64,000 bases of DNA. It comes from Nitzschia sp. pyKryTriq1. Its lineage: Eukaryota; Bacillariophyta; Bacillariophyceae; Bacillariales; Bacillariaceae. Position 1 is the first letter of the stretch; each line of letters opens with the position of its first letter. This document shows positions 1 through 64,000 of the stretch, piece after piece. Location of the stretch: the NCBI GenBank assembly GCA_956465555.1, contig OY101122.1:383001-447000 (forward strand). The letters are read 5' to 3'. The notes under the pieces were generated by a model that ran no database searches, was not told the DNA's origin, and worked only from the letters and a program-made list of their open reading frames with translations. Position numbers and translations under genes: made by a program.

Positions 1-1356
1 CCTTGCTTCTCACTTCTGCAGGTTCCTCGTACGGTACAACTGAACGTACGGTACCGGTACCGGTACCTGGTACTACTCTACCACGCACGACTGTTTACCA
101 GTACCACGTACGCAAATTAGAGATTCTTCCCTACCGGTGCAGTGCAGTACCATGCGGGTGTGGGCCGGGGTAGCAAATGGCGCCCGAAACTCGTAGGGCC
201 TAAATCAACTGACCGGCGGGACAAGAGAAGAGCCCTGGGGCTTAAGTTTAGGATGGCTTCGTTTCGTCGGTCAACTAGAATAAAACCGTAAAGAACATCG
301 ATAAGTAAATGCATTTAAGCAAACAAAGTTAAAGACTACGTGCGTCATCACTGCGAACTGGTGCGAAACTCTCCCTCACACGTGCTCTATCCAAGGGGAA
401 CACAATTAATTCCTTATAAAAAGTGAGCCTGACATGGTTCATCCTGTGGATGGCCGACTCGCCGAATGCTCGTCGGGCGATACCATGCCGGCGCACATAC
501 AATCTATATACCTTAATACTATATATCCCAAACGATCATGTGTATCCCAATCTGTGACGTGGCAGTTCCGGCTGGATACTGCACTCTTCCCTCCAATGAT
601 GGCGCGAATCTTCAGCCATCATTTTTGTAGACGCGCAAGAGAAAACCTTACTGGGTTCGAAAGGGAAAAACTCTTCGCAAGTGTATTCGTTCCAAGATGA
701 ACGGTGCTCAGAACAAATATGGTCATAGTAGTCGTAGAATGGGCGAACGCGCTGGCACGCGCGTTGCACAATGACTTCGGGAAGCATCCCGAATGACCGC
801 AGCTCAGAGGAGCGCACAATCTGGAATATTCACATCCGGATCACGTAACGATAAACACACCTTTGTAAGCCCCCCCAATATCACGCCACCACGGGCGCTT
901 TTATTCTGTTTATCAGCTCCCATTGTACTACAGCTACAGTCACCGAGCGAAGTGTGCAGAACGAGGACATCACACAGCGAAATATCAAGCAATACACACG
1001 CCGAACGAAACGTCAGCACGTCATAAGAACACGACGGATCGATCGTCGGCGAGGAGAAGAATTGAACCGACGCGCGAATTAATTTATTCCGCGCGAGAAC
1101 ACGTACGTCACTACTTTCCTCTGGCTCACAACGTCAGCAAGTCTGGTACAAGTCTACGCAGCTTGTACGGCCCGTAGACTCTACACAAATTAGTACCGTG
1201 CCAAGGAAAATATTCGGCGGATCATCCATAGACTCAATACGAGACCGCACTCTGGCAATAAATACACACCTCCCCTCTAAGCCTAATACATACGTTACGA
1301 AGTACTTGTACAGTAATATTTTAGCGTATCAATTCTCCGCATCCTCCACCATCGCC
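1..1356. other. Intergenic, no gene seen
   Basis: No reading frame here looks like a protein. Bases 40-80 hold a run of overlapping GGTACC/CCGGTACC strings, the short self-complementary sequence that recurs in most intergenic stretches of this window. Short ORFs at 434-700 and 793-1177 have no domain, no good start context and biased composition, so I leave them out. Confidence 0.6.
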
Positions 1357-1368
1357 ATGATAATATGA
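1357..1368 (+). promoter_or_regulatory. Four-codon upstream ORF overlapping the next start
   Basis: An ATG in a good context (GCC before it) opens ATG ATA ATA TGA, and its stop overlaps the ATG at 1365 in another frame. If the transcript starts upstream, this minimal uORF could control translation of the ABC ATPase by termination and re-initiation. The arrangement is visible; the role is inferred. Confidence 0.35.
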
Positions 1369-2270
1369 CTGGGTTCCGTCGGTATGCAGTTGTTCTAACA
1401 GTCATCGTAAATATCAACGTTGTCTGGAAAGTTCAATCATTGAGCGCTATTCTGTCCAAGTGGAGCCCCTCCTGTGTGACCCTCCAAGGCGTATCCCAAA
1501 AATACCCGGACACTTTTTGGAGGAAACTGACTTCAAGTGTTCCAAGACGAACTTTTGCGCTGGAAAATGTCTCCTTGGTCTTTGATTCTTCAGGGTTGAC
1601 TCTTTTATTGGGTGAATCGTCGTCCGGAAAATCGACCATCCTGAGACTCATTTTGGGATCGGAACGCCCCGTTTCGGGGATTGTTACCCTTTCTAACGAG
1701 GACGACGATGAATCCTCTGCCTCGACTAGTATTAACCCTGCCCGCCCAGTGTGCTTGGACACAAGGCCTGCCTATGGGCAAAATGAAGTAGTGGAGGATA
1801 TTTGGAACAAGGCAATTTTGGTTCCCGTGTCCAACAAAGAAAACAGCCACCTTCACTGCAGGATCCTCATTCGCGACTTGTCCACACTATTGAAATTGCC
1901 TCGCCAGGCCAAAATTATGGATTTGTCCATGTCGGAAGTATATCTCTGTCGATTGGGGGAAGCATGTCTCCAAAGTATGTTGTCGCCTGCTCCATCCAAC
2001 AAGAATCCCAGCACCACGACCACGACTAACTTACACGGACTACCAGCTCCCATTTTGTTATTGGATGAATGGCTGGATACTGAAACCAGCGTTGTCGTAC
2101 AAAAAGTACAGGCATCCTTGAATGAACTAGCAAGAAATGGGGCCGTGGTAATTTGCGTCACACACAAGCCCCATTTGTTTGGAAAGAATACTAACAATGA
2201 CCAAGAGAGCAACAAATTATTGCGCTGCATCACCTTGAGTCGAGGCAAAGTGCTATCGACAACCGCGTGA
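1365..2270 (+). CDS. ABC-type ATPase, single nucleotide-binding domain, degenerate signature
   Basis: A 301-residue protein with one ABC nucleotide-binding domain and no transmembrane domain. Walker A (GESSSGKST) lies at residues 83-91, Walker B (ILLLDE) ends at D234-E235, and an H-loop histidine sits in VTHKPH near the C-terminus. The LSGGQ signature is poor: the expected place reads LSMSEVYL, and the proline usually following the Walker B Glu is Trp. The first 26 residues are hydrophobic and end VQSLSA, so a signal peptide, possibly plastid-type, is likely. ABC ATPases couple ATP hydrolysis to transport or macromolecule remodelling; a lone domain must pair with another subunit. The substrate is unknown. 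The start is the first ATG of the frame. Single exon. Confidence 0.75.
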   Translation: MTGFRRYAVVLTVIVNINVVWKVQSLSAILSKWSPSCVTLQGVSQKYPDTFWRKLTSSVPRRTFALENVSLVFDSSGLTLLLGESSSGKSTILRLILGSERPVSGIVTLSNEDDDESSASTSINPARPVCLDTRPAYGQNEVVEDIWNKAILVPVSNKENSHLHCRILIRDLSTLLKLPRQAKIMDLSMSEVYLCRLGEACLQSMLSPAPSNKNPSTTTTTNLHGLPAPILLLDEWLDTETSVVVQKVQASLNELARNGAVVICVTHKPHLFGKNTNNDQESNKLLRCITLSRGKVLSTTA

Positions 2271-3421
2271 AAGCAGGATTATTTTTGCAATGACTAAAAT
2301 TCGAAAGAAGTGCCTTTTGGGGAGTTTTGCTGTGAGTATTGTACTGAGCATCACCAGTCAAGCTACAGTGGAGAGACACGAGGTCCAGCTAGAGACGAGA
2401 CGAAACAAGATTCTGCTGCAGCGCTTGAAAAAGTGACCAGCAAGTAGCTCCCGACTAACAATGACATATTTGGTATAAACTTCTGTTATGATTTATTCGA
2501 TTGGATGCCACAGTGCAAATTTCAAGAATGACTAATGCACAAACTCCAAAAGGGTCATCTAGAGTAGCGGCTTGTTGCATGGATTGGATTGAATAGTGAC
2601 CTTTCACGTGTGAGTATTTACTACCACTTTCTTGCGTGACGAGAGCAACGGCCTGGCTAGAGTGAGGATATCTCGTCATGATAGGTAGCTAGCTGGTGGT
2701 AGAAAGAATCAATCGGCTGCCCTCGCCAGATCCTGCACCAGACCAATCACCAAACACTACCGGTAGTAGCGGTAGAATACATGATCATCTCTCAATGACG
2801 TGCCCCAAAAGACCAATGAATGATCAATGATGACTTATATTGCTGCTGCTGCTGCTGCTGCTGCTGTCGATGCCGAACCAGGTTCCACCCAGCCGGCATG
2901 ATTGAGGACGTCGTCGTCCTCGTCTTCCATGGATGGTGATGATGATCCTGCACCGCAACTACAAAGCCCACTTGAAATGCCGCGTAGGAAGCAAAGGGCA
3001 AAGCCATGGCGACCCATGAATTTCGTAGCAATAATGTGGTGACTTGCATTGATTAAAAAACGTTCAGGTATGAATAGAAATGGAATAACAAGAACAAGGT
3101 CGGTTGGAGGTTGGAGGTTTCTTTTCGTTGTTCACTGAGTAGATTTCCGATTTTGTGCTGATACAGATGATGAGCACTGACTGAGTGCATGCATGTCAAC
3201 GGGTAAGGCGAACCCTTGAAGCTTCGCATTTCAAAAGCATTGACCAATCAGCACTCGGCATTCTCGACTCCGACCCGCACGTGATGATCGCTACAGTTAT
3301 TTTAGTAGCGTGATGGGTTCCGCGCGCTCGCCCCCTACGTGTACGTACTGTAAAAAATTATTTTCTCAGGGGAAGATGCATTCGTATTGGTCGAACCACC
3401 AGGTACAGTACCAGTACTGGT
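2271..3421. other. Intergenic with a weak minus-strand ORF
   Basis: Nothing convincing is coded here. A minus-strand ATG ORF at 2792-3049 (85 aa) has a hydrophobic N-terminal half, a His run and a Gln run made by the CTG microsatellite; it could be a small membrane protein but has no recognisable family, and I would not call it without a transcript. Near 3395-3420 there is a GGTACAGTACCAGTAC cluster just outside the TIR element. Confidence 0.4.
2841..2866. repeat. (TGC)n trinucleotide microsatellite
   Basis: About nine uninterrupted TGC units, which on the minus strand read as a Gln run in a weak 85-aa ORF. Confidence 0.9.
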
Positions 3422-3424
3422 ACT

Positions 3425-3730
3425 GAGGCTGCGGGAACGTGATGTTCGTTCCCCCAGGCGCATCTCCGTTCCCGCAGGCGCAGCTCCACCCCTTGGTAAA
3501 AAAATTCGATTCCCGCAAGTGAATAGCAGGACCTGCGGGAATCGAATTTTCCGTTCCCTCAGGCGCGCGGGAATTCCCGCAGGCTGCGGGAATTCCCGCA
3601 GGCTGCGGCTATTACCGCAGGTCTGCGGGAATTCCCGCAGGCTGCGGCTATTACCGCAGGTCTGCGGGAATTCCCGCAGGTGCATTTTCGTTCCCTCAAG
3701 TCCACATCGATTCCCGCAGGATCTACGTTG
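3425..3730 (+). repeat. Left inverted-repeat arm with palindromic TTCCCGCAG array
   Basis: After about 115 bases of unique arm, the sequence becomes a series of GCGGGAATTCCCGC palindromes alternating with CTGCGGCTATTACCGCAG variants, spaced about 20 bases apart. A roughly 55-base higher-order unit repeats near 3595-3680. Each palindrome could form a small cruciform or present two opposed copies of a protein-binding site. Confidence 0.85.
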
Positions 3731-4459
3731 CTTTCCGTTTGCCTTAGCTTGGATCCGTTGCTGGTCATCGTGCCATCGCCATCCGTTGCTACGGCAGCAG
3801 TCGATGGACGATGGACGAGTCGAGTGTAGTTCGACGAGATCCAAGGGTGATAGGACATGGCACCGCCCGGCTCCCATTTCAACTCGTTGGGTTTGTAGAT
3901 AATACCGGATTGATTTGGCAAATCTGGCAAGTTGAGCGACGAGTAGGTATGGTCGTCCATTACGGCTGTTGTCGTGGGGGCTCGGGCACTTTGAGGAATA
4001 TTCGTATTCGTGGGTCGCGCAGTGGGATGTACCGGTACTGTACGAGTAGTAGCAGCAGGCCGATCAGCGGGGGCGGGGGCGTCCGATGGAGGGCGGTCGG
4101 CAGCTACCGCGGACCGCGGTACAAGCGTATAAAATAATGACATGGCGATGATGAGAAGATAGGCAATGACGAGTGTTAGTGGACGGATGCTATTCAAACG
4201 ACAAGCACTTGAAACCAAACTCACTGAATTCTTTGCGACGAATCCCTTGCAAAGCCATCGAATTCAAGAATGACATGCTTTTGTCACGATAGTGCTTTCT
4301 AAACTTTTCCTTGCCGACCTTCTTTAAAGGATGGTCATCGTCCAGGGAATCGAAACAACCATCGATGTAAAAGTTTCCCGTCGATTTGGGATCGAACGAG
4401 CCTTCATTGAACTTTTCGTTCAATATCTCATTGTGTTTAGCATGCCAACGATCAGTCAT
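3559..4459 (-). CDS. Hypothetical protein inside the TIR element, structure uncertain
   Basis: Two minus-strand frames may belong to one gene. The first (ATG at 4459) gives about 80 residues with a charged, globular look (for example DDDHPLKKVGKEKFRKHY). It reaches a consensus GTGAGT donor at about 4224. The second frame, open from there to 3559, has a hydrophobic segment (LVIAYLLIIAMSLFY), then Ala/Pro-rich and Asn/Tyr-rich sequence with an ATG at 4143, and finally runs into the palindrome array. A 3-prime splice site joining them is not obvious. It could be a host gene carried by the element, or a remnant. No family was recognised. Codon-level support is weak. Confidence 0.3.
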
Positions 4460-4526
4460 GTTGAAAGTACTTACTTCTCAATTTTTATGATGTTGTGGAG
4501 CGACCGAGATCTGCGGCTTTGGGCTC

Positions 4527-4914
4527 TTCCTCCGCGCCGCTTGTGGTTCAAGAAAATCTCAAGAGCCTCTGCGCGCCGCTTTCAAAGAGCTTTGAAAGCT
4601 TGTTGAAAGCGGCGCGGAGGCTCTTGAGAATTTTCTTGCAGCAAAAAAGTGGCGCGGAGGGAGCCATGTTATAACATTCTACGAGTACTGTACTTCTTCC
4701 CACAGACTCCTCCTCCTTCCGCGCCACTTTTGTCGTCACGACATGCTCTTCCTCCGCGCCGCTTGTGGTGCTTGAAAGCGGCGTGGAGGCTCTTGAGATT
4801 TTCTTGCAGCAAAAAAGTGGCGCGGAGAGAGCCATGTTGTAACATTCTACGAGTACTTCGTCCCACAGATGACTCCTCCTTCCGCGCCACTTTTGTCGTC
4901 ACGACATGATGGCT
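4527..4914. repeat. Tandem duplication of hairpin-forming GGCGCGGAGG sequence
   Basis: Two adjacent copies of a roughly 190-base unit (about 4527-4744 and 4745-4914). Each unit contains CCTCCGCGCC and its complement GGCGCGGAGG several times in opposite orientation, plus a shared stretch around TTTTCTTGCAGCAAAAAAGTGG and another around ACATTCTACGAGTACT. The unit can fold on itself. The apparent ORFs on both strands here are made by the repeat and are not called. It lies inside the TIR element. Confidence 0.8.
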
Positions 4915-5233
4915 CCCTTCGCGCCACCTATTTTGTCGCAACATAACATCTATAGCTTTTGTACACTCTAAGCTAGTACTCTAGTAGGAGGAATACGAAT
5001 CGCGTACCGAAGACGAGTCTACAGTAAAGTTATCTCTGATTCCAAGTCGTTACTAGCAATAAGAGCCACCACGTTGGTGTCTGTACTTTATCGTCTGTGC
5101 CCTCCATTTGTAGAACATTTCTTACGTTGTCGAGAACAAGTGCAGTACTCGATAACAAGTGCAGTACTCGCACTTGTGTCAGAGTCACGACACGTCACAA
5201 CTACTGGTACTCGTTGATCTCGCAGCAAGCAAA
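4915..5233. other. Non-coding interior of the TIR element
   Basis: No gene seen. A 20-base direct repeat containing ACAAGTGCAGTACTCG occurs twice in tandem near 5136-5172. Confidence 0.5.
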
Positions 5234-5605
5234 CTATGGCATATAGTTCTCGGTGTTAGATGCATCATCACCAACGTCCTCTTCCTCCCGCCTCCTCCAG
5301 GGAGATTCACCATGCTCTTCGTACTCCAAATTGCCGTCGCCCTCCAAAGTGCCATCCGAAGTGTCATTTTCCTCATCATTTTCCCCCTCCGAGGAAGTCG
5401 AAGTGTCATCGTCCTGCCAATAGCCTAGAATAATCACCAGATCATCGATCCGACCAATAACAACCTCGGCTGCTGCTTCCAACGGTGGAGGCTCGTCATC
5501 ATCACCATCCCAAAGATCCGCATCTTCAGCTCCACCCTCAACGCCATCGTCGTCATCGTGGTACCGCCGAAGGGGGCGGCCGTCCGCAGCTCCTGCTAGT
5601 GGCAT
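5234..5605 (-). CDS. Small acidic hypothetical protein inside the TIR element
   Basis: A 123-residue ORF from an ATG at 5605. It is strongly acidic, with Asp runs near the start and Glu/Asp/Ser-rich sequence throughout, a short hydrophobic patch in the middle (DDLVIILGYW) and a Cys-free composition. No domain was recognised. Its start is 37 bases from a near-perfect hairpin (5642-5678), which would lie in the promoter or 5-prime leader. Acidic low-complexity frames can arise by chance, so the call is tentative. If the TIR element is real, this is its best intact ORF. Confidence 0.35.
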   Translation of the reverse strand: MPLAGAADGRPLRRYHDDDDGVEGGAEDADLWDGDDDEPPPLEAAAEVVIGRIDDLVIILGYWQDDDTSTSSEGENDEENDTSDGTLEGDGNLEYEEHGESPWRRREEEDVGDDASNTENYMP

Positions 5606-5641
5606 AATTTTTAGCAGTATAACAGAATTGTAGTTCTACTC

Positions 5642-5678
5642 TTGGCGCCAGTCCACGATCATCGTGGACTAGCGCCAA
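5642..5678. other. 18-bp inverted repeat (hairpin)
   Basis: Arms 5642-5659 and 5661-5678 are complementary at 17 of 18 positions with a single base between them. A second, shorter palindrome (CACGATCTT/AAGATCGTG) lies at 5824-5842. Confidence 0.85.
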
Positions 5679-5940
5679 AAAGCACTCCAACGGCATCGAA
5701 ACCATTTTGTTCAACTGCATCAAACTATTCCCAAAGCATCAAAATAACGAAAATAAAGTCAACGACGACTTGTTGTTGATGATGTCCCATCTCCCGCCCG
5801 CGGGCAGCATGGCATCGCCTCGTCACGATCTTGAAGATCGTGAGGTCATCCCAACGCGTTACCTGACCGTTACTCGGGTACTTGTACTGTACGAGTCCTG
5901 TACTGCTCTACCGGTACAGTGCTGGTCGGTGCCTGTTTCG

Positions 5941-6256
5941 TTCCCCCAGGTGCATGTTCGTTCCCTCAGGTGCATGTGCGTTCCCCCAGGTGCATGTTCG
6001 TTCCCGCAGGCTGCGGCAATTCCCTCAGGTCTGCGGGAATTCCCGCAGATCTGCGGCAATTCCCTCAGGTCTGCGGGAATTCCCGCCAGATTCCCTCAGG
6101 CTGCGGGAATTCCCGCAGCCTGAGGGAACGGAAGATTCGATTCCCGCAGGTCCTGTCATGCACTTGCGGGAATGGAATTTTTTTACTAAGGGGTGAGCCG
6201 CGCCTGCGGGAACGGAGATGCGCGTGGGGGAACGAACATCACGTTCCCGCAGCCTC
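5941..6256 (-). repeat. Right inverted-repeat arm with palindromic TTCCCGCAG array
   Basis: Reverse-complement partner of 3425-3730. The outer 115 bases match the left arm closely. The array differs in detail: it holds GCGGGAATTCCCGC palindromes, variants with CTGAGGGAATTGCC, and at its inner edge four roughly 20-base units containing GTGCATGTTCGTTCC. The arrays have therefore expanded or rearranged separately at the two ends. Confidence 0.85.
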
Positions 6257-6595
6257 ACTGCGCGGTACTACCGGTACGTAATAGAGCTGCCGGCTGCCGC
6301 CGGTACACAGTATTACCTGGGGTAGAGTAGGTGGTACCGGCATAGTAGTACGTGGGCTGCGCTCTATCTGGTGGGTCTACACAGTACCTGGTACATAATA
6401 GGACAACTAAGTAGAGCGCAAATCTCGATCGATGGAAGACGATGACGATCGAAGATCCGAAGTGAGATTTCTTTTCTTCAGCTTCTGAAGAATCATCAAC
6501 ATCATCACCGACCATGAAGCAGGCCACATACTGAAGACTGTAGCCCGTACTCGCCAGCTCTAAGAGTCAACAGTCAACGATCAACAGTCAAACCA
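6257..6595. other. Upstream region of the ACSF3-like gene
   Basis: Begins with GTACC-rich sequence (6265-6400) directly outside the TIR element. The last 40 bases before the ATG contain a CAGTCAAC / CAACAGTCAA short repeat. No TATA box is obvious. Confidence 0.4.
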
Positions 6596-8662
6596 ATGAC
6601 CAAGCCCACAGGCGTTCTCGTCGGCTGCCTTTTTCGATTGGCCGGGCGAGAAGTGTTTCGTACAAAACGACGCGACCTTCTTGGCACTTCAAGTACTTGT
6701 ATTGGTCGCAATGCTGGTAGTAGCACAAGTAGATGTCATTCCACATGGAGTTTCCCCCGGCCGGATTCTCCTCCAAGTGACGACGAGGTCACATCTCAGG
6801 GTCTACCGCTGTTGCGAAAAGTAGTCGAGCATGCAAAGGCCGACCGGCCCTTTGTGAGCGAGTGGCCCAGCTCTACCACATCTTCTGCTACGACTAGCAA
6901 TACAGAAGACCATCGAGTCCTTTCCTACCAGGAAGTGATCGCCAAGGCCATTAAGATATCCAGTTGCATTCAGCAGAAGTATCCACCCACTTCTTCTTCG
7001 CCCTTTGTGGCGCATTCTACCATTCCTGGTTCCGACTACATTGCATGTCAGTGGGGAGCTTTTGCGGCGAAAAAAGCCTCCGTGCCTCTCTCCATTTCCC
7101 AGAAAACGCCCGAACTTGAGCATGTGCTGCAAGATTCCAACCCCGTACTCATTTTTGTGAGCCCCAAATCTCCTAATCAAGACCAAGTGCTCCAGGCTGC
7201 TCATAATTTGAACATGTCTGACCGTGTCGTCCTGCTGGAGGAGGATATTTCATGGGACATTGTTCTGGGAGGAGACCTCCCAGACGCTGCCCAGTTGTTG
7301 GAAGGTTCGGCTCCGAACCCTAGTTTAGATCAACCAGCTCTATTGCTGTATACTTCAGGGACGACAGGAAAGCCAAAAGGAGTCTTACATTCCCATCGCA
7401 ATTTGTTCCATCAGATTACTGATTTGGTCGCCGCCTGGGAGTGGCAACCGGAAGATGTGGCCTTGCATGTTATTCCTCTCCACCACGTTCATGGGGTAGT
7501 CAATATCTTGTCGTGTGCTGCCTATTCCGGTGCACAATTGCAATTTCAACCATTTGATCCCTATGCGTTGTGGAAGCAGTGGGCGAATCAACCCCCGCCC
7601 CATGCACCCGACATTTGGAGACATCTCCACCACCGTGACGACGACAAGCCGTCGCCACCCTCATCAGCATCATCCAGCCACGAGAATAAACAGCATCCCT
7701 CTGAGGATGATCCTACCCTCCCACATCTTCCTCGACCGACAGTCTTTATGGCGGTTCCTACTATTTACGCCAAATTGCTGGAAGCCGCCCGTCAATCCCC
7801 TCCAGACTTGATCCAACAGGCGGTCGAACGGACCTTGTATCCCATGCGATTGCAAGTGTCAGGGTCGGCTGCCTTGCCCACGACAATTCTTCACGAGTGG
7901 CGACAACTCACTCAACATACCCTTTTGGAACGATATGGAATGACAGAGTTTGCGATGGCCTTGAGTAATCCCTACAATGAAATTGTGGCCCCCAGACAAG
8001 CCGGGTATGTGGGATTGCCTCTTCCTTCTGTACAAGTTCGGCTGGTGGACGAAACGACCAAAGGGGTGTTATGGGATGGTAATTCTGCTCTTCACAGAAA
8101 TGATGATAGTGCTACTCCTATTTCGGGAGCCCTTCAAGTCAAAGGACCAACTGTCTTTCAAGAATACTGGAATCGTCCCGACGCGACAAGGGAGGCATTT
8201 CAAGATGGAAATTATTTTGATACGGGAGATGTGGCTGAGTACAATCCCGTACTGGATAGCTATCGAATATTGGGTCGCGCTTCTGTTGATATTCTCAAAG
8301 TCGGAGGACACAAGGTATCCGCCTTGGAAATCGAACGAGTCTTGTTGGAACATGAACAGATCGAGGAAGTTGTCATTGTCGGTATTCCCGACGACACATG
8401 GGGACAGCGTGTGGGTATGATTTCTCGGGCAAGAAAAATAAGCCCTCCTCATACCATTCAACCAGTTGGCAACAACAACGACAAAATGGGTCCTTTGTCC
8501 TTGGAAGAATTGCAAGATTGGTGCGAATCGAGAATGGCTCAGTACAAGACACCAACGCGGATCGTGTGGCTGGACGAAATCCCCAAAAATGCAATGGGAA
8601 AAGTCAACAAGAAGGAGCTGGTTGGCTTGTTTGATTTGAGCAAAGATGAGCCATCGCAATAA
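6596..8662 (+). CDS. ACSF3: Malonyl-CoA synthetase-like acyl-CoA synthetase (ACSF3 type)
   Basis: A 688-residue member of the AMP-forming adenylating family. The P-loop YTSGTTGKPKG lies at residues 252-262. It is followed by an ERYGMTE adenine-binding motif, a DTGDVAE aspartate motif and the C-terminal KNAMGKVNK lysine motif (the catalytic Lys). The run MALSNPYNE followed by VGLPLPSV is typical of ACSF3, which makes malonyl-CoA from malonate in mitochondria and feeds mitochondrial fatty-acid synthesis; this assignment rests on remembered similarity. The N-terminus is basic and Ser/Thr/Arg-rich, consistent with a mitochondrial presequence. An Asp/His/Ser/Pro-rich insert of about 45 residues (near 340-385) makes it longer than the usual 580 or so. 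Single exon, first ATG. Confidence 0.85.
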   Translation: MTKPTGVLVGCLFRLAGREVFRTKRRDLLGTSSTCIGRNAGSSTSRCHSTWSFPRPDSPPSDDEVTSQGLPLLRKVVEHAKADRPFVSEWPSSTTSSATTSNTEDHRVLSYQEVIAKAIKISSCIQQKYPPTSSSPFVAHSTIPGSDYIACQWGAFAAKKASVPLSISQKTPELEHVLQDSNPVLIFVSPKSPNQDQVLQAAHNLNMSDRVVLLEEDISWDIVLGGDLPDAAQLLEGSAPNPSLDQPALLLYTSGTTGKPKGVLHSHRNLFHQITDLVAAWEWQPEDVALHVIPLHHVHGVVNILSCAAYSGAQLQFQPFDPYALWKQWANQPPPHAPDIWRHLHHRDDDKPSPPSSASSSHENKQHPSEDDPTLPHLPRPTVFMAVPTIYAKLLEAARQSPPDLIQQAVERTLYPMRLQVSGSAALPTTILHEWRQLTQHTLLERYGMTEFAMALSNPYNEIVAPRQAGYVGLPLPSVQVRLVDETTKGVLWDGNSALHRNDDSATPISGALQVKGPTVFQEYWNRPDATREAFQDGNYFDTGDVAEYNPVLDSYRILGRASVDILKVGGHKVSALEIERVLLEHEQIEEVVIVGIPDDTWGQRVGMISRARKISPPHTIQPVGNNNDKMGPLSLEELQDWCESRMAQYKTPTRIVWLDEIPKNAMGKVNKKELVGLFDLSKDEPSQ

Positions 8663-8784
8663 AATCTAGAAATGGTAGTGCTATAGTGCTACATACAACG
8701 AATGCTGCAAACACAGAGTACTCGTACTGTATCGCGTCGAGGCGGTTTGCTTGCGCAATTGATTGGTTCATTTCCTATTGATAG

Positions 8785-10524
8785 CTAGTAACGCTTTACC
8801 TTCCTCGATTGTTTAGAGGAAAAATTTGAGTAATCCAACTCCAAATAAAAGGTCTCTTTGATTTCTTGCCCCGTTTCCGGATCCTGGGACCGTTGCTCAT
8901 GAAGTTTCATTTTGACCACAGATTGTTCCGGAGTTGGATTCTGACGATGTTGAAAGAATTGTTGAACACGTTGTCGATCTTCATCGGACAACTTATTGCT
9001 TCGTTCCTTAAGCAACACTTTCCATCCCTCCTCTTGCGATACCGAAGAGGCGTTGTTGGTTTGTGCGAGTTGGGCGACCGATAGTGTTTGATCAACTGCT
9101 TGCTGTGGTTCCTGAGGCGACGCCGCTTCTCCGTTATTGCTGGTAGTAGATGTTACAGCAGTGATACTACTGTTAGCTGGCGTGGCCTCCATTTTCGCTT
9201 TCTTCGCGGCGGCCGCTGCTTCCATAATTCGCCGTTTCTTGGACATGCGACCCGTCGTCTCCACAGCATCTCGTGCGGCATGTTCTTTGGTGAGATTATT
9301 GACTTCTTGGACATCGATCATTTTCATTTTGGAGCGACCCGCCATGGCGGCTCCTCCTGCTCGTCCAAACTTGCCGGCTGTGGCTCGGACTTGTGCCGCG
9401 GCTGTAGTGGCCGTCGCGGTATTGGTAGCGCTCACCGCGGCTGCCATGGTAGGACCAGCGGTACCTATTACGGCGCCAGGTACTCGATTCTTTACTTTGG
9501 TCTTATTGACGAGAGATTGTGCCGCCCCCTTTCGACGGAGGAGCGTCTTTTGTTGCACCTGCTGTTGTCGCTGAACCAAGAGTGGATTCGTTTTCTTGGG
9601 CATGAACATACTGCTTCCACTAGACGCTTTGGCAGCCGCAGCCGCCTTTTGTGCCGGTGTCTGGACCAGTTTGGTGGGTCGAAAGCCGGGTGGAAGTGCA
9701 GTAGCCGCTTTGGCTGCTCCGTTGGCCTTGCTTCCATGGATGGTGGTACCACTCATTTTCGTTTTCATCAAAATAGGCCCCTGGTGTTCTAGTTCCTCCT
9801 TGGCTCGTTGAGCTTCCAATTGCTCGTCCACCTGCAAAATGGAAGCCTGCGTGTTGACTTGAAAATGTGGATTATAGGATGTCTCTGTGCATTCGGGGAC
9901 GAGCACTTTCAGGAATGTATGCGGTAATAAAGAATATCGATAGGGAATAAAGGAAGCATTCAAGTCAGGGCACTTTGGAGCTTCCGGGTCAGTGGAAACT
10001 TCTTGGGCGCTTTGTACATTCGAACAAACTTCTTCACATAGCTCATCGAGCAGGTTGGAGGCTTCTGGGCCTCGGCATGACCGATGCGGGGCTCCGTCGG
10101 TATTGTTACCCGATGACGATGATGATGACTCCGCAGCAGCCTCGGGTGTTTCAAACATGATTCCTTGAATCAGCCCCGCTATCGTCCGCACCCATTCTTC
10201 GTGGGTGGGGGCTTGCTGGGCTTGTTGTAGGATGTGATGAATCTCTTGGTTCGTTTCCGCGTCGTTGGCGTCCAAGCCTAGCAATCCAATCAGAACACGA
10301 ACCTGGATAACCTTGTCCGTCCTCGAAAGTACCTTCGACACATTCTGCAAGTACTGGACCGGGGTATGAGAGCCTCGCAAGGCATTGGTGGTGACCGCCT
10401 TGGCGAGATCCAAACTCGAAAAGGGGCCCCGCAACTTGGATTCCATCGTCGTCAAAAATGTGTCCAAATCTTCCTCATCATCATCGTCATCGTGGTTGTT
10501 ACTGCCGCTACTTCGAGACGTCAT
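8785..10524 (-). CDS. NELFA: NELF-A-like transcription pausing factor
   Basis: A 579-residue protein. Residues of about 15-120 form a predicted helical domain (SSLDLAKAVTTNALRG, then VRVLIGLLGL) comparable to the NELF-A N-terminus. A long Ala/Lys/Thr-rich disordered middle contains basic clusters. The last 90 residues (from LSDEDRQRVQQFF to the C-terminal KRY) match the NELF-A C-terminal block, in which a helix is followed by KLHEQ and a strand ending in an aromatic, basic tail. NELF-A belongs to the negative elongation factor complex that pauses RNA polymerase II with DSIF. It is best known in metazoans, so a copy in an alga is notable. The assignment comes from motif resemblance, not alignment. 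Single exon. The N-terminus is acidic. Confidence 0.6.
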   Translation of the reverse strand: MTSRSSGSNNHDDDDDEEDLDTFLTTMESKLRGPFSSLDLAKAVTTNALRGSHTPVQYLQNVSKVLSRTDKVIQVRVLIGLLGLDANDAETNQEIHHILQQAQQAPTHEEWVRTIAGLIQGIMFETPEAAAESSSSSSGNNTDGAPHRSCRGPEASNLLDELCEEVCSNVQSAQEVSTDPEAPKCPDLNASFIPYRYSLLPHTFLKVLVPECTETSYNPHFQVNTQASILQVDEQLEAQRAKEELEHQGPILMKTKMSGTTIHGSKANGAAKAATALPPGFRPTKLVQTPAQKAAAAAKASSGSSMFMPKKTNPLLVQRQQQVQQKTLLRRKGAAQSLVNKTKVKNRVPGAVIGTAGPTMAAAVSATNTATATTAAAQVRATAGKFGRAGGAAMAGRSKMKMIDVQEVNNLTKEHAARDAVETTGRMSKKRRIMEAAAAAKKAKMEATPANSSITAVTSTTSNNGEAASPQEPQQAVDQTLSVAQLAQTNNASSVSQEEGWKVLLKERSNKLSDEDRQRVQQFFQHRQNPTPEQSVVKMKLHEQRSQDPETGQEIKETFYLELDYSNFSSKQSRKVKRY

Positions 10525-11191
10525 GGTGCTACAGGAATGATGTGGAATCTAACAGTTCCAACGTATTCGATAGTGAAGGCAGAGTAAACAAAGCCACTTC
10601 TCTGTCCGCTTTTACATACTACTGTATACTCTGCGTATTTGTTGTGGAGACGAGAATAAGGCGGCGCGGCGGCCCGGGCGCCATTGTCGAAATTGATTTT
10701 TTGTGCTTCGGCTGGCGTGTAGACGGTCGAAGGACAGATGGCAAGTTCCAGGTCTTCCGATCTTAGGGACTAAAAACTATTAACGCTGCTCTCTCTACTA
10801 GTAGAGAGAATAAGTAGTACAAAAATTAATCCTCTCTACTACTAGAGTCCAGTAGGAGTAGTACAGTAGGAGGGGCACCACCTACAGCTACTCGTATGTA
10901 GAGACCTAGAGAAGAGCAACGATGATTTAAACTACCTGGAGTCGAATACCAGCAGGACATCCTCGGAAGCAATATTACTTTCTTGGCCAACAGCTGTTTT
11001 CTCCCAGCCTCTTTGTCGCATGTATGCACACACTACATACGTAGTCTCTCCCCACTCGTGTACTACACGGGCCAATGTTTGAGTAGAGCATGGGATGGGT
11101 GGAGCTCGGAGGACTTCCCCCCCTTCCAGGATCTGGTCATGTGCCAGCTAGCTAGCTAGACCCGTTGGATTTCCATGGATCGGCTTATCAA
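10525..11191. other. Intergenic with CTACTAGTAG cluster
   Basis: Between the NELF-A-like promoter and the 3-prime end of the TPR gene. Around 10790-10850, CTCTCTACTAGTAGAGAG-type palindromes form a possible cruciform. Nothing coding was recognised. Confidence 0.5.
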
Positions 11192-12683
11192 TTAGCCTGC
11201 AACATCTAGAGCCAAGCGTAGAGAATCCTCGGGCCAGTCATTGTTGGCCCGTGCTTGCTCCAATAGATCTTTGCGACGTTTCAGGTCCTCCAGAATTGGC
11301 TCCAAGCTCTCTGCAAGGTCTGGATCCAGAGACAAGGCCTTTTCATGGTACTGCTTGCTTTCGTCCAACTTCCACAGTTGACTCAAAAGTTCCCCAGCTC
11401 GGAGCCAAGCCGTCGAATAGGTTGGAAGAATCTCTGTCGCCCGCAACGAGTCCTGGAGCGCATGTAGCAGTGAGTATTGATAGAGCCCATGATGATATTG
11501 AATCTTTTTCAGTTCTGCCTGCTGCCTCTTTCCATCCGATTCCAGTCTTTTTAATATGGAATTGGCCAAACCCGTCCTTTCTCGTCCACCCAAAAGGGCT
11601 TCCGACAAGAGAAATTGAATGTCTTGAGCCTCGGGTAGTCGCCATTCTTCCATGGCTTCTTGTAACACTTCTTTGTGAGACTGTGCCTGCTGCGCATAAG
11701 CCGATGCCCTTAACAACAGTATGACACCCTCTTGCTTGTCACCGAGGGCGCATTTCTCCAAGGCTTTGTTGTAAGCATCAATGGCGAGCCCCACCTTTCC
11801 TGCCTCCAAGTGGCTGCTTCCCTTGTACTTCCATTTGAGACATCTGCAGGCGTCTCTGCTAACTTCCTATATTAAAATAATGTAGAGGGGACGTACAGTA
11901 ATAGTACCACATCGGACCAAAAGAAGACGTCCATCAGGAGAATGAGAGTGCAGACAGTCAGGCAGTATCATGGAAACAGCATAGTATGACACGCTGAAGA
12001 AATTGAACCATGGAAACAGCATAGTCTGACACGATATGGAAATTAGCTTTTCACGACATATAGTATACACAGTACATACCTTGATTTGTAAATGTTTTGT
12101 CAATATCCGATAGACCTTGTCGACCGAATCGACATTGGCCACATCGATACTACTGCGACCGCCTGGAACTTTCGAAACGCATCGGACCCAGGGTGTCTTT
12201 TTGTTGGACTTGGGCAAGATGGCGGGAATGACTTGCACCTTGGAGGGAGGACACATGCCACAAAAGGCATCCAGTGTGGCACCAGCTCCACGATCCAAAG
12301 AAGATTTCGATTGATCGACGTAGATTTCCCAGTCCTAATAACATTGTGGAAAACAGAGGCGAGACATCAGGCAGTTTGCGTTTGACCGCAGTGAGATGCA
12401 AATCCAGGCAACATAACAAGCATTCATTCCATAAAAATAGGCTTACCACCGATGATTCGAGAGCCCCACGTTTACGATCGAGTGTCGCTTGCTCTCCAAA
12501 CAGACCCGACATGAAAAGAGGGGACTTAGACGAGCGAATTGTTGGAGTTCTTCTGCGAATGCCGCTGATGACACCATCGGTGGATATTACCGGAAAGCGC
12601 GCCGGAAGCCAAGCCGTCGTAAATGTATCAATAGAAGCTGCCATCCAGCAGAAGGATGCAACCATCACCCTGGTGGGATACAT
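11192..12683 (-). CDS. Probable plastid-targeted TPR-like protein, three exons
   Basis: Gene model: complement of 11192-11866, 12080-12334 and 12447-12683, all phase-0 junctions with GT-AG introns (213 and 112 nt). It encodes about 388 residues. The N-terminus has a hydrophobic stretch followed by Arg/Ser-rich sequence, suiting an organelle presequence; ATGs at 12683 and 12665 are both possible. The middle exon codes a Cys-containing segment (DAFCGMCPPSKVQV) of unknown family. The last exon contains TPR-like helix pairs (LAIDAYNKALEKC, then AWLRAGELLSQLWKLDESKQYHEKAL split by a long helix), suggesting a protein-interaction scaffold. The partner is unknown. Joining the exons depends on splice signals only. 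Confidence 0.6.
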
Positions 12684-13314
12684 GTTACAAGTATATACCT
12701 CGTACTGTATTTGCTTTGGAAGACCTCCCTTTTTGTAGGAGGATATCGATGAGAAGAATGGATCATCATCGTCATCGCATGTACCGGTACCGGTACTGGT
12801 ACCGCTATGCCGTATCGATGACACGACGCATTTTGCAGCGCTTGGCGTTTGAAGAATCATCATCATCTCAACCAAGGGGTTTAGTGTGTCTGTGCGACGT
12901 CCCACAGTACGTGGTAATGGTACAATGTGATGTATACCAAGAATGGAGAATGACGTCATCGACCCCTTATTCGTCCATGACGATGTTGCGATACAGATCT
13001 ATGACACGATCGATCAGATCTGAGATCTCCCATCGCAGCGCGAGAGAAACAAATAAGGTACTGTAAGATCTTATTGCTAGTCTACTTTTTTGCTAATACT
13101 GCCGCACATTGTATTTCGCACACGCCCAACGCACACAGCGACCATGGTGAAGGGGCGAGATGCTGCTTTGCAGCGGCATGCGGGTTGCGCAGCTTTGGTT
13201 GCATGTACGGAAAAAGTGAAAAGGAATGCAACGCGACGATGTACTGTACTGTATGCTGTGTGAAGGGTGAAAGATCGATGCGCGTCAGAGGACAGGGAGC
13301 GAGACATCAGACGC
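12684..13314. other. Intergenic
   Basis: Holds a GGTACCGGTACC cluster at 12780-12805, a TGACGTCA palindrome (CRE-like) at 12951-12958, and AGATCT-rich sequence near 13000. No gene recognised. Confidence 0.45.
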
Positions 13315-14357
13315 TCATGATTGAAGGTTGGGGCAGGGTGTTTCGATACTGGGGCACACGTCCAAATTAAGAAGATTGAGACACGCCTCGTAATCGGCTT
13401 GGCCCAACAGAGCATCCACAAGGGAGATGACAGTTTCAGTGACGGAACCAACGAGGAGATCGATGAAGGACGATACTGTCTCGGTTTGACGAATACTGCG
13501 CTGAAAGGCTGCTCCGTCTACAGACTGCTGAGCGACTATGTTGTCCGTACCAGGAGCTAGGTCACCATTATCCACCAAGACGACCTCGTTGAACAAATCA
13601 GTCTCGAAAGTTTCACATCTGCTGGTCGAAGCAGCGATGGAAAGAAGCTCCTCGTCAGAAAAGCAGGGGCGTGTCACCGTCGTTGGGGCGATGGGGGCAT
13701 CCGTCACGGTATCAACTGGAGCAGCAGATGGAGTCAGAATGTTTGCAATCACGGGTGCAAATGACTGAAGTACGGGGGCCACGGATTCAGTCACAACCGG
13801 AGTCAGAGAGGGGAGTGCTTCTGCGACACCGGGGCCACGGAAGGAGCCACAGCGGGAGCCAAGGATTCCACGATCGGGGCAAGAAGGAAGTGTCTCGGTA
13901 ACCATCGAGGGCTACTGAGGGATCAATATTTGTCACCATCGGTGCAACCGATGGAACCACCACAGGAACGTCTGTGTCGATCGCCGGAGCCAAGGAGACC
14001 AGTTCAGGGGCTGGCCACGGAAGAGAATCCTGCTGGAGTCACTCCAGGATCTGCGGTTGGAGTAATTGTTGGAGCCGGAGTGTCGATTATCGGAGCTGCA
14101 GATGGAGTCACGATGTTTCCAGCAACCGGAGCCAATGTCTGAAAGACCGGAGCCACGGACTCCATCGTTGCCATCGTCGGGACAACAGTCTGTGCCGCGA
14201 CTGGAGTGGCCGTTGCTGAAGTTGTTGGTGGTAGCAGGCGCAGGTATCTTGTTATTAGTCTTGATGTCCTCGTTCCACGAGTCGTCGATCTAGGCGTTAT
14301 GGCTCGTGAACTTACGGTGGTCCAAGATATGAGCGAGGCCCCACTCAGCAGCGACAT
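13315..14357 (-). pseudogene. Ala/Pro/Val repeat protein gene, open in three different frames
   Basis: Going leftwards from an ATG at 14357, a 117-residue frame encodes a repeat unit (ESVAPVFQTLAPV, then NIVTPSAAP) and stops. A second frame continues similar repeats (VPSVAPMVTN, then NIDPSVA) across about 13840-14000. The original frame resumes the theme near 13810-13880. A third frame, 13315-13905, carries another full unit (ESVAPVLQSFAPV, then NILTPSAAP) and a C-terminal domain with six cysteines. The repeat similarity across frames shows one protein was once continuous. Either small indels have broken it, or unrecognised introns or assembly errors explain the shifts. The family is unknown. 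The Cys-rich end and repeats suggest a secreted or surface protein. Confidence 0.5.
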
Positions 14358-14372
14358 GCTCTGATATATTTT

Positions 14373-15272
14373 TCAAAAGAAATCGTCTTCGTATTCTTCG
14401 GCGGCTGTCGCATCTGCAGATGCTTTCTGCTCCGACACAGCTGTCATATTGTCTGCCACAAATAAACGATCATAACTTCGCGCTTCCTTTTCCTGTTGCG
14501 CCTCTAGTTTCTTCAATTCTTTCTCCTTTTGTAACTGCTTGTAGTATGCTTTCTTTTGCTGTTGGATCTTTCGAAGTCTAGCCTCTTGTTCAGCATATAA
14601 ATCAGGATGCCGTTCTTCTCTCGTCTTTTCGATTTGCTTGACGATTGGATTGTTCTTTTCGACCTTGACCCGCCGCACATTTTCGGGTCGATGAAAACCC
14701 ACTTGCCCATCGACCATGCCTGCCGTCTTTTTTTTGCCAAATGTTATTTTGTGGAGGACATAGATACAATAGGTTATTGAGACAGAGAGAGAGAAGAACT
14801 TCGATCCTCCGATGATTCAACAGACGTACCTTTTTCAAGTTCTTCCATCGCGTATAAACAACGTAAACATCCGATTTCTAAAAGAGTTAATGTAGCAACC
14901 GATGCGTTTGCCAAGAAAATGGTGAGTGAAAGCGTCATCAGCAGAAAAGTCAAGTCAAGTCAAGTCAAGAAAAATGAAATGCATGCTCCAGTTGAGCGAC
15001 GACGTGTCCGTAGTCGAAATTTTTCTCACCTTACAGCCCGCAATGCTGTTCGCCTTGACCAGTGAACTGCAATCCAGTATCAAGTCTTCTGTGAGATCGT
15101 CCAAGGTCATGTCTGGTTTCATCCGCAAATACACGTGTGCCGAACTTAAATCATCGACATGAAACCAAACGTCCTCGGGGTGGCCGTACTTGATGAGATC
15201 TTCATTTTCGTACTTGTCCTTGCCCATGTAGATCATGTACTCTCCGCAACGTGACTGGAAGTAAAACACCAT
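14373..15272 (-). CDS. CCDC25: CCDC25-like NFACT-R domain protein, three exons
   Basis: Gene model: complement of 14373-14726, 14830-14877 and 15030-15272, all phase 0, 214 residues. The human protein is about 208 residues and aligns from end to end from memory. The N-terminal NFACT-R-like domain contains [29 protein letters not shown] and [11 protein letters not shown]. The tiny 48-nt middle exon codes the conserved [11 protein letters not shown]. The last exon codes [11 protein letters not shown] and a long Lys/Glu/Gln coiled coil, then SYDRLF and an acidic tail. CCDC25 is a conserved eukaryotic protein related to the RNA/ribosome-binding NFACT-R module; in animals it is reported as a membrane DNA sensor, but its ancestral role is unclear. 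The 48-nt exon is easily missed by gene finders. Confidence 0.9.
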
Positions 15273-15719
15273 CTTGTTATTCAATAATCTAGTATGGTGG
15301 TGGTTGTAGTGTAAGAGTTGGGGTGGAGTGCTTTACTTGTACGAGTATTGTACCCGCGGTACGGTGCGGTATGATACCCCGAATTTATGTGTCGGGGAGC
15401 GCCGCGGCAACACAAAAGCGCCATGGTCGTCGATGGAAAAAAATGGAAGGTGGCGAACGGATATTGGCGTTGACGGGCGAAGGCCAGACAACATAAATGA
15501 CTCTTTCGACTAAAATACCCCCCCAGGCAACAAAGATAACGTCTCTTTAAAATTCAAAAAAACGGCCAGCAACCGAAAACAACATGCCGTGCTTTTATTT
15601 TGTCATCTATCTTCTTTCGAGCGTCTCCAAAAGTCACAGCGTCTCAAAATAATGATAACGAGCTTTTGAACACAATACTGAAACCTTCATTCAATCTACA
15701 AGAGCATAGCACGAGCACC
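15273..15719. other. Divergent promoter region, CCDC25 / kinesin-5
   Basis: The only space between the two divergent genes. It holds GTACC/CGAGTA strings near 15330-15370 and an A/T-rich stretch near 15545-15600. The frame is open upstream of the kinesin ATG back to 15600, without an earlier in-frame ATG. Confidence 0.4.
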
Positions 15720-18700
15720 ATGAGCAACATCAGTACCAGTAGTAGTAGTAGCCTTGGATCGCATAGCCCACCCTCACCGACGGCCACATCGTCGGTGCAA
15801 GTAGTCGTTCGCTTGCGTCCTTTGAACGAGAAGGAGAAGAAGCACGGAACCTTGCCGGTCGTTTCGGCGTCGACCAACGAAAAGTCAGTGACTGTCATCA
15901 AAGGGCAGGGAAGCCGTCAAGCCAAGACTTCCTACAAATTCGACAATGTCTTTACTGCCTTTTCGTCTCAAGAAGAAGTATTTGAGGCTACCTTGCAACC
16001 TGTCATTCGAGATGTCTTGATGGGCTTTGAGTCGACTGTCTTTGCCTACGGTCAAACGGGTGAGTAGATTACAGATAACAATACCCCTCCCACTTTTGCT
16101 GTATGAATATGTATTTTCACCATCCTAACTAACTACATCATGGGAAAACGACGCCAACCACTGCTCGGAACAACCAACAGGCACTGGGAAAACGCATACC
16201 ATGGAAGGCGATCTCAGCGACTCGGAATTGCACGGGGTAATTCCCCGTTCTGCGACGGCCATCTTTCAAGCCTTGGATCAACCGCATTACTTGGAACGAT
16301 CGCTCTACGTGTCGTTTTTGGAGATTTACAATGAGGATTTGTGTGACCTATTGGCACCGACCAACAAAAAGACCAAACTCGACATTATGGAAGGAAAGAA
16401 TGGACCCTTCTGTCGGTAAGTCATTATTTTCAAATCGTCATCAATACACATAAGGAGACGAACCATTGTCTAATTTCAATTTCTTCTGCTTGCTCTCCCT
16501 AGGGGTTTGTCGGAAACCGAGGTCAATTCCGCCGAAGAGGTCCTAGCTCTCATGCGGAAGGCTCAAGACCAACGCCAAGTAGGGGAGACCAATATGAACA
16601 AACAGTCGTCGCGATCTCATTGCATCTTTACCCTCAGAGTACAAGCCAAGCGAAAAGTAGGAGATGGTAGCGTCTTGGAAGTTAGTGGAAAGCTCCACTG
16701 CGTCGACTTGGCGGGATCGGAATGCGCCAAGTCGGCGGATATGGAGAAGGGATATGATGACCAACAGGCTTCGCGGGAGCGAGAACGAATGAATATCAAT
16801 CGATCGCTCTTGACCTTGGGCCGAGTGGTCTCGATGCTCAAGGAACAAAGCCAGGGCAAGAAAAACAAAAATATTCGTATTCCCTACCGTGATTCCAAGC
16901 TCACGCGTATTCTTCAAGAGTCGCTTGGAGGTCGATGCAAAACTTGCCTTATTGCTACAGTATCTCCCTCGGTAACTGCGATTGAAGAATCCATGTCAAC
17001 GCTGAATTACGCACAGGCGGCTAACGGGATTATCAATAAACCTGTCACTTCTTCCCTAATGACAGCAGGGACGTCTTCCATGTCCATCGATAAAAAGGCT
17101 CTGGGCGGAGGAGATGACAAGACCGGAGCGGTGGAGCATTGGCACGAAATGGAGTGCCGTCTCCAATATATGCAATCTCAGGTAGAAGAAGCCCAACAAG
17201 CCCTTGCACGAAAGCATTTGCAACAGCAGGAGTTGATGGAAAAGACAGAAGCCGCCGAAGCTGCCCGGGCGGACGCTGTTGCTCAGCTGGAAGAATCACA
17301 GCGAGAAAAGAAAGTCTTGGAAAAAGAGATCGAACAGCATGTTACCGTTAATCAACAGCTCTCCGAACGGTTAAAACAGACGGAACAAACCTTGCGAGAA
17401 ACAGGGGCAATTCTCAAGGCAACCCAGGAAACCGAATGCCGTCTGACTAAGGAGGCTCAAGATTTGATGTCACTTCTTCGCAAGTCTACCGAGGATGGGG
17501 ACGCTATGCACGAGACTCTCATCCAACATCGTGAAGACGAAGTTTCACGTCGAGGCGCAACGAGAACGTTTCAGGATTCTATGCTTGACTTGCTGACGGA
17601 AACAGCCAAAACTCTAGATTCGATTGGTTATGCTCACAAGGAGCAAAACGCCAACCTTCTTGATTCTTCGGCCAAACATCTCAATGCACAGAACGCTGCC
17701 ATTGACAACCACCAACAGCTTGTTGAAGAGATCAAGAAGAGTATCAAAGTCACCGTGGCATCACTGAAGGAACAAGTCATGGGTGAGAGTGGAATAACTC
17801 AGATCTGCAACGAAACAGCATTTGACATTAGTCGCAGCACAGACGCCCTTCGTACCCTTGGATCTGACTATGTGCGAGAGACCAAAAGCGCGTGCAAATC
17901 TCTTCAAGAGCGCCTCATTTCTTCCGGGGCAAAGCTCAGCCAGATGGAAAAAGACTATGCTGCTTCTTCTGGAAAAATGCTACAGACACTGACTCACGAT
18001 GTCATGGAATCCAAAGAGAACCTTTCACAAATGGTTGCATCTATGACTGAGGCATTGTCCCACGCGAAGGACGAACGCAACAAATCCCGCCAAACACTTT
18101 GTAAAATGATTGCAGACTGGAAGGCTTTGTCAGTGGAGGCTGCGGAGACAGTTAGACACACTTCGAAGGCTCAAGGGATAAATGTGTTATCACTTCTTGA
18201 GATGCTCGCCTCGGAAGCCAAGCGTCATGATGATGTATCGAGAGAGCTTTCCGAACAACAAGAATTTCTTCAACGGCAAAGCAAGCTTCATATCAGGAAG
18301 CTAGGAGAACAAAAGAACCGCCTAGCTTCCCAGAGGGAGTCGTTCGAATCTTCAAGTCAGAAAGCAAGCGAGCTTTGCGATTTGATGATGGCAAATATTA
18401 TGAGTGGAGTTCAAGATCTCTTGAAGAAGGAGATTGCCACTATCAGCGAACATCATGATAAGTCCTCAGCGAGTTTCTTGTCGTCGAACGTGGAACTATT
18501 GGACACGCATCAAGGAATTCTCGGTTCTACCAAGGAACTATTCGACAATATTGGAGCAAGCAACAATGTTTTGAAGGAGCACGGCGACGCCATCCGAGGC
18601 ATGGACGAGAAAGCTATAGAGGTTCTGAGAGCAACGCAAGCAGCTTTGGAAAGCCTTCAAAAGGACAACGACATCCACGAAAAGGCTTTGGTTGTGGCCG

Positions 18701-19644
18701 CCAACTCAATCAAAGAACATTCTGAGAGGGTTGAGAAGGAAGACTTGATGCAAGTTGAAGAGATGACCCTATCAATGAACACGCAGGGTGAAAAGTGCGG
18801 GGATCAGTTGGCTAACAGCATCCTAGAACGCACCCAGACAAGCGCGAATGAACTTGCAAGTGTGTGCAAGGACTCCTTTTTGTTCGCAAAGAAGGAAACC
18901 ATCGATGCTACTACACACTTTCTCAAGGCGTCAGTCGAGGAGCCTGTGACGAAGTTCGATGTTGCCTCCAGAGAAATGATCGGCGAAGTTGATAGCAAGA
19001 CAGTTAGCGGCAAGGAGTCGATCGAGAAGATTGCTCAATTGCACATCACTCAGCTCAATGAGACGTCGCAGTACATGGAGAAACTGTCAAGACAGTTTGA
19101 ATCTGAATTGACTTCTCAGGCAAAGTCAATCATTGAGTATCGTGAAACTATGACAAATCATTGCAAAAACAATGAAGAAGCAATGGAAGAAAACCTTGCC
19201 GTCTGCTTGAACCACACATCCAGTGTACAGCATTCGGTCAGCGACTTTGCCATCAACGTTATTAAAGCGGGCGAAAACCCTGCTCCTGTCGAAGACAGAA
19301 ATGTTCTATCTTTCCGTGAGGAGCTATCTTCCACTCCAGCTGACCACATTATTTTGCGAGAACTTAAGAACGATGCGGCTGCGACATCATCCGAGGACGT
19401 TTTAGACCATCCAGTCCATGAGGAAGAGAACGCTTCTTCTTCTACTCCGAATCAAAAAGACACAACTTGCTTTGAGACTACTTCGCTGTCATCAATGCCC
19501 GTCCTCCAAGAGCTAACGAATGCGGAAAATTGTCCTTTTGCGCCAGAAGAAGGACCAGGGGACATGAACAAACGAAGGGCAGTTGGCGGTACTGAGCCCA
19601 CCCAGAATGCATCCAGATCCAAACGAGTTCGGACCAAAAGATAG
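15720..19644 (+). CDS. Kinesin-5-like (BimC/Eg5) mitotic motor, three exons
   Basis: Gene model: 15720-16059, 16181-16415, 16503-19644, giving 1238 residues. The N-terminal motor (about residues 20-375) has the P-loop GQTGTGKT at 111-118, switch I NKQSSRSH, and switch II DLAGSE at 260-265. The motor is followed by a long coiled-coil stalk. The overall length, N-terminal motor, neck-linker region and stalk fit kinesin-5, the tetrameric motor that slides antiparallel spindle microtubules. A C-terminal NKRR-type basic cluster may be a nuclear signal. Intron 1 is phase 1 and splits the codon of the third Gly of the P-loop; intron 2 is phase 2. Kinesin-5 is favoured over other N-kinesins, but no diagnostic BimC box was identified. 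Confidence 0.8.
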
Positions 19645-20979
19645 ATGAATTGCAACACAACTAACTTTTACGACTACTTATGATATTAGTCCTATCATAC
19701 TGTAATTCATACTCCTACTCTATCAACTCAAACCGGAAAGCAACGATCCCACGATCATTTTCTTGTTTAATTTACATTCGTTGTTGACGGTCGGATATTC
19801 TGATCCCCTTGCCTAAAGTCGGCAAAATAGAAACGGATATTGACTACTCCTTCTTCTATTATCGTACTACTGCTGGTACCCCGTATTGTGCTTCTACTAG
19901 TAGCTCTCTCTAGTAGGTGTTGTGGATGTAGCGCGGGTGCAGCACGAGGAGAGCCATCACAACAATTTCTGGCACGTCGAGTACCATCCCGTTTGATATG
20001 GTATTGCCAATGTGGTCGCAGGATGATGGCATTCGGAGGTGCAAAGCTTTTGTTCGTGTTCGTGTTCGAGATGGTTCGAGTGTGGTCGTGTGAGTCGTGA
20101 AAAGTCGTTTGACAGATGATCTTGATCTATTCGTGAAGTTAAGATGAACAACGAGAAGATGAATAGTATAATCTTTACTTTAGCTCACAATTCGAAAAGG
20201 GATATACTGACAAGCGTATTCTGGATTGTGCCTACTATACTTGATCACACAGTAGTAGCAACAAGTAAAAGTATATCTGAGCGGAGATGCCAAGTTGAGA
20301 CACGTGACGAGTCACGAGTGGTATCAGAACTTTGGGACATACGTACCCCGGTATGATGATACGCCGGTACCTGGTACAGTATGTGTACAGTTACCTGGTA
20401 CAGTACAGACGATCTGACTGTCCTGCATGCTGATTGAGAGGTCATAAGATGGGCATAATGCTGTATCATGAAAGTCATAACGCGAACTTATCTTCTTCTC
20501 CTAAAGAAGCTCTCTATGATGTCTTCTCTGTGGTCATTGTCGTCCGGCTGGAGACGAATGACTTCTCACAATCATCGTAGATAGTAGATAGGCACGTACA
20601 AACCTGGGGGGCTTGTGATCTCCAGGAGTTAGTGGGATATAGAAGAGAACAACAAATCTGTGGAGGCTTATATAATTTCACGATTTGACATTTTTTCTTT
20701 CCATCAGAAAATGTCATCATAGGGCCCAATGTTCTGTCCTACGTCGTTTTCACGTGAAAATTGTACGAGAGATGACAACTTGAACCAAACCGGGTCCAAG
20801 TATGCTATCCAAGATGTCAAAACCCGAAGGCGAACTTGAATTTCGCTCTTCTCGACGAATTACGCATTAGTGCATGTACTCTTACATTCTTGCTTTTGAC
20901 TTCGGACTTGTGCATCTCGCTTTCGATTCATAACTTTCCTCCCTGGAAGCAACAACAAGTCATACTTTCCACCATAAGA
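19645..20979. other. Intergenic
   Basis: No gene recognised in 1.3 kb. GTACC-rich sequence lies at 20340-20410 and a CTAGTAG-type palindrome at 19895-19915. The frame of the next gene is open upstream to 20836 but has no ATG before 20980. Confidence 0.45.
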
Positions 20980-21456
20980 ATGATTTCTCCAAAAGCCACC
21001 ATGAAGTCAACCGTTTCCGTATCCTGTTCTAGTGACTTTGGGGAAGATGGTCAAAGGAAGCAAAGAAGCCAGAAGACGAATCCATCACCATTTGACGTAG
21101 CTACGTTGATAAATGCACTGAACGACTCTTGCTCCTCAGATACTTCTGTTGCGTCAAGTACGTCCGGGCAATATGGAGCGATGAGCAGCCACTCATGTGC
21201 ATTACCGAGCAGTGTCCGACGGCGTGGATCTCTGTCTTTCGATGACAAAGTTCAGGTGATCACTATTCCGCGAATCTTGTTCGAGGACGACTACGACTCG
21301 GACGATGAGGAAGAAGAAATTGTAAAGAAAGTGGACTTGGTGAAGAAGGCAGACCTCTTTTACATGCAACATGAAATCAATCTTTGGCGCTGCGAAGAGA
21401 AAATGCGCAAAGAAGGGATGGACCCAAATAATTTCGATTGGCGAAGCATGCGATGA
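20980..21456 (+). CDS. Orphan protein with an F-x5-KVxV core
   Basis: A 158-residue ORF from the first ATG (MISPKATMK). The N-terminal half is Ser-rich and low in order. The middle has RRGSLSFDDKVQVITIP, then an acidic stretch (DDYDSDDEEEE), then a helix-like end containing FYMQHEINLWRCEEKMRKEG. The same order (a Phe, KVxV strand, an Ile, acidic or charged spacer, then an aromatic/Glu helix) occurs in the larger protein at 37486-38763, which suggests an orphan family common in diatoms. RRGS-like sites could be phosphorylated. Function unknown. It may start further upstream if an intron exists. Confidence 0.6.
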   Translation: MISPKATMKSTVSVSCSSDFGEDGQRKQRSQKTNPSPFDVATLINALNDSCSSDTSVASSTSGQYGAMSSHSCALPSSVRRRGSLSFDDKVQVITIPRILFEDDYDSDDEEEEIVKKVDLVKKADLFYMQHEINLWRCEEKMRKEGMDPNNFDWRSMR

Positions 21457-21975
21457 GCGATACTACAAACATGATCATCATCTTTTGCTGGGACGGGGCT
21501 CTCTACAAGGGACAAGGGACATCGGGATCGATAACACATTTTTTGTCGACCAAATAACATAACGACTCTACTTTTATTCAATTTGCCTAGCCTTAGAAGG
21601 CGGTAGATGATTCATTACTGTCTTGAATACCCCCATGGTGATAGCCCTCCTGAAATATTAGTATCGACAACAAATCTTCCTCACTTCAATGGCCGACCTG
21701 AATTGAGTCGAACCTGGACACACCACGATTGAAAAGACCAACATTCAGTGGTGCGACAGAGAGTACGGAGCAACCTAACAGACGAGGGCACACCCTACTG
21801 GTATGTAAGCATCTATAAACGAAACAGTTTGGGTTGACTTTTTATTTTAAAAAACTGTTGGTATCACATACAAGGGTCTGCTCAACCACCGAAAGGAAGG
21901 TCGTCTGAACTCGAACGATAGTTACGCACTGTAGCTTCGTCTTTTGTCGTTGGTGTGCATCAGTGGTTGAGGTGC
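21457..21975. other. Convergent 3-prime region
   Basis: Between two convergent genes. Nothing coding recognised; holds only the two 3-prime ends. Confidence 0.5.
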
Positions 21976-23901
21976 TTACACATCTTCGGTGCTATCATTC
22001 TCCTCGGAAGAGATGTCAGCAGTCTGGGGGGCGGCAGAGTTCTTGAACTGGGCTTCCTTCTCGTCTCCACTCTCGACGCCGAGCTCCTTCTTAGCGGCAC
22101 CTTCCTTGGCAGCGATCCATTCCTCGACTTCCTCATCGTATCCATCAAACAAGCAAAGCTCCCAGCCCTCGAAGAACTTGGGTGCCAAGAAGAGACGGGC
22201 AGGAATACACAGCAGAGTCATGAAGGGGAAAACGATGGCAACCGAAGGAGTGTTCTGCACAAAGAAGACACCCAAGAAGAACACAATCTGGAAGACGGTG
22301 TACATGTGGATACGCTTGGTCGAAATGTACTTGGTGTAGGGATTCTCAGGGAACTTGCTGGGTTGTTGGAAGAACAAGAGGAAGCGGTTCCAGAATTGAA
22401 TTCCAGGCAAGGAGGAGAGACCCATGAACAAGAACACACCCAACAAGACGGGAAGGGGAATTTGCTTGAGGGCTGTCAAGAAGAGGAGCGAAAGACCGAC
22501 CAACAAGTGGGAGAAGAAGTAGGTCAATCGAGTCTCTTGCACTTTGATGATTTTGCCGTCCTTGTCCTTCTCGGCAAGGTTGTTCAAGTGCACAATGCAA
22601 GGAACGGTGGTGGCCACGAGCCAAGGAAGTCCTAGGAAACCGTTGACCATGTTGCAAGCGCCGTTCAAGAAAAGATCCCAGTTGTAGGACTCTCCGTGCT
22701 GCAAGTTGTTTCCGGGGTTGTAGATCAAGTGCCATGTGATACCATTGTCGAGGTAGAACAAGATGTAGGAAAGAAGGGCCGGTCCAGCCGCCATGAAGGG
22801 GACCCAGCTCTTTCCGTTCAAGTCACCCATGTCAGCAAACCAAGGTCGTGTTCCAACAGGAGCAGCTTGGTCCTCACAGTCATCGGGCCAGAATTGCGTG
22901 CAGGCAGTGTCGCAGCAGGCGTAGGTGGGCTCAAAGCTATCGGGAACATTCAATCCTGGGACCTCGATGTCTGGGAAGCCAACGTTGGCAACAACGGCCC
23001 AGATAATGACGGCAACAGTGACACCAAAGTCGTGAACGGAGTTGCGAATATCTTGGTTACAGAAGAAAGCCGACGTCTTGAAGCCGCGGAAAAAAAAGAT
23101 GGTAGCAGTGGTTCCCAAACCCAAAATGATGCTCAACAGGGCAGTTTCTTGTTTGCTGTAGTCTTCATTGTCCGCGTTGCTTTCATGGAAAAGGTTATCG
23201 GGGTCCAAGTACCGAAGGAGACCACCAGGTCCGAACGGACTTCCGATAGCGTTCAAGATGAAAATCGAAACAATCAACAACGCGAAAATGTCGTCGGTGA
23301 AACGAGTTGCGTATCGGACGTATCGGGTAAGATCGAAGAAGGCCGTAAAGGTCGTGTATCCAAAAGTCCAGATCGACACCCAGGCGTAGAAGGGAAGGAA
23401 CGGAATATCAAGATTCTTGGACATGCCGTAGATCACGGTACTCATAATCAAGACAGGACCAGTAGATCCGACGATGATGGTAGGCATTCCACTGAACAGA
23501 GACATGAACACACCAACCCAACAAGTAGCCAGGATGGTCTCGACCGCACCAATGTGGTTCTCGGTGTTTCGGCTGTAGACAGCTCCAAAAGTAAGGGTGG
23601 GGGCGATGACGGTAATGAACATCAAAAGAGACACAGCAACAGTCTTCTGGTTGAAGTTGGTCATCTCCTGGACCCAGTAGGCTCCGATGGTGGATCGAAC
23701 CTCCTCGATCATACCGCGGCCCCATGGCTTGCCAGGCTCTGTAGTCGTCGAGAGAAAGAACAAAGACCGTGAGCAACTCTGAAGTCAGAAACAACCTCAT
23801 AAATTACCAGGGACCATTCGAAGTAGCTTACCAATGAAGACCTTTCCGGCGGTAGGAACCAAATCAGCGTTCCCGGTAGTATCCTTAGGATCCGGCGACA
23901 T
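21976..23901 (-). CDS. SLC4/band 3-type anion (bicarbonate or borate) transporter, two exons
   Basis: Gene model: complement of 21976-23738 and 23832-23901 (phase-1 intron of 93 nt), 610 residues. The protein is polytopic with roughly 12-14 hydrophobic segments. SLC4 landmarks include MPTIIVGSTGPVLI, FTDDIFALLIVSIFI, LNGACNMVNGFLGLPWLVAT and LPVLLGVFLFMGLSSL. The cytoplasmic N-terminus is only about 40 residues and lacks the large animal band 3 domain, and the C-terminus is an acidic tail. SLC4 proteins move HCO3-, sometimes with Na+ or in exchange for Cl-; plant and yeast relatives move borate. In diatoms SLC4 proteins take up bicarbonate for carbon concentration, so that is the likeliest role here, at the plasma or a plastid membrane. 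Substrate is not provable from sequence. Confidence 0.85.
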
Positions 23902-25135
23902 GATGACAGAAGTTGTAGATAAAGAAGTTTGCTTTCGCGTTCAGCAGAAAATTGTGAGCTAAAAGGTGAGTCGTCGAAATTGGTTTCCGATTTCCACATT
24001 CTTTTTTGCGCTCAACGAGCTTGCGTCACAACATCATATCTTCCATCAATGAATGCGGTCATGTGATGATGTCGTCACGACCACCTTGAACTTTCCAGGG
24101 TCAGCGCATTGAATTTGAGACGCGGTCGGTAGCTACTGGTACCTGATAGCTTGTCCTTGTACAGTATTTAAAAATAGCCCATGCGTTTTGTGTTTCCATC
24201 TTTCTCAGAAGCTCCTCCTCCGAAGCTCTTTGCTCGTAGTACTTTTCTCTAGAAAAAGGCAACAGTTCTTCAATGACGCACGGATAGGATAATAATAATT
24301 ATGTTTCTTTCTTCTACTAGAACACCGACCGTGCGAAACCCGGAAAAGGCGAAGCTTTTGACTCGGAAAGGATACGGCCGGGCGCATTATTTAGGACTAC
24401 TATGTGTGTTGAACTGAGCCGAGCTGACGACAACTACTACTTGTACTCGTACTGTACGAGGTACTGCACGTGTAATGTACCAGGTACAAGTACCCGCGGT
24501 ACTTGTACTACCTGGTACCAGTACCAGGAATGTATACTGTCGTACCGCTACTGGTACGGTACGAGGTACGTACTGACTTGAACTCTTCTTGGCCTGCCAT
24601 GTCGCCCCCTGGCGACGGGTCCGGGCATAGGTTTCCGTTTCTTTGTTTCCAAAATTCGAAGATAAAGCTTTCTTTCTCACCACTACTCGACACTCTCGCT
24701 CTCGTCCGTCCGTTTGTTGTTTGTTCGTCTAATACAGTAGTAGTGGTTGTTCGTTTACGTCCGCCAAAATTGGCTTCGAGCTCCGCTACTGTACCAGTAC
24801 CGGTACCAGTATGGACCAGTACCGGTACTTCGGTCTTGCTTCGGTATTCTTCCACACTATGATACCTGGTAGTACTGTACCGGTACGACTGACTGTACAG
24901 TTGTCTCCGTCTGGCCGCCCGTCGTCGATATATCATCGCGAGCCACCGAGCGCAGGCACTTCTCCCCCAGCGCCCAGCGTCGCTCGTCGCGCTCGGGGCA
25001 ACATGTTGATTCCTTCCCGTACAGTAGTTAATTTCTCTCTACTGACTGCTGACTTCAATGGCTGAAAGCTAGAGAGACTTCTTGTCACAACAACATGCAT
25101 ATACACGATGAAAGAATATATTTGACACTTTCATT
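23902..25135. other. Divergent intergenic region rich in GTACC strings
   Basis: A 1.2-kb promoter region between the SLC4 gene and the RNB gene. GTACCAGTACCGGTAC-type sequence dominates 24440-24580 and 24785-24900. ORFs on both strands here are products of that repeat and are not called. Confidence 0.5.
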
Positions 25136-28042
25136 ATGAGAGGCTATCGCTCCTTTGTAAAAGTTCAGACCATTGCGGTGTTGTGGATTTTTTACAGCTG
25201 CCACTCCTCGGGCATCGCAACTTCGTTCACTTGGGGATTTTCGGTGGTTAGGAGGACGACATTATCGAGGTCATCAGCAAGATCCGTTAAGCGACATCAG
25301 CACCGAGTTTTGAAGAATAACCGTCCAACCCGGGCCTCTCCCAACGATTTCTCGGAGAACTCGTCTGAGGCATCGTACCTTGAAAAGGTACTGGCGGAAT
25401 ATGGATGGGACGATCAACTCGTCACTCTTTCTGCCGAAACGTTGCCGTTGCTGGCAGAAATCCAGCAGGATGGCGCCATTCAGGTCGGAAAGATCATTCG
25501 GCTCGAGTTCCCAGACGATCTAGAAGCAACCACCATTCCAGACAAACCACCCAAATTTATCGTGGAAATGATGTTATCTGCAGCCTCCTCAAAGAGCAAT
25601 AATAGTACTCCCACCAACGAAGCAGCTACCACAGCTGCTGCTTCCTCTTATTCGATCGGCGCCTTCAAGATTGACGTCGGTCAATTGACAACGATATGGT
25701 CCAACCATAATGGACAACTGCCGTCCCTACAAGATTTATTCGCAGCACAAAAATTCTCAACAACGCCAATCCCCGTGCCTCAGGTCGATCGACTGTTAGA
25801 TGACATCTATGAAACTGCTCGTCATCGTTCTGGGGCCTCTTCCTTCCACAATCCGCAACAGCAACAACAACAACGACGACGACGGGGGACTGGTGTTGAA
25901 GCATCATGGACAAAGAAGCAACTTCAGCAACGAATCGATCAAATACCGATGAGTGTTTCCTTTGCGAAAAAAGATCAAATCGAATCAGCTTTGCGTCAAA
26001 TCTCCAAGGCTGGACCTCGTCATGATCAATTGGTGGATTCCCAGATGCTGGTTCGGTCGTTGCCGCCGCTGGATGATCCGCAAGAACAACAAACGCAACA
26101 AAAACGACAAATCAAAGCCGTTGTTGAATCCCAATGGATTCAACGAGCCCGAGCCGCACGTATGCTGGATGAGTCGGGTGGAGGGCGTTTTAAACGCATG
26201 CCTTGTTTGCCCGTATCTTCATCGAAGGGTCTGGGTTCTGTGACAGTCATCAATGGTGGGTGGCTCGCCGTAGATTCGGCAGTGCGAGCAGCTTCGGAGG
26301 CCAGGGCCTTGGCTCAAACCGGAATGTCGCGAGGAACCAACGCCGACGAACGCATCGTGCAACGTCTGGAATATCTCGCTATGAGTAGCAGTAGTGGAAA
26401 CAGGGGAAGCAAGGATGCGTTACTATCACGAGAAGATCTACAGATGGATGTCCGAGAGTATCTCAAGGCTATGGACTTGCCTTCTAGTGCAGAAGGGGCC
26501 AAGGAAGCATTGATACAAATGGGTATTTGGTCATCAGAACCCAACGATCCGAATGCACAAACCAAGCCACAGCCATGGTCACCAGAGGTTTTACAAGCAG
26601 TGGAGTGGTATCAGACGATGAATCGGAAACGAAAAGAGAGGTTGGCAAAAAGCCTTGTCCAAGTCAACCAAGACGGCGAAACTTCGGCCCAAGAACCCAT
26701 CAGCAGTTTGGAAGGCCGCATCGATTTGACACGTCTACAGTGCATCTGTGTCGATGCTGCTCGAACTTCGTTCCGAGACGATGCCATTGGAGTCCGTCCG
26801 CGAGCATCCACAGGTCGCAAGGTTTCCAAATCGTCCAAATGGGAAATTCTTCTTCATACCGCGGACGTATCTGACTTATATGCACCCGCGGTGGTAGAGC
26901 TCTCTGAGCAACTGCGACTTCTACAATCAGCAGCAGCAAAGCGGGGAAGCAGTCGCTACGATTTACCCAGTGGTCCTCTCCATTTGTTGCCACCTTCTCT
27001 CTTGGAGACCCTTGCTCTGGAAACAATCCATCCTGACAAAGCAGATAAGTCCAAGTCGTTGTCGTCTGCGTCTTTCAATCGATGCATGACGCTATGGGTG
27101 TATATAGATGAAACTACAGGGGAACTGTTGGATTCTGGATTGGAACGAACGTTGATTTCTGCACCTTTGGCACTTACCTTTCAATCGGCAACCGATCTGT
27201 TACAAGGCAGCATGGCAGTCAATCAGGCGCCCAGCTTGGAAAAGGCCAAGGCTCTTCTTGGAGTTGTGGAGCGAGACCTGGTCCTGTGGAGCGCCCGCCG
27301 CCGCGATACCAGTACTTCCGCCAAGGCACGGGAAGAACGTTTGAAAACACGAGAACAGGTGGACCGACAAATTTACGGGCATTCCACTCAAAGAGACGAC
27401 GGCCGGGATGGATTTCGTCGGACAAGGGGACACCGTTTGGTTGACATGTGCTTGGAGATCCATGGCTATGCATTGACGGGCCTTTTGGAGGGCGCCAGGG
27501 CGAGTCTTCCCTATGTGGCAGGTGCTGTACGTGATGGAAGAGTTGCCACAGCACCCTTGCGACGATACATTGATGGCGTGGCACAGCGCCAAGCTCTCTC
27601 AGTCCTATGTGGGTACGGTGGAGAGCCTTTATCCAAGAGCGAATGTGTTCAGGTGGGACGGGAATCAACTGAGGCTATCAACACCATCGCCAATGTTCAA
27701 ACCTTCAAAGCAACCTCGAATCCAAAGTCTACTGTAAAATCTTCATCCAAGATGCAACAACAACAACAAGCAGCAAGAGCACTCCTTCACAAAATATCGC
27801 AGAACGAAAAAAATGGTGATGAGGAGGAGGGATTTCTCGCAATGAGCACGGGCAAGCACAGTGAAGTCGTCATTTTGGGAGTCGGAGCTGTCGCTTCCTG
27901 TAAAGGCATCCAAGGGACTCTCAAACCTGGAGAAAAGGTGCTGGTTTCGATTCGTCACGTGAATCCTTCGACGGGCCAGGTCAAGGCCACCTTGCTCAAG
28001 GATACAAACTCCCGGAGCAGTGCTCGCACTAGTAGTCGGTAA
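25136..28042 (+). CDS. RNase II/R family (RNB domain) protein, probably plastid
   Basis: A 968-residue single-exon protein. The N-terminus has a hydrophobic signal and ATS-FTW, an ASAFAP-like plastid import site. A poorly conserved region with Ser/Gln runs follows. The RNB domain begins near residue 535: D540 and D548-D549 line up with three of the four catalytic acidic residues of E. coli RNase II, but the one between (D207 in E. coli) is F546. The domain continues with LLHTADVSD, HLLPPSLLE and RVATAPLRRYIDGVAQRQAL, matching the conserved RNB end. The last 60 residues (VVILGVGAVASCKG onward) look like an S1/OB fold. Such enzymes degrade RNA 3-prime to 5-prime and mature organelle rRNA and mRNA. 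The lost Asp may weaken catalysis. Confidence 0.75.
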   Translation: MRGYRSFVKVQTIAVLWIFYSCHSSGIATSFTWGFSVVRRTTLSRSSARSVKRHQHRVLKNNRPTRASPNDFSENSSEASYLEKVLAEYGWDDQLVTLSAETLPLLAEIQQDGAIQVGKIIRLEFPDDLEATTIPDKPPKFIVEMMLSAASSKSNNSTPTNEAATTAAASSYSIGAFKIDVGQLTTIWSNHNGQLPSLQDLFAAQKFSTTPIPVPQVDRLLDDIYETARHRSGASSFHNPQQQQQQRRRRGTGVEASWTKKQLQQRIDQIPMSVSFAKKDQIESALRQISKAGPRHDQLVDSQMLVRSLPPLDDPQEQQTQQKRQIKAVVESQWIQRARAARMLDESGGGRFKRMPCLPVSSSKGLGSVTVINGGWLAVDSAVRAASEARALAQTGMSRGTNADERIVQRLEYLAMSSSSGNRGSKDALLSREDLQMDVREYLKAMDLPSSAEGAKEALIQMGIWSSEPNDPNAQTKPQPWSPEVLQAVEWYQTMNRKRKERLAKSLVQVNQDGETSAQEPISSLEGRIDLTRLQCICVDAARTSFRDDAIGVRPRASTGRKVSKSSKWEILLHTADVSDLYAPAVVELSEQLRLLQSAAAKRGSSRYDLPSGPLHLLPPSLLETLALETIHPDKADKSKSLSSASFNRCMTLWVYIDETTGELLDSGLERTLISAPLALTFQSATDLLQGSMAVNQAPSLEKAKALLGVVERDLVLWSARRRDTSTSAKAREERLKTREQVDRQIYGHSTQRDDGRDGFRRTRGHRLVDMCLEIHGYALTGLLEGARASLPYVAGAVRDGRVATAPLRRYIDGVAQRQALSVLCGYGGEPLSKSECVQVGRESTEAINTIANVQTFKATSNPKSTVKSSSKMQQQQQAARALLHKISQNEKNGDEEEGFLAMSTGKHSEVVILGVGAVASCKGIQGTLKPGEKVLVSIRHVNPSTGQVKATLLKDTNSRSSARTSSR

Positions 28043-28603
28043 CAAAAAGTAAGCAGGACAGTCAGTCATGAGTTGTCAAAAACATGCAATGCATATCCAG
28101 CAGTCATTAGGAATCGCTTAGGAAACTATGAATTCAAGAGCATTACAAGGATTTGATGCAAACTAGCTACTAGAAAAAAACTAACTTATCGAAAGATATA
28201 GTGACTGAAACGCTGGTCTGCCGCACACTGTACTAGTACCGGTACGGTCGAGACTCGAGACCCTCCCGACGGCGCACGTACGGAGGGATGAACGAAGATG
28301 ACCTATTCGACTGAAAGTCATTCAGGCACGACCGATTTGCCACGACTGAAGACTGAGAAGCACAACAAAGTCAGTCCGAATTCCAAATGACCGCCGACAT
28401 ACACGACACGCGATGACGCCGCATCCCAAGATGTCCGACGACCCTCTAACAGTATTATGCTTTCCTCTTTGATTTTGAGAGCAGTAGACAGCAGAATATC
28501 CCTTACAACACATACACACAAACCCTCTCTCTCCTATCTATCCATACTGGAACTGTTTATCGCAACATCTCGAATTGATTTCACAACTTGAACAGAAGCA
28601 AGC
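28043..28603. other. Intergenic
   Basis: Short region with one ACTAGTACCGGTACGG string at about 28231-28248. No gene recognised. Confidence 0.5.
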
Positions 28604-29488
28604 ATGACGTTGATTGTTATCCGTGGAACTACTGCCTCCTTCGCTGTTGCTTTCTTTTTATTTTCCTTGTTGTTGGCACCTCTTTGCTTGGCGCAATCGA
28701 TCGATCCGCAGCCGGAGGATTTTGCTGATTGGGTGAGCGTTATTACGGATTCCGCCACGCCCCTGCCACTATGTCAAGATGTCGGTGTTACCGAGGTCTT
28801 GGGATGCAGTGCTCTTTGTCAAGCCATCGAAGGAGGCTCGGTCGATGTTTCCAACACGCGGGATGTCAATCAGAAATACACGTGCACTTGTGAAAATCAA
28901 GTGGCCTGTAATGATCAACCCACGTGTGAGCAGTTGACTATTCAACCAGGGCGAGTTCTAGAAGGATGCACTGCTTTGTGTGGCGATCGATTTACTGCCG
29001 TCGAAGATGAAGTGGAATATTCTGGTGACATTTCTGCGGGCAATAAGGATATGACACATTTTGTACTGGAATGTCGTTGCGATGGGGAAGTGGAATGCAA
29101 GGATTTTCTCATGTTTTCTGATCTGGCCTATCCAGAGACATGTGATTCGTTGGGCATTACTTCGGCTTCGACGTGTGATGACTATTGCGCTTCCGAAGGC
29201 GGTGGTCTGTTTGATCTAGGAGGAAACTACACCGAAACCTCGAATGGCCAGGGAACATGTGACTGTTTGGGGACCAGCATGAATGCTTTGCGGGATGTGG
29301 ATGTGGCGCAAGCCTGTACGGATATTCCCACAAGTCAAGGTCCTGATGCCTGTACCCTTGCCAACCCTTGTCCAACGCAACCCCCAGGTGGTAGTAGTGC
29401 CGCCGACTTGAGCTCATCGGCAAGTCAAATGGGCACTTTGTCCATTGTGGGCGCTCTCATGCTGCTGGTTATTGATGCCTACAACTAA
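28604..29488 (+). CDS. Secreted or GPI-anchored protein with three Cys-rich modules
   Basis: A 294-residue protein. A clear signal peptide (hydrophobic core FAVAFFLFSLLLAPLCL, cleavage after CLAQ or nearby) starts at the first ATG. Three related modules follow, each with the order Cys, about nine residues, GCxxLC or TCDDYC, a Gly/acid-rich loop, then CxC and a downstream Cys. The end is a Ser-rich spacer and a hydrophobic tail (LSIVGALMLLVIDAYN) without basic residues after it, as in GPI-anchored proteins. No named family was recognised. It is probably an extracellular or cell-wall protein stabilised by disulfides. Confidence 0.7.
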   Translation: MTLIVIRGTTASFAVAFFLFSLLLAPLCLAQSIDPQPEDFADWVSVITDSATPLPLCQDVGVTEVLGCSALCQAIEGGSVDVSNTRDVNQKYTCTCENQVACNDQPTCEQLTIQPGRVLEGCTALCGDRFTAVEDEVEYSGDISAGNKDMTHFVLECRCDGEVECKDFLMFSDLAYPETCDSLGITSASTCDDYCASEGGGLFDLGGNYTETSNGQGTCDCLGTSMNALRDVDVAQACTDIPTSQGPDACTLANPCPTQPPGGSSAADLSSSASQMGTLSIVGALMLLVIDAYN

Positions 29489-29730
29489 CAAGTTGTCTAT
29501 AGCCCTGAAATAAGAAGTTTACTTACTAGTAGTGTCAAGAACTTTGTATGTCGTGTCAGCAATAGTTCGGGTGCTGTTTTTCTTCTCTCTCACGAATCCT
29601 TTGAGTCGACTTCCGCTCATCGATTCTTTCATTTGACTGGTCCTTGGCGTTCCCACATCTTGATGGATTAGATCGTTCTTCCGATCGACGACCGCCAACA
29701 ACTCTTTCTGTTGTCGTGTTGATTTCCTAG
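29489..29730. other. Intergenic
   Basis: Nothing recognised. Confidence 0.5.
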
Positions 29731-29896
29731 ATGATCAATGCTGCGAAACCTGCTACTGAACGGTCCCGGCGGCACATTGACACCCAGAACTTTGCAATTC
29801 AGGATTGGAAGACCGCTGGTGATATCGTCATGCGTACCGTCCGGGGTATCATGAATCATCCCTCCGATGACCTCACCAAGGCTCTCGGATGGGTAT
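29731..29896 (+). mobile_element. Fossil Ty1/copia fragment (end of RNase H)
   Basis: The translation contains RRHIDTQNFAIQDW and HPSDDLTKALGWV, the two hallmarks of the C-terminal RNase H region of copia-type retrotransposons. Only about 165 bases survive; no LTR or other pol parts are seen next to it. It is a broken, old remnant. Confidence 0.75.
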
Positions 29897-30439
29897 AACT
29901 CTTTTCAGCCACTTTTGAGCGTCTTGCTTCCATACTCGTTCGCATCATTCGTGCTCCGCCCGGCGGGTGTGCTTGCGAGAGCAAGAGAAGAACTCTTTGA
30001 TTGATGACTTCTTCGACCCAAAAGAAGAATTCTTTCTGGCTAATACTCCGAGGCAGCGCATCGCATCAAGCTAGATGACACCACGAACATAAAGAATAGA
30101 AAAGAACATCTACTGGGTGAAGGGTCGGTGACGGGTGAAGCTTCACAACAACAATGCTTCATATGTCTCGAGACGACGACGACGACGACGATACTCCACT
30201 TATCTATCGTGTCTAACTGATCGCACTTACTGACGCTTTACAAGAAACAAAAGGAGTGCATAGACGCATCCACCAACCGTGCTTGCCTCTCGGAATCTTC
30301 ATTCTTTCGTTCTTGGGCACAAAAGCATTGAGAATATACGGATTGTTCCTTCAAAAGCACAAACTTTCTTCTGTGATACCGAGCGATTTATTGATCGATT
30401 CACCAACTCGCCATATATTGATCTAACAAACGCATCACC
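29897..30439. other. Upstream region of GCDH
   Basis: Includes a short (CGA)n run at about 30171-30190. No gene recognised. Confidence 0.45.
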
Positions 30440-31816
30440 ATGGTACCACTATCATCATCCTTACGGCCGGGCAGTCGATCTTTGTTCCGATTGGCCACTC
30501 GATCCTCCACACCTAAGAACTGTCGAGCACCAGCCTTCTTTTCCACTGCCAGCGTTGACCACGAAGATCCTCCGGCTCCGCCTGCCACGGCGTTTGGAGG
30601 GCGTTATCAATGGGATGACCCCTTCTTGTTGCGAGAAACTCAATTGACAGAAGAGGAACGTCAAGTCTGGGACATGGCTCATGCCTTTTGTCAACAAGAA
30701 TTGCAACCCCAGGTCTTGCACGCCAATCGAACCGAGGATTCCTTGGATAAAGAAGGAATGAAAGCCTTGGGCAGTGTTGGATTGTTGGGTGCTACTGTCC
30801 CAGAACAGTACGGTGGCTCTGGTTTAGGATATGTCTCGTATGGCTTGTTGGCTACGGAAGTAGAACGCGTCGATTCGGGATACCGATCGGCCATGTCCGT
30901 TCAATCTTCCTTGGTCATGTATCCTATTTTTCAATATGGAAGTGAAGAACAGCGACGCAAATATCTTCCTGAGCTTGCTTCTGGAAATATGGTGGGATGT
31001 TTTGGACTGACGGAACCCAATCATGGATCGGATCCCTCCAGTATGGAAACTACTGCGACATTCGATGCTGGAACGAATCAATTTGTCTTGCATGGCAGTA
31101 AGAACTGGATTACAAACTCTCCCATAGCCGACGTCTTTGTGGTATGGGCTCGAACCAAAAAAGATGATGGTACGGGAAGCGAAATCCGAGGGTACATCCT
31201 TGAAAAGGGGACTCCAGGATTGGAGGCTCCCAAGATTGATGGAAAGTTTGCCTTGCGAGCAAGTGCTACTGGCATGATCTTTATGGATCAAGTACGTATC
31301 CCCAAAGAGAATCAATTGCCGAATGTCGCCGGTCTCAAAGGACCCTTTGGATGTTTGAACAATGCTCGATATGGGATTGCATGGGGTGTCTTGGGAGCAG
31401 CCGAGTTTTGCATGCACCAAGCCCGCGACTACACGCTAGAGCGTCACCAGTTTGGTGCTCCCTTGGCAGCTAACCAGCTGATTCAGAAAAAGTTGGCGGA
31501 CATGTCCACCGATATTACTTTGGGCAGACAAGCGTGTTTGCAAGTTGGACGACTCATGGAAGCCGGTAAAGCGGCCCCGGATATGGTCAGTATGATCAAA
31601 CGCAACAATTGTGGTAAGGCTTTGGACATTGCCCGTCAAGCCAGGGATATGCTGGGAGGCAACGGAATCAGCGATGAATATCATGTCATACGACACTCCA
31701 TGAACTTGGAAGCGGTCAACACTTACGAAGGAACGCACGATATTCATGCCCTTATTTTGGGACGAGCCATTACAGGAATCCCTTCCTTTGTACCCAACTT
31801 TTCGAACAAAAACTAA
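30440..31816 (+). CDS. GCDH: Glutaryl-CoA dehydrogenase
   Basis: A 458-residue acyl-CoA dehydrogenase. The basic, Ser/Arg-rich first 35 residues fit a mitochondrial presequence. Family motifs run in order: [30 protein letters not shown] (FAD/substrate loop), [14 protein letters not shown], and [13 protein letters not shown]. The catalytic base is E430 in TYEGTHDIH, at the position used by GCDH. The [20 protein letters not shown] block is typical of GCDH rather than short- or medium-chain enzymes. GCDH oxidises and decarboxylates glutaryl-CoA to crotonyl-CoA in lysine and tryptophan breakdown, passing electrons to ETF. Single exon, length as expected. Confidence 0.95.
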
Positions 31817-32329
31817 TGCTCTTTAGATTAAAGCACTATGAATACGGAAGGGCACAGCTGACCTACCCATTCCGAATAAACACCATCAACAAAATAATCA
31901 GCCCTATACTGAATAGGACGTCTCTAATAGCCGCAATGCTAGCTGCCCTTCTTCATAGTCGAGTAGCTAGAGCAAAAGACAGGCGCAATATGGACTCAAA
32001 CGTGACTGCCTGCTAGATCACGCGTATTATCGCGCGTTTTGGGGCTGTAACATTGGCCTCAACAAATGGACAAAAACACGCTTATCTTACTACCGTAGCC
32101 CTCTCTACATACATAGATCACTTTCGACCTAGAACTCTTTCAGTACATCATTCGAGCTGCATGTTGAGACGACATTGCCGTCTTGGTTTGGTTGTGAAGG
32201 GCCACGCGAGTGGTTCGTTTCATCACGTTTCTTAGCGTCGTCGCCCCTGCTTCGGATACAACATCCCAGTTGCGAGCTTGATGGGACGGACAGACGGAGA
32301 TTGAATTGTCGCCCGGAGGATCGGACGCC
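31817..32329. other. Intergenic
   Basis: A 66-codon ORF follows GCDH but has no features. Nothing else recognised. Confidence 0.5.
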
Positions 32330-32565
32330 TGCCAGTCATCGCAAATGGCTAACGGCCGATCCGCCAAAAACTCGTCACATTGAAGCCCGAGTGGATGCCT
32401 ACGACCGGATGGAACGCGGAGACACCATGCCAACCATGGCCGAACAAATCTTCTTCGAAACGAAAGACGTCGTATTCACCGACGACCCTTTTGTCTTTCA
32501 AGAAATGATGTGCGTGACGAGCGTCATTGCCAGTCATCGCAAATGGCTAACGGCCGATCCGCCAA
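32330..32565. repeat. Two 38-bp direct repeats, 198 bp apart
   Basis: Copies at 32330-32367 and 32528-32565 are identical and both read as SHRKWLTADPP in the same plus-strand frame. The sequence in between is unrelated. This could be a duplicated exon edge, a micro-duplication, or short repeats at the ends of an inserted 160-bp piece. Confidence 0.9.
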
Positions 32566-32885
32566 GCAAGAAAGCAACAGCCAAGAGAGTGACCATGATG
32601 ATGGCACTTTCTTTGTTTCGTCCGGATCGATATCGTTCGACCCCTGCTATCGTGCAGAAGAGACGCTTAGATAGTTTTAATGCTGACCCACCTGCCCGCC
32701 CCCGCCGACCCTCGCGAATCAAGCGAATCGGATGGAAGGGCAGGGATCCTGACAACAGTAAATCCCCCTTTTTGTCACACCCCGGATTTGCATTACTAGA
32801 CCGGACCCAATTCAACAAGCAACGTAGGTGGCAGAACGTAGTGGAGCCACTTCTTGTGCTTTCACCACCAGCAGGCGTGTACTAG
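32409..32885 (+). CDS. Hypothetical basic protein
   Basis: A 158-residue ORF from the first in-frame ATG. The frame is open further upstream to 32175 without an ATG and includes both 38-bp repeats. The first 50 residues (MAEQIFFETKDVVFTDDPF) look globular; the remainder is rich in Arg, Lys and Pro (PARPRRPSRIKRIGWKGR). No family recognised. It may be a gene fragment or chance ORF. Confidence 0.25.
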   Translation: MERGDTMPTMAEQIFFETKDVVFTDDPFVFQEMMCVTSVIASHRKWLTADPPSKKATAKRVTMMMALSLFRPDRYRSTPAIVQKRRLDSFNADPPARPRRPSRIKRIGWKGRDPDNSKSPFLSHPGFALLDRTQFNKQRRWQNVVEPLLVLSPPAGVY

Positions 32886-34275
32886 TAGTAGCTGACCTCT
32901 CTAGCTAGTAGTAGTAGTCTACTCTACTCTTAAAGTAGAGTAGAGAGTGCATCTTCGTGAGCATAAGGAGGGACTCTCCTCGTTTCTAATGGAACAAGTA
33001 GACTGCACAGTGCCGGTCGTAGACTGCAAAGTGCCGCCGGTTGAGGGTAGAGGGATAATAATTGATGTGATAGCTTCTAATCTAAATACTCATGATCGTT
33101 CTCTTCAATTCACTCCCTGGATGTTTGGCGTTCTACTACCTTGTACGAGTACTGGTTTACCTGTGGTGGGCTTGGCGGCCCGCCACTCTTCTCATCTGAT
33201 TGTGGTGCACCGTTAGTACTTTAGTAGTACCTGGTACCGGTACTTCGTCGAATGTGGTTGAAGTAGTACCTACTCTACCGGTAGTAGAGAGAGCACGCCG
33301 CGCTACTCTACTAGTAGTAGTAGAGTAGACTCCTCTACTACTACTAGTAGTAGACTAGTAGAGTAGTAGAGCAGTACTGTACTCTCCGGTAGTAGTGTAG
33401 TACCTGAACTCATCATTTTACACCTGTTCTTTTTTGGAAGCCTTCTTTCCGCCAGGTAAATACCCCAAACCGGTACCTGGTACTGGTACCAGGTACTACA
33501 GTACAGGCAGGGCCGCCTCGCCCTCCCCTCCGGGGAAACATGCCTTGATATAATAATATATATATATAATAGAAAACCGATGGTCGCGATAGATTACTAG
33601 CATTTATCGAGATTATTGAGAACCCGCCAGATTGGCGTGCCGAGGAGTTCTAAAAATAGAATGCATCCGTTCTCCTCCTTCATTTTATTGATTCGTGACA
33701 ATCTGTGTTCTCTACTCTCCGCCAGGCATCAGGGAAAACAGTAAAATAGTGGTGCGGACCAGTTTGAAATTGTTGTATTTTCTCTTCTCTTTATGTATTT
33801 CCCAGCAAGCTCGCTGGACACTGAAACGAGAACAAGTGCCCTCTCTTCGGTACCGGCGGCACGAGTAGTACTACTTTCAACTTGTACGAGAAAGTCAAGA
33901 TGAGAAGAATCATCCCGAGATTGCACAGGCGGAACTACCTGGTGTGACGAGGAGAACAGCAACAGTAACAGTAGTGTTACTACTTTCTCTCTTGTCCATT
34001 CGTAGGGCTTCTTCGAAGAACAATGTTCCTTCCATCAATGAGAACTCCTCGTCCACTAACTACTAGTCCTCGTATTTATGGTTCGTCGAGTCGTCTAATC
34101 ATTAATCGTATCAACAGAACATCGTCTTCTTCAACAAGCAAGGAGAAATCGAAAGCTTTCTTGCGTCGTTGTTCTTCCAAGAAAACTGTTCTGATCACTA
34201 TGCTTTCTCCCAACTCCCAACTCACAAATTATACAAATCGTCTTTCCGAAATTACGAAGCGACGCAAACAACATC
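32886..34275. other. Repeat-rich intergenic stretch
   Basis: Dense CTACTAGTAGTAGAGTAG palindromes at 32880-32950 and 33270-33400, and GTACCTGGTACTGGTACC at 33222-33510. A (TA)n stretch lies near 33550-33570. No gene recognised. Confidence 0.6.
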
Positions 34276-34551
34276 ATGGCATACAAGTCTTCATCCTCAT
34301 CACCTTCCACCAACACGCTGCCCGAGCTCATCTTGAGGACTACTCGCATGATGTCCTCTCTGGATGTGCAGCAAGGAAATAACCATTATCAACTACTAAC
34401 ACACAACGGGTTGCGCAAAGGATCAGCCCTTTCGGGTCACGACCGCAGTGGGGTACACAATCGCGCCTCTTGCCTCGAGATCATCGAGGCCGCACTTCAG
34501 ATTATCGAACAGGACGACAACGACTTCTTGGTAGCTTGTTTGCGGCAGTAG
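34276..34551 (+). CDS. Hypothetical 91-residue protein
   Basis: An ATG ORF with a Ser-rich start, then a sequence that looks helix-forming (LPELILRTTRMMSSLDVQ, and SCLEIIEAALQIIEQDDNDF). The stop is followed directly by other long open frames, so it might be the first exon of a spliced gene. No family recognised. Confidence 0.25.
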   Translation: MAYKSSSSSPSTNTLPELILRTTRMMSSLDVQQGNNHYQLLTHNGLRKGSALSGHDRSGVHNRASCLEIIEAALQIIEQDDNDFLVACLRQ

Positions 34552-35490
34552 TCCTCCTCCTGGTGGTCGCTGGACAACAAGAAGGATCTGTACTCATCCT
34601 CGCGAGGAGCAGCGAAATAGAGCAGGGGCAACGCCAGCAGCATATGCTGGTGGTGGACGACAAGCACTCCTCTTCTTGGTGCTTGCTGCACGGAGAAACC
34701 CGAAGACCAAGATTGATCCCACTCTTCGTCCACGATGAGGACTTCGACAAGAGAAGTCGTCCGGGCAGACACCACCAGCCCAAGGTGGCGTTGTTGTTCT
34801 TGTTAGTACTATATACTGCTGTCGTCCTTCCTTGTTTCCTTCTTGCCCCTTCTTGCTTGTTCATTGTTTCACCGCGTCACAGTATTCGCGAAACAGCATA
34901 CCACCAGCAGTTGGGCGATAGCAAAACAGTAGCATTTTGGGACAAAATGGCCACCATAAACGATATAGTCTTCATTTTTTCTTCATGCCACAGACCATGA
35001 ACGACGCTTGTACTAGTAGTAGTAGCAGCACTCTTCTTCTTTTCAACAACAATCTACTACTAGTACTACTAGTCTCCCTTGCTGATGTACTACTAGTACT
35101 AGTGGCCCGTTCTATTGCAGGGCTTCATCAATGGCACGGGCGTATTCTTCAGGATGATCACGGTGGACTGTTACTTCCTTGCCTTCGTCGTCGTCAGTTC
35201 GCCAAGAAGCCTATGGATACTGCAGGAAGTGCAGGAATCAATCAGCAATCCAGTTGGTCAAACTGGAATTCTCGAGCGGAAGTGCAGGAATCAATCAGCA
35301 ATCCAGTTGGTCAAACTGGAATTCTCGGAGTAGAATTTCTACAGCACTACACGTGCAACGTACTGTACTGAACAGGGCTCAGTTGTGAGTCCTGATTGTT
35401 TGTCTGTCGGGTGTGTCGTGTCACATCACGAACGAAAGATTGCTCTTTTCGTACTTGCTCTCATCTCCGCACGATCCGGAATAGATCTCG
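34552..35490. other. Region with weak overlapping ORFs
   Basis: Several overlapping ORFs on both strands lack domains. On the minus strand, a short C-terminal-like frame ends at a stop at 35112-35114 and reads HRDHPEEYARAIDEALQ, which looks like a true protein end but has only about 32 codons. CTACTAGTACTAGTAG clusters lie at 35010-35110. Confidence 0.35.
35228..35327. repeat. Tandem duplication, 53-bp period
   Basis: The 47 bases starting AGTGCAGGAATCAATCAGC are identical in the two copies (from 35228 and from 35281), joined by a 6-base spacer. The 53-base period is not a multiple of three. Confidence 0.9.
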
Positions 35491-35598
35491 ATGAGAAGAA
35501 GAATTATTCGTTTTCTTTTCTTCTATCTTATATTGACACAACACACAAAAACCAAAATCCTCGAACCCAGAAACAGTCGAACTCAAAGAAAAAGTACA

Positions 35599-36690
35599 AT
35601 GTTGGTCAACAAAGATAACAACAGCAATAACATGAACGATGATACGTCTACAATCTCGCATGCATCGGTACAAACTTGGTCTCCAAACACCATGACGACA
35701 TCCCATCAAGAAGAAGAAGAAGAAGAAGACGGGTTCTTAGTAATCCACGAGTCTTCGTCGCCGTCGTCCGATGATGCACTATCCGCACCAGGCCGCATGA
35801 ATCAGACCGAAGATGAAGGCCTCGACGGCTTGGACTCTCATCAATATCCACCGTTCGCTCCAGCAGTACCTGTGCTGGACCGCAGAAACAATCAAGATGG
35901 CCGTGGTGGCGATGGTTTCCCCGTTTCTGCCACTACAACTAGTACTATGTTTACTCCGGTTCTTCAAACAGTTGAAGTCGATGCAGAAAACGGAACCATT
36001 CGCGTCGAAATGGATCAAGATAACCAGAACTCTACGAACGATGGTCCCAATGTTCCTTCCAACAAGAACACTGCTCCTCGTAGTCCCATGATGAGCAACC
36101 TGACCCGATATCAAAGATGCTGGTTGATTGTGTTTGTGCGCAAGTGCGCTCGCACAACTGGAGCATATTCTCGGGCCGCTGCAAGAAAGTATAGTCCCAA
36201 GGTGAAGCGCGTGGCCAGTCGTTCGGCGACTGCAATCAAGGATGCCTCGGCTTGTTCGGCGTCTTTTGTTCGCTCCAAATCTGTCCAATATAAGAATCAA
36301 GTCATCGAATTCAATGAGAACCACCAGGTTTGTGACAAGGCTCGAAGTTCCATGAAGATGGTAGGAAACAATGTCAAGAAAGCGTCCAAGGCGACAGTGA
36401 AAGGAGTCCAGAAAGCATCGATTGCGACCGCAAAGGGAATCAAAGAACTTGAAGAGAAGCACCATATTGTTAGGAAATCGACGCGTGGACTGAAGAAAAG
36501 TGGAAGAATCATTCGCAATGTATGGAATGGAAAACCTATCAATACGCCTTCCCACACCTGCTCCACCGCACAGAGGACCGCCGCGGGAGAGAGTCCCACG
36601 TCCGAAACAACTGGCGGCCCAAGTGTAACTTGGGCAAGAGCGTGTGAGGACGGCTCCTCGCCGAAGCACCCTCCACCTTCTTCGGAATGA
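35599..36690 (+). CDS. Orphan protein with acidic N-half and basic repetitive C-half
   Basis: A 363-residue ORF from the ATG at 35599; an in-frame ATG at 35491 would add 36 residues with a basic, hydrophobic start (MRRRIIRFLFFYLILTQ) that could be a signal anchor. Residues 1-190 are acidic and disordered with a Glu run. Around 190-330 the protein is very basic, with short degenerate repeats of the form KKASKATVKGVQKASIATAK, preceded by a hydrophobic stretch (RCWLIVFVRKC). The end is Ser/Pro/Thr-rich. No known domain. The repeated Ala-Thr-Lys helix resembles nucleic-acid or membrane-surface binding sequence, but this is speculation. Confidence 0.6.
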   Translation: MLVNKDNNSNNMNDDTSTISHASVQTWSPNTMTTSHQEEEEEEDGFLVIHESSSPSSDDALSAPGRMNQTEDEGLDGLDSHQYPPFAPAVPVLDRRNNQDGRGGDGFPVSATTTSTMFTPVLQTVEVDAENGTIRVEMDQDNQNSTNDGPNVPSNKNTAPRSPMMSNLTRYQRCWLIVFVRKCARTTGAYSRAAARKYSPKVKRVASRSATAIKDASACSASFVRSKSVQYKNQVIEFNENHQVCDKARSSMKMVGNNVKKASKATVKGVQKASIATAKGIKELEEKHHIVRKSTRGLKKSGRIIRNVWNGKPINTPSHTCSTAQRTAAGESPTSETTGGPSVTWARACEDGSSPKHPPPSSE

Positions 36691-37485
36691 GGCGTTGATT
36701 GGTTAGTGCTTGCAAATATCCATGGTGAAGAACAACATAAAAATAACTACTACTAGTATAACGAAGATTCTAATCTCTCCTCGACTTTTATCATTTATCA
36801 AATACTACCATTGTCAACAACTCTTGCATGATCACTGCGGAGACTCTGCTGATTCACCACAGAGTGTAGCTACGGTGTGGACGAAGAAAAGTACTAGCTA
36901 GTGCTCTAGAGAGTAGTATTTGTCATTTTTTATGTGATTCTTCCGCATTGTCGTACCGGTAACAATACCGGTATCATCTGAAAGAGCCAGCACCACAATA
37001 CGTACCGCGGTACATGACAGGTCCCGCTCACCTCCGCTCGTCGCAGTCCATGTTAAACCCAAATGACGTCATACTCACGATCCATTTTAAGTCACGCATA
37101 AGGTGTTTCAAGCTTCAACGTCGACGTCATAGCAGCTACTTACAGCATTCTGATCGGGTTATTTAGAGAGGTGTCACTTTTTCGATCAATCAAAGACGCC
37201 CACGTACGAAAACCTCAGTCTCCTCCTGTGGTCCGTGGTTCCTTACATTATGTTCGCCGTACTCTCACCACTCACTGCTCAAGTACCGGTACTTTTGCTC
37301 AGCTTTTACTGTAGCGCCGCGGCGAGAATCATCCGCATCGAGCGAGAATCGAGAAAGCAAGCAAGGCCACCCGGATGATTCTTCGCTGGGGCTTCGGTTT
37401 TTGAAGTTAGTTTGGGCGGATCGATGCATGCAGAAGAGGCGCAAATAGGCACAAGAAGCAATTGCAACAACTACTAGAGGGGAGA
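36691..37485. other. Intergenic, possible promoter with CRE-like sites
   Basis: Contains CCGGTAACAATACCGGTA (36955-36973), TGACGTCA at 37064-37071 and a related CGACGTCA near 37132. These lie 350-420 bases upstream of the next ATG. No gene recognised. Confidence 0.45.
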
Positions 37486-38763
37486 ATGGACGGAAGTTGT
37501 GATTGCGCAGCGAAAAACAGTCGAGAGCCTCCTCCTAACAATACCAACACCATGTTTCGAAGAATACTCAAGAAGTTCAAGGGTTCCCATCCAGGCGACG
37601 AGGATGAGGAGAATCCGGCTAGTCATGTTCACGAGCAAGCTCCTGTTAAAGAGGCTAATACTCCCACGAGTACTGCAGAGGCCAAATCTGAGGAGCCTGC
37701 TGATAACACACCTTCAGAGTCAGAGGATCACGATGATCACAATGACGATGACCACTCCTCTTCTGGTGGGTCTGATTCTTCCAGTGAAGCTTATTACTCA
37801 CTCGATGAGATGATCATCGTGCCTACCCGTCGAATCAGTGAAGTAGCAGTATCCTCGCAGCCTGCTTCGGAGGAAGTAAGTTCTCATGATCATTTCGATC
37901 TACAACTCTTAGCACGCACACACTTTCCAGACTTTGGTGTGCCTGACGGCGAGTATACTGATACTAGTGACGATGAGTCAGAGATACAAAAAAAGGAGGA
38001 AAAGTATCAAACTAAGGAGGATCAGGATGTTGCAGTCTTTATGGATCTTATGAAGCGAATGTCCATCAAGAGCCTCCTGCATCTACTTCAAGGCCATGTA
38101 CGTACCCAGAATTTGCCCAATGAGTATCTGCAGCAATATAATGCAGCCCTCTCTCAGAGTGATGAAACAAAGTATCCGTCCAAAGAGACAGAAACTGCTA
38201 TGTTGAACAAACCTTTACCGAGGAAGAAGGCATTCCGCTGGGCCGAAATCACGTCGGAAAAAGTGCGCGTGGTGGTCTATGAGATTGAAAGCGTCAAAGA
38301 GCACAAAGATTTGTGGTGGACTCCCGAGGAGATGCACGCAATTAGGTCTGAACTCATTGATGTAGTTAAATTCTTCCGAAAACGTCGCCCGAACTACATC
38401 ACGTCTGTTGAGATTGTTGCGAAACATCAGGCCGAAGAGTCCGTGCTTGAAGATCACATGAAAAAGTTAACTGAGGACTCTTTCGCACGTGGACTGGAAA
38501 GCCATGTAGTGAAATATCTCAGCGACCACCGAAAAAGTACAATTCAAGCAGTTCTAGAAGAGCAAAAAGAGTGTCGATTGTGCAATGATAACAAAGAAAC
38601 AACTATGCACTGCTTACGCGAACAATCCGTGGCATACAGTCAAATGTCCACCAGGTTTGCAGCCTGCATGGCGAAATGCGATGAAATCGATTCGCTGAAA
38701 GCGAGTATGTCTCGGTGGCGTGCCGCCCCTACTTCCGCCTCACCTGGCTTCTTTGATGCGTAG
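37486..38763 (+). CDS. Orphan protein with W-x4-KVxV / DLWW family core
   Basis: A 425-residue single-exon ORF; the frame opens at 37462 but the first ATG is at 37486. Residues 1-190 are acidic and disordered with a His/Asp cluster. The core (about residues 245-320) reads FRWAEITSEKVRVVVYEIE, then KDLWWTPEEM, then ELIDVVKFFRKRRPNYI. The remainder is helical with a CRLCNDN pair of cysteines. From memory, this strand-plus-tryptophan core recurs in many copies in diatom genomes and has no assigned function. The short gene at 20980-21456 shows a related arrangement. Confidence 0.65.
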   Translation: MDGSCDCAAKNSREPPPNNTNTMFRRILKKFKGSHPGDEDEENPASHVHEQAPVKEANTPTSTAEAKSEEPADNTPSESEDHDDHNDDDHSSSGGSDSSSEAYYSLDEMIIVPTRRISEVAVSSQPASEEVSSHDHFDLQLLARTHFPDFGVPDGEYTDTSDDESEIQKKEEKYQTKEDQDVAVFMDLMKRMSIKSLLHLLQGHVRTQNLPNEYLQQYNAALSQSDETKYPSKETETAMLNKPLPRKKAFRWAEITSEKVRVVVYEIESVKEHKDLWWTPEEMHAIRSELIDVVKFFRKRRPNYITSVEIVAKHQAEESVLEDHMKKLTEDSFARGLESHVVKYLSDHRKSTIQAVLEEQKECRLCNDNKETTMHCLREQSVAYSQMSTRFAACMAKCDEIDSLKASMSRWRAAPTSASPGFFDA

Positions 38764-39330
38764 CACATAATGTTATTACATGATCACTCAAACAAGAAGT
38801 ATCTACCTCTTCATGCATCACTAGCTACTAGTAGAGCCGCTTCTAGTATACGTACTAGTTTTGAGGCAACAGGTCTAAGCACCACCAGCACTAACAGAGC
38901 GATCCCATGGCGTGGATTTTGGAGATATTTCATTCAAACGCCCACCATTATTACATGGCCCCACTCTCTGATACTCGCCTGCCATTAGGGACAGAAACGA
39001 TCATATATCTCGGTCTACACGGGAAAAGCGCCCAGAAAACCCTTCTATTCATCAGATCTCAAAGCTTCAATCCAGCTTTATCAGCCGGTGCACAAGGTGA
39101 CACAGCATAAGAAAGCGGGGAGTGCCTACTACTAGTAGCTCGAGGACTAAACCTCTCCTCTAGAGACTAAGCGCTCTACTCTGGCTAGATTGCTTTGTAG
39201 TGGTGGCGCAAACAAATACTGCACCATCTCTTGGACGGAAGGCAAACAAACAGACTTGCAGCCACATACGGAGCACTAAAGGATGTACTAGGAAGAATAA
39301 AGTAGTTGACGAAACACATGGTTACTCACT
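38764..39330. other. Convergent intergenic region
   Basis: CTACTAGTAGAG clusters at 38820-38840 and 39128-39180. No gene recognised. Confidence 0.5.
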
Positions 39331-42300
39331 TTACCACCGTCCTGCGCCTGCGCCATCGTACACATCGTAATTGGCAGGAGGTGGGGGGGCCGTTTTCTTT
39401 TTCGGCTTCTTGGCGCCGACCTTTTTCTTCCCAGTGGACTTCTTTTTGGGTTTTGGCTGCTCTTCTTCGAAGTCGAGGAACCAATCGCTCTCCAAGGCTT
39501 CGGCGGCAGTGATCCGTCTCGTCACGTCAACCGTCAACATCCTAGAAATCAACATTTTTGCGTCATCCGACACGGCTGACCAATACTTTCGATGGAACTG
39601 GAATTCACCATACCGGATCTTTTCTAAGCACTCCTCTCCTTCACCTCTAAAGGGCCGATAACCACCCAAAATGATGTAGATGATAACACCAAGACTCCAG
39701 ACATCACATTCCACGTCGTATTCAGGGTTATGTTCGATGATCTCAGGTGCGACGAACCCTTCCGTTCCGCACACCGTAGTCAAAGAATTTGGCTGAAGGA
39801 CCTTCTTTGCATAGCCAAAGTCGGTAATCTTGACATCGGTGTCACTTCCGTCTACCAATAGCATATTTTCTGGTTTCAAATCGCGAATGGCTATTCGATT
39901 GGCGTGGCAGTAGGCCAGACCCGAAACAAGGCGCTTCGCCACTATTACGCCCTCATCTTCGTCGTAGAATTCCTTTTCAATGATCTTGTCAATCAAATAG
40001 CCCCCCATGAGTCGTTCCATGACAATGTATGTGAAATCAGGCTCGTCGAAAACCTCCTTGAGTCGAACAATGTAGGGGCAGTCGACCAACATTTTCAGAC
40101 AGGAGATCTCGCTTTGTAGTGCAACAGCATCTTCTTCCCACAAATCGACACGAGGAATACGCTTCACAGCATATGTTTCCCCGCTCTCCATCTGCTTGCC
40201 TTCGTGGATAACAGAAAAGGTACCAATACCAATCTGCTTGCCCCAGTCGTAGCAGTCCTCGAAGTCGTCTTCGACTGCATTTTCGACGCCAAGCCTGTTT
40301 TCGTCTTCGGCCCTGCCAGGACCTCCCATGCCTGCCAAGGACAAGAATTTGTTGGTCTTGATAAGAGCTTGCAAGGCTTTTTTTGCGCCAGTTTGATCCG
40401 TGCGTTCGGGTAAGTTCGTTTCCATTTGGGGGCGATTCGCTGTGAGATCCTTCGCGGCCAGCATTTCGGCGTCCAAACCCATCCATTCGCAACGAAGTGC
40501 ATCCTCAGCCGTCAACCGGACCTCGGGATCCACTTGAAGCATGTTGGCAATCATGTCCTTGGCCGACTCAGAAATATCCGCCCAATACTTGTCGTGAAAT
40601 TCGTAGTCTCCCCGAATAATGAACTGTGCCAATTCGTCAGGTGGCCCTTCAAACGGGGCATACCCACCCAAAAGAATGTATGTCACAACACCCACGGACC
40701 ACATATCGCAACGCTCATCGTATCCTTCCACCTGGAAGTCCAGAATTTCTGGAGCTACATATTGTGCTGTACCGCACAGAGTACTCAACGAATTTGTCCC
40801 CGTGACTCTCTTGGCAAATCCAAAATCAGCCAATTTGATGCTCGTGTCATCATTATCGTCCTGTAGTAACAATGGGATAAGACAACATTGCAAATAAACA
40901 GCCACATATCATTGTCACTCCAATAAGACTTCGCTGTACGTACCACAAGCAATAGGTTCTCCGGTTTGATGTCACGGTGGGCTACCCTTTTCTCGTGACA
41001 ATATAGTATGGCTTCGAACAAAATTTTACAGACCCCTCGGGCCTCTCGTTCCGTGTATACTTCTTTATCGACGATTCGTGAGAGCAAATCTCCTCCTTTC
41101 ATTTCTTCCATCACCATGAAGCAGTGGTCATCTTGTTCAAAGACGTCAAAAAGTCGGACAATATGGGGCCCTCCACGCAACATTTTGAGGGCGGCAATCT
41201 CATCCTTGAGCGTGGACTCACCCCCACTTTCCATTTTTGATAGGATGACTTCCTTGACGGCGTAGGTTTTATTGGTGCGCCTATGAACGCAGCGATACAC
41301 AAACGCGTAACCACCCTCTCCCAGTTCATCTCCAATTTCGTAGAAATCTTCGAAGGGTTGTCCAGTGATACTATCTTCCACGAATCGATCTTCCTTCTTA
41401 CGAGCCTTTTTGGCAATCTTGTTCTCTGTCTTGTCGTCCTTGCGTTTTTCGAGGTACTCTGTGAAACCATCATTCAACATTTTGAAGCGATTGGCAGTAA
41501 TGAGCTATAGTGGGAGTGAGGGGGAAGGGGGGGGGGGGGGGCAAAACACCATGAGTCAAACCAAATGGTGAATCTCCAAATAAATCACGTTCCAAGACAG
41601 TTCATGTAATTCGTACCGTTCCAATAGCGTTCTTCAGTTTCCGCTTGCCTTCAATAAGGTTCTGAATCTTTTTCACATTGAGTTGTCGTTCTTCCAATGC
41701 ATCGTCTCCACGGACAACCCACTCGGATTCCAAGGCCCGCGCGGCAGTGATACGTTTCTTTGGATTTACCGTCAACATGCGGCTCACCAAGTCCTTGGCT
41801 CCATGGCTTGCGCCGTTCCAGAATTCTGGGCGGAATTCGAATTGACCATCGCGGGTTTGATCGAAAATAACATCATCGTCATCATCATCAAAAGGCAGAT
41901 ACCCGCCCAACAATAGAAACAAGAGACATCCGACGGACCACACGTCGCATTTGACATCGTATGCCGGGAATCGCTCCAACATTTCGGGTGCCAAATATCC
42001 AGGGGTTCCACAAAGTGTCCGACAACTGTTTCGTTTCTTGACGTACTTCGCAAAGGAAAAGTCTGCCAGTTTGATGGAATTCAAATCTTTGTGCTCTGAT
42101 AGCAAAAGATTTTCTGGTTTGATATCCCGATGGGCCACTCGTTTGTCATGCATGTACGCCAGGGCACCTAATACGCAACGTGTGGTGCTTCGGGCCTCTC
42201 TTTCGGTAAAGGTTTTCTTTTCGATAATATACTCCAAGAGTTCTCCACCTTCCATGAGCTCCATGACTAGATAACAAAACGCTTTCTCCTCGTACACTTC

Positions 42301-42895
42301 GTAGAGTTGTACGACATTGGGCCCTTCTCTGGCGAGTTTGAGGTTGGTAATTTCGTCTTTCAGGGCGTCGCGGTCTCCCCAAAACATGGTGGATCGATCA
42401 ATCTGTTTGACGGCATATTCGGCGCCTGTCGGTCGATGCGTCCCGATAAAGACGACAGCAAAGGCCCCTAGACCCAGCTTTTAAAATAAAAAGAGAATGT
42501 GTGCGACAGAGACAGCCGGGAAAGAGAAAGTTAGCGTGTGTGGAGGAAACACCACGAGGCGTTGAAATCGTAGCGAACGGACACGAGGTGTTGAAATCGT
42601 AGCATTCAAATAAATATTGACTGACTCCTTTCATTGAATTGACTTTTGCTACTTTTCAAAGCATATACTGTACTGTACATATCAGTGGTATCCGGCTCAC
42701 CTTCCTTCCTCGTTTGTATACATCATCAAAACTGACAGATACGACCGATTTGACATCTTGATCCATCGACGGGGCAACGGAAAAATCGTCATCGTCTTGA
42801 TAGGTGTTTCGCATCGACTTGCGTTGGGGCCTGGCCCCGAACCCGTCGCCCTGGGTTTTCTTCTTCTTCTTTCCAGCTGAATTGGTACGTTCCAT
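39331..42895 (-). CDS. Triple-domain CaMK-type protein kinase, four exons
   Basis: Gene model: complement of 39331-40860, 40944-41504, 41617-42477 and 42701-42895; all junctions are phase 0 with GT-AG introns (83, 112 and 223 nt), 1048 residues. Three full Ser/Thr kinase domains lie in a row, about residues 64-330, 403-667 and 743-1000. Domain 1: LGLGAFAVVF, AVKQ, HRDIKPEN, but DFS instead of DFG. Domain 2: LGEGGYAFVY, AVKE, HRDIKPEN, DFGFAK, APE. Domain 3: IGIGTFSVIH, AVKR, IRDLKPEN (HRD His replaced by Ile), DFGYAK, APE. All are closest to CaMK/CDPK-type catalytic domains; no EF-hands are visible. The N-terminus is Lys-rich and the C-terminus is a Lys/Pro tail. Domain 2 has all canonical residues; domains 1 and 3 may be regulatory. 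Confidence 0.85.
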
Positions 42896-44033
42896 GGTAT
42901 TGTGCTTCACTTGGCTTTCTCCTCGATAGATGGATAGATGGATGGATGGATGGATGGATGGATAACCGAACCGAAGATCTTTTGTGTGCGGGGATTACTA
43001 GAACTCTCGCAGTGTTGGTGACTGCTTCAACCCTCCTCGGTTATGAACTCTCTATTAGACACTGGTGTGTGATTTCTATGATTGCACCACTCTCTACAAG
43101 TTGAGAGACTACTGTACAGCAAGGTAAATTGGTCAGTCACCGAAGAGTGAGAAGTAGATTCGCTCTGATTGCGGGTCTCGGGCGGCTTATCTTTTGTTAT
43201 GACCCGCCCGCGGCCGCGCCTACATTCATCGCATCTCGTCTCTCCCTCAAATAATTTCAATTCCAGACCCACCATCCAACACGAGCTCCCCGTGTACCTG
43301 GGAGGGCTTCCCACGAGGTCGGTGTCTGGAACGGACGCCGTCCAGGCGGGGGTTTGCAAATGACGTCATGCCTGGGATCTTTATGTCTCGGAGGTTCACA
43401 ACCGCACCCCCAGTCAAGTTGTTATTCCGAAATCTCTCTACTAGACAGAGAAACTATAGTGCCGTAGCATTAAAATCACACGAGGAACACCACCGCTCTT
43501 CGAGTCAGTCTTCTACTATTACCGGTACCATTACTGTACTTGTACCGTACGACCTACTAATACTAATCGATCGATTCTTCACCACCACTTGAGCAGTCTT
43601 TATTCTTGTTACTACCAGTACAGTAGAGGTACCTGGTTCGTCCCGGAGGCGGTTCCTCAACATGGATCGATCCATGACCCCCCCCCCCCCCCCCAAACAT
43701 ACAACTAGTAGAGGGACCAACTCCTCCTCGGTCCCTTATCCTCCCCGACCTGCGCTGGCTCCCCGATCATGGATCCTGGGATCCCGATCCGGAACTAGAA
43801 GTCCGATCAGTCGATCTTTTGGTTTCCGTCCTTCTATCCGTCAGACCTATTCCCAACACAAAAATCGCGAAGAAGAATCAACACAATCGCGACGATCGAC
43901 CAATCGTCGACCATGGCGTTTTATTGTTGCGCTATCACTTGCTACTACCGGTATGTGCTAGTGTGCGAGGCTGATGCGTCCCGTCCCTACGGGTGTCAAG
44001 AAGGAAGAAGAGTCTAGTAGATGATGGAGAAAC
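42896..44033. other. Divergent intergenic region
   Basis: Contains a GGAT microsatellite at 42926-42962, TGACGTCA at 43361-43368, a long C homopolymer at about 43677-43694 and GTACC strings at 43520-43635. Two plus-strand ORFs (43368-43592, 43662-43961) have no domain and partly consist of the homopolymer, so I do not call them. Confidence 0.5.
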
Positions 44034-45263
44034 ATGATTGGAGAGACTGAAAATGGATCTTCTATGTTCATCGATGAGGATTCCAAGTCAGGTGAAAGCA
44101 AGTTGGTTGTTGGTGTACTAGTCGCTGTTCTTGTCGTCTTGATCCTCGTTGCCATCGCGAGGACCAGAACAAGATCGAAACTGCTGCTACTGCGGCTGGA
44201 AGAATTATTATGGTCAAAGAATAATCCACCGCTGCTGCTGCTCTCCTGTCCGAACCCCTACTGTATTCGTTGTCAACGATATCGACAGATTCAATCTAGA
44301 GCGAAAACGAGAATGCCATGGGTCGCCAGACAAGTCCGGCAGGACTATCCCGACGAGGAGGAGTCGTCTTTGGATCGACTTTGCGATTCGATTCAAAATC
44401 CCCAGAGGCACGGTCGCGCAAGAGTACAGGCTCCCACGGTCTTGATGGTGAGAGATTTACCATCCCAAGAGGTTGTGACCGATGTGCATTCGTCATTGTT
44501 GACACGGCACTTGTTGGTTTCTTCAGGCAATGAGGGGAAAGATTCTTTTGTGCACCACGACATCCTACTAGCGGAATTGAGCAATGCTCCGCCGGAGCTG
44601 TGGAATCGCAACGATACGCCGAGTGGATCATGGGAGGTCTTACCACTATTGAACCAAGGGCAATGGAGTGAGCGCATTTCAACACTATGTCCACGGTTGT
44701 ATCATTTGATTCGCAACATGCCAAATCTGCTAGACGATTGTCTCTTTGGTAACGCCATGGTATCGAAAATATATCCGGGGACTTGCATTGAGGCGCACTG
44801 TGGACCTACCAATGTCCGACATCGACTTCAATATACACTTTGTGTGCCAGGAGAAAAAACACAACCTACTAAAGGTTCCTCCAGCAATGACAAGCCGTTT
44901 CTTCGAGTGGGTACGGATACCCTGTTGTCATGGAGTGAGCCAGGTCAATTTTTCGTATTTGATGACTCGTTCATACATTCCGTTCACTATGATGACCAAG
45001 GAGATGATTGTGCCTCTATCCTCGAAAACAGGGCCGATGGGCAAGAACTGGTGGGCCATTCGTCGTCTCAGCGGATAGTATTGATTGTAGACCTATGGAA
45101 TCCGCATCTCACGCAAGGCGAACGGGCTTTGATACGCTACATGTATCCTCCCTACTTTTCTCAGACCACGAAGAACAACAACAACAACAACAACAACAGC
45201 AAAAACAACAACGAGGAAGAATCATCATCCGTGGCAAAGAACGACTCCAAGAAAGTGAAGTGA
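44034..45263 (+). CDS. Aspartyl/asparaginyl beta-hydroxylase-like dioxygenase, membrane anchored
   Basis: A 409-residue type II membrane protein: residues 26-44 (VVGVLVAVLVVLILVAIA) form one transmembrane segment after a short cytosolic tail. The C-terminal half has the AspH 2-oxoglutarate/Fe(II) fold: EAHCGPTNVRHRL with metal-binding H255, FDDSFIHSVHY with H315, and RIVLIVDLWNPHL with R347, which would bind 2-oxoglutarate. As in AspH, there is no acidic residue in an HxD arrangement. AspH hydroxylates Asp/Asn in EGF-like domains in the ER; substrates in algae are not known. The C-terminus is a long Asn run coded by AAC repeats, then a Lys-rich end. Single exon. Confidence 0.8.
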   Translation: MIGETENGSSMFIDEDSKSGESKLVVGVLVAVLVVLILVAIARTRTRSKLLLLRLEELLWSKNNPPLLLLSCPNPYCIRCQRYRQIQSRAKTRMPWVARQVRQDYPDEEESSLDRLCDSIQNPQRHGRARVQAPTVLMVRDLPSQEVVTDVHSSLLTRHLLVSSGNEGKDSFVHHDILLAELSNAPPELWNRNDTPSGSWEVLPLLNQGQWSERISTLCPRLYHLIRNMPNLLDDCLFGNAMVSKIYPGTCIEAHCGPTNVRHRLQYTLCVPGEKTQPTKGSSSNDKPFLRVGTDTLLSWSEPGQFFVFDDSFIHSVHYDDQGDDCASILENRADGQELVGHSSSQRIVLIVDLWNPHLTQGERALIRYMYPPYFSQTTKNNNNNNNNSKNNNEEESSSVAKNDSKKVK

Positions 45264-45836
45264 AAGAGTCTTGAAGACGAAGATTGTTTGTGCTACTTTT
45301 TAAAAATCGCTAACTAGCTAGCAAAGCAAAATCAGCTCGAGTATACGATTAGTCTGCGGCCTTGAGCAATCGCTCTCAGCTCCAGTAAAAAAGGGGTGAG
45401 TATGCCTTGGCAAGGGAGGGAGTAGACGAAGTCCACCGAATGATGTACCTTCTTTTCACCACAAGAAGTACCGAAACAGGTCAATTATCGCGTCCGTTTC
45501 AACAAGACGACCTCATGGGGTTGCTTCCGAGTGTCATCTTTCTTCGCAAACCAACTCTGGCTGCCGCGGCGTCATATACTTTGACCTGCGTACCGATCGC
45601 CCACCACCACGGGCGGGGACATAATAGCTAGATAGTCGGATCACGTTTTTGAAAAAGGTTAGCAACCAAGATTCGAGCTATAAATTTATTAAAATCGCCA
45701 CGTGTTTTCGAACATGCGCAATAAGTTTCTCTGCTTGTACTGTCGTTGCTTTCCAAACCCAACAGCTTCTCACCACGATCTCGGGTTTATAGCCACATAA
45801 GAAGAAGTATGAGTACTGATCTGCCTAACGACCCTG
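45264..45836. other. Convergent 3-prime region
   Basis: A 74-codon ORF at 45407-45631 has no features. Nothing else recognised. Confidence 0.5.
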
Positions 45837-46817
45837 TCAAATCGGAATATCATATTCGACATGATCTAGACACAAGCCTTTCGCTGGAGCTGTGTGTAAA
45901 AACTCCAAAGGAATAGTTGCTGAGAGTTGTGCAAATGTCTCATTTTGTGGATTATTCGCACTCCTCACCTCGTCATGTTCTCGAAGACATGCAGCCAAAG
46001 CCTCCATGTCGGCGCGCCCACTCCCAATACTGAACAAGATCCCCACTATGCGTCGCATCATGCGATATAGGAAAAAGTCACACGTTGCAGAGATTTTGAT
46101 GAGTTTTGTGGAAATATCAAAAAATGGTCCCGGATCGATAGTCTCGACGGTTAATTGCAAGACTCGAACCGGGTCTCTCAACTCTCCCTCTTGCGACACT
46201 GAGATCCACTGAAAATTGTGCTCCCCACTAAGTAGTGAAGCGGCATCAATCATGTTGTCGACGTCCAATGACCGATTCACGTGCCACACATATCGGTAGA
46301 GGAACGGGGAACTACTATGAGCATGATCACCGCTTGAAATGTAATATACGTATCTTTTCCAGAGACTCGAATATCGTGGATCAAAGTCAGAGGGTACGGG
46401 GACGGCCGAAATCGCGCTGATGGAACCCACACCCCCCTTGCATTTGAATTCTTTGAGAGCACTGTGGAGAGACTTTGCTGCCAACGAACTCAGCTCGGAA
46501 GGTCTTCCATCGATGACTTCGTTTCTCGCTGCAGCCAGTCGTTTTACTTCGTCCTCCGTCAAGTCCACTGTGATGACGGCGCCTCGCGCATGGACACCGC
46601 TGTCGGTTCGTCCCCATCCAAATATTCGAAGGGGACGTTTCACCATCTTTTCGAGACGACCTTCAATTTGATCTTGAATAGTGAGTCCGTGTCTCTGCGA
46701 CTGAAATCCTTGATATTCGGCCCCATCATAGGCCACTTTAATGGCAAAGCGGACCGACCCGGCCGCGGCCTTTCTTGAGTCGCTTGGAATAGCGTTGCGA
46801 TCTCGCTGGCGCGGCAT
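45837..46817 (-). CDS. TruA-family tRNA pseudouridine synthase
   Basis: A 326-residue protein of the TruA/PUS family. VAYDGAEYQGFQSQ starts the fold at residue 28; the catalytic aspartate is D72 in GWGRTDSGVHARG. Later motifs are SLWKRYVYYI, EHNFQWISV, and DFFLYRMMRRIVGILFSIGSGR, which is the conserved C-terminal signature. TruA modifies U38-U40 in the tRNA anticodon stem. At about 326 residues it is closer to the bacterial and organellar length than to the large cytosolic PUS1/PUS3, so a plastid or mitochondrial role is possible, although the N-terminus has only a short basic, Arg-rich lead. Single exon, first ATG. Confidence 0.92.
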   Translation of the reverse strand: MPRQRDRNAIPSDSRKAAAGSVRFAIKVAYDGAEYQGFQSQRHGLTIQDQIEGRLEKMVKRPLRIFGWGRTDSGVHARGAVITVDLTEDEVKRLAAARNEVIDGRPSELSSLAAKSLHSALKEFKCKGGVGSISAISAVPVPSDFDPRYSSLWKRYVYYISSGDHAHSSSPFLYRYVWHVNRSLDVDNMIDAASLLSGEHNFQWISVSQEGELRDPVRVLQLTVETIDPGPFFDISTKLIKISATCDFFLYRMMRRIVGILFSIGSGRADMEALAACLREHDEVRSANNPQNETFAQLSATIPLEFLHTAPAKGLCLDHVEYDIPI

Positions 46818-47909
46818 TACTTGTACGACCTCTCCACAAGACGGTGTCTTTGTCTCTCAACTCCACGTTTCACATGCTTCATCGGAAGAACAAGATGGAT
46901 GACTATAGCATTCGAATCAAAGTCTGTCATCTAGTAAACAACAACTCCTCAATCTTGCGGCCCTAATATTGTTTCTTGGTTGGGGATTTTCGGCGTCGAA
47001 ACAAAAATGAAGGGTCGTGGGTCATTGTACGTGTACATGTACCTGGTACTGTACCGTACGAGTACCACCGGTAGTACAGTACTCATACAGTACGAGCGTA
47101 CCCCGGTACCGCGGTAGGAGAGCGCGCGGTGAGAGAGAAGATGAAGAGGCGGGCGGGCGCAGGCATATTCTTTATGATTTGCCGGTACCGGCAGTCGTCG
47201 CAAAAAGAGTTGGGGTGGGGTGGGGTGGCGCACAGACACTGAGTCATGTTGGTCGAACCCAGGATTAAGGGTCGAACCGAGCGAACGTCGTCGTCGTCGT
47301 CGTGTCATACCGGTACCAGGTACCTGGTACAGTACACGTACCGGTATCATACTGTATTCTAGGTACCACTCACGTCACACGCCCGCTGTACTCGTACCGG
47401 TACAGTACTGGTACTGTACTTGTACCGCAGAGTGGAAGAAAAGATATTTCAATATCATCTGGAAAGATGCATGCGAGAAGAGCGATGTCGTCGAAGGCTC
47501 GGAGGGTGTACCAGTACCGGCACCGGTACTCGTAACTACAGGCGCCCTAGCTCTCTACCCTGAACTACTCGAGAGAAGCTACCAATGTAAATTGTAAAGC
47601 TATTCATATTGAATAATATAATTATTGAATGATTTATTTTGCGTCCATTACAGGCAGTCAGCAGAGTACGGTAGGCAGAGGAGGTGATCCTCTACTCGCG
47701 GAGCCCTCGAGGGGTGTTCTTCCTGCGGCCACGGAAACTCCAGAAGGAAGTTGCCGTGATGTAATACAGCATACTGTATGCCTCGACTCTTGGCGCGCTT
47801 TTCTTTCATGCCTTCGCTTGAAAGGAGATGTGGCCCTGACCTGGTGGCTTTGGAAGAGTTCTTGCTCTGCTGTCGTCTTCGTGGTAGGAGCAATGCATGA
47901 CGGGGGCGC
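46818..47909. other. Intergenic, rich in GTACC strings
   Basis: GGTACC/CCGGTACC clusters at 47030-47120, 47180-47200, 47310-47425 and 47505-47535 account for the many short ORFs on both strands. No gene recognised. Confidence 0.5.
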
Positions 47910-48215
47910 TCAAGCATCCTCCGGCTGTCGGACGGGTGATCTTGGCTGCGAGTCTTCACCATGGCTTGAAGCACCGCTCAACCTTCTGCTTGACCCCGCC
48001 CTCTTCAAACTGTTGGTTGAGGTGGTGAAGGTCAAGGTTCCTCGTCGCCCCCCGTCTCGAAGGACACCGGTACGAGGCGCCTCCGGGGGTTTGGACGGTG
48101 AACTATCGCTCTCAACGCTGTTGTGGCTTGATATCGACATTTCTGATAGAGAGCTTCTTGCACTAAGACGCTCTGATGGAGCTCTCTCGAGAGTGAATGT
48201 AGAAGGACGAGACAT
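47910..48215 (-). CDS. Small Ser/Arg-rich hypothetical protein
   Basis: A 101-residue ORF from an ATG at 48215. It is rich in Ser, Arg and Pro, with several RRxS- and SP-type possible phosphorylation sites (for example SSRRLSG). A second open frame continues on the same strand to 47648, so splicing could extend it. No family recognised. Low complexity makes this tentative. Confidence 0.35.
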   Translation of the reverse strand: MSRPSTFTLERAPSERLSARSSLSEMSISSHNSVESDSSPSKPPEAPRTGVLRDGGRRGTLTFTTSTNSLKRAGSSRRLSGASSHGEDSQPRSPVRQPEDA

Positions 48216-48759
48216 CTTGTTTTGATTTTACTTTTCTGTTTGCTTTGTTGGGGGCAGTGGTTGCTTATTTGATATTGTGTGATGAGAAAACTCGGCGGTG
48301 GATTCTTATTATTTTTTCTGACCGTAGGAGTACCAGGAAGTTCTCCGCTTCCTCATCATCCTTGCTGGTTCCGTTCTGCCGGTACTGTACCTGGTAAAGA
48401 ACAACAAACGCGCCCCGCTACGTATTGATCCCCGTTAAAGCAAGATAGAGAATCATGATTATGACTGTTGAGAAGTGAAGATAAGCGTCTAAATCTTCTT
48501 CAGAGGTGGTCATCTTTCTTTAAACAACCTATTATTCGTGATTGCATGACCTCATCTAATGAGAACAGGTGATGGGCTATAATTGTCTACCATATATATC
48601 TAGGAGGATCGTGAATGAATCTTAACCCTCGTCACTATCCCTGGTAGACAAATGACCTGAAGGAGCAATTATTATGGATGAATTCTCAATACTTATGGTA
48701 TTCTTGATGGTACGAGCCTTTTCATTTTCTATGCCGCTAGTAGCTGCATGCATGTTAGC
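48216..48759. other. Intergenic
   Basis: Nothing recognised up to the LTR element. Confidence 0.5.
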
Positions 48760-48939
48760 TGCAGTGTCCTCTCGACGTCATCGGTCTGTCCGTCCCTTCC
48801 TCGACGTCATACTGACACTGCGTGACGTCATAGCGTTCCTACTAGTCGTGACACCGCCGTCTATGACCAATGCATTTCAACTAGAGGCGATCCTTACTTC
48901 ACAAACTTCACAAGACATCCAAGATCGCCATCACCACTA
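48760..48939 (+). repeat. Left LTR
   Basis: 180 bases, starting TGCAGTGTCC. Contains three ACGTCAT motifs, one within a full TGACGTCA palindrome (48823-48830). Confidence 0.85.
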
Positions 48940-49710
48940 TGGGCCATCACTATCCCCGGCCTCGGCACTCTCTCCATTCGTGCCCTAACGATCATTGACA
49001 CGTGCACTACTCTCTGCGAGATTGTTCGCATTGAAGACAAGCAAAGCGAAACAATGGCGCACCTATTCGATGTGCAATGGCTATCTCGCTACCCTCGGCC
49101 CTTGCGATGCATTCATGATCCCGGCACCGAGTTCGTCGGTACCGCCTTTCAAGCCATGCTCGTCCACCATGGCATTGAACCTGTCCCCTCTACCGTCAAG
49201 AATCCACAATCAAATGCCATTTGCGAACGTATCCATGCCACCGTCGGCGACATGCTTCGCACTACCCTCAATACGGAACCTCCTCAGGACTTCCCGGCAG
49301 CCATCGAGCTAATTGACTCCATTCTCGCCTCAGCTCAGTACGCTACTCGCGCTGCCGTGCACACTACTATTGGTGTCTCGCCCGGCGCGCTCGTCTTTCA
49401 ACGCGACATGCTCCTACCAATTCCGATTATTGCCCAGTATAACCAATTCCGCGCCCGCCGACAAGCACGCATTGACGAAAACGCGCGACGCGAAAATCTT
49501 CGCCGCCGCTTCAAAGACTACGAGCCGGGCGACGAAGTACTGGTCCTCTCCTACAAACCCGATAAGCTCGAACCTCGAGCCACCGGCCCCTTTGTCATTG
49601 CCCAAGTCCATGTCAACGGCACCGTAACTATTCAACGCAACGCCCATGTTTTTCAGCGCATTAACATCCGGCGCGTCAAGCCTTACCTTCATTAATCTTT
49701 GGAGGCAGGA

Positions 49711-49890
49711 TGCAGTGTCCTCTCGACGTCATCGGTCTGTCCGTCCCTTCCTCGACGTCATACTGACACTGCGTGACGTCATAGCGTTCCTACTAGTCGT
49801 GACACCGCCGTCTATGACCAATGCATTTCAACTAGAGGCGATCCTTACTTCACAAACTTCACAAGACATCCAAGATCGCCATCACCACTA
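49711..49890 (+). repeat. Right LTR
   Basis: Identical by eye to the left LTR; its TGACGTCA lies at 49774-49781. Preceded by a polypurine tract. Confidence 0.85.
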
Positions 49891-51400
49891 CATTTATGAT
49901 AAGTCGTTCGTGCCCCTGACACTTCACGACTACCTTACGATTACAAAAGATTCATCTCTCAAAACACCCCAGAAAAATAGTCTCACTTCTTTTAATTTCA
50001 TCTACTTTAAATCACGAATTGAATCCCGTAACTACGAGTCGTTGCATTAGCTGAATGAGTTCTTCTCTACCAGGTAAATCAATCCCATATATGCCCCTGG
50101 TCGTGATGATAAAAATACGAAGATACGCAATATCAATATTCTACTGGATGTCCTTGCATAAGTATTGCTACCAGTACCGCCGGGGGGCCCGCGCCGCTAA
50201 TCTTCAGTACGTATGAAGAATACGTACAGGATACTCATGCAGTACGTACTTGTAGCGAAGGAATTTCTCAAAGTACCAGGTACCATAGACACTTGTAGTG
50301 AATGGGCGGGGATCTCACAACTGAAAACGCTGACAACAAGGATGACGACTATCTACCGGTGCTACTACTCTCTACTTTAGCTCTACTACTAGTAGTAGAG
50401 ACAGCTTACCTGATTGTACCGCACTACTCTCTACTCGAGTAGAGTAGTAGCTACTGTAGAGTAGAGAGAGACAGAGAGAGAGAGCCGCTACGAGTCTCTT
50501 TCCCCCTTACACTCTCTACTCTACTAGAGAGAGTAGAGCGCTCTACTAGAGAGAGTAGAGCACAACTTTCTCCGACGGCAGCGTGTGGTTCATTTAGGGA
50601 CAACCTCTGTGAAGGCTGTGCCCACGCCTGCTCGTTACCACCGTCTACTGCTAGCCTATTGATATACTACCAGTGCCTGGTATCTTGGGATGTTACTGAG
50701 ACATGACAATGATCGTGCTTGCCTGCTGCTACAAATGGTGGTAGACTATCTCATTACCATATACTGCTGGGAAATTGATATATGATTACCAGTGCCTGGT
50801 ATCTTTGGATTTTCCTGAGACATGACAATGGTGCTTGACTGCTGCTACCGGTGGTAGACTATCAATGGTACTGCTGTAGCTCATGTAGGTAGAAGAAAGT
50901 GACAATACAACGAGTACTCTGCTCTAGTAGAGAGTAGACCCAAGAGTCGCCGATTGAGAAAACTGCAAGGTAAAACTTGGGTTTAGGATAGATCCCCACG
51001 CAAGAGATAGCTGCTGATGACTCAATGATCGCCTCCTTGGAATGCATGACATGGTGTCCCGCGTCTATTCTAGAGCCGCAGCACCTCGGGGGTGAATACT
51101 TCCATGCGTGCCCACGTGGACTAGTAGCACGGCTCCCACGTAGCAGTAGCCGTTTCACAGTCATAGGTACACTCTCCCTGCAGTGGAGTCAAATCAGAGG
51201 TTGTGGCTGCCTGGTGAGGGGCTTTCTATGATTTTGTCACAAGCTTTGATCTCCGATCTACAAAGAGCGAGCCTATCAGTAGTGGTCTGGAGCCGCGAGT
51301 GAACCGTCGAACAGCAACAAGCGCAAGAATGGTTCAATGCCAAACAAGGAGAGCCAGCTGAGACGGTATAGGGTACTTGAAACACTGGGACCATTGCAGT
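49891..51400. other. Repeat-rich intergenic stretch
   Basis: Holds GTACC strings (50170-50290), dense CTCTACTAGAGAGAGTAGAG palindromes (50360-50560) and a tandem duplication listed separately. No gene recognised. Confidence 0.55.
50657..50864. repeat. Imperfect tandem duplication, period about 118 bp
   Basis: Two diverged copies (about 50657-50750 and 50776-50864) share ACCAGTGCCTGGTATCTT, TGAGACATGACAATG and TGGTAGACTATC in order. Confidence 0.8.
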
Positions 51401-53244
51401 TTACTCGTCATCCTGGGCCAACCATGGAAGAATAGGTGTTTTTCCTGGTTCATCTTCAACGATTTCCTCTTCGTCGTCATAATCATCATCGTCCTCGTCA
51501 TCGGAGTAGCTTTCATCCTCGTCATCGTCACCCTCGTCGTCATATTCTTCCACGACTCCCTCCAGTCCTTCTTCATCCTCGACATATTCGATTTCATATT
51601 CTTCGTCTACCTCCTCTTCCGAGTATTCGGAGCTAAACTCTTCTGAGGTGGACTCCATGGGTGGAGCTGCTGTCTTGTTGAAATTGTTCTGATCCCACTG
51701 AGCATTATTCTCATTGTCTTGCGAACGACCGTAGGGACTGACAATGGGATTGTCTTCAGCTGTAGGTCGACCCGTTCCAGGTGGTTGCGAATTTTGTTCG
51801 AAGGACTGGATTGCTCCATATTCTTCTTCACCCTGCGAGTCCTCTTCATCGGAATCCGACTGTTCCTCGATGGGGGTGCCTTCTGAACCCGCCGCTGATG
51901 CTCTTGAAACCTGTGACGCGTCCTTGTATTGAGAATTTACGTTGTAAGGGTCCCGGTATGGATCAGTTCGAGGTTGTTCAGGTTGTTCGGGCGGTTCGGA
52001 CTGCTGTATTTGTTGTGGCTGCGGTGGTTCATAGACAGAAGTGACGAGTGGAGCATGCTCTTTCTTGCTTCCCGGTTCGTCACGGAATTCGTCGTCGGAA
52101 CTATCGGAGGCTGCTCCGTCGTCCTCGTCGTCGTCATCAAAAATAGGAGCATGTGACTGGCGACGGAAACACAGGTATCCCATACAGAGCAGAAGCACAC
52201 CACCGACAGAAATTAAGGCAATGGCCCAAGTTTCCAGTCCCTGTTGATCCTCGTTTTCACGGATGACTGGAGTTGTGCCACCAGCGACCGGGGATGGGGT
52301 CGGAGAATCCCCTCCTCCGTTGTTGCCATCCCCACCATTGTTGTCCCCTCCTCCATTGTTTCCATCATCACCCCCATCGGTGTCTCCTCCCGGTAGAGGA
52401 TCGGCAACAGAGTCTCTCCAAGACACGGCGATGACCCTTGTATCAGCATTTTCCAGCCCATCTTCTTCGATGGCAAGCTCGAGGGCAGCATTCAATTTTT
52501 GTAAAGTGGCGTCGGTGATGGGTTGCTCAGTGTAAGCTGTGACACGCCCACGAATCACAAAACACGGATACACTTGTTCCACATTGACGCACTCCACTGT
52601 GGAAGGGGGGGGAAGGGGGGGTGAGTGAGTGATGTTTACCATCTGATAGCGAGAGATTTTCTCTGCGAAGACAAGAAAAGGACAAGTCGTACCTCCTTCC
52701 ACAACGGTGTCTCGTGGCCTAGTGCTAAAGCCTCCCAACTCGACGCTTTGTAGAGCCCGCAATTGTCTCAAGTGCTCTCCATTGCGGTTGCGCTTGCCGT
52801 TGTGAGACGAGTCTTGATTGGGTTTGTTCCTGTTAGTAGATGATCGCTTCTGAGCCGAAGAAGAACCGGAGGAACATTGATCAAAGACTTGTTCTACCAC
52901 TCGTTCTCCAATAGCAGTTTCGATGCTGGGCAACACATTCAAATTGATCTCGCTCACGGTCACACTTGGGATGACTTGCATTTGATAGGCGAATTCCAGC
53001 TCTTGTGAGAGACCAACTTGAGATCCAAACAATCCATCCGCGCCCAATTGACAGCGTGGCACGGCGGGTGGTTCAGTGGGCGGCATATCCACCGGTGGCG
53101 GAGTGGGAGGTTCCCGATTACTCGGCGGTGTTTCAACGGGAGCAACAGGGGCTGTCGGGACACCACCGGTATCAGTAGGCTCGTTCCCCCCACCTCCACT
53201 CGGTGGCAGTGTCGGCGAAGGATTAGGATACGCACCGCCGCCGC

Positions 53245-53277
<33 letters not shown>

Positions 53278-53983
53278 CGTCTCCACCGACGCTGTCATCG
53301 TCGTTACCAGTGAAGATATTCCCATCTCCCTTTCCTCCCTTGCCTGACGACTTGCTCTTCTTGCTAGACTTTGAATTCTTCTTCGTCGATGATTCTTTCT
53401 TTGACGACTTTTTATCCCCCTTGCCGCCCTTCCCCGCCGACGAAATCCCCAAACTAACTGCTTCAGTCGAATCGTCTTCTTCTACGATTTCTTCTTCCAC
53501 TGCTTCGGCAAGAGGTATCGGTTCTTCCACTGCCTCCGGTTCTACAGTGGAAGAATCATCCTCGAGCTTTCGAGTCGTCCCACTAGTTCCGAGAGCCCCG
53601 GCCCCAGGACGATACTGTGATCGATCGGCATCCCTCTTGCGCGTTGCTTCCAACAAACGCAATATAGGAGAGTCTTCTGCTTGAGAATTGAAACCTTCTG
53701 CGATGGGCACGGTCTCGTCGCGATCTAGAAGGTCGATGGTTCGCTGGCGAAGATGATGTGGATCCTCTGGATGATTCCCACTGCTGCGGACTGCTGCCCC
53801 CCTGGAAGACGACTCTGACAATACAGTACGAATATTTGATTTCGCGTGGCTCGGTATTATACATTGATGGATTGCCACTAGCATGCTCACTGTCGCGAGG
53901 GTGACACCAGAAAGCCTACGACGAGTACTGCACCTCCGTTGCGGTGGCACATTCCGATGCACTTCTGTTCTCGTTGGTTTCAT
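51401..53983 (-). CDS. Large type I membrane protein with acidic cytosolic tail
   Basis: An 860-codon frame. A hydrophobic segment near residues 25-45 serves as a signal peptide or anchor. Then follow Lys/Ser-rich and poly-Asp low-complexity parts, a Pro-rich linker, a domain with conserved-looking cysteines (from CQLGADGLFG to CPFLVF, and ECVNVEQVYPCFVIRG), a Gly/Asn/Asp linker, one transmembrane helix near residue 580-605 (WAIALISVGGVLLLCMGYL), and an extremely Glu/Asp-rich tail. Bases 52692-52597 form a 96-nt GT-AG candidate intron that keeps the frame; removing it joins VVEG to VECVNV and gives 828 residues. No named family. The architecture suggests a surface or vesicle-membrane protein, perhaps cation-binding. 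Confidence 0.65.
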
Positions 53984-54902
53984 TCTTATACAGTGTCACA
54001 ATTCGTACCGAATTTGCTTCCTTATTCTTTCGTCTATTGTAAATGTACTGTACTACTCCCAATTCTAACGGATAAGAGTTTTGCTCCACAACCTTTCCAA
54101 GCGTTACTGAGTAATGACTCCTCTCTGTGGATGAATCATTGATGATATGATGGCTCTCTCGATGAGGAGAGGCGATCATCGTGGTTCCCGTTGACTCGCG
54201 GCGCAGTCGCGGTGACGTTCTCCCTCCAAGCGCGCCTTTTAGCTTGGCCGCTATCCAAATTTTTCGTTCGCCGCGTTTGTTTAGGATTTCAAAAGACGCA
54301 ATCCTGCCTAATTTGGATGGTAATTAGGCGGAGACTTCCGTTCGTCGGTCAGTATTATGGGGATATGCGATATATTTCTGTTAACAAAGTTCGCGTAAAT
54401 ATGCCCCCGTTGCCTAAGTAAATCGAAACATCATGCACGACTCTGCCGAGATGAAACGATTGATGACCGAAGTGCCCGACAAAAACTGTTGCTTCGAAAG
54501 GCCAACTATGGCCACGAGCCCGGCGAAGCACTTATTTTAAGACCCCACCGAGCGAAATACCCGTACTTTTCGCGCGATTTTTCGCTCAAATTTTTTTCAA
54601 TTTCAGGGAAACGCTCAATTAATTTTGCGCATCCCCAAATTCGTTTTCCTCATTCTTTTGCGAGTTCGAATATGCAGCTGAAAGTTCTGTACGGTAGAGG
54701 GGGTTGAAGTAGTAGAGATCGAGGGACTAAAATAGTCGTTATTGCACAACATCACGCGGTTCATCGCGTGATTTCACCGTGTTGAGGAGTCACTCTGAGC
54801 AAAAATCGGTCATCGATCATCAAGCAACAATACAGTATTCGTATGGCCTGCATGGAGTACAATTTATTACAAGGCTGCTGATGATCACTATCACATAGAA
54901 CA
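53984..54902. other. Divergent intergenic region
   Basis: No gene recognised. Sequence near 54200-54700 is less repetitive than other gaps, with short ORFs lacking domains. Confidence 0.45.
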
Positions 54903-56504
54903 ATGACTATCGAGATCAGCGAGCAATCACCACCACCAACAATTAAATTTTCTTCTTTTCGTTATGTGATACTTCGGCTAGTGCTTGTTCTCGTTGTTTG
55001 GCCGCTGGCACAAACGTGGAAATGGGCGAGCCAAGTGGTTGATCCGATCAATTCTTTCAGCTACCTTGTGGGCGAAGAAGCAATTGTGCAGCCACGGATT
55101 AAAAGTCAAAGTAGTATGGTCAACGAGGACTTTTTGCTCCGGGTCGAACAGTTGGACGGTATGCCAGAGTCTTTACGTCACCTGTTAGGAGCTGCCACTG
55201 CTGGAGACCGCGCCGACCAGCACGATGAATCATCATCAGCAACAACGACAACCGCGGAACAAGAAGCAGAGCGATGTGAACGATATGGGTTTACACTATC
55301 CTCCCCCTTGAAGCGCCGACGTATTTTCTGGGGAAGCCTGATTGCGGATGACAGTTGGCACGTCCTGGGACTTGCCAGTATGGAATATTATGGGATGTTC
55401 GATACGATCGCTTTTGTGGAAAGCAATACTACACAAAATATGTCTCCTCGTTCGTTGCGATACCCCCCTGGCTCGGATCGCAAGTCGCTCTTGACGAGCC
55501 ATTTACTATGGGGAGATAGGACAAGGGTGCATGTCGACTACTTTTGGGCCAACGAAAGCTCTCCGTCCGTGTATAGCAATAGAGAACTGGCACGAGAACA
55601 TGATCAACGCGAATATATTTTGAAACGATGGAAAGAAAATGGAATGAGCGAGGACGATATTGGATTCTTATCGGATGTGGATGAGGTGGCCAATCGAGAC
55701 TTTTTACTGGCTCTCCAAGTTTGTAACGTTCCGGAATTCGATCCGGCCTTAGCAAACAACAACCCGCCTCTCCCACCCGACCGTCCCCATGATTGCTTGA
55801 AGTGCAAACTGGTAGCATCCACCATTGTCTTTGAATCGAGTCCAAAGTGTATGCAAGTGGGAAGACGATGGCACCATCCGGATTTCATCGTTGGAGCATG
55901 TATTCAGGGTATTGGAAATGATACGCTGCGAGATAAGGAGGTTGTTGACCCGCGTTCGTTTGCCAACCGACGAATCGATGGGTGGGACAAAACGCACGTT
56001 CGACACATCCCTTGGGGTCCAAGTCATACGAATACAACCGTTCCACTAGGTCCCTTGTGGAGCGCCGCAGATTATCGGGGATTGGGGTATGGGACTTCTG
56101 GGATGGTCACTGGAACTAGGACTCATCAGAACATTTCTTATTCGCTTCCGACGGCTTATCATTTTCACAACTTTTTCGACTCGCTCTCAACCTTGAGACG
56201 GAAATATTTCACCTACGGTCATCCCATAGCCACTGCCTGGACAGTGCCGTTGAGTGATATTCACCCGGAGGATGTGGGGTTTGCCGTATCCTGTTTGGCG
56301 GGTCGGCCCCCTGCCGATGCTAAAAGAAACAGATATCGTCAACCGACACTATCCGACTGGAATAATCTCGATCCAGAGTATGGTACTCCCATTGCATTTC
56401 AAAAGGTCCCCAACTATATGACGTTGCGTCATGAAGAGTTTCAACGCGAATTGGTTGCCGATGAACGATTGCACCCCCCGCCCCAAATCAATGCGACCTG
56501 GTAG
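54903..56504 (+). CDS. Glycosyltransferase family 17 (GnT-III-like) protein
   Basis: A 533-residue type II membrane protein. One hydrophobic segment near residues 23-42 (YVILRLVLVLVVWPLAQTW) would anchor it in the Golgi. The GT17 domain starts near residue 145: DTIAFVESNTTQ, then LLWGDRTRVHVDYF, EHDQREYILKRW, and the metal-binding FLSDVDEVANRDF with D258 and D260. YHFHNFF and a WTVPLSDIHPED region follow. GT17 enzymes include beta-1,4-GlcNAc transferase III, which adds bisecting GlcNAc to N-glycans; the acceptor in algae is not known. Single exon, first ATG. Confidence 0.8.
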   Translation: MTIEISEQSPPPTIKFSSFRYVILRLVLVLVVWPLAQTWKWASQVVDPINSFSYLVGEEAIVQPRIKSQSSMVNEDFLLRVEQLDGMPESLRHLLGAATAGDRADQHDESSSATTTTAEQEAERCERYGFTLSSPLKRRRIFWGSLIADDSWHVLGLASMEYYGMFDTIAFVESNTTQNMSPRSLRYPPGSDRKSLLTSHLLWGDRTRVHVDYFWANESSPSVYSNRELAREHDQREYILKRWKENGMSEDDIGFLSDVDEVANRDFLLALQVCNVPEFDPALANNNPPLPPDRPHDCLKCKLVASTIVFESSPKCMQVGRRWHHPDFIVGACIQGIGNDTLRDKEVVDPRSFANRRIDGWDKTHVRHIPWGPSHTNTTVPLGPLWSAADYRGLGYGTSGMVTGTRTHQNISYSLPTAYHFHNFFDSLSTLRRKYFTYGHPIATAWTVPLSDIHPEDVGFAVSCLAGRPPADAKRNRYRQPTLSDWNNLDPEYGTPIAFQKVPNYMTLRHEEFQRELVADERLHPPPQINATW

Positions 56505-57022
56505 CTAATACGGACGCCATGAATGTTTGGGGGACACTACAGTAGCACCAATGGTGCTCGTTTTCTATTAAAATTGGGAGCGCGACTAATTAATTCAATA
56601 AATTGATGTAGTTGCATGTAAGAGTTGTCCATGGAAAAAAGTACAGTGGGTTAACGTGGCAACTGGAGTAGTAGTAAGTAGCAGTTACCGAAGTAGTAGT
56701 CTACCGGGAGTTGACGACTCTTTTGATAATTGGCAGTCGTTTTCGGTCCGTCCTGCCTCCGCTCTGATCCGTTCCGCCAACATTATTACGCATGCGTATC
56801 TGATGGTACTGCATGTACCGGTACCTGGTACCGCGCGGTACAAGTAGTCCACGGCATACCGGTACAGTATGCATCGCACAACGCATGCATATTACCGGTA
56901 CCGGCGGGGTAGCCTCTGCACCGTGCGAGCTACGAGTACTACTCCTGGTATGCAATGAGAGCACTCGTGTTTCATTCTAAGGAAACATTGTCTGCTAGTA
57001 TTTCTCCTTCTTTGTCATCATC
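56505..57022. other. Intergenic
   Basis: GTACCGGTACC strings at 56812-56915 explain the short ORFs. No gene recognised. Confidence 0.5.
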
Positions 57023-57784
57023 ATGGGCCGTTACACCTCAGTACAAGCGTACGCTGACAACAATGCTAACGTTCGTAGCATTCCCTACGACGAAGCGACC
57101 GGAGGCGCCGCCAAGAGCAACAGCAAGGGTGGTGGTGTCGAGACGGAAAAGGTCAGCAATCCGTATGGATCGACGGCGGGAGCTGGAAGTGGAGAATTTC
57201 ATGTCTATCGTCACGCTCGAGCGCGAGAAGCCGCTCGATGGAAGGAATTGGATGCTTCGGAACAACGAGTGCTGGACGAGCAACGATTTCTCGAGGAACT
57301 GAAGCAGACTCAAGACGAAGAAGCTGACAAGACGGCCAAACGACGAAAGAAACGGCAACGTGAAAAGGAGGCGAAACAACGCAAGAAGCATTTGAAAGCC
57401 GCGGGGATACTGACGTCGGATGGACACGACAACTCGAACGATAATGATGATCCTACTACGGGAGATGGAGAATTCACATATGTCCCCGAGGAGAATCGGC
57501 TGGAGAAAGAGGCTGCCGGAGAAGGAGCAGAAGATCCGGCTAATGGTCCAACCAAACAAGCTTCTGATGTGGGAAAAGATTCCACTACTCCCGGTCTCCT
57601 AGTAGAAGCAATTCCAAACGATGGGTCCTTTTTGGAACTCATGAAGCAGAAACTGCAGGCCCAGAACCAAGGAGCGGAGGAGGACGAGGAAGGCCCAATC
57701 ATCCCACAACCAACTAAAAAGTTGGCTGTTGAGTCTCGAATCATTGACGAGGATGACGAAGAGGGGCCGATGCCGTTCATGTAG
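57023..57784 (+). CDS. PRKRIP1: PRKRIP1-like spliceosome-associated protein
   Basis: A 253-residue protein. The block GAGSGEFHVYRHARAREAARW, followed by a helix ending TAKRRKKRQREKEAKQRKK, matches PRKRIP1, which is about 184 residues in humans. In human C* spliceosomes PRKRIP1 is a long helix that bridges the U2 snRNP and the catalytic RNA. The NPYGSTAGAGSGEF lead is also family-like. The C-terminal half is acidic and disordered, ending EEGPMPFM. Single exon, first ATG. Confidence 0.88.
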   Translation: MGRYTSVQAYADNNANVRSIPYDEATGGAAKSNSKGGGVETEKVSNPYGSTAGAGSGEFHVYRHARAREAARWKELDASEQRVLDEQRFLEELKQTQDEEADKTAKRRKKRQREKEAKQRKKHLKAAGILTSDGHDNSNDNDDPTTGDGEFTYVPEENRLEKEAAGEGAEDPANGPTKQASDVGKDSTTPGLLVEAIPNDGSFLELMKQKLQAQNQGAEEDEEGPIIPQPTKKLAVESRIIDEDDEEGPMPFM

Positions 57785-58699
57785 TAGCAGCAAAAAGAAA
57801 AGTCAACAAGAAAATTTCGTCACCTTGCTGGGGTTAAAGGACGACGAAACCAGCCCAAGGTGCAGGCGTGACGAGGAGTACTAGCTAGCTGGCGATCAGT
57901 TACACACAATGAAAAAACGGGAATCTAAATATATTGACCGAGCAGTGCTGTGGGTAGGAAATAAACAACATGAAGAGACATAAAACGAGTATGCCGGCCG
58001 AGTGCACGAGCTGCTGGCTTTTCGCGGTCGCCCTCTCTCTCTCTCTACAACAATGTATCGCCACTGTCGTCTCTGTACGTATTATTTACACCGATATATA
58101 TATATTGGAATTTTCTTCTATAGCTTTTTCACCCCAAGGATCAGAATTCCCCTCACAAACTCATGCAAAATGCACATGTGCCTGCAGTGCTCCCTTGTCT
58201 ACTCTCTAGTTGAGAGGAGGTTTTCCGAAGAATCATCATCATCCCTGGTTCTTTGTGTTGACCGAGCTAGTTGAGGCCGGTCGTATCCCTCTAGCAGTAT
58301 TAGGGTGGGTGGGTGGTATTTTAAAACAACTAGCTTGGTAAGACGGTAGAAGCAAGTCAGCAATTGCACTATACGGATGTTGAAATTGTGTGCCTTGCTT
58401 CGGATATTTCTGTCCTCTTGTACCGGTATCATACCGGTCGGAGGAGGAAAGACTATCTGACCGTCTGTCTGTCTGTCTGTCTCTCGTGCGTGACAGCGCA
58501 TCGCACGCACTTTATTCGACTTTGTCTCGCGATCATCGTTCTCGACATCGTGAAGAGAACCATAGCAACGCACGCGCATGAAAAACGAGAGATCGATGGT
58601 CGTGATGCGATAGCAGATAGCAGGACAAAACATCAGTGGAAGATAGACCACACATAATCCAAAGAAGCACAATCCCAGTCTTCTCCATTTGCTGTATCC
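57785..58699. other. Intergenic
   Basis: A (GTCT)n microsatellite lies at about 58460-58482. Short plus-strand ORFs at 57970-58274 have hydrophobic stretches but no family. No gene recognised. Confidence 0.45.
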
Positions 58700-60319
58700 A
58701 TGGTCGATAGTGCTGCCACGCAACACGCAACGGTACATAAGATTCGAGGCACAATGGTCCGAAGAAGACTTCCATCCATATTATCTTTCCTATCATTTTT
58801 GTTCTTTGGGGGGATTTTTTCGGCGAAGAATGATGTATCGGCCTTTTCACCACAGAGACCCTGCCGCCCGAAAGAGCCACTGACACAACTAGGCTCGAAA
58901 CACGCGAGCACCAGTAGGCGAGTATCATCGTCAACCAACTCCTTGTCGGCCGCTCAACGCAACGCCTTGGACGGAGAAGGTGTACCCTCGACGTATGGTG
59001 GATTATGGACGTCCGAGCGCATCGCAAAGGTCAGCCAGTGGGCCGATTCCAAGGCGGCAAACCGTCCAATTATTTGTGAATACCAGCCACAGGGCTATTG
59101 GTTGTGGACTAGATGGAGAGGAACTGTACTCAAACTGATTTGGAAGAGTTTGTTGGTGAGCGTTTTAACTTCCCTCGGTATTGATTTCTGGGCCCGATCC
59201 GTATCGTCGACGAAATGGGGCCTCTTGTCGATTCCACCCCCGACGGACAAACTCATCCAATCTTTATCAGGCGTGCAATCATTGTGGTCATATCAATTGA
59301 CCTTTACTTCCTTTTTGCTGACATTCTTTACGTCTCAAGCCTATGAATATTGGCAACGCATGTACAATACGACCCGCAAGATACAAGGCCGTATCAACGA
59401 TTTTTGTTTGCTAGTGACCATGTCGGCCGAGCGTAAAGTCCGCTACTCAAAAAAAGACTTTGAAGATGGATACAGTCCACGCGCTTCCAAACTCATTCAA
59501 AAAGTGACACGACGCATCCGCTTGTGTCACACCTTCTTTTGGGCCGCCACTCCGACAGCCTCGAATGGGTTGAGCGATTCAGAAGATTTTCTGCGGGCGG
59601 ATGCCGACGAGGAGTGTCCCATTCCTACGCTAGATGATGACCATATTGGGCCTCTGTTGTTAAGTCCTTATGGATTGGCCGCCTTGGTCGAATCAGGGCA
59701 ATTGACAGCATCGGAAATGGATTTGTTACTATCGAGTCGATTGCCACCGTCTCAGTATCACAATATCTTGTTGGAATGGGTCGGAATTACCATTACCCAA
59801 GGACTGGAACGAGGCATTTTGAAGGGAGGTGCGGGATTGGAAAATCAATTGTTGCAGCAATTGACGGCACTGAGAGCCAGCATGTTTGATATCGATGATT
59901 TCAGGGCCGGGAGAATGCCGCTGGCATACGTGCAATTGGTCCAAGTCTTGATCGATTCGTTGGTACTCATGTCGCCGTTGGCGTTGTATCCCGAATTGGG
60001 TTCCTTGAGTATTCCATTGGTCGCACTTCTGTCCTTGTTCTTTCGTGGACTACTGTCGCTTTCAAAATCGTTTTTGGATCCGTTTGGTGTCGAAGGATAT
60101 ACCGACCAAACGATTCACGTCGATGTCTTGGTATCGGAACTCAACTTTGGTGCCTCCAGGCGATGGATTCAAGCGGCCAAAATATTGCCGCCAGAAGATG
60201 AAGCCGAAGAAGATTTCGATGAGGCCTTTGACAAAGAGGAAGAACAAACCCGAGCGCCAATGCTCGCAGAGGAAGCGAATGGTGACGATACCAGCAGTTA
60301 CGAATATGGAATATGTTAA
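58700..60319 (+). CDS. Bestrophin-like anion channel, probably plastid
   Basis: A 539-residue single-exon ORF; the ATG at 58754 (MVRRRLPSILSF) fits a signal peptide better than the first ATG at 58700. The hydrophobic core is followed by VSA-FSP, an ASAFAP-like plastid import site, then Ser-rich sequence. The membrane part has hydrophobic segments around ILKLIWKSLLVSVLTSLGIDFW, YQLTFTSFLLTFFTSQAYEYW, and LVQVLIDSLVLMSPLALYPE. LSKSFLDPFGVEGY recalls the NPFGxD motif of bestrophins. Bestrophins pass Cl- and HCO3-; algal thylakoid bestrophins feed bicarbonate to the pyrenoid. A Glu/Asp-rich C-terminal tail ends the protein. The family assignment is by motif resemblance. Confidence 0.7.
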   Translation: MVDSAATQHATVHKIRGTMVRRRLPSILSFLSFLFFGGIFSAKNDVSAFSPQRPCRPKEPLTQLGSKHASTSRRVSSSTNSLSAAQRNALDGEGVPSTYGGLWTSERIAKVSQWADSKAANRPIICEYQPQGYWLWTRWRGTVLKLIWKSLLVSVLTSLGIDFWARSVSSTKWGLLSIPPPTDKLIQSLSGVQSLWSYQLTFTSFLLTFFTSQAYEYWQRMYNTTRKIQGRINDFCLLVTMSAERKVRYSKKDFEDGYSPRASKLIQKVTRRIRLCHTFFWAATPTASNGLSDSEDFLRADADEECPIPTLDDDHIGPLLLSPYGLAALVESGQLTASEMDLLLSSRLPPSQYHNILLEWVGITITQGLERGILKGGAGLENQLLQQLTALRASMFDIDDFRAGRMPLAYVQLVQVLIDSLVLMSPLALYPELGSLSIPLVALLSLFFRGLLSLSKSFLDPFGVEGYTDQTIHVDVLVSELNFGASRRWIQAAKILPPEDEAEEDFDEAFDKEEEQTRAPMLAEEANGDDTSSYEYGIC

Positions 60320-60543
60320 TGGCTATCATGCGAGAAAACCAAGATTCTGACAACGGTGTTCTCCTAGTCCCAAAGAATCATTATTTCGCGTTTCCTGTGT
60401 ATCCAAACTAAGATGAGATACGTACTTCTAGTGTTTTTCCATTATTGTATACTGTGCATAATAATAATATTGTTCTAGCGCGCTTCAGCCATTCAAAGTC
60501 TCAGGGATCTTATTGGAATCATGATTGTATTCTGCGCAAGATA

Positions 60544-61382
60544 TTATTCCCAGGCACCCGCTGTCCGAAAAACGCTCGTTATTCTTGATTCGGAGGACCA
60601 TACAATATCACCGCCTTCTTCTTCGTCGTCGTCATCATCAGTTGTCATTTCAAACAGGTAATCGAGGTACTTTTTGGTCTGGCACAGCGAAGGATTGTGA
60701 CCAAACTTGGGAACATTTTGTGACGGTGGCTTTAATTCGACTCCTTCTGGGACCACCTGTACAAAGACACCCAAGGTTGAAAAGAAATTCTGAAGTGAAT
60801 CCAGTCGATATTGACGTGGCTGTATGATATGAATGTGGTAGGTACGTCGAAGGTGGTGAGAAGAACTGACCGACCGCATAGTACACTAGATGTAATGGTT
60901 GTTGTGAATTCACCACTTACCGTTGGATCTACAAAATTTTGCGCTTGCAATGATGCCGCAAATTTCCGACAAGCATCTATAGATTCAAACGCCATGACGA
61001 CATTGTTGCCAGAACCCTTGGGATACTCAATAGTGTGGGCACCTTGATTGATCGTCCCCGCTTGAAACACGACGACGTGAACTTTGTCCGGTTGTTTTCG
61101 TCGTTCTTTCGTCGTCATGGAGGAAGAATAAGCTCCTTCTATCGGAACGTAGGAAGCATATTCTTGATTGATTCGTTGCCGCAATTCATTCATATCAAAG
61201 GAAGACGAAGAGTCATCGTCAATAGCAGACCCTTGAAGTCTCGTCGTCGTCGTCGTCGTCAGTCGTCGTTCTGGAACGGGATTCTTTGAAAGTGTACAAG
61301 TACTAGGGACAAAGGCTTGCGCCAGGGGAAGGCAGCACAGAAGGAAGGTGGTGCTGGAAACACAGAGAAAAAGACGGGTCAT
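60544..61382 (-). CDS. Plastid DUF3110-like protein, two exons
   Basis: Gene model: complement of 60544-60819 and 60921-61382, phase-0 GT-AG intron of 101 nt, 245 residues. The ATG at 61382 gives a signal peptide (LFLCVSSTTFLLCCLPLAQ) followed by AFVPS, a classic ASAFAP plastid import site. After a Thr/Ser-rich linker, the domain reads VHVVVFQAGTINQGAHTIEY, NVVMAFESIDACRKFAASLQAQNF, then GVFVQVVPEGVELKPPSQNV, which fits DUF3110, a small domain shared by cyanobacteria and plastids with no known activity. The C-terminal tail is acidic. The junction falls between FVDPT and PRQYRLD. Confidence 0.78.
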
Positions 61383-62341
61383 TCTGTTGGGTTGCTTGCT
61401 TTTCCAGTCGGCGAAGGTTGAATGGAAAGAATAAAGAATAAATCTTCCGGCAGAAGTGTAGGATTCTCCGTTGCTTGGTGTCGTTTTCCTTGAGCTCGTC
61501 GTGGAAATAGTGATCACAGCCGTATAAGAAGAAGGAGACAGGTTGCTAGCTTGTTGATGAAAGAGTAGAGCGCAGAGGGTTCAGAAATGAGATCTCCAAT
61601 GTGTCGTGTCGGGAGGAATCAAGAAGTAGTGCAACGGATGATGGGGTTCTCGCAGAGACCCGAGAGAAGATGGTTGATTGAAGATGCTGTTCGTGGGGCT
61701 ACTAATTGTATGTGCGTGATGTTGTTGTTGTTGTTGTTGTTCTGATGGGCGCTTCGCTTGTTCTGCGGAGGCGAAAGGACATTCTTGCTTGCGGCGCGGT
61801 CAAGTGAAAGGAAGAAGCGGCGAAATTTTCGGTTCGTTCGATGGCGAACAGCTGTCGGAACCAACTTCTATCGACGCGCCGGTATATTGGAATCTATTCG
61901 AGATTGTGATTGGTTATTGACTCATTTTCGGCGGAAGCGCTTGACACCACTTGAAGGGAGGGCTTATTCAAAAAAGTCGTTGACCAAATTTCTGTCCGGC
62001 TGTACGGGATTGAAATTGCACGACATTCTCGCTTTTTTGGATGCGGGAGAAGCTCTGGCGAACCATGATGTGGTGGGAGTTCATGATTCGTTTTCGAGTC
62101 TTGAATAGTGCGTCATACAGAAACAAAATTGGAGGATAGGAGGAGGATTTCTGTAGGGTTCTTGCAAACAGATAGATATGGTACGAGTACCATCAACGCG
62201 CTCGCCTCCTTCCGCTTTCTTATCATCACACACCATACTGTATAATAACAGAGCATCGTCATACAGTCATTTCAGACCAAGTGTCATTTATTCATCGCTA
62301 CTTGAGCAGTCTCCGTATCCTAGCATTACCATCCTTCAGTC
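61383..62341. other. Divergent intergenic region
   Basis: A plus-strand open frame at 61758-62108 has no ATG at its beginning; its end (LTKFLSGCTGLKLHDILAFL) looks somewhat protein-like, but no family is recognised. A (TGT)n run lies at about 61722-61740. Confidence 0.4.
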
Positions 62342-63605
62342 ATGGTAGCTTCACTACTGGTAGTTTCACGGCATCTTCCTGAAGACATTTCCAACGGCGA
62401 CGACGGGGAACCTATCCTCGAAAATGCCGACAAACGTGACGATGCTCTCGATGCTTTTAACCATCCACGCTATCGAAGAGCCCGAATTCTTCACGAGCTA
62501 AAAACCCGACAAGCTGGCGACAAGATTCTTTTCGTGAAGCCAGAAAGTGCGGCTCCTGACTTGCTGGCCTATGAAAATGTGCAAAGTGCTGCTCTCATTG
62601 AATTCTTCACATCCGCATGGGACCGTTGGGATAGCTTGGGTCCGGAAGGTCACGATCCCATGTGCTGTTTGAGCGTTTCGAATGGCGATTCTTCGGCTGC
62701 TGCCGCGCCTCCCCTCGTCCCCGGAAATGTACCGCTTCCACGTGAAGCGTATCAGCGTCCTTCTAAGAACGTCATGGGACAGATTGGATACTATTGCACC
62801 GATACGTGCACCCCGATCTTTGGAAGTCTCAAGGAAGAATTGCAGTGGGATGTCGCTGTTATGAAGCAAGCTATTGATGCCGTGAAAGACTACAAGACAG
62901 TATATGCATTGGCGACACACCCTGGCCATCATGCAGCACAGGATTCCTTTGGGGGGTACTGTTATTTGAATCATGCAGCCTTTTGTGCCCGACAACTGCA
63001 ATCCCAGTACGGATATTCCAAAGTGGCCGTCTTGGATATAGATTATGTAAGGAAACGATGGCTTTGGCATTGACAGTGTTTTTTTGCCAAAAATGCTCCC
63101 TGCTCATTTCGATGTACTTATTTTTGAACTTGTGTGTCCTCAGCATGCTGGCAATGGAACGGCCTCGATTTTCTACGAAGATCCTACTGTTCTCGTGATC
63201 TCCATTCATTGTCACCCGGACAATGACTATCCCTTCCATTCGGGATTTGAAGATGAGACGGGTGCCAAAGAGGGCGAGGGGGCGACTCTCCATTTGCCAC
63301 TCCTCCCGAAAACGACTTGGAAAGAGTACAATCCAGCCTTGGAACAGGCCATGGTCAAGGTCCAGTCGTTTGGTGCGGAAGCCTTGGTGATTTCAATGGG
63401 ATTGGATACCCATGAAGGCGATCCCTGTGCCATTCGACGAGCGGGTTTCTCGTTGAGCGGCAAGGACTATGTGGAAACGGGCCAGTGGATTGGATCTTAC
63501 GCCTCCAAGATTCCCATTCTGGTCATTCAGGAGGGAGGATATCGGATGGATAAGGTTCCTGGTGCGGCTGCCGATGTGCTCCTAGCCTGCGTCGACTCCA
63601 AATAA
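62342..63605 (+). CDS. Histone deacetylase superfamily (acetylpolyamine amidohydrolase-like), two exons
   Basis: Gene model: 62342-63046 and 63144-63605, phase-0 intron of 97 nt, 388 residues. Catalytic features: the His pair H196-H197 in THPGHHAAQD, GGYCYLNHAAF, zinc ligands in DIDY-HAGNG (D232, D234, H236, with the intron right between Y235 and H236), SMGLDTHEGDP with another zinc Asp, and Y368 in QEGGY. The segments GYYCTDTCTPIF and YPFHSGFEDETGAKEGEGA resemble bacterial acetylpolyamine amidohydrolases more than nuclear class I HDACs. The expected reaction is removal of acetyl groups from polyamines or proteins with Zn2+. No targeting signal is obvious. Confidence 0.9.
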
Positions 63606-63745
63606 GGACATCACGAGCACTTCTACATTCAACTCATCCCCACGTAGTAATAATTTTAGCCAAAACAGTTTTAGATTTAGATTGCTGGAATGCTGGGACA
63701 AGGCTCTTTAAAAGTCTCGTGCTCGCATTCCGTTTATGGATTTGA

Positions 63746-64000
63746 CTAGTCAGTGAACTCATGACTGGTCACGTACGGATGCTCGCACAGTTGGGCGATG
63801 GTCGGCCGAAAGGCTTGATCGTACATGAGACATTGTCGCACAAAAGCTTTGCCATCGTCTGACACGTCGGGGCGATCCGGGAAATGTACTTGATGAGCAT
63901 TAAGCATGGTATGATCGGTCAAGAGTTTGTCTTGTGTCTTGCCCTCTCCAAAAGGTCTGGATCCATACAGCATTTGGTAGTAAATGACTCCGATTGACCA
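63746..64000 (-). CDS. Tousled-like protein kinase, C-terminal part (runs off the window)
   Basis: The minus-strand frame is open from the window edge to a stop at 63746-63748, about 84 codons. It contains WSIGVIYYQMLYGSRPFG, TMLNAHQVHFPDRP, and AFVRQCLMYDQAFRPTIAQL with the invariant Arg of kinase subdomain XI. The order and wording match the end of Tousled-like kinases, which phosphorylate the histone chaperone ASF1 in S phase. The N-terminal part lies beyond 64000, so completeness cannot be judged. Confidence 0.82.
   Translation of the reverse strand, partial: WSIGVIYYQMLYGSRPFGEGKTQDKLLTDHTMLNAHQVHFPDRPDVSDDGKAFVRQCLMYDQAFRPTIAQLCEHPYVTSHEFTD

Follow-up and report, generated by a model that had tools for sequence, protein, structure and literature searches.

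By its sequence, the protein encoded on the minus strand at positions 39331–42895 of the window (the whole stretch of 64,000 nucleotides that was analysed) is a eukaryotic kinase of the CAMK group with several kinase domains arranged in tandem. Pfam family PF00069 was found in three separate stretches of the 1,048-residue chain, and the E-value of 8.2e-210 for the whole protein rules out a chance match; the original prediction of three complete CaMK-type kinase domains in one chain is thereby borne out. With moderate confidence, we interpret the locus as a single gene for a CAMK-group Ser/Thr kinase of 1,048 residues whose three tandem domains (D1, D2 and D3) would have originated by internal duplication and which may possess a built-in relay.

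Gene model and domain architecture

Splicing of the window sequence joins four exons, from an ATG at 42895 to a TAA stop codon finishing at 39331 on the minus strand, into one uninterrupted frame for a protein of 1,048 amino acids. The coordinates and the four-exon model predicted originally match the window sequence exactly. The gene and its product comprise the following features.

42701–42895, minus strand: exon 1, with the start codon, an N-terminal tail carrying a five-lysine run and the F-D-D-x-Y lead-in of D1; donor GTGAGC
41617–42477, minus strand: exon 2, beginning with the D1 glycine loop and running into the regulatory-like segment of linker 1
41505–41616, minus strand: intron 2 (112 nt), containing a run of 15 G at 41527–41541 on the plus strand
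40944–41504, minus strand: exon 3, with the remainder of linker 1 and D2 as far as the catalytic loop (HRDIKPENLLLV)
39331–40860, minus strand: exon 4, with the D2 C-lobe, linker 2, the entire D3, a lysine-rich tail and the stop codon
41713–42718, minus strand: kinase domain 1 (D1), residues 60–320, split by intron 1; DFG present as DFS at 42055–42063
41472–41691, minus strand: candidate CaMKII-like regulatory segment (autoinhibitory/calmodulin-binding-like), residues 328–363, split by intron 2 and aligned in its context
40477–41342, minus strand: kinase domain 2 (D2), residues 407–667, split by intron 3; canonical at every landmark read
40330–40389, minus strand: weak candidate for a second regulatory helix in linker 2, residues 697–716, by its pattern of 1-5-10 hydrophobic spacing and basic residues
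39475–40251, minus strand: kinase domain 3 (D3), residues 743–1001; HRD present as IRD at 39880–39888, DFG canonical
39334–39474, minus strand: C-terminal lysine- and proline-rich tail, residues 1002–1048, with 13 Lys/Arg in 47 residues

The three introns (223, 112 and 83 nt) are all bounded by GT..AG and all lie in phase 0; none of their lengths is divisible by three, and in-frame stop codons are present in introns 1 and 2 and absent from intron 3. The C-lobe half of D2, linker 2 and D3 share a single stop-free frame of 525 codons, so that no splicing is needed to join them. Introns 1 and 3 are credible because their removal re-creates stretches which are unbroken in the two other domains, so that the repeats act as built-in controls. 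Across intron 1, FDDVYKRGRK is joined to LGLGAF, the counterparts being FEDFYEIGDELGEGGY in D2 and FEDCYDWGKQIGIGTF in D3; across intron 3, LLLV is joined to DDNDDTSIKLADFG in D2, which completes a stretch from the catalytic loop to DFG that runs unbroken through D1 and D3. Intron 2 is supported by the CaMKII-like segment, which is interrupted at this position and re-formed by splicing.

The 112-nt gap modelled as intron 2 is also the place where the locus might be divided into two genes, one with D1 by itself and one with D2 and D3. Read-through of the intron 2 donor leads to a stop after VRIT, exon 3 offers an ATG at M361, and the homopolymer run in the gap is an error-prone sequence. However, the gap is of the GT-AG type and in phase 0, it provides just 112 nt to accommodate a terminator plus a promoter, and a CaMKII-like segment is broken at the gap and restored by splicing. 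We consider a pair of genes very improbable and retain the single chain, which by sequence corresponds to one spliced open frame of 1,048 amino acids, as originally proposed.

Landmark residues were read at 21 positions per domain with CaMK1 as the reference; D1 keeps 20, D2 all 21 and D3 19 of them. The departures are Ser206 for the DFG glycine in D1, and Ile864 for the HRD histidine and Ile757 for the β2 valine in D3. All three domains contain the catalytic lysine (89, 436 and 772 in D1, D2 and D3, respectively), the HRD aspartate (183, 530 and 866), the DFG aspartate (204, 551 and 886) and the catalytic-loop asparagine, and the αC glutamate is kept by D1 and D3. The position of the CaMK1 activation-loop threonine, presumably the CaMKK site, is occupied by threonine throughout (T219, T566 and T901), and an F[ED]DxY lead-in precedes D1, D2 and D3 alike. 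Among the best 60 matches listed per query, the best solved structures are of the CAMK type (RSK2, CaMK1, CDPK and CaMKII), the matched RSK2 domain being, as we assume, the C-terminal one. In NCBIfam, kinase models were matched only below their cut-offs. The EF-hand family, a feature of CDPKs, is absent from the five families reported by Pfam (E up to 0.001), in agreement with the earlier observation that no EF-hands are seen. AlphaFold models of exon 2 (mean pLDDT 40.0, from a three-row alignment) and exon 4 (32.2, from a two-row alignment) were too poor to provide structural support.

Several other features of the window were recorded. On the opposite strand, a 450-codon frame (37411–38763, plus strand) is the next one downstream of the kinase gene; its first half appears acidic by eye, and Pfam reported no family for it (E up to 0.001). 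Homopolymers on the plus strand comprise the 15 G at 41527–41541 in intron 2 and 17 C at 43678–43694 upstream of the kinase gene. A 1,056-codon frame (16474–19644, plus strand) encodes the C-terminal part of a kinesin motor, mitotic kinesin-5-like by eye, followed by a long extra stretch. The 602-codon frame at 21976–23784 (minus strand) strongly matches the HCO3− transporter family PF00955 (E 2.3e-120); in an algal host it might be of interest with regard to the uptake of carbon. At 48826–49695 (plus strand), a fragment of an integrase core suggests a retroelement remnant; its match to rve (E 1.4e-7) reaches 32.2 bits, slightly below the Pfam cut-off of 32.6.

A possible CaMKII-like segment after the first domain

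In a search of solved structures (PDB), the end of the D1 C-lobe together with linker 1 matched CaMKII best (E 6.3e-10), and the alignment extends through RKLKxAIxT; the linker 1 segment is aligned as KRKLKNAIGTLITANR versus RRKLKGAILTTMLATR. Compared with two CaMKII segments, linker 1 reached a score of 38, which was equalled by 16 and 13 of 5,000 shuffles, respectively, in a comparison picked after the CaMKII match of the D1 C-lobe and linker 1 was known. With linker 1 alone as the query, no kinase was retrieved from the PDB (E up to 10) and the sole match was unrelated (E 1.8); linker 2 alone gave no match in the same search. Against the two CaMKII segments, linker 2 (2,991 and 3,234 of 5,000 shuffles), the C-terminal tail (1,307 and 1,344 of 5,000) and the N-terminal tail (2,676 and 2,588 of 5,000) scored at chance level. 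The autonomy threonine of CaMKII, which we take to be Thr286, corresponds to Asn332 after D1 in the CaMKII alignment.

The two linkers share a gapless stretch of 16 residues (KNAIGTLITANRFKML in linker 1 and KKALQALIKTNKFLSL in linker 2) with the 1-5-10 hydrophobic spacing that is seen in some calmodulin-binding helices; this likeness was equalled by 628 of 5,000 shuffles. A scan for calmodulin-type spacings at a net charge of at least 4 proved unspecific, as its three 1-5-10, three 1-8-14 and one 1-5-8-14 matches include a 1-5-10 match in the glycine loop and a 1-8-14 match in the C-lobe of D1. A calmodulin-binding-like segment is thus supported in its context after D1 and only suggested after D2, and control of the kinase chain by calmodulin appears possible.

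Origin of the three domains

Each domain finds its best match in a sister domain of the same chain, 52 to 63 bits above the best solved kinase. The pairwise scores are 262–263 bits for D1 and D2, 241–242 bits for D1 and D3 and 242 bits for D2 and D3, and the best solved kinases score 202 bits with D1 (queried as the 287-residue exon 2), 210 bits with D2 and 179 bits with D3; among the matches listed, D1 and D3 each have an RSK2 domain as their top-scoring solved kinase. In an unrooted tree of nine rows, consisting of D1–D3 and six solved CAMK-type kinases with no AGC row, D1–D3 are set apart from the solved kinases by a branch that has 94/95 support and is present in 98% of 200 bootstrap trees. 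Rooting with six added bacterial kinase rows yielded a D1–D3 clade at 96/95, in a tree in which the bacterial rows L079 and L069 are long-branched and the long L079 row is possibly misplaced. Both trees include three partial rows among the six solved ones and no other kinase from the same organism or its relatives. Within the clade no firm order emerged from the rooted tree, since D2 and D3 are paired in the best tree at 65/49 and the alternatives have p-AU values of 0.40 and 0.44. Topology tests rejected a grouping of D2 with CaMK1/CaMK4 (p-AU 0.019) and did not reject one of D3 with RSK2 at the 0.05 level (p-AU 0.065).

The outgroup was taken from bacterial and archaeal contigs, in which the three-domain alignment as query gave at least 576 confirmed loci. 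The best segments of the 80 loci kept (79 bacterial and one archaeal by title) are at most 41% identical, which makes these loci useful as an outgroup only; six were chosen for their long matches and the other 74 left out. With exon 4 as query no relative was found in bacterial or archaeal contigs, and none was confirmed in viral contigs with exon 4, exon 2 or the three-domain alignment.

D1–D3 thus resemble one another more than they resemble the kinases compared, and are likely derived from internal duplication; the domain trees which the original prediction had called for group the three together and render duplication probable. Its additional idea that the phase-0 introns would have eased the duplication finds no support in the intron positions. 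Exon 2 takes in almost the whole of D1, but D2 is interrupted by intron 3, and its C-lobe is encoded together with D3 in a single exon. Exon duplication as the origin of the repeat was rejected on the same grounds, the mismatch between intron positions and repeat making it an unlikely route.

The three domains could instead be CAMK genes acquired independently and fused, with no internal duplication at all. The trees contain only six solved eukaryotic kinases, and closer single-domain relatives from the same organism could break the D1–D3 clade; moreover, the unrejected pairing of D3 with RSK2 and the unsupported order within D1–D3 leave room for separate sources. These points are opposed by the 52 to 63 bits by which each domain prefers a sister, by the rejected placement of D2 with CaMK1/CaMK4 and by the F[ED]DxY lead-in common to all three. 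We regard independent fusion as unlikely and keep internal duplication as the working interpretation.

Activity, proposed working and relation to known kinases

The motif changes read originally, DFS in D1 and IRD in D3 beside a canonical D2, are present in both codons and landmarks, with D204–S206 encoded by GAC TTT TCC and I864–D866 by ATT CGC GAT. A single base error behind DFS or IRD was rejected, TCC being at least two changes away from any Gly codon and ATT at least two from any His codon. Judged by the inactivity criteria given in the kinome study of Phytophthora infestans (HRD Asp, DFG Asp and Lys; PMC3019232), none of the three domains is predicted to be inactive. According to a report on LRRK2 (PMC6660771), this kinase naturally carries YRD in place of HRD, its G2019S variant (DYG to DYS) is hyperactive, and Y1992F, with Phe at the HRD-His position, has lowered activity. 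By analogy, D1 would probably be competent; D3 is possibly so as well, although IRD may weaken it, given the lowered activity of Y1992F.

The lysine, the HRD aspartate, the DFG aspartate and the activation-loop threonine are kept in D1–D3; three potentially active kinases are therefore the simplest reading. We infer that all three domains fold and bind ATP, and that phosphate transfer would be performed by at least D2, probably D1 and perhaps D3. On this basis the gene looks more like a fusion of three enzymes than like one enzyme with two dead copies.

The original prediction had envisaged a division of labour in which one catalytic domain is flanked by two altered, regulatory ones. Only D2 would then work, and D1 with its DFS and D3 with its IRD would be pseudokinase-like regulators or scaffolds, comparable to plant tandem kinase-pseudokinases and animal JAKs. 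D2 alone is indeed canonical at 21 of 21 landmarks, D3 has the longest branch among D1–D3, the change at the HRD-His position of LRRK2 reduced its activity (PMC6660771), and tandems of a kinase and a pseudokinase form an established class (PMC6170490). However, D1 and D3 retain the catalytic Lys, αC Glu, HRD-Asp, Asn, DFG-Asp and activation-loop Thr; LRRK2 becomes more active with the DYG-to-DYS change and uses YRD as its natural motif; and domain 2 of WTK1 (PMC6170490) is devoid of most key residues, unlike D1–D3. The residue changes are real, but the retained catalytic core makes the assigned roles doubtful, and we consider D2 as the sole active domain to be rather unlikely. Neither DFS nor IRD by itself should be equated with “pseudokinase”.

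For a chain of three active domains, we propose that the activation-loop threonine of one domain (T219, T566 or T901) would be phosphorylated by an adjacent domain or by an upstream kinase, and that the CaMKII-like segment after D1 would keep D1 off until it is removed by calmodulin or another binder. The lysine-rich C-terminal tail may, as a guess, direct the protein to acidic partners or to the nucleus. Activation-loop phosphorylation between the two kinase domains is known from RSK/MSK. We also envisage, as a distinctly doubtful version of the relay, a covalently linked equivalent of the CaMKII oligomer that needs no hub, in which three active CAMK domains would activate each other in sequence and calmodulin would gate D1 and possibly D2 by way of the linkers; if true, this would constitute a one-protein kinase cascade linked to calcium signals. 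Three kinases of the same class at a fixed ratio of 1:1:1 would offer a natural test of the division of labour between duplicates and of a cascade within one molecule, the importance of which hinges on conservation of the three-domain architecture.

CaMKII and CaMK1 share with the predicted protein the domain class and the activation-loop threonine at the CaMK1 position, and the stretch that follows D1 can be aligned, in its context, with the regulatory helix of CaMKII. They differ by having one kinase domain instead of three per chain, and CaMKII additionally by its autonomy threonine, where an asparagine is found here; the CaMKII association (hub) domain is absent from the five families reported by Pfam (E up to 0.001). 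RSK and MSK contain two kinase domains per chain, an N-terminal AGC and a C-terminal CAMK domain. The relay proposed here resembles theirs in the logic of a shared chain, and both D1 and D3 score highest with an RSK2 domain among the solved kinases listed. However, D1–D3 are all of the CAMK type and mutually closest; D1 matches CAMK kinases and groups with D2 and D3, in trees with no AGC row.

A search of the open-access literature on multi-kinase-domain proteins revealed no CAMK triple kinase, and where it was directed at diatoms it led only to the Phytophthora infestans kinome. Among stramenopiles, this kinome study lists three gene models with two tandem ePK domains of the same family (PMC3019232), compared to three domains here. 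Plant triple kinases are known from published counts: 74 soybean kinases bear two or three kinase domains (PMC4378628), and the 1,168 grapevine kinases include 54 with two domains and two with three, the latter printed under one locus name, the multi-domain kinases being spread over 18 families (PMC5878832). A CAMK triple may be among these soybean or grapevine proteins. The original description of a three-domain chain as very rare is fair, although plants have yielded proteins of this kind as well. Wheat WTK1/Yr15, a kinase-pseudokinase tandem whose domain 2 is without most key residues (PMC6170490), shares the tandem architecture and differs in that D1–D3 here all keep Lys, HRD-Asp and DFG-Asp; none of the three is a domain without key catalytic residues, such as defines tandem kinase-pseudokinases. 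The triple-kinase gene is an uncommon variant of known multi-domain kinases.
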